Below, one piece after another: positions 1 to 64,000 of a stretch of 64,000 nucleotides of DNA. The position numbers and the translations under genes were made by a program. This DNA is from Microcyclospora pomicola. Its lineage: Eukaryota; Ascomycota; Dothideomycetes; Capnodiales. The DNA is taken from contig NHNY01000021.1 of assembly GCA_002786065.1 (NCBI GenBank), positions 124,001 through 188,000 on the forward strand, read 5' to 3'. Within the stretch, counting starts at the first letter, position 1. The number at the start of each line of letters is the position of its first letter. Below the pieces are notes generated by a model. The model was not told the DNA's origin, made no database searches, and saw nothing but the letters and a program-made list of their open reading frames with translations.

Positions 1-1598
1 TGCTCCAGCTTTCTCCGCCGCCTCGCGCTTCGCCTTCTCCTTCGCCTTGGCCGAGATCTTCAGCTTGGCGTATCGGGCCTCGTAGTTGCGCAGCATCTTC
101 CGCTGCTCCTCCGCCTGGTCGCGGAGCTTCTGCTCGCCCTCGGCCTGCTTCTCGATCTGCTGCTCGAGCTGGCGAATGCGTTCGTGCAACGCGGGGTCTG
201 GGGAGGAATCCGTCGTAGCCTTGGCGGCGCTGATGGCGGTGCCGGGACGAGCGATCATCATGCTCTGCGTCAGCGCCGCCATCGATGCGTCCTGGGCGTG
301 CGCTTCGAAGTTCGCGAGGCGGGCGGCGAGCTGCTCGAGCGTCAACTTCAGCGTGGCGTTCTCGAGGTCGAGCTCTTCGTCCGTCCGCTGTTTGCCGAAC
401 GGATTGCGTTTGTTGGAGGCCGAGAGGGTAGAGGTGCGGGTTTGGGTGGGCGACGGCGGACCGGGGACTTCGCTGGCGTCGACGAAGTCGTCTTCATCGT
501 CGCCGCCACCTCCACTCCCGGTCAGCATCGAGGGACCAGCGGCCTGAAGCCTGGCTTTGGTGATGTCGGCGTATGAGTAGGATCCGCCGCCTTGAGGGAC
601 GACGTAGAAACTCTCCGCAGGCCCGAAGCCGTGGCCCAGGGTACCCTTTTGTCGGTGCTCGTCCTCGATGGCTTTCAGTGCAGCTTTGGAAAAGTACTTT
701 TTCACGTCTGGATCGGAAGTGGAGGGCGCGGAGCGGTGCTTCGTTCGTGGGGCAATGGGTGGCTCTGGAGGAGTGTCTTCGGCTGTGAGCGGGAGTCCAG
801 CGTATGCGAGCACCGAGGAAAGTTTGGAAGCAGCCCCTGATGTCAGGCTACTGTAGAATCTGTTGAAGCCGTCGTCGTCGTCGGCTTTCTTGGCTCTTCT
901 CTGTACCCCAAGACTGGCCTGACTGTCTGTGATGGACGGCGGTATTTTGGGTGCAACCGCATTGCGGATTCTCCGATGTGACTCGGGTGAGAGTTGTCGT
1001 GCTCGTGCTTGCGCGGCTGGGGACAGTTGAGTCTTTGAAGTCTGCGGAATTCCACGACGTGATGCTATGTCTCGTGCTAAAGACGGCGAGGACTCGCGAG
1101 CCTGACTGCCTATGCGTGTCGCCGCAGGAGCCAGACCAGATGGGCTGGGAAAAGCACTTCTGGTCTTCTTCTCAGGAGACGCTGCGACCTCAGTACCCTC
1201 CCGATGAAATTGCGCTATTGACGGCAATTCGATCTGTGTGTTGTCGGCGCGAGGTTCGTCCTCTGGCACAGTTTCTTGAAGTGAAATGATTTGCGCAATC
1301 TTGGAATGCTGGTGTTCCAAGAGTCTGAGCACCCGAAGAGCCTACGATATGGATCAATAACAGCCATGTACAAATTTATATCAGTGAGTATTCATACTTC
1401 AGAGTCGTTTGTCGTTCTTGCAGCACGAGCGAAATCCCGTGCAGCGAATCGATGCTCGTCAGCGGCTCCGCTCCAGTGAGTCTGTTGCGTCTCATCGGCT
1501 GCTTTACGAGCATGTGTATGAGCCTGCTGGATATCAGACGAGCTGTCTTCGTCTCAAGTTCGAGTACTTACGCTCGTTAGTGGCGCAACCTCAGCCAT
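1..1598 (-). CDS. MIT-domain protein, Atg38-like (3' end outside window)
   Basis: Three exons on the minus strand: 1598-1572, 1526-1398 and 1341 to the window edge, giving 499 residues before the sequence runs out. Donors are GTAAGT and GTATGA and acceptors CAG and TAG; all joins keep frame. Residues about 10-60 form an MIT-type three-helix bundle (QAHTHARKAADET, then ALRVLRLLEHQH). A central block holds FNRFYSS, LSSVLAYAGLPL and ESFYVVPQGG with SYADI, patterns I associate with filamentous-fungal Atg38-type MIT proteins, which support the autophagy PI3-kinase complex I. After NPFGK a long charged coiled coil (residues about 360-499) continues past the edge. The MIT domain is well supported; the Atg38 assignment is from memory of the family. 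An ESCRT-linked MIT protein is the alternative. Confidence 0.6.
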
Positions 1599-2321
1599 GT
1601 TAACGGCGAGCTTTGTGGATGCTCAGACTAGATCTTCTTTGAACTCAGATCGTAACGGAAGTGCAGTCTCGCTCATACGAGACTCGGAGAGTACGATTCG
1701 GAAAGTATCAGAAAGTCGTAGATGGAATCGATAGCCATATGACACGCTTCGAAGTTCCTGTCAGCAGGCATCCACCAAGCAAGTCAGACAATCTGGTGAC
1801 GAGTACAAATGATGTCTACGGGGTTCGTTCATCGCCGATTAGCATGGGTTGCGAAGACTGTATCACGGGCGCAGTGCTACTCAAGGAGATGCTTTAATGT
1901 CTACAATATACCCTGAAGCCGTAAGCAAGGTAAGCTCGTCAGAGGTCGCCATGCGTTCGGACGACTAGCGCCGGAATTTAGCCTACGCGACACTGATCCA
2001 AGATCTGCCACTTTGCCCGCTTCTACTCGATCTTCACGATCGTCAATCATCTTACAGACCTGTGCGGAGCTTCGACTACTGCTCCAGACGGGGCAATGAC
2101 TGAGCAGCTGGACAGGTCAGCCATTGGACACGTTCAAGCTATGGAGGCTTCACGATACTAGTCCGGGCGAAATAAAGGCGCGCAAGCTTCAAGTCGCGAA
2201 ACAGGCCTACAATCTGCGAGATCACGGCTACGGCGTGCAAGCAGATATTTTGCATCCGCAACAATAACTTGACCAAGGCACCAAAGTGATCGAGGTCCGC
2301 TCGGGGCTCTGTCGTGGCACC
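1599..2321. promoter_or_regulatory. Divergent intergenic region
   Basis: 723 bp between the start codons of the minus-strand MIT protein and the plus-strand GRAM-VASt protein, so it must hold both promoters and 5' leaders. No convincing coding sequence, RNA gene or repeat is visible. Confidence 0.4.
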
Positions 2322-5300
2322 ATGCCTGCGTCTGAACAGTCAGACACATCTTCAGCGCGATTGGGAGCTACCTTGTCCAAATTGCGCCGCAACAGGAATC
2401 GTGGCAGCATATCTACCGGCTCGGTGAACGAGAGTTCTAATGATGATGATACAGAAGGAGGTGGAGGGCTGCTCTCAACAGTTGATGCGGCCATCAGCAG
2501 AGTCAAAGACCGCACCAGTAGACGGTCCCACGACGATCGTAGGCCCGGTGACGACAACACAAGCGTTACGCGATCTCGCCTTACCAGCCTTGTCCCTGGA
2601 CGTAGGCGCAGGTCGTCGCGAGGAAGTCTTTTCGACGACGAGCGTAGGACCAGTCTACCGTCAAGCAATGGTGCGCCTTCGCCAATGCGCAACGAGTCCC
2701 AGATTTCGCTGGGCCTGGATGACAGTGGCCGCAGCAGTCTAATGACCGACGGCGATCATTCTGATGATGGGTAAGTCCACTCTCCTTGCCAATCCCCTGC
2801 CAGCGAGACCGCATCTGTAATCGCAGTATCCCCTCGGAGCGCATGTGACTGCAGCAAAATGCGGCGTATGCTTGTCAGGGAACAAGCTGTTTCTTCGAAG
2901 ACGTACACGCTGGCGTGGCTCCCGCTAAACTTCCACGCTCGGACCCCCGGAACAACATGGCTGTTCAGTCAGCACTCAGCTCCACCTTGTCAGCGCCATT
3001 ATCATATCAGCCCACATCGGCACCACATCTAGGCATTCGGTTGCGCATTGGTGGCTGTGGCAGTTCGACGCGATTCCGTATTGATTCCTTGACATTCATT
3101 TTCATCTTACCTGCCTCAATGCCCAGCTGTTTCGGAGACTTGGTGCTTATTCGTGGTTTTCTTGGTTGACCATTACTGAAATCGCAGCAAGCCGATTCGA
3201 CCCTCTCTTTCACCTCGCAATTCTCACGCCGGGTACTTGACCCTTTCGTCGCCTGAGATAAGTGTACGGGCACAAACGACACTCACCGAGGACAGCTCTC
3301 CAACGGATCCTGACGAAGTTATCACCATTCCTCCCAACGTTCCACACATCGTCGAGCCTGAGGGTCAGGACCCTTCAAGCTCGACCGTTCCTTCAACACG
3401 ACGTAGTCGCTCGCCCGCTGGCAAGTTGAAAGGTGCATTCGTGCGCAAGAAAAGCAATAGTAGCGGCGACAGTGATCAGGCTCCACTCGGGAGCAGCGCT
3501 TCTGGAGGACTGGGTGGTCTGTTCAGGGCAGGAAGTCGGAGGAATAGCATCAGTCCGCAAGGTACAAGCGATGTCGGATCAGTGGAAGTGAAGTCGGAGG
3601 ATATCAAAACGTCTGAGAACATTGCTCACGCCGAAGGCCAGCCCGCTCCGCACCAGCAGCGACCTGAGACGCCCCAGCAGCGAGGCAGACCTGCAGTATT
3701 CACCGGCCCCACCCCATCGACACCTCCGAACCTCATAGCCACGCCGAAGACCCTGGTCACGCCTCCTACACCTGTCGAGGCAAACGCCCCCACTTTCGCC
3801 CAGAGAATCTTCGCATCGCCAACAAAAGCCTCTCCATCGTCTTTGACTGGTCCCACATCGAGCTCGACGGACAGCATACGGCACCGCAGAGCACAATCTG
3901 CGAACCTTCCTAGCAAGCTTTCTCAGTCAGTTGCACCACCACTTACACCACATGTAGAAGAGGCAAAAACTCCTGGAGGCACACTAACTCAGCCAACAAA
4001 CGCAAGTGGCTTTTTCACCTCTTTCTTCTCAGCTGCACAGAAAGCTGCCGATCAGCTGAGCACGAACATAACATCTTCGGTTGGTCAAGGGAGTAAGGGG
4101 AAACCAGGGACAAGCAAGGCGCAGAACGAGCAGAGTGGTGGGAATCTTGTTGCTAGTGGCACAGACCAGCACGGCGAAAGGACGGACGCGGAACAGCGGC
4201 CTCGTGCTGTGGACACGCTTGGCAAGGGAGAGCTTAGTCTCAGCCATCTGGGCATTGATACAGCCTATGATACCAGTCCGATGAGCTCGATGATCAACCT
4301 GCCTCAGGCAGACGCACAGGCTCATGTTGAGGATGCTACACGGAAAGATGAGGAAGAGGCAGCCACCCGTGCGGTCTCGATGGCATATGAGAAGCCAGGT
4401 CCGGCAGGGATAAGTCAGCCCATTAGCAGGCCCCAATCTATCTCGTCGAACGATCGCCTAACATTAGCGGACCATCCAACTTCGCCACCAAGAGCTGCGG
4501 ATCTCACTACGCTTGCGAGATCAGGGAGTGTCCGTAGTAAGCTCAGTAACAGGCAGCGCCGGCATAGAGGCAGCTCCGCTACAGTTGCGACTACGACATC
4601 CAACTCGATCGCGGCAGCGCTACAGTCTACCACAGCTGGACTATCGAATTTGTCCGCGCATGGAGCCGGTCATCGTCTGACTGGATTTGCTGTGGCAAGC
4701 AGTAAACGCAACAAGGACTTCCATCAGTTATTTCGAAGTGTGCCGGAGGACGACTACCTCATCGAAGACTACAGCGCGGCGCTTCAACGAGACATCTTGT
4801 TGCACGGCAGACTTTACGTCTCTGAAGGACATGTCTGCTTCTCCAGCAACATTCTTGGATGGGTAACGAACCTGATAATATCATTTGACGAAGTGGTTTC
4901 GGTGGAGAAGAAGAATACCGCTGTTATTTTTCCCAACGCAATAGTGATTCAAACATTGCAAGCGCGCAACACCTTTGCCAGCTTCGTCGCCAGAGATTCA
5001 ACGTACGAGTTGTTGATCGGGATCTGGAAGATCAGCCATCCAAATCTGAAGAGCTCTCTCAACGGCGTGACATTGGATGACGCTGGCACGGGCGACAAAA
5101 CTGTGCGTACCGATCCTGAAGGTTCAGATGCGGAAACAGTGGATAGCTCTGATAACGACGTATACGACGAGGACGACGATGAAGACGTCGGCAGTTTCAC
5201 CGACACAGGTTTTGCGGCGAGCACAGCAGGAAGCGATGTTGGAGACCCGGCGCTCAGCCGTAAGCCGTCTGCAGCGCCTCTCGGAAACACTCCTCCGTCG

Positions 5301-6551
5301 AATGGCTTGACGCCAAAAGGTCTTGAGAACAGCGATACCGCTGTTATCAGTGCTGCTGCAACAACCGACTTTCCTGGTCCACCAACCCACGCGCCAACGG
5401 AATGTTCGGAGACTGCAGAACACTACAATCGGCCACTCACAGATACTGTGATCAATGCTCCCTTGGGCAAAGTCTATGCTTTGATGTTTGGTACCGGTTC
5501 TGGAGCTTTCATGCGCAAGTGGCTTGTCGACGAGGAAAAGTCACGAGAGCTCAATTATGTCGACGACAAGACTGGACTTGATGATGATCACAAGACTTTC
5601 ACCTTTGACTACATCAAACCTCTGTATAATTCAGTTGGTCCCAAACAAACAAAATGCATTACGACCAACACACTCCTGGCCTACGATCTGACCAAAGCAG
5701 TATCGATCGACTGCAGCACACAGACACCAGACGTGCCCAGTGGCAACGTTTTCACGACCAAAACAAGATATTGCCTGATGTGGGGCCCGAATAACTCAAC
5801 ACGACTGATTGCAAGCTGCACGATCGAATGGACAGGCAAGAGTTGGCTGAAAGGTTGGTAGATGATGCTACTGTTGATTTTCGTCTCTAACAGCTTGACA
5901 GGTCCTATCGAGAAGGGTGCGAATGACGGCCAACTCGGCTACATCAAGAGCATTGTTGCGGCCATTGAAGCTGTCGTGACCACCAGGTCAGCATCAAAAG
6001 GTGTGGCCAGGAAAGGCAAACGAAAGGGCAAGAAGGGCGATCTGGACGCGAAGGAAGCAAGCTCGCAACGAGCTACTGTCGTTGCCGAAACGCAATCGAA
6101 TTGGGGCATGTTCGAGCTTTTGCGAGGTCCTCTGGATCCGATCGTATCGCTGCTCAAGCCGTTTCTGTCCTCGCAGATCATCATCGCTGTTCTTCTCCTA
6201 CTGCTGGCCTACAACTGGTTTCGCTCTCCACGCTCCGGCTCACAGGTCGGTTTCTCCAGCAGCTACCAACACATTGATCGCGGACTGATCTATGAGGACC
6301 TCTGGCGAAGAGAGGAAAGCGAGCTTTGGGAGTGGCTGGAAGATCGTGTCGGTTTGGACGGTATCTACGCCTCTCGTGAGCAGCGCGAACGCCAGAAAGC
6401 ATCCACCTCGAGGGCCATGGGTAAGAAGCTCGAAGCGGAACAGATGAGTCAGCGGCAGATGGACGACGCGATCCAGGTCACCGAAGAGCGGTTGCTCGCG
6501 CTGAAAGACGCCGTGCAGCGAAAGAAGGACAAGCAGATTCCCGCAATCTAA
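2322..6551 (+). CDS. GRAM-VASt sterol transfer protein (Lam/Ltc/Ysp2 family)
   Basis: Exons 2322-2770, 3188-5853 and 5902-6551 give about 1254 residues. The first intron (417 bp) is long for this window. The joins restore G-KPIRPSL and WLKG-PIEKGANDG. The N-terminal half is low-complexity, Ser/Arg/Pro-rich and probably disordered. A GRAM domain lies at about residues 660-770 (DFHQLFRSVPEDDYLIEDY to LLIGIWKISHP). A VASt (StART-like) domain lies at about 895-1085, from HYNRPLTDTVINAPLG to the conserved WTGKSWLKG. A membrane segment (IIIAVLLLLLAYNWF) is at about 1130-1147, followed by a C-terminal coiled coil. This order matches the ER-anchored Lam/Ltc proteins that move sterol between ER and plasma membrane at contact sites. 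ATG 2322 is the first methionine in frame. Confidence 0.9.
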
Positions 6552-6912
6552 CGAAGACGTGAAACGATCATTGGAACAGCTTATTCCATTCCGGAGAAAT
6601 CAAGATGTTCTCGAAACCTCTTTTGTACATATCGTCTCTATAATTGAAGCGTTCTCGTTTCTCGGGCCTACTCAACATATTTCTATGTCCTACTCATATC
6701 ATGATCTACCGCCACACGGGATGACGAACATGCTGAATCGTGGCGGGCTGTCGAAGTACAGCTAGACATACTGTGACTTCCGATGCCTGAAGCCGGGATT
6801 GCGTAAGATTACAGCGATAAGGTTGTCGATTTACTTGGCTTTCGCTCGTATTGTGCTGCTATAAATGTCATCATTGTAACTACTACAGTCAAGGTCCACC
6901 ATTCTGCAAGAT
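6552..6912. other. Convergent 3' intergenic region
   Basis: 361 bp between two convergent genes. AT-rich, consistent with two 3' untranslated regions; nothing else is seen. Confidence 0.4.
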
Positions 6913-8167
6913 TTAGTCACTGTGGTCATCGGCTATACTCGTCTCAACCCCTTCCTCGACATGGTCGACGTGCTCTTGTTCAGAACGCTCTGCCTCAATG
7001 TCTGGACTGACCTCTTGACTTCCTTCGTGCTGGCAACTGGAACTCACCAATCTCAACGCCTGGCCCAGAGACCTACCCGCCATGTCTTGGCAATCGCGAT
7101 CTTCCGCAAGTATCTGCGCGATCGCTGCCTTTTCCAAGCGTTCGAGTTCCTTCCTCTGCTTCTTGAAGTCCTTGATAGTCGTACTGATCTTGGTCTCTAG
7201 GAGGTCTTTGTTACGCTTCAGATCCTCGACCGCGGAGTTCGTCTCACGGCGAATATCTGCGATGGTGGTGAATGTGACATCGTCCCTGAGGAGCTTACAC
7301 AGGCACTCGGCGTCAAACATGAAGTGCTCGACTCGGCTCGCAGTGATCGGCAAGCGGTGCACGGCTGTGTGTCTGATATGGTTCATGGAATCTAGAATGT
7401 CGTCGAATGATCTACCCATCCCCTCCAGATCGCCTTGAGGGATGATGAGCTTGTGCTTGCTGAGGAACTTCGACCAGATGTTCAGCTCGACTGCTTCAGC
7501 GCAGCCCCATGCGTTGGCGTCCATGGCATCGCGTAGGTTCTTGCTCCCGAAGTCGTAGCAGGCTTCTTCAAGGATCCTCTGCACATCATTGAGCAGTCTG
7601 TGTTGAGCCCATAGCGGTAGATAGACTGGGTACAGGGACGGTGTAGTACGAGTCGTCTTCGAGTCGACCTGCTTGCTACCTGAAGCTACGCAATTGTTAT
7701 CGCGAAAGATCGCTATGTTGCATACTACGGAAGTCAGGACCGGAGAACGACATACCGACAACAACTTCTTGACGGGACACTGGCGGTCCCGCGTCTATAA
7801 CAGTCTTCTTGCCCTTATCAATGGCTCCATCCTCGACAAGTTTGAAAGCGTTTGCCTCCGACTTCGCCGCCTCGACCTCAAACGCTGCACGTTCTGCACT
7901 TTGAGCTGGCGAGACTTCAAAGACCTCGGGGAAGCGGATCTTAGCCTGCAGAGTTGAATGATAAACCCCTTCGTCGAGAAGAGTCTTCGCGACCTGGCAT
8001 ATGCTGTCCGCTCCATGCTCTTGTACAAGAGCCTTGACCTCAGATGAAGCTTCCGCTTTGATGAGTCGCTCTCTGATACGCTTCACCTTCATCTGTCTTT
8101 CCGCTGGCATGAACTCATGTCGTAGGGCCAGATACACCAGTCTCTGGTCAGGGGGGTTCTTCGGCAT
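6913..8167 (-). CDS. Hypothetical fungal protein with central coiled coil
   Basis: Two exons, 8167-7756 and 7679-6913, give 392 residues; the 76-bp intron has GTATGT donor and CAG acceptor and the join reads VVVGSKQV. The N-terminus (MPKNPPDQRLVYLALRHEF, then MKVKRIRERLIKAEAS) looks like a fungal-specific conserved opening. Residues about 290-350 are a charged helical coiled coil (DLKRNKDLLETKISTTIKDF), and the tail is acidic. There is no signal peptide, membrane segment or catalytic motif. Function not recognised. It shares a 689-bp divergent promoter region with the downstream ketoacyl synthase gene. Confidence 0.7.
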
Positions 8168-8856
8168 TGTTAGATGGCCTTCGTGGGTACAACTTGAGGA
8201 TCTTTTGCGATAGAAAGCTCGCGCGAAGTTAGTATTACACGTCCATGTGCGCGTCCGAACTGTTATCATCCTGCCCAGATCGTCGAGCGATGATCTGTAT
8301 CGTTCGCCTTTGCTGTATTGTACCGTGCAGCGAGCGGGGAAGATACATGTATGACAGGGATGGGACTTTATTACAAGCACCACTGGGATGTCTCCCCCTA
8401 CGTTCGGGATATGGCATGATTTACTCTATCACAGGGATGCGCTGTTGGAGGTGGCGTGATCATTGTCAAGGACCGACGAGTTGGCTGCAGTCGTGGGACT
8501 ATACCAAATTCTTAGCACTGGGTGGCATGAATGAAGTCGTTCAAATCAGCTTAGCCAGTCCTCTCGCGCATTTGGATGAGCATACGACAGATGCAGAGCT
8601 TTCCCTCAGGAGAATAGGCGCAGCTCGGTGTTCGATAGATATGTATCTTTCGATGAAACATGTCAGTAAATCTATAGGTTTGTGATGAATGTAGTGATCG
8701 GGTTTCGAATATTTTAGGTTCCGTAGTGTCAACAACATGCTCCGTGCGATCAGACGTTGGATATTCTACTCTATTCAATATCATCGCGAACATGTCTGGA
8801 TGCACATGCAACACAATTCTTCTAACAAGGACAGTTCCTGAGATAATGTATCTGCA
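8168..8856. promoter_or_regulatory. Divergent intergenic region
   Basis: 689 bp between start codons of the hypothetical protein (minus) and cem1 (plus). Short open frames here lack coding character. Nothing specific is recognised. Confidence 0.4.
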
Positions 8857-10256
8857 ATGCGCAGAGTCGTGGTCACTGGTTTAGGTGCAGTGACGCCTCT
8901 CGGCGCGGGGATCAAGCATACATGGCGACGCCTCCTGGAGTCTGAGAGCGGGCTGGTAAGCACTTCGATCAAAGGCCAGCAATTCGACACGCTCCCAAGT
9001 CGCGTCGCTGGATTGGTACCCCAGGGACGACGCGAAGATGGATGCTGGCAAGCCAAAGACCGGCTGTCCGCTAGTCATGAGCGACAGATGGCCCTCTTCG
9101 CACAATATGCGATCGTATCGGCACAGGAAGCACTAGATGATGCTGGCTGGCATCCTACCAAGCGTAAAGACCTCGAAGCCACTGGCGTGACGATCGGATC
9201 GGGCATTGGGAATCTAGACGAGGCTTACAGTACCTCCGTCGCATTCCACGAAGGAGGCTATCGCAAAGTGTCGCCGTTGTTTGTGCCCAGACTGCTCATC
9301 AATCTGGCTGCTGGACACATCTCGATCCGCCACGGCTTCAAAGGACCAAACCACGCTGCGACTACCGCATGTACTACAGGTCTACACGCCATCGGCGATG
9401 CTTCGCGCTTGATAGCATTCGGAGATGCTGATGTGATGGTGGCGGGCGGAGCAGAGTCCTGCATTCATCCGCTGGCTGTCGCCGGCTTCGCCAGAGCAAG
9501 GAGTCTGGCTACAGACTGGAATGATGACCCAAAGTCAGCCTCGAGACCATTTGATCGTGATCGAGGAGGGTTCGTGATTGGAGAAGGGGCAGGTGTCGTT
9601 GTTCTTGAGGTGAGATATCTAGCTTCTCATCAATTGCGGTACGAATGCTTATGCAAATCGTAGGAACTCGAACATGCCAGAGCGCGAAAGGCGGATATCT
9701 ACGCAGAAGTTAAAGGATATGGCTTGTCGTCAGATGCCTACCATATGACCGCGCCAAAGGAAGATGGCGAAGGCGCGTTTCTGGCTATGCGGCACGCCCT
9801 ACGACATGCACAACTCAAGCCTGAAGATATTGACTATGTCAACGCTCATGCAACCTCTACCAAGCTTGGAGACGCTGCCGAAAACACAGCCATCAAGAGG
9901 CTTCTCCTAGGCGATCATGGCAGACGGAAGGCTTCCGACCTTAACATCAGTAGCACGAAAGGCGCCATTGGACATCTGCTTGGAGCAGCAGGAGCCGTGG
10001 AAGCAATATTCGCAATGCTATCCGTCCACCAAGTCTGTCCATATCCTTTCTCATCCCAATGGGCTCCATCCGCTAACATGTGCAGGATGTGCTACCCCCC
10101 ACGCTTAACCTTGACAACCCTGGCGATCCTTCCAAAGACTTCGACTGCAATTATGTCCCCAGAACCGCACAGAAACATCAAGTCCACGCAGCGTTGACGA
10201 ACAGTTTTGGATTTGGCGGGACGAACGCCAGTCTTTGTCTCGCAAAATATGTGTAG
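8857..10256 (+). CDS. cem1: 3-oxoacyl-[acyl-carrier-protein] synthase, mitochondrial type II FAS (Cem1-like)
   Basis: Exons 8857-9609, 9664-10032 and 10086-10256 give 430 residues. Splicing restores [15 protein letters not shown] and [16 protein letters not shown]. It is a thiolase-fold condensing enzyme of the KAS II/FabF class. The catalytic triad is visible: Cys172 in TTACTTG, His313 in NAHATST and His355 in [12 protein letters not shown], with the C-terminal [11 protein letters not shown] loop. It elongates acyl-ACP with malonyl-ACP in mitochondrial fatty acid synthesis, which supplies octanoyl-ACP for lipoate. The start [16 protein letters not shown] sits right on the fold and resembles the yeast Cem1 start, so no obvious cleavable presequence is present. 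The second intron donor GTCTGT is weak, but the join is exact. Confidence 0.93.
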
Positions 10257-10558
10257 GGTGTCCTGCTGGTTTGTACGCAGCGATTTGGCCGGGACTACCC
10301 CGCAGCAACCACAGCAATATGACCCACCACGTCCACTACGGTTGTCAACCTCAACGAAAAGCAATGAGGCATGGTATTGCAAAGACTCTTTCGTGCAAAC
10401 AAATATATGGAGTTGGTACTGCTGCGGTTGTCCAGCCCTGTGATGACCCAAGCAGAATACTGGCAGTCGTGTTTATCTGGAGAATCCCTTACAGGTGTGC
10501 TGAAAATCGGCTGGAGCAATCACATCTTCGTCTCCGTGCAGCTTGATGCATCTGCGCG
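10257..10558. other. Tandem intergenic region
   Basis: 302 bp between the cem1 stop and the nickel transporter start. It presumably holds the cem1 3' UTR and the transporter promoter; no other feature is seen. Confidence 0.35.
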
Positions 10559-11851
10559 ATGGCGGACAACTATGAAAGAACTCCCTTCCTGGACCGAGTA
10601 CGGACCAAAGCAGAGGTGTTGCATCAACAAATACCATGGATACGACGCTTACCAGGACCAGCCATTGCCATCGTCGTCTGCGTGGCACTTGTCAACATTT
10701 TGGTTTGGATCGCCTGTGGGATAGTGCTGTCCTATCATCCAGCCTTGGCCACCACTGCGGTCCTGGCCTACACACTTGGACTTCGCCATGCACTGGACGC
10801 AGACCATATCTCAGCCATCGATCTGATGACCAGACGACTGGTCGCGTCCGGAAAACGCCCTGTCACAGTCGGCACGTTCTTCTCTCTCGGCCACTCGACC
10901 ATTGTCATCATCACCTCGATCTTGGTTGCTGCCAGCTCGGCAGCAATCTCCGACCGTTTCGGCCGCTTCTCTCACATCGGCGGCATCATCGGCTCGTCCA
11001 TCTCTGCCGCGTTTCTGATCCTTCTCGGCATCATGAACGCCTACATCTTCTACAAGCTCTTGCAACAACTCCGCGCCGCCATCGCCATGCCCATCGGGCA
11101 GGAGTCTCTCGACTTCCAATTCCAGGGTGGCGGGTGCATGATGGCGATGCTGAAGAGCATGTTCCGGCTCGTGGACCGGCCGTGGAAGATGTATCCGCTC
11201 GGCGTGCTGTTTGGGCTGGGCTTCGACACGTCGTCGGAGATCGCGCTGCTGGGCATCTCCTCGATCGAAGCCGCGCAAGGCACGTCCATCTGGCTGATCC
11301 TGCTGTTCCCCGTGCTCTTCACCGCGGGCATGTGTCTGCTCGACACCTTCGACGGCGCCGCCATGATGAGCCTGTACACGTCCGCGCGCCTCGCCAAGGA
11401 CGCCATCGCCGTCCTCTACTACCAATGTGTCCTGACCGCCATCACCGTTGCCGTCGCGCTCGTCATCGGCGTGCTCCAGCTGCTCACCCTCGTGCTGAAC
11501 GTCGACCCGCGCCTTTCTGGCCGCTTCTGGGACGGCGTCCAGGTCGCCGGCGACCATTACGACATCATCGGCGGCGCCATCTGCGGCTCCTTCATCGTCC
11601 TCGGCGCGCTGTCGGTGCTGCTGTACGCGCCGTGGCGTCGTCGTATCGATCGCCACCGATCATTGCCGGAAGATCCTGGCGTCGATGGATCCACCTCCTT
11701 TGAGCGCATGGCGCTTGCCGACGATGAAGTCTTAGACGGAGGCGAAGGACTATCCCTACAGCCTGTCCTGTACGCGTCAGAGTCGAAGTCCACCGCCGCG
11801 GTCGTCGAGATCCGCCAACCAGTCGTCACTGCGTCGACCCACGAAGTCTGA
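10559..11851 (+). CDS. High-affinity nickel/cobalt transporter (NiCoT family)
   Basis: Single exon, 430 residues. The NiCoT signature HX4DH is present as RHALDADHI (His77, Asp82, His83) in the second membrane segment. The other family motifs also appear: FFSLGHSTIV, LGFDTSSEIALL and TAGMCLLDTFDGA. About eight hydrophobic segments span residues 35-365, with an acidic, Ser-rich cytosolic tail. The family imports Ni2+ (for urease) or Co2+ at the plasma membrane by a metal-coordinating path through helix 2. Length and motif order are normal. The coding region is much more GC-biased at third positions than its flanks, which creates long antisense open frames without meaning. Confidence 0.95.
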   Translation: MADNYERTPFLDRVRTKAEVLHQQIPWIRRLPGPAIAIVVCVALVNILVWIACGIVLSYHPALATTAVLAYTLGLRHALDADHISAIDLMTRRLVASGKRPVTVGTFFSLGHSTIVIITSILVAASSAAISDRFGRFSHIGGIIGSSISAAFLILLGIMNAYIFYKLLQQLRAAIAMPIGQESLDFQFQGGGCMMAMLKSMFRLVDRPWKMYPLGVLFGLGFDTSSEIALLGISSIEAAQGTSIWLILLFPVLFTAGMCLLDTFDGAAMMSLYTSARLAKDAIAVLYYQCVLTAITVAVALVIGVLQLLTLVLNVDPRLSGRFWDGVQVAGDHYDIIGGAICGSFIVLGALSVLLYAPWRRRIDRHRSLPEDPGVDGSTSFERMALADDEVLDGGEGLSLQPVLYASESKSTAAVVEIRQPVVTASTHEV

Positions 11852-13073
11852 ACAAGACAATCCGAAGGGCCAGCTGGTCGTCTCCCGCTCGAATTCAGGA
11901 ATACTTCACAGATCGCCCTCCCAGGCAAGCATTCGAGCAGCGCATCCGCTCTCGTGTTCCTTTCCTCTCTCAGCTCACTCTTGGAAGTCCTCTCACGTAT
12001 TGAACCTGTGTGAGGCAGAGGTAGTGATGGACGTGATACCTTACCTAATATCTCCAATGCTGCAGCCTGCCCATCGCAGAACCATCAGAAGTACTCAAGA
12101 GCAGAAGACTGTACAAGGGAAGAAATGGAAGGAATTGGGACCAAACATGTAGTGTACTCCGGATATCGGTTGATACTTTGATCTCTTCTTCCAAAGAATA
12201 AAATAAAACACATCTACGCTCCTCGAAACGCCAGGTATCCTCGTCCCACTCATCCCCTCACGAATGCGCAGTCCACATCAATCTTCCTCCTCTTCCAATG
12301 TCCACACATCCATCCCTCGCTAATCCTTGTGAGGAGCGCGATATATCTACGTCATCCAGCCCCAGTGTTCTCAATCTATTCATTGTCATCATCATCATCA
12401 TCATCATCATAATGTGACATGAGGTCTTATGACATCTATCCATCTAACAAAATGCATCTATATTTCGCCATACCACGCCATGCCATACCATGACATGCCA
12501 TATCATGTCTTCAACCCACTGCTGCAAGTCATCACAAAGATGTCCATCAAATCCCCCATCGCCTGCCGAAGAATCTTCAAAATGCCAGCCCATGCCATAC
12601 CCCATCATACCCTATCCTATCCTACCATCCCAAATATGCCAAGAATAAAAATCGTGAAGACCGAGAACGCCTTTTCTCATATCCGGGGAAACTCAAAGAT
12701 CCAACCCCCATCGCCCTGTAGAATAAGTCTAAAGAGAAAAGAAAAGGCTTCGTCTCTTTGGGCGAAGAACACGCCTGGACCTTTTTCCCCGGTAGATCCA
12801 GAAGAAACATGGATGGTGAATTTCATGTGTGAAAAGGAAAGAAAACTTTTATGTAGTGGCCGGCGCCTAGATCCGGCGAGGAGCTATGTTTTGCTCCAGG
12901 CCCATTAGGAGAAGATCCTCCAAATGGTGGGTTGGTGGAGTAAGTATCTGGTGTGTGCCCTGGTCTCTCGAAGTGAATGTCGGTGGGTGAAAGGGCAGAG
13001 CTGTCCTGATGCCGCCGTTGCACGGGACGGACGCACGTACCCCTCAATGTCATTCCCTGTCATAGGGGGACGT
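11852..13073. other. Convergent intergenic region with simple repeats
   Basis: 1.2 kb between the 3' ends of the nickel transporter and the Ecl1-like gene. It contains a (TCA)8 microsatellite at 12386-12410, a degenerate CCATGCCATA-type repeat at about 12468-12507, and a similar CATAC/CCTAT stretch at about 12590-12630. No gene is supported. Confidence 0.5.
12386..12410. repeat. (TCA)n microsatellite
   Basis: Eight perfect TCA units in non-coding DNA between two convergent 3' ends. Confidence 0.9.
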
Positions 13074-14150
13074 TCAAGTCTTGCCCGACGAGGCGAACAG
13101 TTGTGTCAAGCTCCCCTGAGGATCGGACTGACTTCGAATGCCGGGCGCGGGCCGCCGCTTCTCGTACATGGAGCCATGTGAGGCGTTACCTTCGACGACG
13201 CGGAAGGAGGTGCGTGTGCTGGCGGTGCTTTTCAGACTGCCGGCGGTCGTTGAATCTGCAGGTTGGTGGGTGGAGTCGTGCCGGCAATGGCGGGGTGATA
13301 TGCTGCTTTTGCCACCGAAGGGTCGGGTGCAGGTGGGTGAGCCGAGAGAGGAGCTGGGGGAGTGGATGAGAGAGGGTAAGGCGCTGAGGTCGAGGTTGGT
13401 GGAGCGGCGGTGCGGTTGAGGACGGGGTTGCGGGGAAGAGATTTCCGTCCAGGCGGGTGATTGGTCATGGTGGTGGCGATGTCGAGAGGAGAAGTCGTAA
13501 GAGGTGGTGTCTGTTGGAGAGCCAGATTCAGAAATCATGAGGTCGGAGAAGGTGAGAGAGAGGGGGCGGACGACAGTGGGACAGCGTTGCGGGATGATGT
13601 CCGGGATGTGCTCGTCGATGATGTGGTGGCGGTGGTGGTGATCATGATCGAAGTACGACGTTGAGCTGCCGAGGACAGGCGAGTGTTTCTGGGGAAAGAG
13701 GCATGTCGGCTGAGATTGGGAGTCCTTTCTCCGACATCTGGCAGGGAGGTCAGTATGGCTGACTCACACGTATCGGTACAAGGAAAAAGCAAAAAACATA
13801 CGACTCGGAACAGTATAAGATGCTGGCACCCGGGGTGATGATCTGTCTCTCGCACGTCGCACTGCAGGCATTGGTCAGTGACTGAGATGCATCCAAACAT
13901 ACAACACCACGTACCAGAACTGCAAGAAGCCCTCCATGTCGACTTCGTCCTCGTCAGACTCGACGCCGACCTTCTTGCTCCTCCCAGGACCGACCGTCCC
14001 ATTGGCGTCGTGGGAGGAAGATGTCGAGTGGGAGTGCGCATGACTATAGGTGTGGCCGCGGCGAGTGGAAGCGGCCGGTCGAGCGGATCGGGGATGTTGG
14101 GCCTTGCGTGCATGCGAAGATGCGTGACTTTGCTGCGGGCGATGATGCAT
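13074..14150 (-). CDS. Ecl1-family zinc-binding stress/lifespan protein
   Basis: Three exons: 14150-13915, 13861-13802 and 13737-13074, giving 319 residues. The 60-bp middle exon is the key: joined it reads MEGFLQF-CATCERQIITPGA-SILYCSES-CRRKDS. This is the CxxC...CSxxC zinc-cluster core of the Ecl1 family (extender of chronological lifespan). The C-terminus (SMYEKRRPAPG, then GSLTQLFASS) also fits filamentous-fungal members. In fission yeast these proteins promote survival in stationary phase and under nutrient or metal stress. The region after the zinc core is Ser/His/Pro-rich, including HDHHHRHH, which could bind metal. Introns are 53 and 64 bp with GTACGT and GTATGT donors. The start at 14150 is the first ATG; a later start is possible. 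Confidence 0.75.
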
Positions 14151-16909
14151 TGGATGGATCGCGTGAAGTGAATCTACACGCCCAGGTGGAAGAGCCGGGG
14201 CTCGGGATGGCGGGATGCTGCAAGGTCGCAGGAGCGCGTCGGATGGCTGACGTGTCTGAATTGACGCGCGATTTGAGAAAAATCCCGAGCGGTGTAGCAG
14301 AGAGAGTGGTGACTAGAGGCGTTGCGGTGCGTGAGAGAGATATATCTTTGTTTCCCTCAGATCTGAAGTGGAGAAGGTGTGTTAGCCACTATGGTTGACA
14401 TCAAGGATACGTAGAGCATGGGGAGGTGCAGTGTATACATACTTTGCAAGGATCTCGCGGACGAGGATTCGACGGATGGCAGGACCGTGATGATCGTCGT
14501 CTTATCGTTGTGGAGGTGCAGAGTCGACTAACTTAGTGGTCAGGGTGGAAGAGGGTTTGGTGATAGGCAATCAATGGCCAATGGCTCGGGATTTGCAGGG
14601 CGGGAGTGCAGTCAGAGAGATGAGAGCGATTGAGGGGTGTGCTGTAAGAAGAGATGGAATGGAAGGAAAGAAGATGCAGATGGACAGCAAGAACCAAGAA
14701 GCAGAGCCGAATGATGGTGGAAACCGACTCATCGGCGGTAGTGGAGCAAGAATGATGATACGGAGAAGACGCCATCCTACCAACTCGTCACGTCGACGAC
14801 GACGATAGCAGCACACTCACGCAGGCAGCGGCCATGCTCGGCTTTACCGCCCCCAGCAGCGCGAACCCGTGGGCATGGAACAGAGGGAAGCAGTGCAGTA
14901 GTAACGTACAGCAACAGCAGAAGAAATGTGGATCACCACGCCCCGGTGGAGCCCACAACCCACGACGCCTCCCGTGTCCACGACGCGACTCGAGTTGGGC
15001 GAGCATCGACGCAGAATCTGACACCGATTCTCGTCGAGTAATGAATAAAGACAGACGCGGATCGAGGCCACGGCGCTCCGCCAACCAGACGCGCACACCG
15101 TCGAGTCCCACCGCAGTTCTCCATCACGGTTGGTCCGACAGGGGCAGATCGCCTCCGCGTTCCCATCAGCAGTAGTAGCGACCCCGTCGACGCCGTCGAG
15201 AAGGGTTTCGCATCAGGGCGATACAGTACAAACTGAACAGGGGTAATGCAGGAACAGAGTTGCTCAGTAGGGGAAGTTTGTTCGATTTTAGTAGTCGAGT
15301 AGCGTCAGGGTCAGGTCAGATGGCGAAAAGGCAGAAGTAGTGAGTAACCTTAGGTACATATGGTTCGAAACGATAGCAGAGTTAAGCCGAGACGCAGTTG
15401 GGTTTTGCTTAGCATCAACTATGAAGAGATGGAAAAATCCGATAAGGTGAGGTGTCTTGTCTCTCATCCTTCGTGGCGGGGACCTCGAGGCCTGCTTGCG
15501 TGCTCGGCCGGCATCCGATATCGCCGATCCTCCACATCACAAACTCTACCTTGAGGTAGGTACCAATAAAAAAATGTTTCGAAAGTGAAGAGATCAAGCC
15601 TCCTACCTATCCTATCCACATGCCCGAACAACTGGCATCCCATCACTACAGCATCCAACCCGTACTGTAAACAGCCTCCCTTCCAATCCCAGCCTCTACC
15701 TCTACAGTGCCTGCACATCATCTTCTTTCCACAGCCCCGATCCCGATTGGTCCGTCCCGTTCCACGTGTCGTCGTCGTCGTCGTCTCATGCATATCGTCA
15801 ACAGACATGTATCCATACCTAAGGTATTACTAACAACCCAGTACGTAAACCGCAATGCAGCGGAATGCTTAATAGCGTAGCGAGCTGTGACGAAACAAGT
15901 GTCGACCAGACTATACGTGTGCATCTGATAACGCAAGGGAGGCGCAGGGGGTTATTTTTGGTCGTTGGAGGGAGGAGATATAGTGGATTGATGACGACCG
16001 GGCGGAATGCTGCGTCATGGTGGGAGGGCCATGCCGTGGGTTGCCATCATTGGAAGGGAATATGCTTGAGTTGTGGAGAAGAGGGTACGTCTTTCTTGGG
16101 TGGAGCGGTGATGGAGCGACGGGGCGTTATGCGTGTCCGTGGTCGTGTACATGCTGTCATCTTCGGATCCACTTGGGGGACATGATGGATGTGGACATAC
16201 ATGTTGCAGATACATGGACTGCACACGCAGGAAAATATATCTTGAATGATTTAGGTAACTTGAGATGAAATTGAGAGACACTCAGTGTGATAATTGATTA
16301 ATGATTAGATATTATGTATCCTGCCATCCTCAACAGGGACCTCAAGGCAGGCTATTTTGAAAGCATGCCAGTAGCATGAAAACTCGCTTGGCAATATTAA
16401 GCATACAAACCCTCCTCCATCAATGTTCCGGCGATGCCATTGCTTTGAAACAGCTGGTCACTCATAGTGTGTGAGGAACAGCAAGCAAGCAAGCAAGCAA
16501 GCGACCAAGGCTCCATGGTCCTGGGCCTGATGATGTCGTCGACGAGCAGTACATGGCCCTTCTTCCGACGCATGATGATGCTGATGTCGATATGGGCACC
16601 CCCCAAGCAAAGCTGATGGGGTGATTGCCTTGCTTGCATTCTGATGACGAGAGCTGGGGTGGGTGCTGACGTCTCCGTTTGCTGGGAGAGATTGCTCAAT
16701 GAAGTCCATTCTCCATGTCCGTCTCCAAAGCACATCTTCTTCAGGTTGTCATGCCAATCTGCCCGAGTCGATCAATCGTCGGTCGAGCTGCTTTCACCAT
16801 GCCGCTGCATCGGCAAACCGTCCTGCTATTCCATATTTCAGACAGTAACAAGTCTCTCCCCAAACGATGCAATGTAATTCAATCGCTAGCATCCCCCACT
16901 CACGCCCCT
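14151..16909. other. Long intergenic region
   Basis: 2.76 kb upstream of the Ecl1-like gene and downstream of the small gene at 16910. Open frames are short and not coding-like. There is an (AAGC)n run at about 16482-16502 and pyrimidine-rich tracts. It may include a long 5' leader or regulatory region for the Ecl1-like gene. No RNA gene is recognised. Confidence 0.4.
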
Positions 16910-17161
16910 TCAATCCTTCCCAGGGATCGGCTTTGCACTTCGCCAGGGCTCTCGGGCGGTCCGTTTGCACTTGCTGAGGATGCGTGCTTGCCGGTCCTTC
17001 TCGCTCATGTTGTAGTCGTCTTCGCGAGGCGCCATCGGGAGCGTCATCTTTTCCAGCGTCAGGTCGATGGAGGAGGTGGACCGTGACGAGGAGGCGGAGG
17101 AGGAGGTGCTGCTGCTGAGGTTGCTGGCGGTGGACTTGCGGCGGGTGCTGAAGAGATGCAT
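16910..17161 (-). CDS. Small hypothetical protein
   Basis: Single-exon frame of 83 residues. A Ser-rich basic start (MHLFSTRRKSTASNLSS) is followed by a compact block, LTLEKMTLPMAPREDDYNM and SEKDRQARILSKCKR, that has conserved-protein character. No signal peptide or membrane helix. I believe similar short proteins occur in related fungi but do not know a function. Third-position bias and the long clean frame support coding; a neighbouring exon cannot be excluded. Confidence 0.5.
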   Translation of the reverse strand: MHLFSTRRKSTASNLSSSTSSSASSSRSTSSIDLTLEKMTLPMAPREDDYNMSEKDRQARILSKCKRTAREPWRSAKPIPGKD

Positions 17162-18904
17162 GGTTGGTGTTGGTGGTGAATGTTTGTTTGGTGTGTGATG
17201 TGTGTTCTGTTGTAGTTGATCTCTTGTTTTAGTAAGGTAGAGTAGAGATTCGAGTTATAGCAGAGGTCTTGGTTCATAGGTAGGTATTTCTAATCAATCA
17301 CCATCCACATCCAAGGGGGCCACAGTCTGAACTATATATCCAGCTCCCAAAATATCTCCATGCCCTTAAGCCCGCCCCGGCCGTGCAACACGCCCGCAAC
17401 TCCACCTTGACTCACTTTCCACGCAAGCCAGGCCATCATCGTCATCGGAACTCGCGGCACTCGCGCGGTCCAGCTCTCCACCGTGGCTGACTCAACCGTT
17501 GTTGACGTGTCCAATCACACGCCATTCCTCTACACTCTGGCCGAGCACCCGATCGGTAGCAAGGCCTTGATTGGAAGGCCGCGATAAGAGATCGCCCTTC
17601 CTCATACCGAGACCGGGCAATGGGCTTTACGGCGATTGGGAATCGCGGTCCGGGCTTTGTCTGGCGGGGCCTACTCGTGTGCGTCGTCTGCTAAAGTCCG
17701 AGTGTACTACTGTACCGTCACGATAGAGGGCGGAGGGACGATCGAGGATGAGGATCGCATGCACGCACGGCCATGCGACTCCTGAAGCTCGGCCGAGCAC
17801 TCGAACTCGCTTCTAGAATGACTTGGCAGGCATGGCAGAGCGTGGCAGACCTGGAGAAGGGCGGGGTGAGATGGTAAAAGCAGGAATGTAGGGCTTGGAA
17901 TATGCTTGGCTCGCGAGCTGCTATTACTGTATCATCGTGAATGTGCATCGATCAGGAGGTGTGGAGGAGGCATAGGGCTCGATCGCGAGGACACTGTGGC
18001 ACTTTGACGTGCAGGTGATTTGTGCTCGCAGGGTCATGTCTCCATCTGAAGTCATCGTTCTATACCGCAAGCTGAAGACATGATCTGGTCATTCCACAGT
18101 GCAGAGATCGTGCCATGCCGTCTAGCATTCGAGTACTACAATAGTGGCAGAGATAAGCACAGGATCGTGGACGGCAAGCCAAGTCCTCCGTTCGCACGTG
18201 GCCAAGACGCTGGTGTGACCGCCTGACATGCTCTGGAGCTCCATCGATTCACCAGAGATATCAACCGCCGGGAATCGAAGCAGAGGTCTGGTACTGCTCA
18301 TGAGGAGTATCGAGATGTGGCGCGCGAAGGCGCATCCCCGAAGCATTACCGCAGACACCTTGCTGCACAGTCTCAGTAAAGCTGTATCTTTGCCCATGCC
18401 GGAGATGACGCCTGAAAGCCATCACGTATGCGCATAACGATCGCTACATGTGCAGTGTTGTCTTGCCTGAAAGGTCTTATCCCTAGTATGTTCTCTGCGA
18501 AGTCTTGTGCTATACGGCCGCTTGCTTCTGGATATACATGCTGCTTGAGACATGCATCCCGGTCAGATGTTGAATAAATCTTGGTGGACTCCATCCCACA
18601 TAGCAGCTCGTCCTAGGTTAGATAGACATCGCCTGACTATACGATTCAGATTCGCACTTGAGACTTGTGCTGGGGATCGGGCCATTCAGGCAGGACACTA
18701 CTAGAGCGATGGACTGTCGATACCTACATTTCTGTGATGCGCTGATCGAACGAAGCGTATAATATGTTTATTGCCGAATGAATTCTTACCTGAAGTAAAT
18801 CTTAGGTTGCCTTACCTTCCCTTCCATGCCTGCGATGTCATGCAGAGCGGGGCCAGCGGCAAAGCGGCAAGCGCCCGGCTAGACCTCAGCCCGCAGGATA
18901 ATTT
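17162..18904. other. Intergenic region left of the accessory island
   Basis: About 1.7 kb with only short, non-coding-like frames. It holds the promoter of the small gene at 16910-17161 and otherwise nothing recognisable. GTCGAG motifs are at background level here. Confidence 0.4.
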
Positions 18905-18940
18905 TTGTGAAGTTTTATATACAACCAAAACTTTTGCTGA

Positions 18941-19208
18941 CCATTCAAGTGATCACAATCATTGGTACCAAAACGTATGGCTTTAGTCAAAAGAAAAAAA
19001 AAGAACGAATTGAGCTATAATATGCCTTTTCATGTAGGAATAGCCGAAGGCGAGGCTCGAACTCTGCGACGGAGATCAGTACCAGGCACTGACGCAGTCG
19101 AACGCGGGGCATGACTTACCGCGACCTTGAGGTTGTCTCTATAAGAGCCACACGCTCTACCGATTGAGCTACCCCGGCAGGTACCAGTGATTGTGGTCAC
19201 TTGAATGG
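18941..19208. repeat. Inverted repeat enclosing a tRNA-like gene
   Basis: Arms 18941-18969 and 19180-19208 are 29 bp each and match at 27 of 29 positions; both differences are transitions. Weaker similarity extends outward to about 18905 and 19245. The arms enclose a minus-strand tRNA-Lys-like sequence and a T-rich run beside it. The structure resembles a small non-autonomous inverted-repeat element or the end of a larger one. No target duplication was identified. Confidence 0.7.
19042..19178 (-). tRNA. tRNA-Lys(CTT)-like gene with T-arm insertion (probable pseudogene)
   Basis: The 5' acceptor strand GCCGGGG pairs (two G-U) with 3' CTTCGGC. The D-arm GCTC...GAGC and anticodon stem TGTGG with loop CTCTTA are intact, giving anticodon CTT (Lys). 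An intron of about 8 bp after position 37 is likely. After AAGGTCGCG about 52 bp is inserted before AGTTCGAGCCTCGC, splitting the 5' side of the T-stem. The insert is flanked by GTCGC on both sides. That is not a known place for a nuclear tRNA intron, so this copy is probably not functional. A T-rich tract downstream could be a Pol III terminator. Confidence 0.55.
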
Positions 19209-19245
19209 CGAGCCAAAATTTCGATCGTATATATTGCTATTTACC

Positions 19246-20143
19246 AAATGCCCTTCTCTGCATGACATCGCAGCTGCAAGACCTCGACCTTTCGTTACAG
19301 AATTTTGTTACGAGACTGGAGCTCTAATAACTCGAGTGTCCTTGTTTCGCACGCTGCTACGAAAGCGCACGATCGAATGTGATGAACAAGAGGGAGATTG
19401 ATCCGATGGCTACGCAAGGGTCGAGGTCGCTTTCCGCTCTCGATATTATGATTACATGCAAGTCGACTTCAAGTCCGATGCATTTCACGAAACGGCCGAC
19501 ACTGGCGGGGCTTCTGGTTGGCAAGGACAGAGAACCTTTGGCAGCGTGATACGATCAAGGGCTGGGTCGAGGTAGGGCAGCCTGTCTGAGAAGGGGGGGC
19601 CGTAAAAGTGCGCACACCTCACCCGCGATACATCGCTCGTGGTTCTTCAATGTGAACTGTATGCATATCTTATACCTGTGATCGTGAGGAGCGTAACGGA
19701 GGTCGAGGTCCGCGCTGGAACGCTCACGTCTGGGCGGATGTAAGAATTTGATACTTTGGCTTGGTCTATCAAGAATGTCACTTCGAAGCAGGATGGCAGC
19801 AGGGTTTGGAACGTCAGTCGATATGAATGCGTCGCAAGCATGTAAGCAGTCACCAGACGGTCGAGGTCATCATGAGAGCATTGATGTGTGATATCAGCCA
19901 CGTTATATTCTTGCCAGAATTGGCGTCGAAGAAGGGGTAGGTAGGTAAGCTATAAAACCTAAAAACACTCAATTCATAGCGCCTTTCTGGAGATGTCCTT
20001 CGCACGGTCGAGGAACGCAGATATCCCATCTCTGCACGGCCATGATCGAGCAGTTGTGAGGCGAATAAGCAAAGGGTAACCCACACCCACGCAGTCGATA
20101 CATCGCTGCAAAGGTCGGTACAGGCGTCGAGGTGCTGATCAGC
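19246..20143. other. Non-coding left flank of the island
   Basis: About 0.9 kb with no supported gene, between the tRNA structure and the 3' end of the recombinase gene. GTCGAG motifs start at 19420 and follow at 19566, 19702, 19860, 20007 and 20126, a near-regular spacing of roughly 120-160 bp. Confidence 0.5.
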
Positions 20144-22514
20144 TCAGATGTGCTCGCTGTGCTCGGACTGACAGTGCTTGTAGAACACCGACTTCACAAC
20201 TTGCGTGTCGCACACCGGACATTGAAGCTTGCCGTCGATGGCAACGTTGCCGGAGGCCCGGATGAGCTCCTGGCGTCGAGTGTGGAAAGTGCCCTTCATA
20301 TGACGGTCGAGCTTGGATTTGGTATAAGGATTTGCCTTCTGGCTGTCAGTGACAGTCGGGTCGAGGGCGCACAGAACACAGCGCAAATTGCTGTTAGGCA
20401 CAGACATCAACATCGCGAAACTCCTCATGAATTGCATCCGGCCATCAGCCGTCGCTTCGCCGTCGCCATCACCGTCGGGTTGAACAGTAACTTCATCGCT
20501 GAGGCGCTGCCAGTGCTCCGGCTCCTCACGCGTGCCGTCGAGTGCTTCGTCTACAGCCCTCTGGTCGAGGACATCCTCATGCTCATCCTGGTCCTCATCC
20601 GATTTGCCATTGTCTGTGGTGACGAGACTGTCGAGCTGAGCCGCCTCTGCGGCGAAGTTGGTCTGCTGGGTGTCGAGGTTGGTGGTGTTGCGAAGCATAC
20701 TCGGCTCACGACCGATTGAGCCAGCCGTGAGTTTTGCACGCTTCGTTGTCAGCTTGACGTTCTTCGCGTGCTCGGCAAGCATTTGAGCTTTCTGCTCCAT
20801 CCTATGCTGGTGGAGGAGAGACTTTCGAAGAGTCTTACGACGCCTGAGTATATCGTCGAGTTTGTGTATTGCCTCGAAATGCTCTTCCTCCTTCAACATT
20901 TTGCGGCATCGAGCAAATGTACCTGGCAAGCTGTCGAAGGGCTGAATGTCAAGTAGAGTTGCTGCATCTATCAAGCAATTGTTAAGCTCCTGCTCCATGC
21001 CGATGTAATGCTCATCCGCCTCCATAGCGTTCGTCGCTCGCTGGTCGAGGATGTTCTGTAGCGATACTGTGTCTGGGCCAGGGTTGACCACACGGCTGTG
21101 CACGGTCTGGGCGAAAGCTCGGCGAATTGTGGCGCGTTCTTCTTCCGGCTCTCCCAAACGAAAGGCAGTTACGTCGAAGTCAGCCATGCCCTCGACATCG
21201 TACGAGACGATGGAGTGCGAGCTCTGTGCATGCCCGGCGATCTCCTTCGCAGTCTCAGTTCCGGCCTTCCGTCGAGACTCAATGATCGCAGTACGGCGAA
21301 GTGAATAGACTGTGTTATGCGCGAACAAACCGACTGATTCGCACATTTGATGAAGCTTCAGGTTGAGTGACATCTCTTTCATCGGCAGGTCGACTTCTAG
21401 AACGCCACTTTGGCTGCAAGCAACGAAAACTGGAAGTTTGTCGACTGCAGCGACTTTCGGGACGTAGACTTTGTCGAGATCGGACGCATACAGTTCCTCT
21501 AGCGTGTTGTATGGGAACAAGCCACGAGAAAATGCTAGAGCTGTCAACACAGCCGAGAGATCGAACTCGTAACGCTCACCGCGAGTGGGTAAAAAAGTGA
21601 ACGTTTTCTTTCCTGGAATTGGCCTCGACGTGTAAGGATTGCGGGCCATCTTCAAATACCTGAAGGTAACACGGACAGCGATACCAGGATGCTCAGGCAT
21701 ACGGAAGAAGACCACATCGAGCCAGCGTAGAGTTTCGTCCTGAGCTCTGGTCAAGCCACTGGCGCCGAGATCCGCGCCTGTCTCGTACCCAGGACATACT
21801 GTGAACGAACCAGGCCGGACACCAACAATGTAAACGAGCAACCACGCGGTGTAATGCTGCTTCCAGTTCTCTGCGCCCTGGTGGAACGTGAAGAGCTGGC
21901 GGTAGAACATACTGAGCTCAAGATCGGTGATGTTGTTCTTAGGTCGATGGCCAGTTTCTAGCGTGTGCTTGTGACCGAGCAGGTGGATGTGGGCTACTAT
22001 CTGTGCGTGCCAGGTCGAGAAGATGGTGTTGAAGTCAGGCATGAAACGAATCGCCCACCAGTATAGAGCGTGCTTATGTGCCCAGAGCACATCTGTGCGG
22101 ATTTTGTCTCCGATTGAACCTTTTCCTACGATGACCATGATCTCGAGGAATTCTTTCGTATGAAGGATAAATGTTTCGGAATTCCAGATGGCCTCAATGC
22201 TAGAAACACATCTTCACGTCAGCGACTTCTTGGTCTCAAATGTGGTCCTTCCAGGGAGAACCCGGTCGAGGTTGATCCTCTTACCCATCTTTTTGGTACA
22301 CGTCTTGTACGAAGGCTTCAAACACAGAGCGAGTGTGCGCTCGCACCTTGCGAGTGCTGGGCGCGTCCGCGTCGAAGAACGTCGAGGCGTCCGCATTCTC
22401 ACGCAATTTCGTCAACAGGTCCCGGTCTTTCGCAAGCTTCGAAAGCTGTGCTGAAAACTTGGTAGTCGGTTTCTTTGCAGGCGGAGCTTTCGACAGGTCG
22501 AGGGGCTGCGCCAT
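20144..22514 (-). CDS. DUF3435-type tyrosine recombinase with C-terminal zinc fingers (captain-like)
   Basis: Two exons, 22514-22285 and 22199-20144, give 761 residues. The 85-bp intron (GTAAGA...TAG) restores YQKDG-IEAIWNSETF. The N-terminal region (STRKVRAHTRSVFEAF) is the SAM-like, DNA-binding start typical of the family. Catalytic positions fit a tyrosine recombinase: Arg205 in VGVRPGS, Arg378 or Arg379 in VYSLRRTAI, His400 in EIAGHAQSS and Tyr410 in IVSYDV. The C-terminus has two C2H2-like fingers: CVLC with a distal HMKGTFH (about 680-710), and CPVC...HCQSEH (about 736-757). DUF3435/FluG-related recombinases mobilise Starship elements of fungi. The gene reads toward the left edge of the island. 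All catalytic residues and an open frame suggest it could be active. Assignment is by motif, not search. Confidence 0.8.
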
Positions 22515-22936
22515 TGCGATGGTCGCGTTGTGTTTGTATGTGATCCGAACCTGGCGTGAGCAGGCGGTGGTCGAGGAGTTGTGAAAATACGCGACTGACC
22601 AGGAAAATGGCATGTGGGCTTGGCAGCAGTTTCTGTATTTCGCACACAGCCCCTGATCAACGCCACCGCAGGAATGCTTTGAAGTGCTTCAGCAAACAAC
22701 CAACGTCGATCTTGCACACGGTCTCATCGGTTCCTTGCCTCGCCTCGACGGTTTGCTCCTTTGACGAGCATCGTAGGCGAACCATCTTTGAGCATTCTCT
22801 CATAGAGGTATGTCAAGCACCTCAGTCGAGGTTGATGTCCTGCTTCACGTCGACAGGATCCTGCTACCACTCAAGAAACTAATTTGACGTGCAGCCAGGA
22901 AACAAATTCAGCCCGCTACACTCAGTCTTGTCGATA
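22515..22936. promoter_or_regulatory. Divergent promoter region inside the island
   Basis: 422 bp between the start codons of the recombinase (minus) and the SAP-like protein (plus); the two genes probably share it. It contains GTCGAG motifs at 22570 and about 22825. Confidence 0.5.
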
Positions 22937-24589
22937 ATGGCGCTCGATCATGATATCCAGGCTATGGGGAAGGGCGAGGTGCAGCGCGCCATTCGCGCGT
23001 TCAAGGCGGCGAACCGTGGCATCAAGCTCAACGTGTCTGGCAACCTCCCAGAATTGCGAGAGAGTCTTCAACAGGCTCGAAATAGACTTAACGCTTCACC
23101 AGCAGGTCCAAGCGATGTTCCGGCGGCTCACCGCTTGTCCATGTCGAGGGCGTCGGTGGCTCCATCTACAACAGCTGCCTCTACGACTGCAAGCACCAGT
23201 GCTCCGCAGCCACAAGAAGGCGAGACAGCCGCGGGCCCTGCGAGCTTGATGCTCATTCAAGAGATGTTGCACCCCTTGACTGTGTCGTGCCTGGCCAAGT
23301 TGAACAACTTCGAGGTCGAGGGGGGGCTGTTGGATGAAGAGGTGGACGGCAGGTTGATGCAGGATCAAAATGAGATCGACCGACAGCAGCCCATGCTACA
23401 GTCGATCGTGAGGCTAGTCAATGTGCTTGTCGATATCATGGACGACATGCCCGACATCAGCAGTTCACCATCACTGAACTTCGGCACAGTTTGCAAGATC
23501 ATGCGCAACCGTGTTCACGGAGCTGCTGCACCAGAAGCTGCACAGCCCATCTTCGCAGCCTTCGGGGTCGAGGTGACCGTGACTCCAACGCCTGTCATGG
23601 TCCCTTCGGTCGAGGAGCAGGACTCACAAGATCTCGCCGAAGCCTTTGAAGCGTCGATAGACAGTTTCCAGGCAGACGTGCAGAGACGCTACCAAATGGA
23701 CCTGGCAGAGTCGTCCCCCGCCCCAGTCTCCCGCCCATCGTCACGCGGTCGCGACGAAGAGGATGTCACTATCATGCCGTCGAGGGCCTCTTCCCCGCCA
23801 CACAGCCCGGCGCCGGAGTCGATAAAGGAGGTCGAAGAAGTCGAGGCCGTTCACGACATAGGCTTCACACATCAGGTCGCGATCATACAGCAGAGCATTC
23901 GCTTCGCCCTTCGCAGATGGATGCGCACCTTCCCGTCTCCCGACAAAAAACAATGGCCGCAGGACTTCGAGCAAGAAGAGCAAGTGTCCATCCGCAAAGC
24001 CATTCGCGATTATGTCGAGGATAAGTCGCACGGGGTCGATGTGTCGTTGCATCAACAACCCACGAAGAAGACAGCAGAGGTGGTCGAGGCTCTACTTGCC
24101 ATGAAGAATTTTCCTGTCGCTGAAGCCAAAGATACTGCAGTTCTAGGTACAGCCTTTCGCGTGGTGTGCTTCGAGCTGTACCGACAGAGTCTGCGCGCGA
24201 GCGTTGCGGCGCAAGAGGGGCTGGGTCGAGGGGAGGATGATGCGCCACGCATGAGCAAGTCGGCTGGGAAGAAGCGTCAACTTGACACTGCCGAAGAGAC
24301 CACCGGTCGTGGAATCAAGAGGACGCGGTCGAGACGTGGCGGTGAAGCAGTCGAGGCCCTACCATATGGGTACCACGGGACTGAGTGCGCGCTGTGCTTC
24401 TTCCAGGACCATCCATGTTCTCTCAGGGAGCGCGATGGGGGCAGACTCTGCACTTCGTGTTTCAGCACTAACGACTTGTGTCGAGTTCTGTGCAGCGACT
24501 GTCGTCTGATCGCCGAGGCAGCCGGTCGAGGTACTGGCCTTTCTGGGTTTCTGGCCAACGACTGCGAGGTGTGCGACTTTCGATCTTGA
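22937..24589 (+). CDS. Island protein: SAP-like N-terminus, Cys-rich C-terminus
   Basis: Single exon of 550 residues from the ATG at 22937, the first methionine after a short leader. Residues about 8-50 (GEVQRAIRAFKAANRGIKLN, then GNLPELRESLQQA) resemble a SAP-type helix-turn-helix DNA-binding motif. The middle is long, acidic and Pro/Ser-rich. A basic KKRQ...GRGIKRTRSRRG stretch at about 465-485 looks like a nuclear signal. The C-terminus has regularly spaced cysteines (CALC, CTSC, CSDC, CEVC) that could form a zinc cluster of no family I recognise. It is divergent from the recombinase over a 422-bp region, as expected of a partner or regulator. Function unknown; a DNA-binding accessory protein is an inference. 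Confidence 0.7.
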   Translation: MALDHDIQAMGKGEVQRAIRAFKAANRGIKLNVSGNLPELRESLQQARNRLNASPAGPSDVPAAHRLSMSRASVAPSTTAASTTASTSAPQPQEGETAAGPASLMLIQEMLHPLTVSCLAKLNNFEVEGGLLDEEVDGRLMQDQNEIDRQQPMLQSIVRLVNVLVDIMDDMPDISSSPSLNFGTVCKIMRNRVHGAAAPEAAQPIFAAFGVEVTVTPTPVMVPSVEEQDSQDLAEAFEASIDSFQADVQRRYQMDLAESSPAPVSRPSSRGRDEEDVTIMPSRASSPPHSPAPESIKEVEEVEAVHDIGFTHQVAIIQQSIRFALRRWMRTFPSPDKKQWPQDFEQEEQVSIRKAIRDYVEDKSHGVDVSLHQQPTKKTAEVVEALLAMKNFPVAEAKDTAVLGTAFRVVCFELYRQSLRASVAAQEGLGRGEDDAPRMSKSAGKKRQLDTAEETTGRGIKRTRSRRGGEAVEALPYGYHGTECALCFFQDHPCSLRERDGGRLCTSCFSTNDLCRVLCSDCRLIAEAAGRGTGLSGFLANDCEVCDFRS

Positions 24590-25518
24590 AGCCATCTGCC
24601 GTTGTCATTTTGAAGATGCATGGCCCGCGTCACAGCTGGCATGAAGCCTGACAAAAATGTCATATCAAGAAGCCAAGCAGAAGCGTCGAGCTTTCGTCTG
24701 CTCATATCGGTCAAGGCTAAGCAAATGGGAGACTCCGGTCGAGAAAAGAATACTGGGCACGACATCAGTCTTTGTCTAGAGGTCCTGTGCGCTCTCTCAC
24801 CGTGCGACTGGTGTACAGTCAGGCCGTAGTGTTTGTAGTACTTCCCAACAATGTTGCTGTCGAGACACTTTCAATGCGGTCGAGGTTAGCGATGTGCACG
24901 AGGACAATTACATGTACTTCTACAAGGCCATAAGTCACGCCGACTGTTGCCATGCCATACAAAGTATATTTGACAGATATCCAAGGGGGCACGATGCTTT
25001 ATTTAGTAGTCTCAAAGTGATCAGCAATGTACACGGAAGAAATGAACAGCAGTCGAGGCAGCTCATCTCCCGCTTACCCACCCTCTATTGGATGGAGACA
25101 AGTCGTTCTAAGGTATTAGGAATAGTATGCGTAGGTGTGTACGTTTACCACGGCGAGCGCTCCGATTGAGGTCGAGGTGTCCGCCTTGTCATGTATCCTC
25201 GTCGGCTGCTCTTGTCCTCCCACGATCCCCGTAGCTGCGCCGATATTCGACTTCCGGCAATCTTGGTCGTCGAGATTGGAACGACGCACGTCGAGACGCC
25301 CGCAGTGCTGTGGGCCTTCTTGGGCTACTTGGGCAGGGTGCGAGTCGCGGACCGACATGGGAAGAGTCTATCGGCTCAGAGCACTGTAAAGAGCTCTGGT
25401 CTCGGAAAGTCGCCTCGCGTCGAGGATCTACATCTTGGATGTTCAAATGTTGCGAGTGCTACACAACCTAGAATCAAGCTCAGGTTAAACCTGTCGAGCT
25501 CGTCTGTCCTAGCTGTGG

Positions 25519-25620
25519 ACGTCTTGTCCAAAGCTTCGAACACGAAGCGCGCCAGGGTTCGCATCTTCCGAGTGCTTGATACGTCCGTGTCATAGAATGT
25601 CGAGGTGTTCGCATTTTTAC
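25519..25620 (-). pseudogene. Relic of a second captain N-terminal exon
   Basis: Aligns without gaps over about 100 bp to the first exon of the recombinase gene (22299-22405), at roughly three quarters identity. On the minus strand it still encodes STFYDTDVSSTRKMR and LARFVFEALDKT, against STFFDADAPSTRKVR and HTRSVFEAFVQD in the intact gene. Nothing recognisable of the rest of the gene is beside it. Confidence 0.7.
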
Positions 25621-25659
25621 AGTATCCAGCTACTCTTGATTAGGATCCTCTAGGACGAT

Positions 25660-25745
25660 GCAAGTTCCAAACACAGAACGACTGCGTGCCCGCACTATGC
25701 GGATGCTTGTAGCTTCTGTGCCCGACGTCGGCATGCTCGCCTCTG
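25660..25745 (-). pseudogene. Shorter relic related to the captain N-terminal exon
   Basis: The stretch starting TTCCAAACACAGAACGACTG resembles the same part of the recombinase exon (TTCAAACACAGAGCGAGTG), with similarity fading over about 55-80 bp. It lies just right of the first relic, suggesting repeated partial copies. Weaker than the first relic. Confidence 0.45.
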
Positions 25746-26217
25746 TTCCGTGGCTGCTGTCGAGGGAAATGTAATTTGGCAGATTCACTATGCAAGTCAG
25801 GGATGCTGGAGATGACAGGAAGGAACAGTAGTTCCGCATTAGATGGAAAGGAATGATTGATGAGTACAACTATGTAAAACTACGGACGGGGACTAGAGGG
25901 CCCACGTGACTATTTTAGTCACGTTCTGCGTAGAAAATTAATGCTGTCCCGAGTTGTAGTCCGCAGTCGAGGTCAGAGATCAAATGTTGGCCTTATGCCC
26001 GTCGTTATGCTTTTAATTTCATGCTGTCTGCATCCAATGCTTGGGGTGGAGATCTACTCCGTATGGTGGCGTTATGCCTGTCGTTATGCTCTTAGTAATA
26101 TGCCGTCAGTATGCAATATTCACGATGGCTCGCAGTCGAGGTCTTGGTCGAGAACACGGATGTTTTCGCAAGGTGCTGCAACTCGTGGGCAGTGCTGCCG
26201 CTTAGTTGCGGGACGAA

Positions 26218-27603
26218 TCATTCGTCGACGGGTGCAGCTTTCTTGCTTTTCTGTTTCTTGGTCTTGGGCGCGTCGAGACCAAGCGCGGATGCATCCTTCT
26301 TGACACGTTTGCGCTTAATCGGGGCGGTCGAGACAGCATTGCCTTTCGCTTGACTTTCGGTCCACAAATTGGATTCGACGGGGTCAGGCTTGTTTTCGCG
26401 AGCCTGTTTGCGGTCGAGGGCCGCCTGCTTCTTTTCTTGCGCCGTCATGAAGATCTGTGGGACTTTGGCGTTCACTAAGTCTGCGTCATGTACTATCTTG
26501 CCCAGGTCATTCTTGAGCTTCGTCATCATAGATGCTTTGGTCTTAGCCAGGTCATACGCCTTTTGGATCGTAACGAGGGCCTCGACACCAGACTCGGTCC
26601 TAGGTAAGACTTTCCCGTTGAATATCTTGGGCTTACGATTGTTGAGCACGTCATCGAAGGCTTTGTCGAGCAGGTTCTCGAGCCTTTTGGAAGTGCGCTT
26701 CGGGGCATGAGTGGCGTCGTAACCACGTTGCGCTTCGCGCGCGGCCGAGCGAGTAGAAGCGACATCGGTCGAGGTGCCATCGTCGCCAGCCGAAGGAGGG
26801 TTCTCCTTGCAAGGTTGATTCCATTCATAATCGGGCTCTTCCTTTAGTTCATCTTTGACGAGCACGCTAGCTTCCTGAACGTCGGTGCCCGCTTCGTCAT
26901 ACGAGGCAGAGCTGTCGAGGGGTACACGATTCTTTGTTTCCTCCTTACTGAGGTGATTGCCTGTGGCGCTATCGTCGTTCGCCATCATGCCTTTGTGCTC
27001 TTGCTTGCGAGTGGGATCAGTCGCTGTCTTGCGGCTTTGGTCGAGAAGCTTCAGCTGCGGCTCAACAGTGGCTTGTGTGGTTTCGTCGCGTATGGCTTTG
27101 GCCAGATATTTTTTGGCCGTGGTCGAACGACGAACCTCGTCCGGGGAAGCCAGGACGATCGCTTCGAGGACAGAAGCATTGAGCAGAAAACCAGAAATGT
27201 GATCGTCTTTCGCTTTTTCGTGCTCGGTCATGTCTGGCAACACTGTCGGCTCACTCTTGGCTGGCTGCGCGTCGAGGAACTTCGCCTTCTGTGGGTCTTT
27301 CACGACCCCACGGTCGAGACCGCTCTTTGTCACATCTTCCTTCATGGTAAACGCCGGCTCAATGTAGCCACCAACCTTCTGCTGAGTAGCCTCGACCGCC
27401 TGGACGACATGGCTCGCCAGGTCGAGGCTCGCGATCGAGATCTTCTGTGCGGCATTCATCCTTGGAGCGACGACAGGGGAGTGAACGTGCTTAGCCAGGT
27501 CGAGGCTGTCCAGTGTGGTATCAGTGATGTGCTGCTTGGCGTGTGGAGAGTCGATGAGAGAGTGGCTCTTCTCTTCCTGGGCTGGCATCGGATTGCTAGC
27601 CAT
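26218..27603 (-). CDS. Unknown island protein with C-terminal nuclear localisation signals
   Basis: Single exon of 461 residues. The ATG at 27603 has a good context (AAGATGG); the frame continues upstream to 27852, but that part is atypical and overlaps likely promoter. The protein is hydrophilic and Lys/Glu-rich with no membrane segment. Two repeated-looking blocks (LDSLDLAKHVHSP, IASLDLASHVVQA) lie near the N-terminus. A better conserved-looking region, SKRLENLLDKAFDDVLNN to KNDLGKIVHDADL, is at about 325-410. The C-terminus carries KRKRVKK and KTKKQKSKK, likely nuclear signals. Many GTCGAG motifs lie within the gene. Function not recognised; a chromatin- or DNA-associated role is only suggested by charge. 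Confidence 0.6.
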   Translation of the reverse strand: MASNPMPAQEEKSHSLIDSPHAKQHITDTTLDSLDLAKHVHSPVVAPRMNAAQKISIASLDLASHVVQAVEATQQKVGGYIEPAFTMKEDVTKSGLDRGVVKDPQKAKFLDAQPAKSEPTVLPDMTEHEKAKDDHISGFLLNASVLEAIVLASPDEVRRSTTAKKYLAKAIRDETTQATVEPQLKLLDQSRKTATDPTRKQEHKGMMANDDSATGNHLSKEETKNRVPLDSSASYDEAGTDVQEASVLVKDELKEEPDYEWNQPCKENPPSAGDDGTSTDVASTRSAAREAQRGYDATHAPKRTSKRLENLLDKAFDDVLNNRKPKIFNGKVLPRTESGVEALVTIQKAYDLAKTKASMMTKLKNDLGKIVHDADLVNAKVPQIFMTAQEKKQAALDRKQARENKPDPVESNLWTESQAKGNAVSTAPIKRKRVKKDASALGLDAPKTKKQKSKKAAPVDE

Positions 27604-27886
27604 CTTGACGTGGAATGGCAGACGTTTGCTGGATGGCTGCTGATGTTTGGTAAATGTCGTACCGGTGTATGTTGATGAAGAGAGAAAGGATGGAAGGAAA
27701 GTGAGGAAAGTAAATCCGCTCGAAGGAGGTCTTTCAGCTGATAGCCAAGTGAAAGAGCAAGTCCGTGCTGCAAGTGAAGGAACATGGATGCGCAACTGAA
27801 CAATACAGGCGGCGCAAGTGAAGGCGAAAAGTTGCGCGACTGAAGGAGCCACAGCTGCTTGAGTGAAGACCCAAGGAACGGTTTCC

Positions 27887-28042
27887 GGTCGAGACAGGTC
27901 ACCAAACCGTAGTAGCCAGCGTGCTCAACGCTGGCGCCGGTCGAGGCGACTCATCAAATCGTGGTAGCCAGCGTGCTCAGCGGTGGCGCCGGTCGAGACG
28001 ACTCACCAAATCGTAGTAGCAGGCGTGCTCAGTGGTGGCGAC
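27887..28042. repeat. Three tandem 52-bp repeats, each headed by GGTCGAG
   Basis: Units begin at 27887, 27939 and 27991, exactly 52 bp apart. Each starts with GGTCGAG, contains CACCAAA-C-GTAGTAGC and CGTGCTCA, and ends in GGTGGCGCC or a variant. Units differ by a few substitutions. The array lies about 280 bp upstream of the start codon of the 26218-27603 gene, a position where it could act as a regulatory or protein-binding array. Confidence 0.85.
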
Positions 28043-29127
28043 CAGTTCACCCGAAGATGCTCTGAGCTGCAGCAACCTTTCACTGCTGATCACCTGGAGC
28101 TTGGTGCTGTCTGTCGAGAAGTCGAGGTCAACACAGTGGCGTGCGGTCGAGATGGGCGGCTCGTTACAGCTTCACTGTCAAATCTCCTACGTCAACCAGA
28201 TTGTTGGGGCCCTGTAGACCAAGCGGGAATGGTCACAATCAAGATGCCGCGCCAATGGTCGAGGGAAGCTCTTCCGTTCATGTCTGCCGATGTTTCTTCG
28301 CACAGCACTGGTGAATCAGACGTGTCGAGATACTGGCCAGGTAACGACCAACGCTGTCAGTACCTCGTCGAGCTCTGCATCAAAGCAAAAGTAAGCTGGC
28401 AAGTGTATAGGCCATGAAAATGTTTCGTTTGCATCCAGACATGGTTTCGTGGGGCATGTTTCCGATCCCGCAGCAGTCTGGAATGATTTGCTCGTCCTGA
28501 CGGAATCTGTTTCATTTACTTGCGCATCAGAAACATTCCGGATGAGCGGTCGAGGGCTTCATGAAGAGCATCTGGATGAGTTTCGATCACCTCGACGACT
28601 CATGTATCTTGGAGAGGAGCTGTGAGTCAAGCGTCTCCTTCCGTCATCTGTCCGTCGTCTGGAAGTCAGACTACGAGTGATACATAACAATGCGAGGTCT
28701 TAGAGTAAAGTCATGTTGACCGAATGCTACAACATGGTCGAGGGACGTAACCCGCTTGCGATCCAACATCGATTTCCATGCTTGCCGGTGGGTACATTGG
28801 TCGACTACTGGGGTCGATTGCAAAAGGACAGGGCATCGCCGTGTCGAGGCTGGCGTTATATCTGGTGGTCTCGCCATGCCTTGCGTATTGAATCCTGTGA
28901 CCAAACCGGTACGGTTTCCTGAAAGCCAGTATGTTGGTCAAACACTACCCAGCATTGGTGACCCAACATTTTAATTGCTTCAAGGCCAGCTTGTACAATC
29001 ATCGGTCGAGGAACTGCACAAATTTCTTGGGTGTCATGACACTGGCATGTCGAGGCCGACAATGATGAGATGTAGAGGTGATCACTACGGGAGCATCGCT
29101 TGCTCTCCTCCCTGTCGAGGCCTTCAC
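28043..29127. other. Unresolved coding-like stretch in the island
   Basis: No complete gene could be built. On the plus strand a frame ending at 28625 (opening at 28440, with GFVGHVSDPAAVWNDLL) looks coding. A frame reaching 28390 ends at a GTAAGC donor, and a CATCCAG acceptor lies at 28438, but the phases do not agree. It may be a decayed small gene. Confidence 0.25.
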
Positions 29128-29779
29128 CTATCTAACCACCAGGCCTGCACATGTGGCACTGGTCCTTAAATGTTCTTGCGTCCTTGGATTGAGTTGTGTC
29201 GGGACGAGGTACGCGATGGATGGGCAAGATGGCGCATCGGTCGTGCCTTTGGTCGAGACGATGCTAGGTGATGCGGTCGAGATATTTCTGTCCAACGCTT
29301 CTTGCTTCCTGCGTACGGCTACCACCTGAGCGCAAATGTCGAGATCTCCCCGCCACCGATCACGACGCTCGCCAGACTCATGAGGGGAAAGATGGTTCTC
29401 GTCGAGGAAGCCCATGATCGTGGCGAGATCTTTGCTTAGAGTGACCACAGCGGCATGGCTATTCGATCGTGTCGTCGCAAGTGAAAACTGGGTCACTACC
29501 GTCGAGGAGCTATCGAGAGCCTGCGGGATTGGATCGGCCACTGTGTCGAGATGGGAGGAAATGATGTCGAGCTCGTGGGATACGGCGAGCATGAAACGGT
29601 TCGGCACGAGCGCATCAACTTCCCAGCCCGGTCTGTCGTTTGGTTGATACCTTTTAGAATACCTGACGGGTCGAGCTTGTGATGATTCTGTCCCAGCAGT
29701 CGAGCGTTTTACGGCACACCTCTGCTTCCGCTTTGCTCTTAGCCTTGTAAAGTCGATACCTTACCTTTCGTCTTGCCAT
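29128..29779 (-). CDS. Candidate small gene at the right end of the island (exon structure unclear)
   Basis: A minus-strand ATG at 29779 opens MARRKVRYRLYKAKSKAEAE and stays open for 40 codons. A second frame from about 29660 to 29128 encodes a helical protein (HELDIISSHLDTVADPIP, LATIMGFLDENHLSPHESG). The frames differ and would need an intron of about 90 bp or have shifted; I could not fix the splice sites. No family recognised. Confidence 0.3.
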
Positions 29780-30050
29780 GCCACACTTTCATCAGCCTTC
29801 GTCATGGGTGTCACACTTCTTGCGTCCCGGCATCAAATTTACTCCGGAAGTCAGATACCTGGAAATCACCTTCAGATTTATGATCCAAGCGGTGAGATAC
29901 ATAAGCTAAGGTACCTACATGTATATGTTGCTACACAAACTGCTTCGCAATCACCCGGCAGGATGACTTTGGTGACGCGACCTTACTTCGCAATCCCGAC
30001 GGCAGGAGGATATCCTTCGCTACGCGACTGCTTCGCAGTAAGATACCACG
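29780..30050. other. Right flank of the island
   Basis: No gene. It contains three copies of a CTTCGCA-type phrase (near 29944, 29986 and 30031) and adjoins the hairpin at 30051. The last GTCGAG motif is at 29699. Confidence 0.4.
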
Positions 30051-30121
30051 CCCTAGCCACAACTGACCTGAGCAACACCCTTCGGGTGTCGCTCAGGAGG
30101 TCAGTTGTCAGTTGGGCTAGG
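30051..30121. repeat. Long hairpin-forming inverted repeat
   Basis: The left arm CCCTAGCC-ACAACTGACC-TGAGC-ACACCC and right arm GGGTGT-CGCTCAGG-AGGTCAGTTGT-(CAGTT)-GGGCTAGG fold back on each other with only small bulges around a TTC-type loop at about 30081. It directly abuts the tRNA-Lys 3' fragment on its right, so it may be the terminal structure of the inserted element. Confidence 0.75.
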
Positions 30122-30154
30122 ACAAGGTCGCGAGTTCGAGCCTCGCCTTCGGCT
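30121..30154 (+). pseudogene. tRNA-Lys 3' fragment
   Basis: Contains the variable region and a perfect T-arm (GCGAG-TTCGAGC-CTCGC) followed by CTTCGGCT, the 3' half of the same tRNA-Lys as at 19042-19178. No 5' half precedes it. The flank TATTCCTACATGAAAGGCAT is shared with the left copy, so more than the tRNA itself was duplicated. Confidence 0.7.
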
Positions 30155-30662
30155 ATTCCTACATGAAAGGCATATTACAGCTCCATTCGACTTTTTTGGG
30201 CCATTCTTTTGATGTTGCAAGAAGTGGAAGCTGACCGGGAGGAGGGCATTCCCAGATGAAACGGTCGCAAGACTTTTGCTGCGGTGATATATGTAGAATC
30301 GACAACTCACCCTGCTCAGCGTCATCAATCATGCTGGACAGCGAGATCACTCTCCCTCCAGCTGGATCGTATAGAGAATGCGTCCCTTCAGCGTGCTTAC
30401 ATATGCATAAATAGTGGACTCGGATCTAGTAGTAGTGCTCCGCGTCTAACGTCAAGCTGTCCACTCTCTCAAGCCATTATTAACGACGACCCCATGTCTC
30501 AAGGACTACATATAGACCAGCACACATCTTCCACAATCTACCCAGCAAGCCCCTGACCAGAGCATCTACTCGTCACATAACAACCCAGCTTGCTATTAAC
30601 TGAGAAGATGATGTCCAAATAACCGGCCGATCCCCGGGCGAGAGCCCAATGCACTACCCCCC
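30155..30662. promoter_or_regulatory. Upstream region of pik1
   Basis: 508 bp between the island's right edge and the pik1 start codon. Its first approximately 35 bp match the 3' flank of the left tRNA copy. The remainder should hold the pik1 promoter; nothing specific is seen. Confidence 0.4.
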
Positions 30663-33600
30663 ATGAGCTGGAATCTGCTTGAGCGCTTCCTCGAGTCCGA
30701 GCACTTCAACAAGGATCCGTCGCTGACCGTAGCATATCTTGCGTGAGCTACCGACCGCGCCTCACCTCCAAGACCCACACACGACTGACATCTCGCAGTC
30801 GATACGCCGAGCATGTCGGCATCCACTATTTCCTCTGCTCCAAGTTGCGCCAATTCAGCTACGAGGAGATCGAGTTCTTCCTCCCGCAGCTATGTCACCT
30901 CGTCATATCCATCGACAACGAGTCGATGGCGTTGGAGGAGTTCATCATAGATTTGTGCGAAGAGTCGGTCAACGGCGCATTACTGGTACGTCCTCGATGC
31001 ATGAAGAGCGTGCCGTGAAGAAGTGACATTGACGGGGATAACGATCGCAGACGTTCTGGTTGCTACAAACCTACCTCCACGATCTCGCCTCTCAGCCAGG
31101 ATCCAACGCCTTCCAGACGTGCCGCCGAAACTACAATAAAGTGCAGACAATAGTCTTCGGGGAAGGAGAGCCGGCGCGGCCTCCAGGGATTCATGAGAAT
31201 GTCCTGCCAGTCACGGTCCTGGGGAGCATAGTGCTGGCGAGTATTGCGATGCCGCTGCTCCCACAACATGCCGGACCGCTAGCCATTGGACAGGCCCGGC
31301 GTCCGAGACCTGTCGATGACATGATATCTGAAGCAATGCCACAAGCGCCGAAACTTGGTCGAAGCAATACGGTGGGCAGCTCGCCGAGCACTAGGAAGTC
31401 GCGTTCAGGCGGCGAGGTGGACGGTGCGAGCCCAAAGAAGCTGCGGAAGTCGACTGTGACCGATGCGGACAACTTCGCGAGCTCAAGTGTGGTTGGATCA
31501 CCTCGTCCGGGTATACGAAAGGCCCCATCTCACCGGCACTCGCTTCTGGTGGCCAAGAGTAGAGACGGATTTGCCAGTTCGGCCTCACTTCCGGACCAGC
31601 GGAAATCGAGTAACAGTGGATCGCCCCAGATGAGCAACAGCAGCGCGGTCCCAGGTGTGCCCAGACGGCCGAGCGAAGGGCCCCGACGTTACTCACATGC
31701 CTTCCGACCAGTAACGCCCGCTACAATGACCCGAAGTCAGAAAGTGAGAGCCCTGCGGCAAAACTACTTCCGCAGTGAGATGCAATTCCTTACAGCACTG
31801 GAAGGCATATCTGCTCAGTTGGTAGCTGTGCCGAAACCCGCCCGCCTGAGCGCACTCCGAGCTGAACTTGCCTTGATCGCGCAGGACCTCCCAGCTGAGG
31901 TAGACATTCCTTTGATATGTCCTGCGACACTGGTCGACGGTTCTGCTAGCCGGAGCAAGCATCATCGTATAGTGAGGCTCAATCCTGCTGAGGCGACGAG
32001 TCTGAACAGCGCTCAGAAAGTGCCATATCTGCTCATGCTCGAGATCCTTCGCGAGGATTTCGACTTTGATCCCGATAATCCTCAGAACATACACTTACTA
32101 GCAAGTCTCGTACCGGATAAAGCGAGGTCAAAGCGACGACTTTTTGACATTTCGGATGCTGCAAGAAAGAAATCCGTACAGTCCTCGAACGGGGAGGCGC
32201 AAATCGACAGTGTCCTAGAGCCTGCAAATGGCGATCTCTCCAGCGCCAGCCTCTTGCAGGATCTGGCTGAAGAGAACAAGTCGAAAAATGACAGTCCTGT
32301 CACAAGGGCTTTGCACGAGCCTCCTAGACTATCAAGTGGCTTCAGCACACTTTCAAATACGAGCATACCCACACCCAGGAATTCAGAAGGACCGATGGGC
32401 AGGGAGAGTGGTTCTGGGGGAACACCCTCACCGTTCTTGAGGCCACAGAACATGAATCAATCCGATGTGTCTGCTCTAGCAGATCACATGCGAACAGCAT
32501 CACAAATGCTTGCACAACTGGAACTCAGCGCGTCAAAGCGGCCCAAGACCGAGGTCGCTGCGATCAAGGCCAAGATCATTGCTAGCATGCAGTCTTTGGA
32601 AGAGCAGAGCTTCCTTAACGACGACGCGCTCGCAACACCAAGCTTCGACACCATCATGGCCAAAGCTGATGTGGCTGCTGCGGATGCTCAAGCCAATGAC
32701 CTAGACAATGATGATATGGACCCACCTACAGATCCGAACCTGAATACCGGCAAGGGTGCGGCACGAATGGAGAATGATGCTATGACAGGTGGGATTCAGC
32801 GCAAGGGCGATCGCGACGATCCTTCAGCCGCGACCTTTGGCGAGGCGTGGGAGGCAAAGAAAGAACGGATCCGGAAATCATCACCCTATGGATGGGCCAG
32901 AAACTGGGACCTGGTGTCTGTGATCGTCAAGACGGGCGACGATCTGAGGCAAGAGGCATTCGCATGTCAGGTCATTGCGGTGTGCTCCAAAATCTGGGCA
33001 GAGCACGATGTTGATGTCTGGGTCAAACAGATGCGCATTCTTGTGACGGGGGAGTCCTCGGGTCTGATCGAGACCATCACCAATGCCGTGTCCATGCACT
33101 CGATCAAGCGCTCCCTCACCCTGGCCTCCATGGCTGCCAACACCAATCCCAAGAAGCGAATCGCAACACTCCAAGACCACTGGACGAAGACTTTCGGTGC
33201 CGCTGACTCTCCAGCATATCTAAAAGCCATCGACTGCTTCATCAAAAGTCTCGCCGCATACAGCACCATCAGCTACGTGCTGCAGCTCAAAGACCGGCAC
33301 AACGGCAACATCCTGATCGACTCGGATGGGCACGTCGTGCACATCGACTTCGGCTTCATGCTGTCCAACTCACCCGGCAACATGGGCTTCGAAGCGGCGC
33401 CGTTCAAGCTGACGCTCGAGTACGTCGAGCTGCTGGGCGGTGTCGACAGCGCGGCCTTCACGCGCTTCAAGGACCTCGTCAAGGACGCCTTCCAGGCCCT
33501 GCGCCGCGACGCCGAGCGCCTCGTCACCCTCGTCGAGCTCATGGGCCTGCAGTCCGCCATGCCCTGCTACACCGGCGGCCTGCCCAGCGTCGTCACCGCC

Positions 33601-33738
33601 CTGCGCGCCCGCTTCGTGCTCGAGAAGAGTAAAGAGGAGGCCCGCGACTATGTCGAGGATCTCGTGGCCAAGAGCGTCGGCAGCTACTACACCCGTCTCT
33701 ACGATACCTTCCAGTACCGCACCCAAGGCATCTATTAG
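30663..33738 (+). CDS. pik1: Phosphatidylinositol 4-kinase beta (Pik1)
   Basis: Exons 30663-30742, 30799-30985 and 31051-33738 give 984 residues, close to the family's usual length. The N-terminus (MSWNLLERFLESEHFNKDPS, then FSYEEIEFFLPQLCHLVI) is the lipid-kinase-unique region that binds Frq1/NCS-1. A long Ser-rich linker follows. The PI3/4-kinase catalytic domain spans about 700-970, with VIVKTGDDLRQE, catalytic loop LKDRHNGNILI and the metal-binding DFG in VHIDFGFMLSNSPG. The enzyme makes PI4P at the Golgi for secretion. The island ends only about 0.5 kb upstream of its start codon. Confidence 0.95.
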
Positions 33739-34414
33739 ACGTGGATGGGTGGAGACTCGTCGACTCGCGTGCCGAGTGAAACATGCCTCTGCGTGTTTCG
33801 GGAGATAAGAAGGCGTGATAGCGATGAGCGTATCGAATGGTCTTGTCTTTGGGATAGATACCGAAATACAAGTCGTCCCCATGTCTGTCTTTCTCGAGCG
33901 AGTGATTACGCGTCGACATGACAGACCTTGTTCCTCAGCGAACCCCTTTCTCAAAAGACGCTGGTCGACTTGACTGCTTGCTGTGGTTCTGACGACGTAG
34001 ATGTATGTGGATGTGTATATGTATGCTGTGCTATGCTCTACTATACAATGCTATACTACGGCAGATGCTGTTTAATTCCTTACATTCCTCACCCAACTGC
34101 GCCGTGGCCATTTCTAAACACATCGCTCTTTCCGACTACTGCGCGCCACTTGCGCGACTTGCCTGCCCTTTCTGTAGCCGGCAACACATCGGCTGCTCTT
34201 CTCGTTGGGACTGAGCTAGGTAATTTGTAGCGCAGCGCATCTCGCGCCGTGAAATCGTGAGACCGTGAAGTCTAAGTTTCGTCGCTGTGTGCATGAAGCT
34301 GGGGATGAGATGGTCGGGGGCAAGAGCAGCAGCGCCCCAGACATGTGAGATTCGGATAGATGGATAGATCTACCTGGCTGCCTGACTTTACGTTTCTATA
34401 TAAGTTTTCTCTCT
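33739..34414. other. Convergent intergenic region (pik1/set9)
   Basis: 676 bp between the pik1 stop and the set9 stop; 3' untranslated regions, with AT-rich repeats such as CTATACAATGCTATACTA near 34043. No gene is seen. Confidence 0.4.
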
Positions 34415-37400
34415 TTACATGGTGCGTCGGGCGGATTTTCGCGTCGGTTCGATCTTCACCTTGGTCGGTCTTGACGACGACGACGACGACGACGATGCTG
34501 CTGTTGCTGATGCTTTGCCCACAGGAGCCCCTTTAGCTTCCCACGCCCCTCGAGCTCTGATCCGCGACTGCGTCCGTTGCAGCCGACCCCCGATCTTCGG
34601 CTCGTCGTCGCTGTCGACACGCGTGCTCTCGCGCTCCCGCGCCGCTGCGGGCATGGATTTGCGCTTAACGCTATAGCGCGTCGTCTTGCGCGCGACGCCA
34701 CCTTCGGCGCCATCGACGTCCTCGCTCGGGATGCGGGAGCTCGTGTCGCGCTCCTTGAGGACGTCGGCGAGGGTCTTGCGGCCCTTGCGCTCGTTGCGCT
34801 CGTCTTCCGGGTCGATGAAGCGATGGATGGTGCGGTGGTCGAGCACGCGCTCAGCGCGGTCGTGCTTGCCTTCCTTGTCCGTTTTGGGCCAGTAGTAGCC
34901 GTACAGCTTCGAGTGGCGTTCGCAGCGCGGGCAGGCTATGCGCGTGAGGAAGGCTTCGCTTTGGACGAAGAACTGGTCGCAGTTGCGGCATTCCACCCAG
35001 CGGTGGTAGGCGGTGGCGAGGAGGGCCTCAGTCAGGTGGTAGTCGCCGGGCGTGCGGATGGGCCCACGTCTCTCGCGCGATCCGTCAGGGTTGGACGATG
35101 CTTGTTCGATACTTTGGACGAGACCGGCAGTAGCAGTCTGAGCCAGCATTTGGCTGGAATTGTTGCGGGTGAGTCGGGCTTGTGGTCGAGGGGGTGATCG
35201 GAGTTGGTCGGAAGGAGATAATGTGAGATCCTCATCCTCTGCCTGAACCCCATGAACTGAAATGGCATCTTCATCAATGTGTAGATCTTGTTGTAGATCA
35301 GACGTAAGCATATCGCAGATGTTCATAGCAATGTTACCTGCAGCAAATTCAGGAGCGGGATCACTGTGCGGCGGAGCTGCATCATTATTGATGGATGTTG
35401 CGCTAGACACAAGTGAGTCCGCAGACAGGGACCGCTGCTCATCGTTCAACGAGGGTGGGCTGGATCTGCTCGACGACCCGGTTGTTGTATAATCTAGTCG
35501 TTCGAGTACGGCGTTTCGTATGGTGCTGCGGGGTGCCATGGCAGGAGCTGGAGGCGTTGGAGATATCCTCCAGATGTCATTTCTTGCATCGTGGGCAGCA
35601 CATTCATTGCGGACAGAAGAACAGCTGCGTTCTTTCTTGATGAACGGTAGTTTTGATGTTGGGAGTTCCAGTCGACCTGTTGCCCTACTTTGGTTGGGTA
35701 GCGTGTGCTGTCCAGGAATGGCCACTTTACTGTGTGACGTCGCTGAAGTGACCTCGATGGGAGATTCCTGCAGTTGTCTCACATGTTGACATTTCTCTGA
35801 AGGAAGAGGACGCATGACTATGTCCTGAGCCTCCAAGTTGTCTGAACTGGACTCTGCGTGGTTGGCCTGCCGAGGCCCGTCAACAAAGTCCATCGCAGAG
35901 CCCGACTCGGCATCGAGATCTTCACATCTTGCATGAAACTGGGCCGAGTGTGCCGAGTCCTGGTCTTGCACTATATGGTCCTCGTTCAAAGACAAGCTGT
36001 CGCCATAGAAATGCTCGCACCAGGATGGCGGAGCACCGTGTTTGGTGGCGTATAGATTGCACGAACGACAATCCGTTGAAGCCCTAGTCTGCGGCTGCGT
36101 GTTGTACGGCCAGATCTTGTATTCGATCGGAATGAGCTCTTCATCCTCGAAGTCACCCATCTCGAGGCTGTCCTCCAACTCAGTATCGCGGCCTGGCATG
36201 GCGCTCATCTGTGGCAGAAACGATGCAGACCCCGACGACTGCAGCACACGATCGCCGACAGATGACAGCATAGCCAAGATCCTACCAAGAACTGGGTCAT
36301 CTCTCGCAAACGCGTTGTGCAAGCTGTCATCGTCACCATCTCCACCTCGTGCAGCGTTTGCTGCTCGTCGCATAGCCATCAGTGTCGCTCTCGCTTTCTC
36401 TGTCCGCTTTGACCCTTTGCTGCGGCCGCGTCCTTTTGCCTTCTTCGCAGTGTGGTTGTCAAATCCTGCATCAGGCCTGTCCTGACTTATATCTTCATCG
36501 CCTCCCAGATCCGCGGCTTCTCGTTTGCGCTTCCTCGAACTTGCATAGTTGGCCATGGACCGCGGAACTCCTGTCATCGAGGCTCTTCGCATCGACGCCC
36601 TTCGCCCCACGCGTTCTGCCTGCTCCTCTTCATCTTCATCTTCATCCTCATCTTCATCATCACTGCCGTCTCGTAACAACGGACCCCTAGGATCCCAACC
36701 ATTCCGAGTATACTTTTCGCATGTGGCGCATAAACATTCGCAATTATCCTCTCCAAAATAGTCGTCTCCATATGTGACCGTGATCTCTTCGCCGAGTGGA
36801 ATGTCTCGCCGCGCAACGATGTGGATCCCGTGGGGTCCACTCGTGTTCAGCCGCGCATTCGACTCACAATCGTGATTTGCGAAGCGCGCCGGACCTAAGA
36901 AAAGGGAAGGTCGTTTCCGCCGGCTGGACAGCACAATGCTGAAGTCGGTTCGATTGGACAACTCCTGCTCTTCTTTCTCCGACATCTCGACCTGGATCCC
37001 GCACAGATACTTGATCGTCTCGCCCTTCTTGATTTCCCGACGTGCCACAATCGCCGCCTCGGCCGTCATGATGGTATAACGGTTCGTCGTCACCACCTCG
37101 AAGGGGCAGTCAGCCAGGTAGATGTTGATGTACTTCCGCAGATGCCTTTCAAAATGTTCCTTCTCATCCTCCGTCCCGAGGCCACGGTAGAATCGTTCAA
37201 TACCGGGAAGCTTCAGCAATTTCCGATGCGCCGTCTGCGTATCTTTCTCGATGATGGCATGATCTTGAATGATCTTGCACACGGCCTGTTCCTGCACGCC
37301 GCGTGACGCATGGTAGGTGGGCTTCAACTTTCGGATCGTCGACCAGAAATACACCTAATGCTTGCAACGTCAGCCCCCTGGCACACCCTTTCCGGTAACA

Positions 37401-37529
37401 GATACTCATGACACATACGTGATCGACCAGCGCATCCGTGATCAGGTCATCGTAGTTGGCGAGTTGCGACAACGTCAGGCCGCCTTTCTTCTTCAGCGCC
37501 TCCTCCAAGTCGGCGGCATGGCGAGGCAT
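34415..37529 (-). CDS. set9: Histone H4-K20 methyltransferase Set9 (Suv4-20 type)
   Basis: Exons 37529-37419 and 37354-34415 give 1016 residues; the join reads ALVDH-VYFWSTI. The N-terminus (LTLSQLANYDDLITDALVDH) is the characteristic Suv4-20 opening. The SET domain lies at about 130-235, with cofactor-binding RFANHDCESNARL (NHDC at 197-200) and EEITVTYGDDYFG, then a post-SET Cys cluster (CECLCATC, 242-249). The long C-terminal half is acidic and Ser-rich, with a CxxC...CxxC candidate zinc site (CRNCDQF, CPRCERH). The enzyme methylates histone H4 Lys20 in chromatin for DNA-damage checkpoint and silencing roles. Long serine and Asp/Glu runs reflect CGA/GAT-type repeats. Confidence 0.93.
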
Positions 37530-38332
37530 GATTCTCAGCCGGATGCATGGATCTTTCTGCGATCGACCAGAATGCTAAAGTGGCAGGAAGTGAAGACGGG
37601 GCGATTGTTGTGAGGCCGTCGGACAGGCTTCGCGCTATTCTGCTTGCTGTTGGTGTGCGGATTCAAGGCCAGGAGTTGAGTTCCGCAATTACTGCGCGCG
37701 ATGCCATAGTATGCCCCCCTCGTCAGCCGCTAGCGAAGAAGTGATCCGGATGGGAAGCACAAATGAATGACCAGGAGTGAAGTATGTCGGCTCCCTTGAT
37801 TTCAGAACCGTGAACGATAACAGAGCGACACGCGCCTGGCTGGAGAGATATGGCTGGCGTGGAGTCGCAGAGTAGTAGGTCGCGGTTCAATCAATCGCTC
37901 TCCAGCAATCAATCACGAAACCTGCCCCAGCCACAATCCCGCGTCGCGCCAGGAAGCCAATCAAGCCGACTTCGCGAGCATTGAAAACGAAAGTCATGAC
38001 ACGACGTTCATGCCTGATGGTATATTCTGAATTCTGTGGTAGTTCTTCGTAATAATGCACGATATATCATCTGGTCGCGTAGCAATCCATATGTGCACAG
38101 CAAACAGAGCTACATATGTGGGTAGAAGATGTCGGGGGTCGTCCATATGCTCGAGCCCAGCACGTGCCAGTAGTATCCTGCCCGAGCATCGCCGCGGCCA
38201 GAACTTCACTCCATACATTGGATATATTCGACGAGGGAGTATCAGACCGTCTATCTTTCCACCAAGCCACCATCTGTTCGTCGATACCTTGAAGGCAAGG
38301 GAGCTGTGCCCTGGCTGGTGCAGTCCGCAACG
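37530..38332. promoter_or_regulatory. Divergent intergenic region (set9 / uL14m)
   Basis: 803 bp between two divergent start codons; must hold both promoters. No other gene or RNA recognised. Confidence 0.4.
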
Positions 38333-38899
38333 ATGATTCAACTAAAGGTACACACCGTCGGTCTTATCTTCAATTTGCAACGCATACAATCCCGCAATAC
38401 AATGGCAAGCTAACAATTACACCCTCCCAGACCATGGTCAATGTGATCGATAACTCCGGCGCCGCCATCGCAGAATGCGTCAAAGTGATGAAGATGAAGC
38501 GACACGCCAAGATCGGTACGTCCCTGTGGCATTCTCTGGCCAACGAAGCCCGACTCCACGAATCCCACCACTGACTCTCCTTCCTCCCTCCTCACAGGCG
38601 ACCGCATCATCGTCGTCGTCCAGAAGCAGCGCAACTTCGGCCCGGAGTCCGGCACCTCCGTCTCCGTCAGCGCGGCCAACAAGGTCCGCCGCGGCGACAT
38701 CCGGCACGCGGTCGTCGTGCGCACGGCGAAGAAGTACCAGCGCCCGGACGGCAGCGTGGTCAAGTTCGACGACAACGCGTGCGTGCTGATCAACAAGGGC
38801 GGCGAGCCGATCGGGACGAGGCTGAACGGGATCGTGGGCAAGGAGCTGCGCGATCGCCAGTGGAGTAAGATTTTGAGTTTGGCGCCGATGCATTTGTGA
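38333..38899 (+). CDS. Mitochondrial ribosomal protein uL14m (L14/Mrpl38)
   Basis: Exons 38333-38347 (five codons, MIQLK), 38431-38515 and 38598-38899 give 133 residues. The join [16 protein letters not shown] and the body [38 protein letters not shown] and [12 protein letters not shown] are the uL14 fold. It binds 23S-type rRNA at the subunit interface of the large ribosomal subunit. The bacterial-type sequence and length mark it as the mitochondrial rather than cytosolic protein. Introns are 83 and 82 bp. The short first exon would be missed by a search for single open frames. Confidence 0.92.
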
Positions 38900-39336
38900 G
38901 CTGTGGGAGGATGGGAAGAGCAGGAGCAGGCTGAGAGAATGGAGATGGTGATACGGGAGGGCTCAGGCAAGGAAGTGACATTTGCATAGCGCAGGAGTTT
39001 GGGTTGGACGGATTGTAGGATATGCTTCACGCTGATGTGAGGAAGAAACGCTGGCATGGGCCGAGCTGTACTTCTAGCTGCAATTCTGCTACGGATGACC
39101 TGCATCGCAACATGTTTTATAGTACCTCCTCACCTGCTGGCACAAAACGCCAAGCAATGACATTGTATTGCACCATCAACGCCATGCTAAATCCTTGAAG
39201 CTCGGGGTCGAAGCTCGAAGGCTTCTTGAACCATCCATTCGTACATGAGCCAGCTTCATTTCCCAGCGGTTGGCGGACGATTTTTAGCCGCGCGTAGCTC
39301 CACGGCGTCGACGACGTTCGAACTAAGCGACAATTG
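38900..39336. other. Convergent intergenic region (uL14m / rpb9)
   Basis: 437 bp of 3' untranslated sequence between two convergent stops; nothing else seen. Confidence 0.4.
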
Positions 39337-40330
39337 CTAGTTGTCGTTGTTGAGCGTCGACCAGACGTGGTTGCATTCGCAGCAGACAAAGAACAAAGCC
39401 TGAGTGCCGAAACGAGTTAGCATACGCCTCAGCTCACACGCACACATACGGGGAGGATGACATACCATTCCAGTCTGGGCGTTGCGCTGTTGCGATTGGA
39501 AGAAGACAGCGTCTCTCGCGTGACACTTGGCACACTCTTCTTCGCTGTGTGGGAGCTATGAGAATGCCGCATCCGTCAGCATGTTGTGCTGAACCCATAG
39601 ATCTTGAAACGCGAGCAGAACAGCAAAAAATATTGCGACGGTTCATTTCCAAGCTCTTGCCTCCCTCTCAAGTTGTGGTATCATGTAGCAGTCGTGACAA
39701 TCTCAAGAACGACTGAAGTATGTGGCAAGCGGAGAAGCGCCCGAGAGTGCACGTTCACGCCTCTCCAGCTCGACCTTCTCAGCTTCCTGCTGCGGGTCCT
39801 CGTTGACCGGGTCCTCAGTCTCAAGCGCGACTCCATTCCCAGATGGCTCGCCACAGAATGGGCAGAGGATCTCTTGGCCGCACAGCGTGCACATTTCCGG
39901 AACCACTTCCTCGCCCAAGATACTCATATCCATGTCCATAACAGAATCGCCATCGCAGTCGTGATCGGAGGTAAAGTGATATGCCTGATGGGTATGAGCA
40001 GAAGAGTCGTTACCTACAGTTGGATCCTGCGCGACGTCTAGGACGTTGCCAGCGGTCTCTTGAACCTCCTCCTTCAGGGCGTTGCGGTAGGTCAGGGCGT
40101 TGACGGCGGGTTCCTTGTAGTTACAGGACTTGCAGACGAAGAGCAGTTCGTTGCTCTCCTCGTTTGGGTAAAGCATGTTGGAGCTGCAGCAAGATGTGTT
40201 AGATCATGACACGATATGAAGCTGAAGCACCACATGCTCGGTACGCGTACCATTCGCGACAGAAGCGGAAGACGACAGCTTTGGACTTCGCCTTGTCATC
40301 CTCCGTCATGCCGTTTGATGGTGAGGCCAT
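39337..40330 (-). CDS. rpb9: RNA polymerase II subunit Rpb9
   Basis: Four exons: 40330-40251, 40183-40018, 39555-39466 and 39399-39337, giving 132 residues. Joins restore [24 protein letters not shown] and [15 protein letters not shown]. Two zinc ribbons are complete: CREC...CKSC at the N-terminus and CAKC...CCEC at the C-terminus. The C-terminal ribbon is the TFIIS-like domain that influences start-site choice, elongation and proofreading. Intron 2 is unusually long (462 bp). It stays open in frame for 104 codons from exon 2, and within it encodes CTLCGQ and CPFCGE, so an isoform retaining it is possible. The rpb9 gene is divergent from ess1, another Pol II-associated factor. Confidence 0.93.
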
Positions 40331-40828
40331 GTTTGGTGTTGTGGGTAGGTGGAAGAGGGTGGAAGCAGTGTCACAAAGCAACTCGGGAATCTGGGGGCAC
40401 CACCGCGGTTTTCTCGTCGTCGTCGGTACGTATGACTTGTGAAGAACAGTCACGGATGTGTGAGTCTAAATCATGTCGTGAATGTGATCACATGGAATAA
40501 ATCAGCAGCATGTCTTAGTCATGAAGAGAGAGCACGGTATTCAGGGTTTAGCGCCACGGCCCGCAGAGGTGAAGTCCACCACCACAGACCCATCCGCCTA
40601 AAACCCGCTTCGTCAGCCTCTTTCGCTTGTCTTCTGTGTGTGAAGTACGGTCGATTTCCAGCTGATAGATCCTCAATCGACAGTACCACAGAGCTTGAAC
40701 GTAAGAGTGAAGACTTCCAGCAATCCGGAGCGTGATCTCGAGATTCTGGGGTAAATCCGTCCCGCACTCTGCCACCGCGCCCGTTACAACCGCTCTTCTC
40801 CACAAAATCACGAGCTTACCACGAGGTC
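40331..40828. promoter_or_regulatory. Divergent promoter region (rpb9 / ess1)
   Basis: 498 bp between the start codons of two Pol II-linked genes; likely a shared promoter region. No further element recognised. Confidence 0.45.
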
Positions 40829-41654
40829 ATGGTAAGGATCATGTCTTCATTCAGTCACTGTCATGATCAAACATCAAGACAACGCTCGTCATTCATACAT
40901 CACACGGGTGAGCTGACTGTGATGTAGGCTACCGGTCTTCCTGCTGGATGGGAAGTTCGCCATTCCAACAGCAAGAACTTACCCTACTACTTCAACACCG
41001 CCACCAAGGACTCACGATGGGAGCCACCGACGGGGACCGACAGCGACACCCTCAAGAACTACATGGGTCAATATCATACTGGTAATGTCAGCAACAATGG
41101 CGCAGCACAGGACTTGAGTGGCAAGATCCGCTGCGCTCATCTCCTCGTCAAGCACCGCGACTCTCGTCGGCCCAGTTCTTGGCGCGAAGCCAACATCTCC
41201 AGGACCAAGGAAGATGCCCGAGCTATTGTTGAGGGTCACGAAGCCAAGATCCGAGCTGGCAGTGCGAGTCTGGGTGATCTTGCCACGACCGAGAGTGACT
41301 GCAGCTCCGCAAGGAAGAGGGGTGATTTGTATGTCCCCCGGCAGCGTCCCCTACTCTGCGGTCGACAGTATCACCCACGTGCTAACGATCAATGCAGGGG
41401 TTTCTTCGGCAAAGGAGACATGCAGAAGGAGTTTGAAGAGGCGTCATTCCAGCTTCAGCCGGGCGAGGTTTCACAGATTGTGGAGACGGCTTCTGGATTA
41501 CATCTAATAGAGAGGTACGAATGTCCAAACCTGCTTTCGTCCTCCACAAAAGCATGCACACGTGAGGTCCATGGACTTGCTGCTTCGAACGAGTCATCAG
41601 TTTACACGCCTTTGTTGCACAATGACTGACTATGTGTTGGGTAGGCTTGAGTGA
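40829..41654 (+). CDS. ess1: Parvulin-type prolyl isomerase Ess1/Pin1
   Basis: Exons 40829-40831, 40928-41328, 41398-41514 and 41645-41654 give 176 residues. The first exon is the ATG alone, followed by a GTAAGG donor; the second begins ATGLPAGWEVRHSNSKNLPY, the standard start of the WW domain. The WW domain (residues 3-38) ends SRWEPPTG. The PPIase domain has His72 in IRCAHLLVKHRDSRRPSSW and Cys126 in TTESDCSSARKRGDL, then GFFGKGDMQ and the ending GLHLIERLE. The basic RDSRRP loop binds phospho-Ser/Thr. It isomerises pSer-Pro bonds, notably in the Pol II CTD. Family length is normal. Confidence 0.95.
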
Positions 41655-42621
41655 TGACCGAAGTCGATGCATGCCGACACGCCGGATCTGCTCTGCTTAC
41701 GATGGTTGCTGCGCACGTATTGCAGCTACGGAAGGATCATCGCAGTGCGGGTGGAATGCTAGGCTCAATGCAGAACTAGCTACAATAGATCTGCTGGAAA
41801 GACTGATGATCCTGAGCAAAGACCTGGAATGGATCAGACAAAGATAACATGGCAAGTTTCAGTCTTTCATTGTGTGCATCCATGTTTCATTCCTTGAATT
41901 CCGTCGTGGTCAGGTCACTGTTGGACGATCATGAAATCTCACTGCCCATAAGTATGGTCGTGAGACGGGTGAAGATCGGAATGCATGCAAGAATCCGTCT
42001 CCATCAGTTCCACACCGGCACGCAATCTGATATCTGTGACCATGTCCATCCGGTGGCGAGCAGTTGTGATTGCTACCATGAGGGAGCTTGATTATCGTTA
42101 CCGCCGACTGCCCACTCGGTCGCTGTACCTGCGCAACCAAGCGACTTGTCGACCATTGTCCCTGCTTCACGTGCAACAACGCTAAGGGGACAGCAGATGC
42201 CCAGCGTAACTTGACCGAAGCAAGACAGTCACGGGATGCCACCGACTTCATTCCTTGTAGTCCGTCCATCATCAGCACCACCTCATCCCACAGTCCCTCG
42301 TGTTCCACATGGCATCAGCCTGGCCGATCTCCACTGAGAACCTTTCAGATCGACCAACCTCACTCGTTAACTGTGTCAGCTTCTTCATGATCACCAGCAC
42401 GATCGCCACCTCGCACACACTCCTCAAAACGACGTTGTTGCAACCACTTTCATGAACTTGCGGTGTCCTGATCGCCACGACTTCCTCGACTCAGCGACAT
42501 TACTCTGAGCGACAGTCCGTGAGCACCTCGTCGTCCTTCACAGCGTTAAAACTTGCCACCTCACCATATCACAAGTCCTCCGACCGACTGAAGCTCCTTC
42601 TTCCGACAAGCCTCGTCAAGC
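41655..42621. other. Intergenic region
   Basis: 967 bp between ess1 and the next plus-strand gene. Short frames on both strands lack coding character. Only the ess1 3' UTR and the promoter of the next gene are expected. Confidence 0.4.
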
Positions 42622-43686
42622 ATGGCCTATCATTCCAGCTACATGCCCAGCGGCCGCCGTCGCCAATCGTCTTCAACGCACCAGCCGATGCATCGCCGAC
42701 CATTCTACTCGCAGAACTCCACGTGCTACAACATCTACACCAGCAAAAGTCGACGTTCGGTATCAGCACGCAATGCGGGAGCGGAGCTCGATCAAGGATT
42801 AGATAACTTCTCCTATGATCCTGACCACCTCATCGTGTTCAAGGCGCCTCCTCAGCTGACTCACAAGATGCCGGTCGAGATGTACCTCGAGGCGCAGAGC
42901 TGGGCTCTTGCCGGTGCTGCGCTGTGCACAAGCCTTGACCGCATCCATGCGCTTTACAAGCAGGCTATCTCCTACGCATACCCGGTATACGAGCATCCAG
43001 TAGTGATCAGCTGTCGACTTGGGAACCAGCACGATACGATCGGCCGTGCTCGCGCCCCCTCGTTTACTTCTTTGACCCCAATTCTCGACACTGAGTCGCT
43101 GGACAACAGGATCTCGTCGATTTCCTTGATGCTCAAGACCGACCCTGCAACGTTCGGGGTGTTCTCGCCACCCATCACTCCCATCGACAGCCATGGCACC
43201 GCTTCGCCGGTCGAGAGCCAAATGCCGAACCCAACTAGCCCTCCAAAGTTGCCCACACTATCGCGTCTCGACAGCCAATCCTCTTCCTGCGCCGTCTCCT
43301 CGACGGATCTTGGCCCAGCCCTCTCGAAAGACCTCCCCGCCTGCGGCACCATCTTCGACGAGATCACCTGGGAGACCTACCTCAACAAGTTCAAAGCCGA
43401 GCTCGACGATGCGCAGTACTGCCTCGGCCGTTTCCAGGGGTACGCCCGGAAGATCAACGTGCTGCGCCGCGAGTACCTCATCGAAGGAGAGAGTGAACGC
43501 ACTGCGACGGTCGCCAGCTTCATCGACTGGTGGATCGAGCTCGAGCCCAAGGTGAGCGAGCTGCAGCGTCGCGTGGAGGATCTGGAGATGCCGGATGTAG
43601 ACTATGTGCGTGTGGAGTGGGAGCTGGCGCGACAGGAACAGGTTGGCACCAGCACGGCTAGTGAGCTGGTGTTCTCTCGGGAGTGA
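42622..43686 (+). CDS. Hypothetical protein
   Basis: Single exon of 354 residues with a good ATG context. An N-terminal Ser/Arg/His-rich stretch is followed by a helical block (LEAQSWALAGAALCTSLDRI, then LYKQAISYA) that could be TPR-like or a simple helical pair. The Pro/Ser-rich linker is probably disordered. The C-terminal region is helical (WETYLNKFKAELDDAQYCL to LQRRVEDLEMP), with a conserved-looking FIDWWIELEPKV. No catalytic or membrane motif. Function not recognised. Confidence 0.75.
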   Translation: MAYHSSYMPSGRRRQSSSTHQPMHRRPFYSQNSTCYNIYTSKSRRSVSARNAGAELDQGLDNFSYDPDHLIVFKAPPQLTHKMPVEMYLEAQSWALAGAALCTSLDRIHALYKQAISYAYPVYEHPVVISCRLGNQHDTIGRARAPSFTSLTPILDTESLDNRISSISLMLKTDPATFGVFSPPITPIDSHGTASPVESQMPNPTSPPKLPTLSRLDSQSSSCAVSSTDLGPALSKDLPACGTIFDEITWETYLNKFKAELDDAQYCLGRFQGYARKINVLRREYLIEGESERTATVASFIDWWIELEPKVSELQRRVEDLEMPDVDYVRVEWELARQEQVGTSTASELVFSRE

Positions 43687-44391
43687 AACATCAGAAAACC
43701 TGCGCGTTCATTTCGTATAGTCAGGCGCACTGGTGGCGTACCTTATCCACATCGGTTCCCGCAACTTGACAGTGCTGTTATACACGGCGTTAAGAGGTCG
43801 AAGGGTCAACCCTTTTTCCCCCTTGTTTCCGCGAAACGAATGCTCGCAACGACAGCAGGCCTGTCGTGTATGGAATTCCCCATCAACGAACCGAGTTCTG
43901 GCGCGAATGCAGAGGTGGAGGGATGCAGATCACTAGAAAATTCACATGATGAGAACTCTTTTCTCTCTTCTTCTTCTTCTTCCTCTGTCTGGACATGCTC
44001 ATTGTTGGTCGATGATCATTCTCCTCCTTTTGAAAACACCTTGAGTCGATTTCTCACGCTCTCTTGACAACAGTGACACGCAATCCACCACGAAAAAAGC
44101 ATCTGGGAAAAATCAACGCTTCATTTCAGTCGTTGATGGCTATCTCGGCGCTTTTCAGCAGCGTACTACTCCACCCCTTTCACCTCCGCTCGAAGCGTCA
44201 GATCCTCCTTCGTTCGGTTTTAGCGTCGCATCTTTTTCTACCTCAAAATATGCACGCAACCCGTCCATGTGTCCAAACCTCCCAAACTTTCGTCGCATGA
44301 TGTTCGTCGTGACTCTGAACTCCTCGCCTACCTACCTGCCTGGCTGCGTGACTGCCTCCGGCAATCGGAGGGCAGCACGACCGACATTCTA
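43687..44391. other. Convergent intergenic region
   Basis: 705 bp between convergent stops; contains a TTC-rich microsatellite-like tract at about 43961-43984. No gene seen. Confidence 0.4.
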
Positions 44392-46249
44392 TCAATTGAC
44401 CTTGGCCTTGAGCTGCGCGACCTCGCTGGTCAACTCCTCGATCTTCTGGCCTTGCGACTGCAGCATGGCGCGAATCTCCTGCAGCACGTCACGCAAGCCG
44501 CCGGCCGCCGATGCCGCGGATGTCGGGGTTGATGTAGACGCCGATGTGGGCGCAGGAGAGCTTTCCGTAGATTTCTCGACCTTCGCTGGCGTCTCGGTGG
44601 CGGTAGGTGTCGTGTTCACGCTGTTGCTCTTGGACTCGGATAACACAGGCGCGTTGATGGGCTTGACATTACTGGCGCCAGTCTTAATCTCCTGGCGGGC
44701 GGCGATGACGGAAGGGCGCTCGACGGGTTTCTGCACCTCCTCAAACGAACTGGCGTCATCGTCATCCTCCATGTCTTCAGCGTCTTTATCGGCGAACTTG
44801 TCGGCCATGGAGGCCATGGATTTTTGGTTGTCCTTGACGCTGGGCATTTCACGGGACACAGCTGGTGCGGGTGTGGGCTCTGATTTAGGCTCGGCTTTAG
44901 GCACAGGTGCTGGAGCCGGTGCTGCGGCTGGCGCAGATGTGGTGGCTGTAGGCTTTGGCAGGTCCTTCGCAGCAATTTCTGTTGGCTCCTGGCCATCGAA
45001 CATGTCTTCCATGGAGAATTTCGGAGGCAGGCCAGTATGGCCAGCGAACCATTCTGAGCTCGAACTTGCAGGCTTGAGGCCGATGGTAGGTGGGTAGATG
45101 TCATCCTGAAACGTTTCAGATCGGCGAGGTACGATGAAGGAGATGGGCTCGATCCATTGGTCGTTCACAGTCTTGAATGCGCGCATGACTTCGTTCTCAT
45201 GGGTGTTGACGCCACGCTTCGGCATGAAAGCAAGGCCTCGTTGCGCGTCTGAAGCTCGGTACTCAGAGAGAGGCTCAAACTTGTCGTTATCGAACTCGAA
45301 GTACTTGATGTTGCCGTCGCCCTTTCCGGCCAAGTAGAGCATATTGCAGCCACCGTCCCAGAAAGGCATGCCCACGCCAGAGCTCGAGTCCAGAGTGTCG
45401 ATGGAAATTGCCTGGGTGGGGTTTCGCGGGTCCCAGAGACCAAGCTGTCGTTCGCTCGTCCGCGAGAATCCCGTCGTCACCACACGGTCGAGCTCGCCCA
45501 TCCATGCCACCCGACTATTCTTCGCCCCTGAATGGCCTGCCACTTCGTACGCTGGTTTCTCCTGTCTGACATCCCAGAATCGCAGTTTCTTGTCGCGAGA
45601 GGTGGTCACCAACGTACTGCCGTTCGCGCTCCATGACAAGGACTGGACGATGTCGTTGTGCTTGAGTGTCAACTTCGCCTTGCCATCCTCAAGATCCCAG
45701 AGCTTGACGGTGTAGTCGCCAGAGCTTGAGGCCAACACATTCTCACTCGCAGGGTTGAAGAGCACGTGTCCCACCTTCCGTGAGTGCCCACTCAATTTAC
45801 CCACTGGCTTGACATCGGCCGGCTCCTCTGCATCCGTGTGTAGCGTGAAATCCTCTGGCACTGTCCACAGGAACACCTTGCCATCGTCCGACCCAGAGGC
45901 AATGATGCTGTCGTTGAAAGGACTCCAATCCGTGTCCAACACAGCCGCAGTATGGCCTCTGAATAGAGGGATCTGCTCGGGGAGCTTGCCCTTCTCTTCC
46001 AATGGTATCACCGCAAATGCGCCGCCTCCACTGGCCTCCCAATTCACCGCAAGGTATTTGGCATTGGCTTTGACAAGGTTCGTGTCCCAGGCATTCTTGC
46101 TGATGCGCAGATTATCGTAGCATTGCTCTCGCCGTGACGATCGACCGAAGACGTGTCCTAAATGCCCTGCTTTTAGCCTATCGCCATGGAAGCTGTATGC
46201 TGTGAGGTAGCTTACGATATTTCGACGCTCTGACGAAGCGGCCAGACAT
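44392..46249 (-). CDS. crn1: Coronin
   Basis: Exons 46249-46216 and 46157-44392 give 599 residues. The join restores MSGRFVRASKY-RHVFGRSSRREQCYDN, the conserved coronin N-terminus. WD40 repeats follow in a seven-bladed propeller, with ASGSDDGKVFLWTVPED, ASSSGDYTVKLWDLEDG and SRDKKLRFWDVRQEK. After the propeller come the DIYPPTIG extension, a Pro/Ala/Glu-rich linker with acidic patches, and a C-terminal coiled coil (LRDVLQEIRAMLQSQGQKIE). Coronin bundles F-actin and regulates Arp2/3 at cortical actin patches. The linker's acidic segment (AEDMEDDDDASSFEEV) resembles the fungal CA-like region. Confidence 0.95.
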
Positions 46250-47109
46250 TGGTTGGACAGTGCAAGGGTGCGGGCTACGTGGATAGTGCTGAACGGTGGG
46301 TCGCGCAGTTCAGCTCAGCATGCCATGTATTGTGGCTAATATACAAGGAATCGGAGGAGAGATGGAAGGGTTATGAATGTGGTGTGTGCTTTGTCTTGTG
46401 ACAAGCTTGTGAGTTGGGAGTGGCTGAGGCTGACGATTGCATGCAGGGAGCCAACGTGGTCTTGGCGGCAGTTACGCCACGAGGAGAAGACGTTCAGTGC
46501 TTCAGGCTGATGGCCATGCTCGTGCACAGCTTTATATACAACTTATGATCAACATTTACTCATCGATCTCGTGTAGTAACTCAGCAAGCAGATCAAGCCT
46601 TCTGCACGGTACTCAATGTAAACTCTGTTCCCTGATCTTCATCATGTGGCGGTATCGCATTCTATCTTGTCGCAGGAACAATAATGCTACTCGGTGTGTC
46701 TCGCCCCTATTCATCGAGACTGCGAAACTTCCTCTCATGTCTACATATCGGTATCTGCATCTGCGTTGTAGCGGGCTACACAATGAGGTAGACCTACCGA
46801 TAACATGATACAAGTCTTGTTGCAAATGCAACGATGACTCCATTTCTCCATGATCTGGTCATTGGCTGGCCAAGACGGGGATGAAGAGCAGTCCTTGCAT
46901 TGTGATGCATACTGTCAGGCGTCAGGTCTCGTGGTGCCGTCATGCTCGTTGTCGATACGTGGCCTGACCACTCCGGATGCCTTGATAGAACATCTCCAGT
47001 GCTAGCTGGGGGACGCCAAGCAGATTGGATTCGTCTTGGCCGTCCTGCTCACTGAGACGCTGTTGACATGACTTCTGGTCGCGTGGTACACTTTGTAGAA
47101 CGCTGTATT
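46250..47109. other. Intergenic region
   Basis: 860 bp upstream of coronin and downstream of the small membrane protein gene. Nothing recognisable beyond likely promoter and 3' UTR. Confidence 0.4.
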
Positions 47110-47510
47110 TCATCCAGTCTCGTTGGATGATACAACAGGCGCTTGCTCAGATCTGGCTGTCAGTCGATCGACTTTGATCTGGAGATCCGCTTTTTGGCGC
47201 AACAATCGTGCGCGCAAATCTTCCATTTGTTGGATTCGTTCTGCAACAGTGGCTTGCATCACGACTTTGCGTTCCTGAATTCCGTATGAGCATAAGATGC
47301 CATTGTCAGCGAAAGAAAATAAGTCCTTCTAACCTGTTTCGCTTCTTGATCTGATTTCAGGCTGGCGCCATACCAAGCTCCTGTGGCGGTGATCGCTGTA
47401 AAGGCCGCCGTGAGCACATAGATGCGGATCTTGCTCGATGGCGGTCCTGCTACAGCAGCTACACCAGGTGTGGTGACCGGCGGCCGTTGCCTACTTTTTC
47501 CTGGAGGCAT
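47110..47510 (-). CDS. Small single-pass membrane protein, function unknown
   Basis: Exons 47510-47334 and 47274-47110 give 113 residues, with the join SDQEAKQ-ERKVVMQ. A basic Pro-rich N-terminus leads into one hydrophobic helix (IRIYVLTAAFTAITATGAWY, residues about 30-50), then a charged coiled coil (ERIQQMEDLRARLLRQKADL). This layout is common in small mitochondrial inner-membrane or organelle proteins of fungi, but no named family is certain. It is divergent from hsk3 with only 174 bp between start codons, implying a shared promoter. Confidence 0.75.
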
Positions 47511-47684
47511 ATTGATGATGAAAGGAGATATTGGGCTGTCAAGGCGGGATGATGTGAATGATCGAAGTTGAGCTCTCGGCATTTGCTCGTGGGCTGTCCC
47601 GCGATCAACATCGCGTCTCCCAGCTTGATCTCGCAATTAACATAGTCACTCATCTACCCATCGCGCAATCAATCGATCCCCATC

Positions 47685-48038
47685 ATGTCACACCACACAG
47701 CTCGTACGCCAAGCGTGTCGCATACGGCAAATCGCCTCTCCACAGTAACGACATCCGCCTCTAAATCGCGTCAACTTTCTCACCTGCACGCACAGCTCGC
47801 ACAATTGACAGCCAATATGTCTGATCTCGAAAACTTGCTCAGAATGACAGCTGTGCAGGCTGAGGGAATGAGAGGGCTTGGGGGATACGCTGGAGGAATG
47901 TAAGTGCTGCATGGTCTCTGTGGTCGTACACCATCGATCGGATGTTGACGGGCTCCAAACAGGTTCATGGCAGCATCGAAGGTTTTGGGCGAGGAAGCTG
48001 CAAATGGCGCCGGCGGAAAGCAAGAGAACGACAAGTGA
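47685..48038 (+). CDS. hsk3: DASH/Dam1 complex subunit Hsk3
   Basis: Exons 47685-47899 and 47963-48038 give 96 residues; the join reads GGYAGGM-FMAASKVLGEE. The helical core HLHAQLAQLTANMSDLENLL followed by RMTAVQAEGMRGLGGY is the Hsk3 signature, and length fits the family. The protein is a small coiled-coil part of the DASH ring that couples kinetochores to microtubules in mitosis. The intron is 63 bp with a GTAAGT donor. Confidence 0.88.
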
Positions 48039-48226
48039 GAGCTCACTCACTTGTGAAGATTCGCCATAAGAATTGTTATCTACACGCACCACGAGCGAAG
48101 ACGCCAAACATTCCCGCGAGAGCTGTGACTGGCCAGCACATACTTTGTCTGTCGACAATGAGAAGAGCTCAACCCTAGGGAATACAGCAGCTAGGCATGA
48201 TTCTTCGCCTGCTATATATTATCGGG

Positions 48227-48717
48227 TCATGGAGGAAACAGCATCCAACGATCCGGCTGAGACTCTCGATTGTTTAGCAGAACTGATGAGGTCTCGCCCG
48301 AGCCTTTCACAGCGGACATGCTACAGCAGTCCACAACTGAGCCTGAGAACTGCTCGTAGCGTTTGAAGTCACTGGTACGCTCGCTTTCAGCGTCGTGCTG
48401 CCAGACGATAAATGCGCTGTTACTGTCCACCTACATATGCTAGTCATATGAGGAAGCTTGCCAGCACAAACTTGAACACAGTTTAGAGCGACCTTTGGTT
48501 CCAACAGTACTGCTTCAAGAGGTTGCATCTGCTTCTTTTGAATGAGTTCAGCATCAGGTCGAAGCGACGCATGTGGTGTTCGTAGCCTGCCTACACCAGA
48601 AGCTGGTCGTTGCGTTGCACGTGCATTTGATTGAGCGGCTGAAAGAGGCGCCAAGACGTCATCGAGACAGGCCAACCTCGAGCAGTAAACAAACAAGCAG
48701 CGCCTACACGTCAGCAC
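48227..48717 (-). CDS. Candidate small gene (5' end unresolved)
   Basis: A minus-strand frame from about 48717 to 48493 (RPASGVGRLRTPHASLRPDA, then QMQPLEAVLLEPK) can be spliced over a 62-bp intron (GTCGCT...TAG) to a frame ending at 48227 (VDSNSAFIVWQHDAESERTS, then SVLLNNRESQPDRWMLFPP). Phases agree. No initiating ATG is certain; upstream exons may reach 48982, where an ATG with a nearby GTAAGT donor lies. Family not recognised. Confidence 0.35.
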
Positions 48718-49079
48718 ATCTAGAACAGACTACAATACAACATCGGAGCCAGCCATTATTGCAGAGATGAATCGAAGTTGAATACCAAGAGTGCCAAGCC
48801 CGTAACTTCCTCATTGATCGATTGTCCCCACATTTTCCATGTCTAGCGCTCTTGCTTGCAAGTGAATACCGAGTCGTGTAGCAGACGATCACATGCTTGC
48901 ATACACCCCACAAAGGAAACAAGAACATAATCTCCAGCCGCAAAAAGACAGAAACATAGGACTTACGACAGAAACATTCCACTTGCCGTGCTGTGCGACA
49001 TTTGTATCAGGTTCACAGGCTATAATCCACCAATGACGCCTGAACAGACCACCATTGGACCATTACAGCGCATACCCAA
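48718..49079. other. Intergenic region
   Basis: 362 bp upstream of the CorA-like gene. It may include 5' exons of the minus-strand candidate gene; nothing certain. Confidence 0.3.
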
Positions 49080-50609
49080 ATGGCAGGAGGAGTGAGGCGA
49101 CATCGCATGCCCCGCCGGAAATCCTGGGACTTCCGCGACAATGCCATACTGATCCGTGTCGGCACTCGTCACAAACCTCAGAAGTACCACGAGATATCAG
49201 TCTCCAGCGCTCGAGACGGCCAACACTTTGCCTGCCTGATTGAAGATCAAGTGCGAGCTTGGCCGCGCGATCCTCTGATCGTGTCCGTCAATGGGTACCA
49301 GCCATGGCTTGAAGACGTCTTATCGTCGTGTATCAAAGATTACTGGTCGGACATCGCAGACCTCGACCGCGAAGTGCAGTTCGCAGGCACCATGCGTAAG
49401 ACGGACCTCAATGGACGGCGTGATTGCAGTAGCTGAGAACTTGCAGAATTTCCCGAGAGGGCTAACAAACGTGGGCAAGATCTTCCGTGGACCTTCATTA
49501 TCGACCAGATGAACGTACCACAGGTGTACTACTGGTCTGTCGGCATGGAGCCACCAGAGTACGAAGACTTCGGATTGCCAGATATCGATCACTATCGCTT
49601 CCGTGTAGGCGTGTGGGAGTGCGGTCAAGGTGCATGTTTTTTCGACCGAAAACTGCCTGTAGTCATCATCTTCACCAAACCGACGCCCGTGGCCGAGCAC
49701 GTGGTCACCGAGCATTTGTTCACATATCTATACCACGATGCCGACTTCAATCAACCTCGGGAAGATGAGGAGGGCATATGCTGGACCTTCTCGCGCCTCT
49801 ACTACCTTCTGTCCGATTGGCAGAACATTATTGGTGAGATCGCCACTCGTTTGAATGAAGCGGACGCCAACAGCCATGGACGCCATTTACCTGTGAAATG
49901 GCGGACCAGGCTGTTGCATAACGAAGTTGACCGGTTGTATGAGTTGAAAGAATATCTGCGATATCAGAGCAGAGCATTCAAGAAACTGCAGAAGCTTAAA
50001 GATGATGTCCCCAAAGAGGAACAGAAAGACCCTCTATGGAGTGAGATGGATGATGCGATTGAGGATCTGGAACAGGTAAGCCGTATCAATTCACCAGCAT
50101 TGCCTCAATGGAGCTGACCTTGTGGCCAGTATGACGCAACGATTGATAGTCTCAAAGAGCGCTTCAACAACCTCATCGAGCTGGAGTTCAACATACAGAA
50201 TGCTGTCCAAGCTGACAATGCGCAATTCCTGTCCGTCATCGCGACGATTGTCTTACCCGTATCATATCTAGCGTCGGTTTTTGGCATCACCACCATCACA
50301 TGGCCAGCCATATATTACCTCTACGCAGCCATTCCGGTCTTCCTCCTCAGCTGTGCAGCGGTGTTTGTCGTGCCATGGTTGACGACACAGATCCAGAAAC
50401 AACTGTATCCTGTCGAACAGATACGCATTCCGTTGCAGCCGCGAGCATTCACGATGCTTGGGGATGAACTTCCAGAAAGTGTTGATGTGCCCGGGGCGAG
50501 TCGTCGCGACAAGACGAAACGGAAGCCGACCAGGCCAACTGGACAGGACGCGGCAAATTCGAGGTCGCGGTCGAGGTTCCGGAAGCAGAACATCGACGAG
50601 GGGTATTGA
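49080..50609 (+). CDS. CorA-like membrane protein
   Basis: Exons 49080-49395, 49447-50075 and 50130-50609 give 474 residues; joins read GTM-QFPERANKRG and DLEQ-YDATIDSL. The long N-terminal cytosolic part ends in a stalk helix (YDATIDSLKERFNNLIELEF). Two membrane helices follow close together (FLSVIATIVLPVSYLASVFG and YLYAAIPVFLLSCAAVFVV) near the C-terminus, then a basic tail. This is the CorA topology. The GMN motif of true Mg2+ channels is absent: its place after the first helix reads FGITTI. The family is therefore CorA-like, and metal transport is uncertain. The second helix is followed by VPWLTTQIQKQL. Confidence 0.8.
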
Positions 50610-51814
50610 TTGCTGACGCGAAAGGCAGATGTTGCCATCGGCTTAGCTGGGATCTGTTTGCTTCGTGTATATGCTTTGCCCCAATGTCGGGTCTCACTAC
50701 TCTATGAGCAGGCATAGGGTGTAGAAGATCGCTGACTGTGTCCGACAATTCATGCGTACAGTAACTTGTTACTCGGCGACAGACCATGACAAGCTTTTGC
50801 GTCAGGAACCCAAGAAATCTTAGCCGCTTGTAGAAGCATCGAAGGTCGTTCTGTTCAAATATATGTATGGTCTATGTCCATATCACAGCCCTACCAGGAA
50901 CCAAGTGATTCTGTCTGGAGAGCCATCAGATGACGCCAAGGACATTGGTGACTTCATACACGGGTCGCAAGGAAGCAATCCCATCAAACGGCCGTCAGAA
51001 CCCGAAGTCCGGAAGTACCTTTTGCCAGCTCCCAGACGCCAAGTGGCGCACGGCTGGCTGACGGTATCAATGCTTGTAATGTCCAATTGCCGGCGCTGCC
51101 GGTCAATCATTACGACGTCAGGTCTCGTCTGTTGTTGATAGCTCGTACGAAGCAAAGGTATAGACATGCTGCGCACGTCAATCAAGTGTAGGTCCTGGAG
51201 CCTGGGTTGTGGTTGATCACTTCGCTCGATGAAAGGCAACCAAGCTGTAGAAACCGTCTCTCATAACGCAACACCCGCCCTGCGCTATCTTCCGAGGGCA
51301 TTCGTGGGCAAGAAGATCGACATGACGCTAGAATGCGCGTCGAAGCACATTCTGCACGCGGGTCTCCACCGATCGTCTGGTGGTTTGGGTGCTGCAGTAT
51401 TCGGTCCGACGCCAGAAGCTTTCCAAGACTATCGGCTCCGACGGCTGCACAACACTGTCCACGCTGCAAGTCGCCCGCTTGTTGTCAATAGGCGATGGCA
51501 CGATTGGATGATCTCGATGACATGTGTTCGGACGGCCTGAAAGTAGGATAGTGTCGATGTCCATACTCGTAACGAACCCAAATTCTGGTCGGGATTCTGT
51601 CTGGGGAGATGGAGAATTCTCCAGATGGATGTGGGTGCTTGCGCTGGGATGACCCCACTGGAGAAAAGCCTCTAGCATAAATAGCTGAGATTCGCCTCCA
51701 ATACTCAGGCTCATACCTACAGGTATATAAGAGCCGCACTCGCTTCCACTTCCGTTGCTGCGACATCCGCCATCGTTACCTCTTGCGCCTCCGCAGTCTT
51801 AACACCTGGTGGGC
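50610..51814. promoter_or_regulatory. Upstream region of the sugar transporter
   Basis: 1.2 kb without a supported gene. A long regulatory region is plausible for a sugar transporter; the only specific element seen is a TATA-like box near its 3' end. Confidence 0.4.
51724..51731 (+). promoter_or_regulatory. TATA-box candidate for the sugar transporter
   Basis: TATATAAG lies 91 bp upstream of the start codon at 51815, with a pyrimidine-rich stretch between, as expected of a core promoter. Confidence 0.5.
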
Positions 51815-53714
51815 ATGACCATGGAGAAAGACACCAAGACTGCCGGTGATGCCAGCGAGCAGCATCACTATGAGGATGCATCATACGCCGAGCGACGCAA
51901 CATGTCCACGGCCGAAATCGACAGTGCCGTGCGGTCAGGCTCGGTGCCTCGCATCAACAGCACCAAGGAAGCTCTCGACATCGCGCATGCTGGCGGGTGG
52001 GAAGCCGATGCGCTGATCGAGCAGCTCGAGAAAGAAGACGCGGCCTCTGGCTTCAAGTTCGGCGTGTTCGATATCCAGTTCAAGAACCCCAAGCACTTCA
52101 CCTGGCTCCTGGTCGCCTTCGCATCTATGGGAGGCCTTCTTTCCGGGTTAGACCAGTCGCTGATCTCTGGAGCGAACCTGTTCCTCCCGGGTGATCTGGG
52201 GTTGAGCACCCAGCAGAACTCGCTAGTCAACTCTGGCATGCCGCTTGGTGCTGTCGCAGGCGCTTTCCTCATCAGCCCGTGCAACGAGTGGTTTGGCCGA
52301 CGCTGGAGCATCATCATTTCGTGTATTCTCTACACGATCGGTGCTGGTCTGGAAGCGGGCTCCATCAACTATGGTATGATCATCTCTGCTCGTGTCATCC
52401 TAGGCATGGGCGTCGGTCTTGAGGGCGGCACTGTGCCGGTCTATGTAGCGGAGACCGTCGAGCGAAGACTGCGCGGAAATATGGTCTCGTTGTACCAGTT
52501 CAACATCGCTCTTGGTGAAGTCCTCGGCTACGCGGTTGCTGCCATGTTCCTCAGCGTTCCGGGCAACTGGCGATACATCCTGGGTAGCTCGCTCTTGTTC
52601 AGCACGATCATGCTGATTGGCATGCTCTTCATGCCCGAGAGTCCCCGATTCCTGGTGCACAAGGGCCGTACGATGGATGCTTTCCGCGTCTGGAAGCGCA
52701 TTCGAGGTGTACGTAGCAGCGAAGCTCGCGAGGAGTTCTTCGTGATGAAGGTTACCAACGACGAGGAAGAGGCGGAAATCGCAGCAGGTGCGGGCAACAG
52801 GAGCATGCCTTGGCTCGACTTCTTCACCAAGCCTCGCGCTCGACGGGCGATCGTATATGGTATGGATACACCCTTCCAGCTTTCGCAGATGACGAATACA
52901 TACTGACTCCACACAGCGCAAATCATGATCTTCCTCGGCCAATTCACTGGTATCAACGCGATCGTAAGCATCAGCTCCCACGCGACATTCCTTGGCCGCC
53001 ACTAACCCTCCGATCTAGATGTACTACATGAGCGTGCTCATGAAACAAATCGGCTTCGACACCTACCAAGCCAACTACATGTCTCTTGTCGGCGGCGGCT
53101 CCCTCCTCCTTGGCACGATCCCGGCCATTTTCCTGATGGAAACGTGCGGCCGCCGCTTCTGGGCCATCAGCATGCTGCCAGGCTTCTTCCTTGGCCTGAT
53201 CCTCGTCGGCGTCTCGTACCTGATCCACCCGATCGGCGGCAAGGAAGGCGTCTACCTGACCGGCCTGATCATCTACGAGGTCTTCTTCGGCTCCTACGCC
53301 TGCCTGACCTGGGTCATCCCCTCCGAGGTTTACCCGACCTACCTGCGCAGCTACGGCATGACCGTCTCCTCCGGCTGGCTCTTCCTCAGCTCCTTCATCG
53401 TCACCTACAACTTCTCCGGCATGCAGGCCGCCTTCACCCCGACCGGCCTCGCCCTCGGCTTTTACGGCGGCATCGCCGTCCTCGGCTGGTTCTACCAGAT
53501 CTTCTTTATGCCTGAGACCAAGGACTGCACCCTCGAGGAGATCGACTTGATCTTCCAGAAGCCGACCGCCCAGATCGTCCGCGAGAATACGGCCAGCTCG
53601 CTCGCGACGACGCGCGACTTGCTCCACGGCCGCTTCCGCAAGGTGTTCTTCCAGGATCACACGCCACGCCGCGCGAGTATCGTCGAGTCGAGCGATGGGA
53701 AGAATGGTGCATAG
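51815..53714 (+). CDS. MFS sugar transporter (SP family)
   Basis: Exons 51815-52859, 52917-52963 and 53019-53714 give 595 residues; the 47-bp middle exon encodes QIMIFLGQFTGINAI. Twelve membrane helices are expected, starting after a long acidic cytosolic N-terminus. Family motifs are GLDQSLISGA, FGRRWSIIISC, MPESPRFLVHKG, LGQFTGINAIMYY, CGRRFW and WVIPSEVYPTYLRS, with PETKDCTLEEID at the C-terminal helix end. The protein carries sugars across the plasma membrane; hexose versus other substrate cannot be read from these motifs. Exon 3 is strongly GC3-biased, which produces meaningless overlapping open frames. Confidence 0.93.
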
Positions 53715-54081
53715 TTGATGATTGTTGATATAACTAGATGGGGTGTTAGATACTATATACAGCATGTGTACATGACAGGTATAATTCTTTCAGTGATACT
53801 GATCTGAATCTTCACTATTCATTATTGTCATCGTTGTCGTAGCTATCATCGGTCGACCTGTGCGGAGGAGGGATCTGTAGGCCAGATCCGCGACGGAAAG
53901 GAAGCAGACCAAGCGCAGGAGCAGGGGTCGAGTCTCCAGACCCGGCAAGGACGACTACTACAGCCGGGGGGATGAACGTTGTTTCAAGAACAAAGGAGTG
54001 ATACATTGGCATCCTGCTACATAGGAAACGCCCCTACCAGACGCCAACGCCGCGACCGAATACACCCTACCAACCCTCACC
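53715..54081. other. Convergent intergenic region
   Basis: 367 bp of 3' untranslated sequence between two convergent genes; nothing else seen. Confidence 0.4.
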
Positions 54082-55523
54082 CTAACACCCATTATACCCC
54101 TGCTGCTGCCACATCTTGACGCTCTTGACCGTCATCTCGTCCCCGTCCCGCCACGTCGGATACCACTGGTCGCGCGCGTCCCAAAAGTCCTTACGGGCGG
54201 TCGGCGAGGCGTCGACCCATGGCTTACCCGACGCGCCATCCGCGAACCAGCCGTTGGTGCCGCCGACGGCCACGTTCAGAATCAAGTAGAAGTCTTGATC
54301 GAACGGGGTGGAGTCCCGGCCCGTCTGGCTCCACGGGTCGACGAGGCGGGTGTTGTTGCTGTTGGCGACGGGGAAGTTGCCCTTCTGCCAGCGTGGGGCG
54401 TCGAATTTGGTGTAGAGCACCTGGGCGAGGCGGGAGTCGACGTAGGTGAAGAGGTACTTCTCGCTCCACTCGAGGCCGAAGGTGTGGAAGGCGTCGTGGT
54501 AGGTGCTGCGCAGGGCCTTGAGCTTGTTGTTCGTCTTCCAGTAGGCGTCGTCGGTCGCGTCCGGGCCCCAGTGCAGCGTCGACGAGATGATGTTGTTGCC
54601 GCCTTGCGCGTACGTGTAGTTGTTGCCGCGCGACTCGACGACATCGATCTCGCCTGAGGCTGGCCAGGCGCCGTATGTGTTGTTGACTGGGAGAAGCCAG
54701 ATGGCGGGCCAGAGCCAGTCGCCGGCGGGCAGTTTGGCGACGACTTCGATGCGGCCGTATTTGATGGTAGCGCCGAGCTTGGTGTTGAGTCGCGCAGATT
54801 TGACGGGGTTGACGACCGTGCCGTTGGTGGTGTTGGTGGATGTCACACAGTCTGACCAGACGGTGGAGGAGCATGAGCCGCTCTGGAGAAGGTTGATGAC
54901 GTTGTTGTTGTCCATGAGAGCCTCGTCCTGTAGAGTGGGTTTGATGACCAGCATCCCGTCCTGAACGAACACATTCTCATCGTCGGTCGTGGTCTGCTCG
55001 AACTCGCCGTTGCTAGAGTCCCACATGATCAGCACATCTATTCGCCACCTGAGCGATTTCAAGCACAAACATACCCAAACCCACCGACTTCAGCTTCCTT
55101 GGTCCAGACCTGACTGTTCAAGCCGTTGGAGAAATCCTCCATCAGGACCGGACAGTAGTTGTGCGTGGTGACGGTTTGCAGTCCGTCGTAGATCAAGAAT
55201 CCCGTCAAACCAAAGCCGAGTAAGATCCCCATCATGGGGATGATCGTCACCCACTTCTGCTTGGGATCTTTCTTCTCCAGCCATGGCCGTTCGGCAACGC
55301 CTTTTTGGATTCGGCGGGAATGGAAGTATTTCTGCGCTTGTACGGATTGGACGCCGGTGGAGGATCCCATGGTTGAGGCAGGCATGGATCCATAGGGTGT
55401 TGTGAAAGGGTTAGCTGGGGCAGCAGCTTCGATAGGATCACTATCGGAGTTGCTGGAGTGCGTTGGTCGGTGAACGACCTCGGTCATTGTGCCTGTGGCC
55501 GAGCTATGGTGGTTGGACTCCAT
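54082..55523 (-). CDS. Membrane-anchored glycoside hydrolase family 16 protein
   Basis: Exons 55523-55075 and 55012-54082 give 459 residues. A cytosolic N-terminus with PFTTPYGSMPAS and a basic stretch precedes one signal-anchor helix (IIPMMGILLGFGLTGFLIY, about 95-115), so it is a type II membrane protein with a lumenal or extracellular catalytic domain. The GH16 active site is GEIDVVE (Glu271, Asp273, Glu276). Supporting blocks are WLWPAIWLLP, TLHWGP, FHTFGLEWS, FYLILNVAVGGTNGW and VKSVKMWQQQ. GH16 enzymes of this type act on beta-1,3-glucans. An alternative acceptor 36 bp upstream would add 12 in-frame residues (WRIDVLIMWDSS); the chosen join GGFG-NGEFEQTT fits the family better. Confidence 0.9.
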
Positions 55524-58500
55524 CTTGGCTATCTGATTTTGGAGACTTCAAGCAGAAGTCCAAGGGTTTCGATGGAGGCGATAGTGCTGGGGGAAGGACC
55601 TGTGAGAGCAAACGGAGAGGCCGTGGTTCGCTGTATTTGAACCACTTGTTACCAGGCACCGCACAGTGGAACATGGTCGCGACGGCTGCAGACCAATCGA
55701 GAGGTGACCACGAGTAGAGTTTGGAGGTGCAGCGATACTGAGGAAAGGTGGTCGACATTGGGAAGAAGGGCCGTGAATAGCGCAAGGTGGAGGATGTACT
55801 GTCCAGGAAAGTGTCGAGACCGCGGCACAGCTGTTCAAAGGCTATTTGACTGCTGGCCTCGTCTCGGTCGACTGCGTTGAATCAGGACCAGTTGTGATGT
55901 TGGAAGTAGACCGAATGAAACGATGTCGAGTGATACTTGGCCAAGATTACAGGATGGGTCATGTCTGGAAGATGGAAAGCCGTCGACGATGAGACGTGAG
56001 CTTCTTCTCCGTCTTCTTTCTCCTCTCCTTGTTCTTCTCCTCCCCAAGATGTACGGCTTCTCCCCACTCACGCAAGACACGAGGCGCAGCGTAGACCCAA
56101 GCAGTGGATGAGAAATTAGTGACAAGCTTAAAAGCGTGGACAACGATCTAGTGCTGTTGCTGAACCTGATATTGAGTTCAAAACCCTCTCACCTGCAGTC
56201 GGCCGGCATGCCGCACGCATAAGGTACGTATACCGGCGTACTGTAGCTCATGGGCCGCTTCCAGTCGACGATAGTAGCAATGGGCCGCTGCATCAACTCG
56301 ATTCCAGAGGGATGTTTGGTCAAGGTGGCAGTACGCTGTATGCATGGAGTGAGGTCCAGGTCAACCACATCTGGACGAGGCAAAGTCAGCACAGACTCGA
56401 TGGATCAAAGGTTCCTCTCAGGTACACTCCGTCATGTTCTCATCGTTGATTCTCGTCACAGTAGAAATAGAACATCGCGGACGCCACGCGGGAAGATCAC
56501 CCGTCTGGACTACACTTGCTCAAAGGGGTGTGGTCATGTCTGGCGATGTCTGCTACAGAATACTTACCCCTCGCGGATGAAGAGACAAGATGCTTTACGC
56601 TATTGCGTCTCTAGCCACCGACTGTGACAAATTCCAGTATTGCCGATTGACGTGGACCCCCAGGCCACCCAAGCATCAATATCGCGCAATGTGCCTCCCT
56701 GATACCAACCCGCCAGAACAGACATCGCCCCCACGTGCCCGTTGACGCTCTCTGCAGGTCCCGCTGCCTGTCTTGAACCTAGACCAGCAGCGGCAGTGGA
56801 CCCGAGGGTTACGAGTGCGAGCAATTGACTTCACAAGGTTGATGCCGTCCATTCTCGAGCTCAACGACCTTTCCAACTCCCACAGCACAGGTTTTGCTCG
56901 CGGTCCGGCTTGTCCTAATCGCAAACTAAAGATACACATCTCACCTCGAACTTCTAGCGTTCCGGCGTAGAACATGCGCCTATCTTAGTCCTGCTTCTTC
57001 CTGCCCAGTCGTGCATACGGGGACGATTCTGCTTCTCTGGTTGACGATGTCTCAATCCCTGTTGAAAGATAACGCAGTCCAGTCGAGAAGCTAGACTGCC
57101 GAGTCTGCTGGCGAGATCAGTATCGAAGCATACGCTCGATGGCGGCGCTGGATGTGTTGCTAAGGACGAAAAGCTCGTAACTCTGCACTGCTGTGCCAGC
57201 CTACGGCATGAACTTAAGGACAATGCGCACCTACATCCAGAGGACATCACTCGTCGAGTTCATGATGGTCCACTGCATTCGGTCCGATCGCCGAACCACT
57301 CTGTACCGCGATCCGCCTCTTTCTCCCACCTCTCTATCTTGAACTCTTGCCATCTCCCGATACGAAAGTCGAAACCAAAGTCTCGGAACGGCGTGTCCAT
57401 CTGCTGCAGGAGATATCCGGCCACATGGCTGAATCGCGATCGTTCATCAACCAATCACCTTTCCATCTCTATCTCTCCTCCTTCCCTCTTCGTGATCCCG
57501 GCAAAACAGTGAGAAACAGGAAAAGAAACAGACTTTCACCGGCTGCGTGAAGTCTGCATGCGAACGGCTAACGGGCCGTGGGTCTCGAGTACGGCAATAC
57601 GACGAAACTCGGCCTCATCCCATATCGCCTACGGGATCGAGATCGGCCTGCATTACATCGGGTCACTGGCAGCCCATGTGCTACTCTCACCGTTTTTGAC
57701 GTCTCTATCGCCGACGGAGTGGATGAATTTGGATGAGCGTTCAGAGCGCCCACGTGGGTCCGGCAACCTCCAACTCTGATATCAAATGCATGCGAGTCCC
57801 TGTAGTCTCCTCCGTCCACGACTGTAGTCTTAACGTAGGTCTGGGCACAAACCTCATAAACTCCTGTCATGACGAAGTTGGTGCTGACCATTTGCTTGAA
57901 GCATGGCTACAATAAGAGAAACATGATCTTGGAAGCAGCTTCCATTTTCTCCAATATGATCTGACTTAAGCCCGGCACGCATACTGCCCATCCATCCACC
58001 GATCCCAGTCCGATCCATTGCGCCCCTATCATGCAATCAAGAGCCTCTCGTCTTCTCTCCCAGCCATCGTCAAACTTTCCTCGGCATACATGCAAGCCAT
58101 GCACGCTCGCGTTTCCGATCAGCTCGACGGCTTCCAAGCCCCCGACTCGGTCCACTTCTACGCCATCCAGCTCGGTCCACTCCAAGGGCCACTTGCACTG
58201 TCACACGAGGTCTGGGTATCCCCCCATCGCCCTGAGATTCGCCTTACGATTGCGACGTGCCTCACTCGTGTCTCCAATCATCCTGCGCCAGAAGGCATCG
58301 CAGAAGTCGTTAGCAGTATAGGTGTCTTCGCTAAGACGTAGACAGGCGCTCGCTATCCGTGCCCCTTGCTTCTCGAAATCTCATAGCGTCCGTGGGTATC
58401 TTTGTCCGTACAGCAACTCACAGCGGCGCATATCCCTTAGTAGGTAATGCTTCTAGTGGCAAGCTCCAGTTCCTCAACATGATTCCAGCAGGGGACTTCT

Positions 58501-59113
58501 AAAGAACAGCGCGTGCTGCTACTTGACAGTAAGAAGCACATGCACATCCTCCGACAGCTTGCGAGTGCTTCGCCAGCATCAAAAGCAATAGCCCCCATTG
58601 GTGATTGAGTCCGAAGACCCGACGACTCATCACGCGGGATCAAAGGCACGGAACGTGGCCAAGGTCGCAATCTACCTGCTTTGTAGACACGGTAGATAAG
58701 ACAGATAAGACAGGTACTGTACCTTAAGTCCCTACATGTACATGCCTCCATCTCCCATCTCTCTCCTCGGACTCCAGGGCAAGTAGGATGTTGACCTATA
58801 CCTGTAGCAGTGCAGCAACAAAGGCTTTGCAGGAGTCTGGGACCTCGTTCTTTTGGTAGAGATGATGAGAAGGACGATGTCCTGACGGAAAGGTGGGAAA
58901 TGTGACTCGATTTATTATCAGATGTTTGTACGGTGGACAGGATCTTGGAGTTTACCTCGTGTGCGATGTAATGAGGCGAAAAGGATTCTGAGAATAGTGA
59001 TGTGATTTTTGTATTCCGTAAACGATCTAAGAACGCCCGTATCTATGCAAATCTATTCAGAACCCCAGGATGATCCAAAACTCCCCTAGCCCCAATCCCA
59101 CTCATCCATCCAC
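55524..59113. other. Large gene-poor interval
   Basis: 3.6 kb upstream of the GH16 gene and downstream of xanA. No frame over about 125 codons, no convincing splice chain, and no tRNA or rRNA. A TTCTCC-rich pyrimidine tract lies at about 56000-56046. It may hold a long GH16 promoter or a decayed gene. Confidence 0.45.
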
Positions 59114-60307
59114 CTAAGCGACCATCTCCAACGGGGCCAGCGGCGCCTCGCTCGCGGCCAAGTTACACTGGCGAAAGACGCGGACCTCGTCGGGCAGGAA
59201 GCTGCCGGTGACGGAGTGCAGGACGCCGTGGTTGTTGAAGAGGGCGAGGTCGCCGGCGGCCCAGTCGACGGCGTAGACGAGCTCGGGCGCGATGCCGGGG
59301 CGCTGCAGGCGGTGCACGATCGCGCGCACCTCTGCCAGGTCGTCGATGACGGTGCCGTCGGCGAGGTGCAGCTTCTCGACCGCCGACGGGTGCACCTGCA
59401 GCGCCAGCTTGCCGGTGACCGGGTTGCGCCAGCACATGGGCAGGATCTGCACCTTGGCCTGGTCGATTGGGGGCAGCTCGGAGGCGGGCAGCTCGAGCCC
59501 GTCGGACACCAGGCCGAGCCCGTCGCTGCGGGAGCGCGCGTTCGCCATCCAGATGTACGGGTGCGCGGCGTACTGGACGCGCGTGGTGCGGGCGAAGGCC
59601 TTGTCGGCCTCGCTGAGCAGTTCGTACATGCGGAAGGAGTCGACGAAGGCGGTGCTGCCGCGCGCCAGCTGCAGCGTGTCGTTGGAGGCGTCGTCGTAGC
59701 GCAGCGTCTGGTACTCGGTCTTGGGGACCTGCACGGCCATCAAGCTGGTGACGCGCGGAGGGTTGAGGTCGTAGAGGGCAGCGTCGATGTGCCATCTGTG
59801 AGGGGGAATGAGGTTAGTTTGCTGTTCAGACTTGTGATCATCACAAAGCAATGCTTACCGGTAGAATCGAGTCACATCACGATCATCCTCCTCCGACACC
59901 GGCTCCTTGTGAAACGTCTTGTGATGGGGGTGCTTGAGGGTGATGTTCTTCAACCCTTCAAACTCGGCCACCGGGCCATTGCCGATGACCTGGACCTGCG
60001 GCTGGTGCGGGATGGTCTTGAGGTCAGGGTGGAGGACGCTCTTCTTCTGGTCGAGCGTCTTGCCGTGGCCGTAGCCCTCGACGGTGGGATCGAAGAGGCG
60101 GGTCAACTCGTACTGCGCCTTGGGCGACAGGTCCTGCTGGCCCTTGAAGACGACGATCTGGTAGGTGTACAGGGCGTGGCGGATGACATCGAAGTCGGCG
60201 GCCGAGATGTGCTCGAGGTCGGCGTGCTGCAGCTCGGCGCCGAAGGCGATGTCAGAGCCGGCCGGCGGGGTGATGGGGTGGACGGTGATGCGGGATTGGA
60301 TGGCCAT
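59114..60307 (-). CDS. xanA: Alpha-ketoglutarate-dependent xanthine dioxygenase (XanA-like, TauD family)
   Basis: Exons 60307-59859 and 59795-59114 give 376 residues; the join is TRFYR-WHIDAALYDL. The Fe(II) ligands of the TauD fold are His152 and Asp154 in WHID and a distal His at about 339-343 in NNHGVLHSV. The 2-oxoglutarate-binding Arg lies in VRVFRQCN. Blocks GYGHGKTLDQKKSVLHPDL, NITLKHPHHKTFHKE, NPVTGKLALQVHPSAVEKLH and RLQRPGIAPELVY match my memory of fungal XanA, which oxidises xanthine to uric acid in place of xanthine dehydrogenase. TauD membership is certain; the xanthine substrate is by resemblance. The second exon is very GC-rich. Confidence 0.82.
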
Positions 60308-61235
60308 TGCGAGGGGTTGATGTGGTTATGTAAGGTGAAGTAGAAGATACGAAAGTGTCTTTCTTGAGTAGATGTATATTCTTCTTGATGCGGCTTGAGA
60401 TCTTGCTTGCAGGATGAAATAAAGATGAATCTGCTCGTGAATGATGTACTGAGATTGCGATGCTGATGAGAGAAGAAAGAAACGAACCCGATACCAGACC
60501 CTCGTCGCTTCTAATATACAACACCTCTATCGATCGTCCTACTTGATCGGCAGTTCTCGACCTCTCGATCGTGTCGTCTTATCGTGGCCTGGCGACGGTG
60601 GAAGTGGGCGTCGGCAGCGTCGCAGCTCGCCGCCGACGCAAACCGGGGTCTGGCCCACGGCGACAGCGTGCGCTTTCTCCTGCGGCGAAGATAGACACTG
60701 CCGCCGCCGCCGCCGGCACATCGCTTGGCTGTTCGCAAATAGCCGACGCGCTTGGATGATATAGCAGAGCGAAATGACAGAAGCTTGTTTGTGTCGAAGC
60801 TCGAGATGGATCGTGAACACGAGTGATGATGTATCCTACACATGACCCCACGTGATGGCTTTGCCACGGCGTTTGGCTGACTACACACCTCAGGTACACT
60901 GACCTACACTGCCAAATTATCATCACGACGTGATGATCCGTCCATGTGACGCTCACACATCGACTCGACTACGTCAATACAGGTTGGCATGTACATTACG
61001 CAGCACTTGATGGCATCATGCACCTTTACACATACCGTGACCGAGGCAGAGTAGGCGTACATAGCGTAGACCGCAGTCCGTAGAAATAGGATGTGATTCT
61101 TGTATTGCACATTGATCCTCTATATCTCTTTCCAAGTCTACTCCGTCTGTTACGCTCCATCACCCTATCTTCTCTCTACACAACAGACCAATCCTCGCTC
61201 CAAGTCAGGTCATTACCACCACCACACGCATCAGA
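60308..61235. promoter_or_regulatory. Divergent intergenic region
   Basis: 928 bp between start codons of xanA (minus) and the NTF2-like gene (plus). A GC-rich GCCGCC run is at about 60701-60716. No specific regulatory site recognised. Confidence 0.4.
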
Positions 61236-61983
61236 ATGGACTCGTCTTCCATCCCCCCTCCCGAGGGCACCTCGAAGGTGCACTTTCCCGACTCCGCCGG
61301 CAAGCCCGGCGAAGCTTTCGAGCCCCGCCAGACGATGCCCTACGCCGAGGTCCCGCCCGACGTGTCGAAATCGTTCCCGCTGTCGCCGGCTCGCAAGCGG
61401 CTGGTGGACGACATCATCGCGCTGTACAGCTGCCAGCCGACGGTGGAGCGGGTGAAGCGGTACACGGCGGACTGCGTGTACGACGACCAGTTCGTGTACG
61501 CGAACGACCGGTACAAGATGGCGGGCCAGTGGTACGGGCTGCCGATGGGATTCAAGGACTCGACGAACCACGGCTACCAGATCGTGACCAACGACCGCGA
61601 CCTGATCCAGTTCCGCAATGAGCAGAGCTGGACGTTCAAGGTCATCCCCAAGACGGCGCGCATCAACGCCCTGGTCAGCTTGAGCTTGGATCCGGACACG
61701 CTCGACTCGGACTTTATCCAGGTCAAGTATCACAAGGACCAGGCGAATGATAAGGATTACTCGCATGAGGGGCTTGGATTCAAGTTCAAGAAGTACCAGG
61801 CGGATACCGTGATGAAGCATATGTGGGTAAACTCCATCCCAGACTGGCCGGATGATTGCTAACGCGATATGTCGCAGGTCGACTCCCGAAGTCCAGCAAT
61901 TCAAGGCGGACGAGAATGCGGCCAAGGAGCCGGTGCGGAAATATGGTAGTGGCGAGGGGAGCGCGCCGGAGAAAGCGGTGTAG
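61236..61983 (+). CDS. SnoaL/NTF2-like domain protein, function unknown
   Basis: Exons 61236-61822 and 61878-61983 give 230 residues; the join is VMKHM-STPEVQQFKAD with a GTGGGT donor. The core, from ARKRLVDDIIALYSCQPTVE through RYTADCVYDDQFVYAND to FKKYQADTVMKHM, has the helix-then-sheet layout of SnoaL/DUF2358-like proteins, a cone-shaped fold used as enzyme or binding scaffold. No catalytic residues can be assigned. The short N-terminus is Pro-rich; the C-terminal tail is charged. No signal peptide. Confidence 0.8.
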
Positions 61984-62157
61984 TGTTGATATATCGTCGC
62001 CATATTCCATGACGCTGGGTGTTCGTAGGATAGCGAGTAGCTGCAGAAACAGGCAGAATGCCATGTTCATGATTATCGCTCATCAAGATCACTTCGTCTG
62101 GTCTCCAGAACCTCACTCAGATGTTCCTCGCATGGCCGATATCTGGCCTCATTCCCT

Positions 62158-63927
62158 TCAGGACCTCACCTCCGCCTCTCTCCTGGCCAACGCATTCGCC
62201 GCCCGCATCCGCATCTCCGCCGCGTTACGCTCCATGAAGCTCTCCCCCAGCGATCCAGCGGTAAAGCTGCCTTTCGTCGAGTGCCGCGAATAGCTCGAGC
62301 CATACACTTCATCCTCGGCGGCTTTCCGCGCCGCAGCGGCATAGTCCTCGCCTGCAAAGGTAGGGTCGTGCGAGATGCTGGGTCGGCGAAAGCCCGGCAA
62401 GGTCGGCTGCTGGGAGGCGCTGATGGAGCCGGGACGGAAGGAAAGAGGGACTTCGGCGTCGCAGGACGGGATCAGGCCCGCTTCGGCGTCGTAGTCGTAA
62501 TGTTCATTGGACGCGAGGGGTCGGACGGATGGCTGGGTGAGGCTGGGTGGCTCGTTGGTCGAGGGCTCGTCGCTGTCGTTGGGGGATTGGTCGTCGTCGT
62601 CGGGCTCGGGATCGTCGTAGCGCACGAGACCACCATCTGCGTCTTCCTCAAGGTCGAAGAAATCGCCGTCAGGGTCGATCGCAGTTGCGGAGGATTGCAC
62701 GGGTGGTGTTAAACTGGCAGATGAAGAAGCAGTGGTTGCCGGCTTGGGTGTCTTGCTGTTATCGTTGACAACCTTGTCGGTCATAGTCGCACTCGTGGCA
62801 TTGCCTTCGGCATGAATTACGGTGGTTTGCGTCGGCTTACCATCCTCGCTCACCTGCACCTCCAGCACCCCTTGACCATCGTTTTGCAGGGCAATCGAAC
62901 TCCGCGGACGCGAATGTGACGGGGCGTGATTGTTGCTGCTGAGAGAGAGCGGGACGCTGTCGCTTGGCGCCACGATGGTGTCCCCGACTGCCAGCGAAAC
63001 CCGTTTCCGTACCGGCCTCTCCTTGTGGGTCGGCGACTTCATGGCGGATGTCAATCGGCCGTCTGCCGAGGACCCAGAGGAAGACGTGCGTGAGGCAAGG
63101 GCGAGCTGGCTAGGTCGCTTCGCCTTGGCCTGAGCGCTCGACGTGATCGATGGGTCAGACAAAGCACGGGTGGGACCTTCGCGCGTCTCACTCGGGTGTT
63201 GTGCTTGCTCCGAGTCCGCCGACGCGATTATCGCCGGCGCCGAAGCGGTGCGCTCTGGTTGTGCGCGGACGTCAGGACGCTTCTGCTCCGACTCCAGCGC
63301 CGGCAGGAAGGGTGGCGTGAACAGGCCGACCAGATCTCTATCTCGTTCGATACTGGCACGACGGTCTTTCAGCCCGGCCAGCGCGGCCCTGCGTTCTGCC
63401 ACGGTCCCCTCCTCGTCCCCATCGTCCAGCAGACTTTGAGAATCCCTCCTCAAGCCAGATCCCATCAGCGCGTTGATGGCGGACTGACGTTGTGCGCTGA
63501 GCAGCGACTGCTCCAAGTGCCCACTGCTTCCACCGTTGAGCTCATCAAACGTAGACATAGTCGTGCTCTCCGAGCTCGTCCTCCTCTTGCCCCCTTCCCC
63601 CGCCACGACATGTTCTGACCGACTACCGTTCTCATGTGCTCCGCCTCTTGCCTTTTTTCCACCTTCTCCCGCCGACGTATTCCGCACCCGCTGTTCGAGA
63701 TCCCGCTCGAAGTTCTTGTACTCCCGCTCCTTGCTCGCGATGTACTTGTGGATGCTCTCGTCCAGCTGCTTGCGCTTCTGCTCCAGTTGCTCGAGGTACT
63801 CCGGCGGCAGGCTCGCGTCCGTCAGGCTCCGGCGGAAGGACACGCGCCGACTCTGCAGCGCGGGCTGTGTGGATGGTGGGGGATGTGGGAGCGGGAGCGC
63901 CTGCGCGTCACGCGCGCTCTCCGCCAT
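62158..63927 (-). CDS. Hypothetical Ser-rich protein with N-terminal coiled coil
   Basis: Single exon of 589 residues. A basic motif RRVSFRRSL is followed by a coiled coil (LPPEYLEQLEQKRKQLDESI, then HKYIASKEREYKNFERDL, residues about 35-80). The remainder is long, Ser/Thr/Asp-rich and probably disordered, with an acidic patch (GDFFDLEEDADGG) at about 425. The C-terminal 60 residues are conserved-looking and helical (DYAAAARKAAEDEVYG, FMERNAAEMRMRAANALARR). No catalytic or membrane motif; function not recognised. It is tail-to-tail with the preceding gene, 174 bp apart. Confidence 0.75.
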   Translation of the reverse strand: MAESARDAQALPLPHPPPSTQPALQSRRVSFRRSLTDASLPPEYLEQLEQKRKQLDESIHKYIASKEREYKNFERDLEQRVRNTSAGEGGKKARGGAHENGSRSEHVVAGEGGKRRTSSESTTMSTFDELNGGSSGHLEQSLLSAQRQSAINALMGSGLRRDSQSLLDDGDEEGTVAERRAALAGLKDRRASIERDRDLVGLFTPPFLPALESEQKRPDVRAQPERTASAPAIIASADSEQAQHPSETREGPTRALSDPSITSSAQAKAKRPSQLALASRTSSSGSSADGRLTSAMKSPTHKERPVRKRVSLAVGDTIVAPSDSVPLSLSSNNHAPSHSRPRSSIALQNDGQGVLEVQVSEDGKPTQTTVIHAEGNATSATMTDKVVNDNSKTPKPATTASSSASLTPPVQSSATAIDPDGDFFDLEEDADGGLVRYDDPEPDDDDQSPNDSDEPSTNEPPSLTQPSVRPLASNEHYDYDAEAGLIPSCDAEVPLSFRPGSISASQQPTLPGFRRPSISHDPTFAGEDYAAAARKAAEDEVYGSSYSRHSTKGSFTAGSLGESFMERNAAEMRMRAANALARREAEVRS

Positions 63928-64000
63928 GAGAGGTAAGGTAGGACTGCTGGGTTCGCGACAGTTGCGTTCCTCGCTGGTAAAGGTGCGGTCACGGATGGGT

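Follow-up and report, generated by a model that had tools for sequence, protein, structure and literature searches.

A one-way GTCGAG array runs through genes and spacers of a fungal island and recurs with an orphan gene on a second contig

An island of 10.3 kb within the window (the whole 64,000-nucleotide stretch that was analysed) carries the hexamer GTCGAG in large excess and almost always in one orientation, spread through its coding DNA by the choice of codons and co-occurring with an orphan gene, here called X. In this island an exact, oriented DNA word is under selection, and codon choice, independent flanks and a second island holding both the motif and X give good support to its being a selected, element-linked DNA site. 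Where a eukaryotic island carries a one-way word in genes as well as spacers, and codon choice bears the cost, DNA sequence is under strong unseen selection.

Results

Between 19420 and 29705 exact counting gave 86 copies of GTCGAG and 6 of its reverse complement CTCGAC, so that the preliminary description, which had put them at about 85 and about 7, was correct. The rest of the window (53.7 kb) held 35 and 36 copies respectively, and the whole genome (23.37 Mb) 11401 forward and 11125 reverse, a mean of ~0.48 per kb per strand from which ~5 would be expected in the window island (Poisson log10 p for 86 copies ~ -73; binomial p for 86/92 in one orientation = 3e-19). The base 3' of the hexamer was G at 51/86 sites and A at 22/86, and the base 5' was G at 42/86. 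The spacing of the sites was under-dispersed (CV 0.72; 1 of 5000 random placements was as even), with a regular gap of ~140 bp at the left edge of the array and no clear period in a periodogram of site positions. Fetched DNA outside the islands (290,394 bp) held 146 and 170 copies in the two orientations, and among 302 non-island windows of up to 10 kb the greatest difference between forward and reverse was 8 (4 to 12, on contig C18), compared with 80 in each island; the preliminary description would have been undermined by a similar density and bias in ordinary regions, and those that were fetched had neither.

Table 1. Features of the window island and its edges (positions within the window)
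Feature	Position	Strand	Basis or remark
GTCGAG array, 86 copies (73/86 are GTCGAGR)	19420..29704	+	exact count, flank statistics, flank independence, genome background
tRNA-Lys(CTT)-like gene, left edge	19042..19178	-	ARAGORN with introns allowed; second copy on contig C30
Main exon of tyrosine recombinase; reading frame open from 22213	20144..22199	-	homologues, invariant residues, fold; acceptor site read in sequence
Predicted recombinase first exon; 85-base GT-AG intron, frame kept	22285..22514	-	sequence; similar N-termini in P0005, P0011
ORF2, 567 aa, Cys-rich C-terminus	22886..24589	+	only this copy found in genome
Fragment like recombinase first exon (old partial duplicate)	25376..25639	-	ORF translation
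Gene X, 461 aa, with a basic tail at the C-terminus; founding member of the family that the island on contig C55 also has	26218..27603	-	
Conserved domain of X, predicted helical, low confidence	26383..26727	-	alignment; model pLDDT 61.8
Three tandem 52-bp units, one site each; sole tandem motif expansion detected in window island	27885..28040	.	
220-bp piece adjoining right edge	29912..30131	+	85% identity to C30:49507-49722
Truncated copy of tRNA 3' part and trailer, inverted relative to left copy	30127..30197	+	

The word was found at 7.1 per kb in minus-strand coding DNA, 7.6 in plus-strand coding DNA and 9.6 in the other DNA of the window island. When synonymous codons were shuffled in three genes of this island, the 36 sites observed compared with 10.1 expected and were reached in 0 of 5000 shuffles, and three genes of the second island held 17, 17 and 12 sites where 1.7, 3.1 and 1.6 were expected. 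The earlier contention that codon use cannot explain the bias was thus upheld (by genes of both strands, spacers and shuffles alike) and codon use was rejected as its cause. The 13 sites of ORF2 lie in frame-preserving codons, and the recombinase gene has 2.4 sites per kb in its catalytic core and 9.3 in its C-terminal part. Flanking sequences were unrelated at 81/86 sites and related at 5/86, so tandem expansion was rejected as the main source of sites in the window island; on the second island 26/85 sites are related copies. RIP was rejected too, as two indices of it in the island resemble those of the flanks. Among 18 one-letter variants of the word in the window only GTCGAT was clearly skewed (13 to 1), and in the second island a few variants were mildly so (e.g. 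GTTGAG 6 to 1 and GTCGTG 7 to 2).

A look for further islands, as the preliminary description had proposed, brought to light one on contig C55 (103,692-112,893) with 85 copies in one orientation and 5 in the other. It has the same core motif as the window island, to which no extended DNA similarity was found, and no relative of the window recombinase or of ORF2 was detected in it. What the two islands do have in common is the gene family of X, with two X proteins on C55; elsewhere in the 23.4-Mb genome no member was found. In each island X reads against the direction of GTCGAG. Nine more regions were fetched for their motif clusters and one of them was an island; among the fetched candidate regions this sole other motif island was the sole other place with relatives of X. 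The genome scan used five spaced-triplet patterns and was not exhaustive, since only 3/28, 0/37, 3/22, 6/19 and 0/11 of their matches fell in the window island (for one pattern 17/19 genome matches lay within the two islands), and the island survey left out clusters on C1 (1.53 Mb), C5, C13, C16, C20, C23 and C25; a third island, smaller or with another word, could have escaped it. In viral contigs a pattern scan returned at least 120 stretches, compared by counts, and among the matches listed one stretch held two.

Gene X matched no Pfam family. Two shared-word protein searches, one of them capped at 7995 candidates, brought up no homologue of X or of its conserved domain. The model of the domain is weak and had no significant fold match in the PDB, so no family can be assigned from it, and Pfam, model and fold comparison revealed no recognisable DNA-binding domain in X.

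The window island encodes a tyrosine recombinase akin to DUF3435 proteins. It has 20 homologues, in whose alignment R, YxxR, H and Y are invariant, and it combines the catalytic Arg, H/YxxR, His and nucleophilic Tyr of tyrosine recombinases with a Cre-like fold. With E values up to 0.1, DUF3435 was matched by 10/16 members of the family but not by the window protein itself, and a weak zf-Di19 match was found in the window protein and in 8/16 members. A sequence search of the PDB with the recombinase alignment returned zinc fingers only, and scans of viral and prokaryotic contigs with it yielded no relative. Homologues came from Oleoguttula, Saxophila, Recurvomyces and Baudoinia, the named sources being fungi of the Dothideomycetes; across the 20 homologues, counts of LD/DL, ST/TS and VE/EV proved too noisy to show whether the motif is present in their islands. 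The sites at 22381, in the predicted first exon, and 25599, in the fragment that resembles it, have 47/80 flanking bases in common.

At the edges of the island no direct repeat of at least 11 bases and no empty site were found. The default tRNA tool reported no tRNA, and Rfam no family at its gathering score.

Discussion

The explanation that we prefer, tentatively, is that the GTCGAGR array consists of sites at which a selfish-element island is bound by a protein of its own, most likely X, which may alter chromatin or accessibility. The DNA of such an element would have gathered about one GTCGAGR per 120 bp, in one orientation and under selection, as putative binding sites for the element's own protein, for which X is the best candidate. 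Many copies bound head to tail would coat the whole length of the element, in a directional or cooperative manner, and this coverage could change chromatin or accessibility so as to counter silencing or give protection, much as VANC proteins act for the VANDAL elements of Arabidopsis. Several points count against this reading: X has no recognisable DNA-binding domain; it may accompany the motif for another reason, the islands being two in number; a coating protein has no obvious need for a single orientation; and the mobility of the candidate element is at most putative, neither an empty site nor an edge repeat of at least 11 bases having been found. The preliminary description had proposed a binding site for an element-encoded protein that marks, protects or mobilises the island, with zinc-finger or SAP-like proteins as candidates. 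Its element-linked, selected site is well supported, and as reader we prefer family X, which is common to both islands. Mobilisation is weakened, and a tie of the motif to the recombinase alone was rejected, because the island on C55 keeps the motif and no recombinase relative was found there; marking or protecting is probably the most likely of the three roles. It is possible, though doubtful, that a lineage of fungal selfish elements has evolved a polar DNA code of its own, in which X sits head to tail on scores of GTCGAGR sites that all point in one direction, with protection, segregation or drive of the element as the result, independently of the plant VANC proteins. The pairing of the motif with orphan gene X makes the idea directly testable, and if a protein of the element reads the word, the islands would provide a clean test case for self-recognition of selfish DNA across its full length.

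Other readers and other uses of the word have to be weighed against binding by X. An orientation kept strictly for ~10 kb, whichever strand the genes lie on, is what would most readily be expected of a signal to something travelling along DNA. As the recombinase of the island has a Cre-like fold, the word might be a polar guide for a directional DNA machine (Chi- or KOPS-like, or a one-way block to forks or recombination), for example on a circle that the recombinase has excised. We think this unlikely: the array persists on C55, where no relative of the recombinase was found, Chi and KOPS sites are much less closely packed than one per 120 bp, and a literature search turned up no such eukaryotic system, which is not proof of absence. 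That ORF2 or the recombinase, instead of X, reads the motif has in its favour the Cys/His clusters of zinc-binding type in both (the C-terminus of ORF2, and the zf-Di19 matches of the recombinase family), but no relative of either was detected on C55, where the core motif is retained, and we consider this reading rather improbable.

A signal read from one strand as RNA or single-stranded DNA would account for the single orientation, whichever strand the genes are on, and would call for no directional machine; GUCGAG/GTCGAG would then serve in packaging, stability or processing of a full-length plus-strand transcript or of a single-stranded intermediate of the element. The mRNAs of the recombinase and of X would, however, bear the complement, and the regular ~140-bp gap at the left edge would have no obvious meaning in RNA, which leaves this reading with a distinctly small chance of being right. 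That the bias arose without any protein, from codon use, tandem repeats or a mutational process, is disfavoured and seems to us very improbable. The related copies on C55 speak for it, as does a skew of GTCGAG in some phage contigs, probably through Val-Glu codons, but codon use and, for the 81 unrelated window sites, tandem origin are excluded by the evidence above, and a mutational process should skew near-matches, of which GTCGAT alone was clearly skewed in the window.

Comparison with known systems

Chi and KOPS are short non-palindromic bacterial words that keep one orientation over long DNA; they occur much more thinly, over whole chromosomes, and bacterial enzymes read them. The word of the islands resembles them in its strong skew to one orientation and differs in being limited to two ~10-kb islands in a eukaryote.

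The likeness to Starships lies in the recombinase family, which partly matches the captain domain DUF3435, although the window protein does not. The passages on Starships in PMC12134995, PMC11623301 and PMC12153272 mention no element-wide motif. At 10.3 kb the motif island is below the 15-700 kb given for Starships in the passage cited (PMC12134995), though the ends of the element may lie farther out. A captain is the first gene of its Starship, at the 5' end, and the recombinase here is near the left edge yet reads outward, toward that nearer edge. Starships are described, in the part of the source cited, as having flanking direct repeats of 2-12 bp (PMC12153272); at the island edges there was none of at least 11 bases, and shorter ones need an empty site to be judged.

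The closest parallel to our preferred reading, binding by X, is with the VANDAL elements (MULEs) of Arabidopsis and their VANC proteins, which bind a motif of the element and clear it of silencing marks. In the passages cited (PMC5735166), a short non-palindromic motif lies densely, in one orientation and mostly within the element, which encodes a VANC protein in which some parts are conserved and others variable and repeat-bearing; the motifs of VANC21 are mainly non-coding and have grown by tandem repeats. Our islands likewise have a dense, one-way short motif (86 to 6 and 85 to 5). They differ in that the coding DNA of the window island is saturated too, and in that 81/86 window sites arose independently, the 26/85 related sites of C55 being partly like VANDAL. 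X has no Pfam match and its homologue searches, limited to shared words, were empty, and the mobile gene linked to the motif encodes a tyrosine recombinase in place of a MULE transposase. If a protein of the element does read the word, the islands would be a fungal parallel, of independent origin, to the anti-silencing arrays of plants.

Motif density, orientation and spacing

An exact count over the window island gave 86 GTCGAG on the plus strand against 6 CTCGAC, which agrees with the counts given in the preliminary description. The remainder of the window (C14:124001-188000) holds 35 and 36. Over the whole genome (23.37 Mb, 58 contigs) the totals are 11401 and 11125, so that each strand averages about 0.48 per kb. 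Fetched non-island DNA (290,394 bp from the surroundings of the window and of contigs C55 and C18 and from regions picked by a pattern hit, hence not a random sample) has 146 and 170, and across 302 windows, none longer than 10 kb, the forward and reverse counts differ by 8 at most. The largest skew of any hexamer in 44 background windows was z 4.0, compared to z 8.3 for GTCGAG in the window island. Sites there are spaced more evenly than random placement would give (CV 0.72; 1 of 5000 placements was as low), and gaps one to six measure 119-158 bp; permuting the gaps gave 0.0002 for six of them measuring 115-165 bp at one edge or the other, in a test picked after the data were seen.

A genome scan for triplets of GTCGAGR separated by 124-154 bases yielded 19 hits: 6 in the window island, 11 on C55 (104-113 kb) and 2 elsewhere; the pattern read backwards, as a control, yielded 4. 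Left of the window island, a cluster of four forward GTCGAG in 267 bp, three of which form one triplet hit, is probably due to chance or codon use. The C55 island contains 85 CTCGAC and 5 GTCGAG, showing that its array is oriented the opposite way on the contig, and its word is stricter (GTCGAGG at 74/85 sites versus 51/86). Blastn between the islands found one match, of 24 bases. Related copies make up 26 of the 85 C55 sites, so tandem repeats contributed there, whereas 81 of the 86 window sites have flanks unrelated to every other site at the threshold used.

Features of the islands and related loci
Feature	Position	Strand	Remark
Forward GTCGAG cluster	15033-15299	+	outside island
Imperfect inverted repeats flanking tRNA gene	18830-18970; 19180-19273		54 bp, 83%; 24 bp, 92%
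tRNA-Lys(CTT)-like gene	19042-19178	-	left edge of window island; ARAGORN
Window island	19420-29705
Tyrosine recombinase, main exon	20144-22199	-
ORF2	22886-24589	+	567 aa
Gene X	26218-27603	-	461 aa
Piece beside right-edge tRNA copy	29912-30131		220 bp
C30 counterpart of this piece	C30:49507-49722		85% identical
C30 region with near-complete tRNA copy	C30:48007-51222
C18 region with recombinase relative	C18:10001-30000
C55 island	C55:103,692-112,893
Third C55 gene, distinct from the two X relatives	C55:111797-113044

Selection on the word

Minus-strand coding DNA of the window island holds 26 GTCGAG sites (7.1 per kb), plus-strand coding DNA 13 (7.6 per kb) and the remaining DNA 47 (9.6 per kb); in the recombinase catalytic core the density is 2.4 per kb. 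When synonymous codons were shuffled within each gene, keeping the protein fixed, the recombinase main exon, ORF2 and X jointly had 36 sites against 10.1 expected, and none of 5000 shuffles reached 36; a third C55 gene (111797-113044), counted apart from the two X relatives there, had 12 against 1.6. Compared with 14 background ORFs, which are mechanical calls and not verified genes, Leu-Asp is spelled CTCGAC in 12/15 cases in minus-strand island genes versus 10/33 (Fisher p 0.0017), and Val-Glu is spelled GTCGAG in 7/8 cases in ORF2 versus 13/26 (p 0.067). CTCGAC is not depleted in the window island. Among the 18 one-letter variants there, GTCGAT alone is clearly polar (13 to 1; 7 to 3 in the C55 island) and may be a weaker variant of the site. 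The GTCGAG excess in the window island reflects selection on the DNA word.

GTCGAG is also dense and skewed on some IMG/VR viral contigs, with 28 to 5 over 4.5 kb and 14 to 0 over 2.3 kb, probably from Val-Glu codons in co-oriented genes, and thus hexamer skew by itself is no proof of a site.

Gene X and the island edges

Of the C55 island genes, two are relatives of the orphan gene X: one matches at 38% over 98 aa (E 1.6e-17), the other at 33% over 128 aa (E 1.9e-13), with both E values computed within a small compared set. Searching the whole genome with X gave four matches: X itself, one of these C55 genes (E 5.7e-15), and the other C55 gene twice, as fragments (E 0.009 and 0.74). In both islands X reads opposite to GTCGAG. 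Its tail is basic (Lys plus Arg 25% of the last 75 residues); no Pfam family matched, and protein searches that relied on shared words found no homologues. The domain common to the three proteins is predicted, at low confidence, to be helical (pLDDT 61.8), and its model had no significant PDB match. No recombinase relative was found on C55; the only other one found in the genome, on C18, is located some 20 kb in from a contig end that looks telomeric (CCCTAA repeats), in a region with a mild CTCGAC excess (GTCGAG 4, CTCGAC 12 in one 10-kb window).

At the right edge the tRNA-Lys 3' part and trailer recur inverted, with 37 bases identical, and C30 has a near-complete match and a truncated copy about 300 bp apart. 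Both near-complete copies carry a T-stem insert of about 56 bases, starting GTAAGT and ending AG, which is precisely absent from the truncated copies. By its sequence this insert resembles either a small intron of spliceosomal type or a small insertion; the intron called by ARAGORN has a different placement. A strong hairpin with a TTCG loop and a number of GCTTCGC words (30050-30117 in the window) are conserved in both copies of the 220-bp piece.

Interpretation

What can be said most strongly is that selection acts on an exact, oriented hexamer across both islands, and that this hexamer is tied to gene family X. Most likely it forms an oriented array of putative X binding sites, at which X would bind and cover the element. 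Simple coating leaves the one-way orientation unexplained, and so two rivals stay alive, namely a polar guide for a directional machine on DNA and a site read on one strand only. An array bound by X would recall VANC/VANDAL, the Arabidopsis anti-silencing proteins and their transposon motif arrays; we do not class it as a member because the window differs in two of the features tested, a mainly non-coding motif and motif copies spread by tandem repeats.
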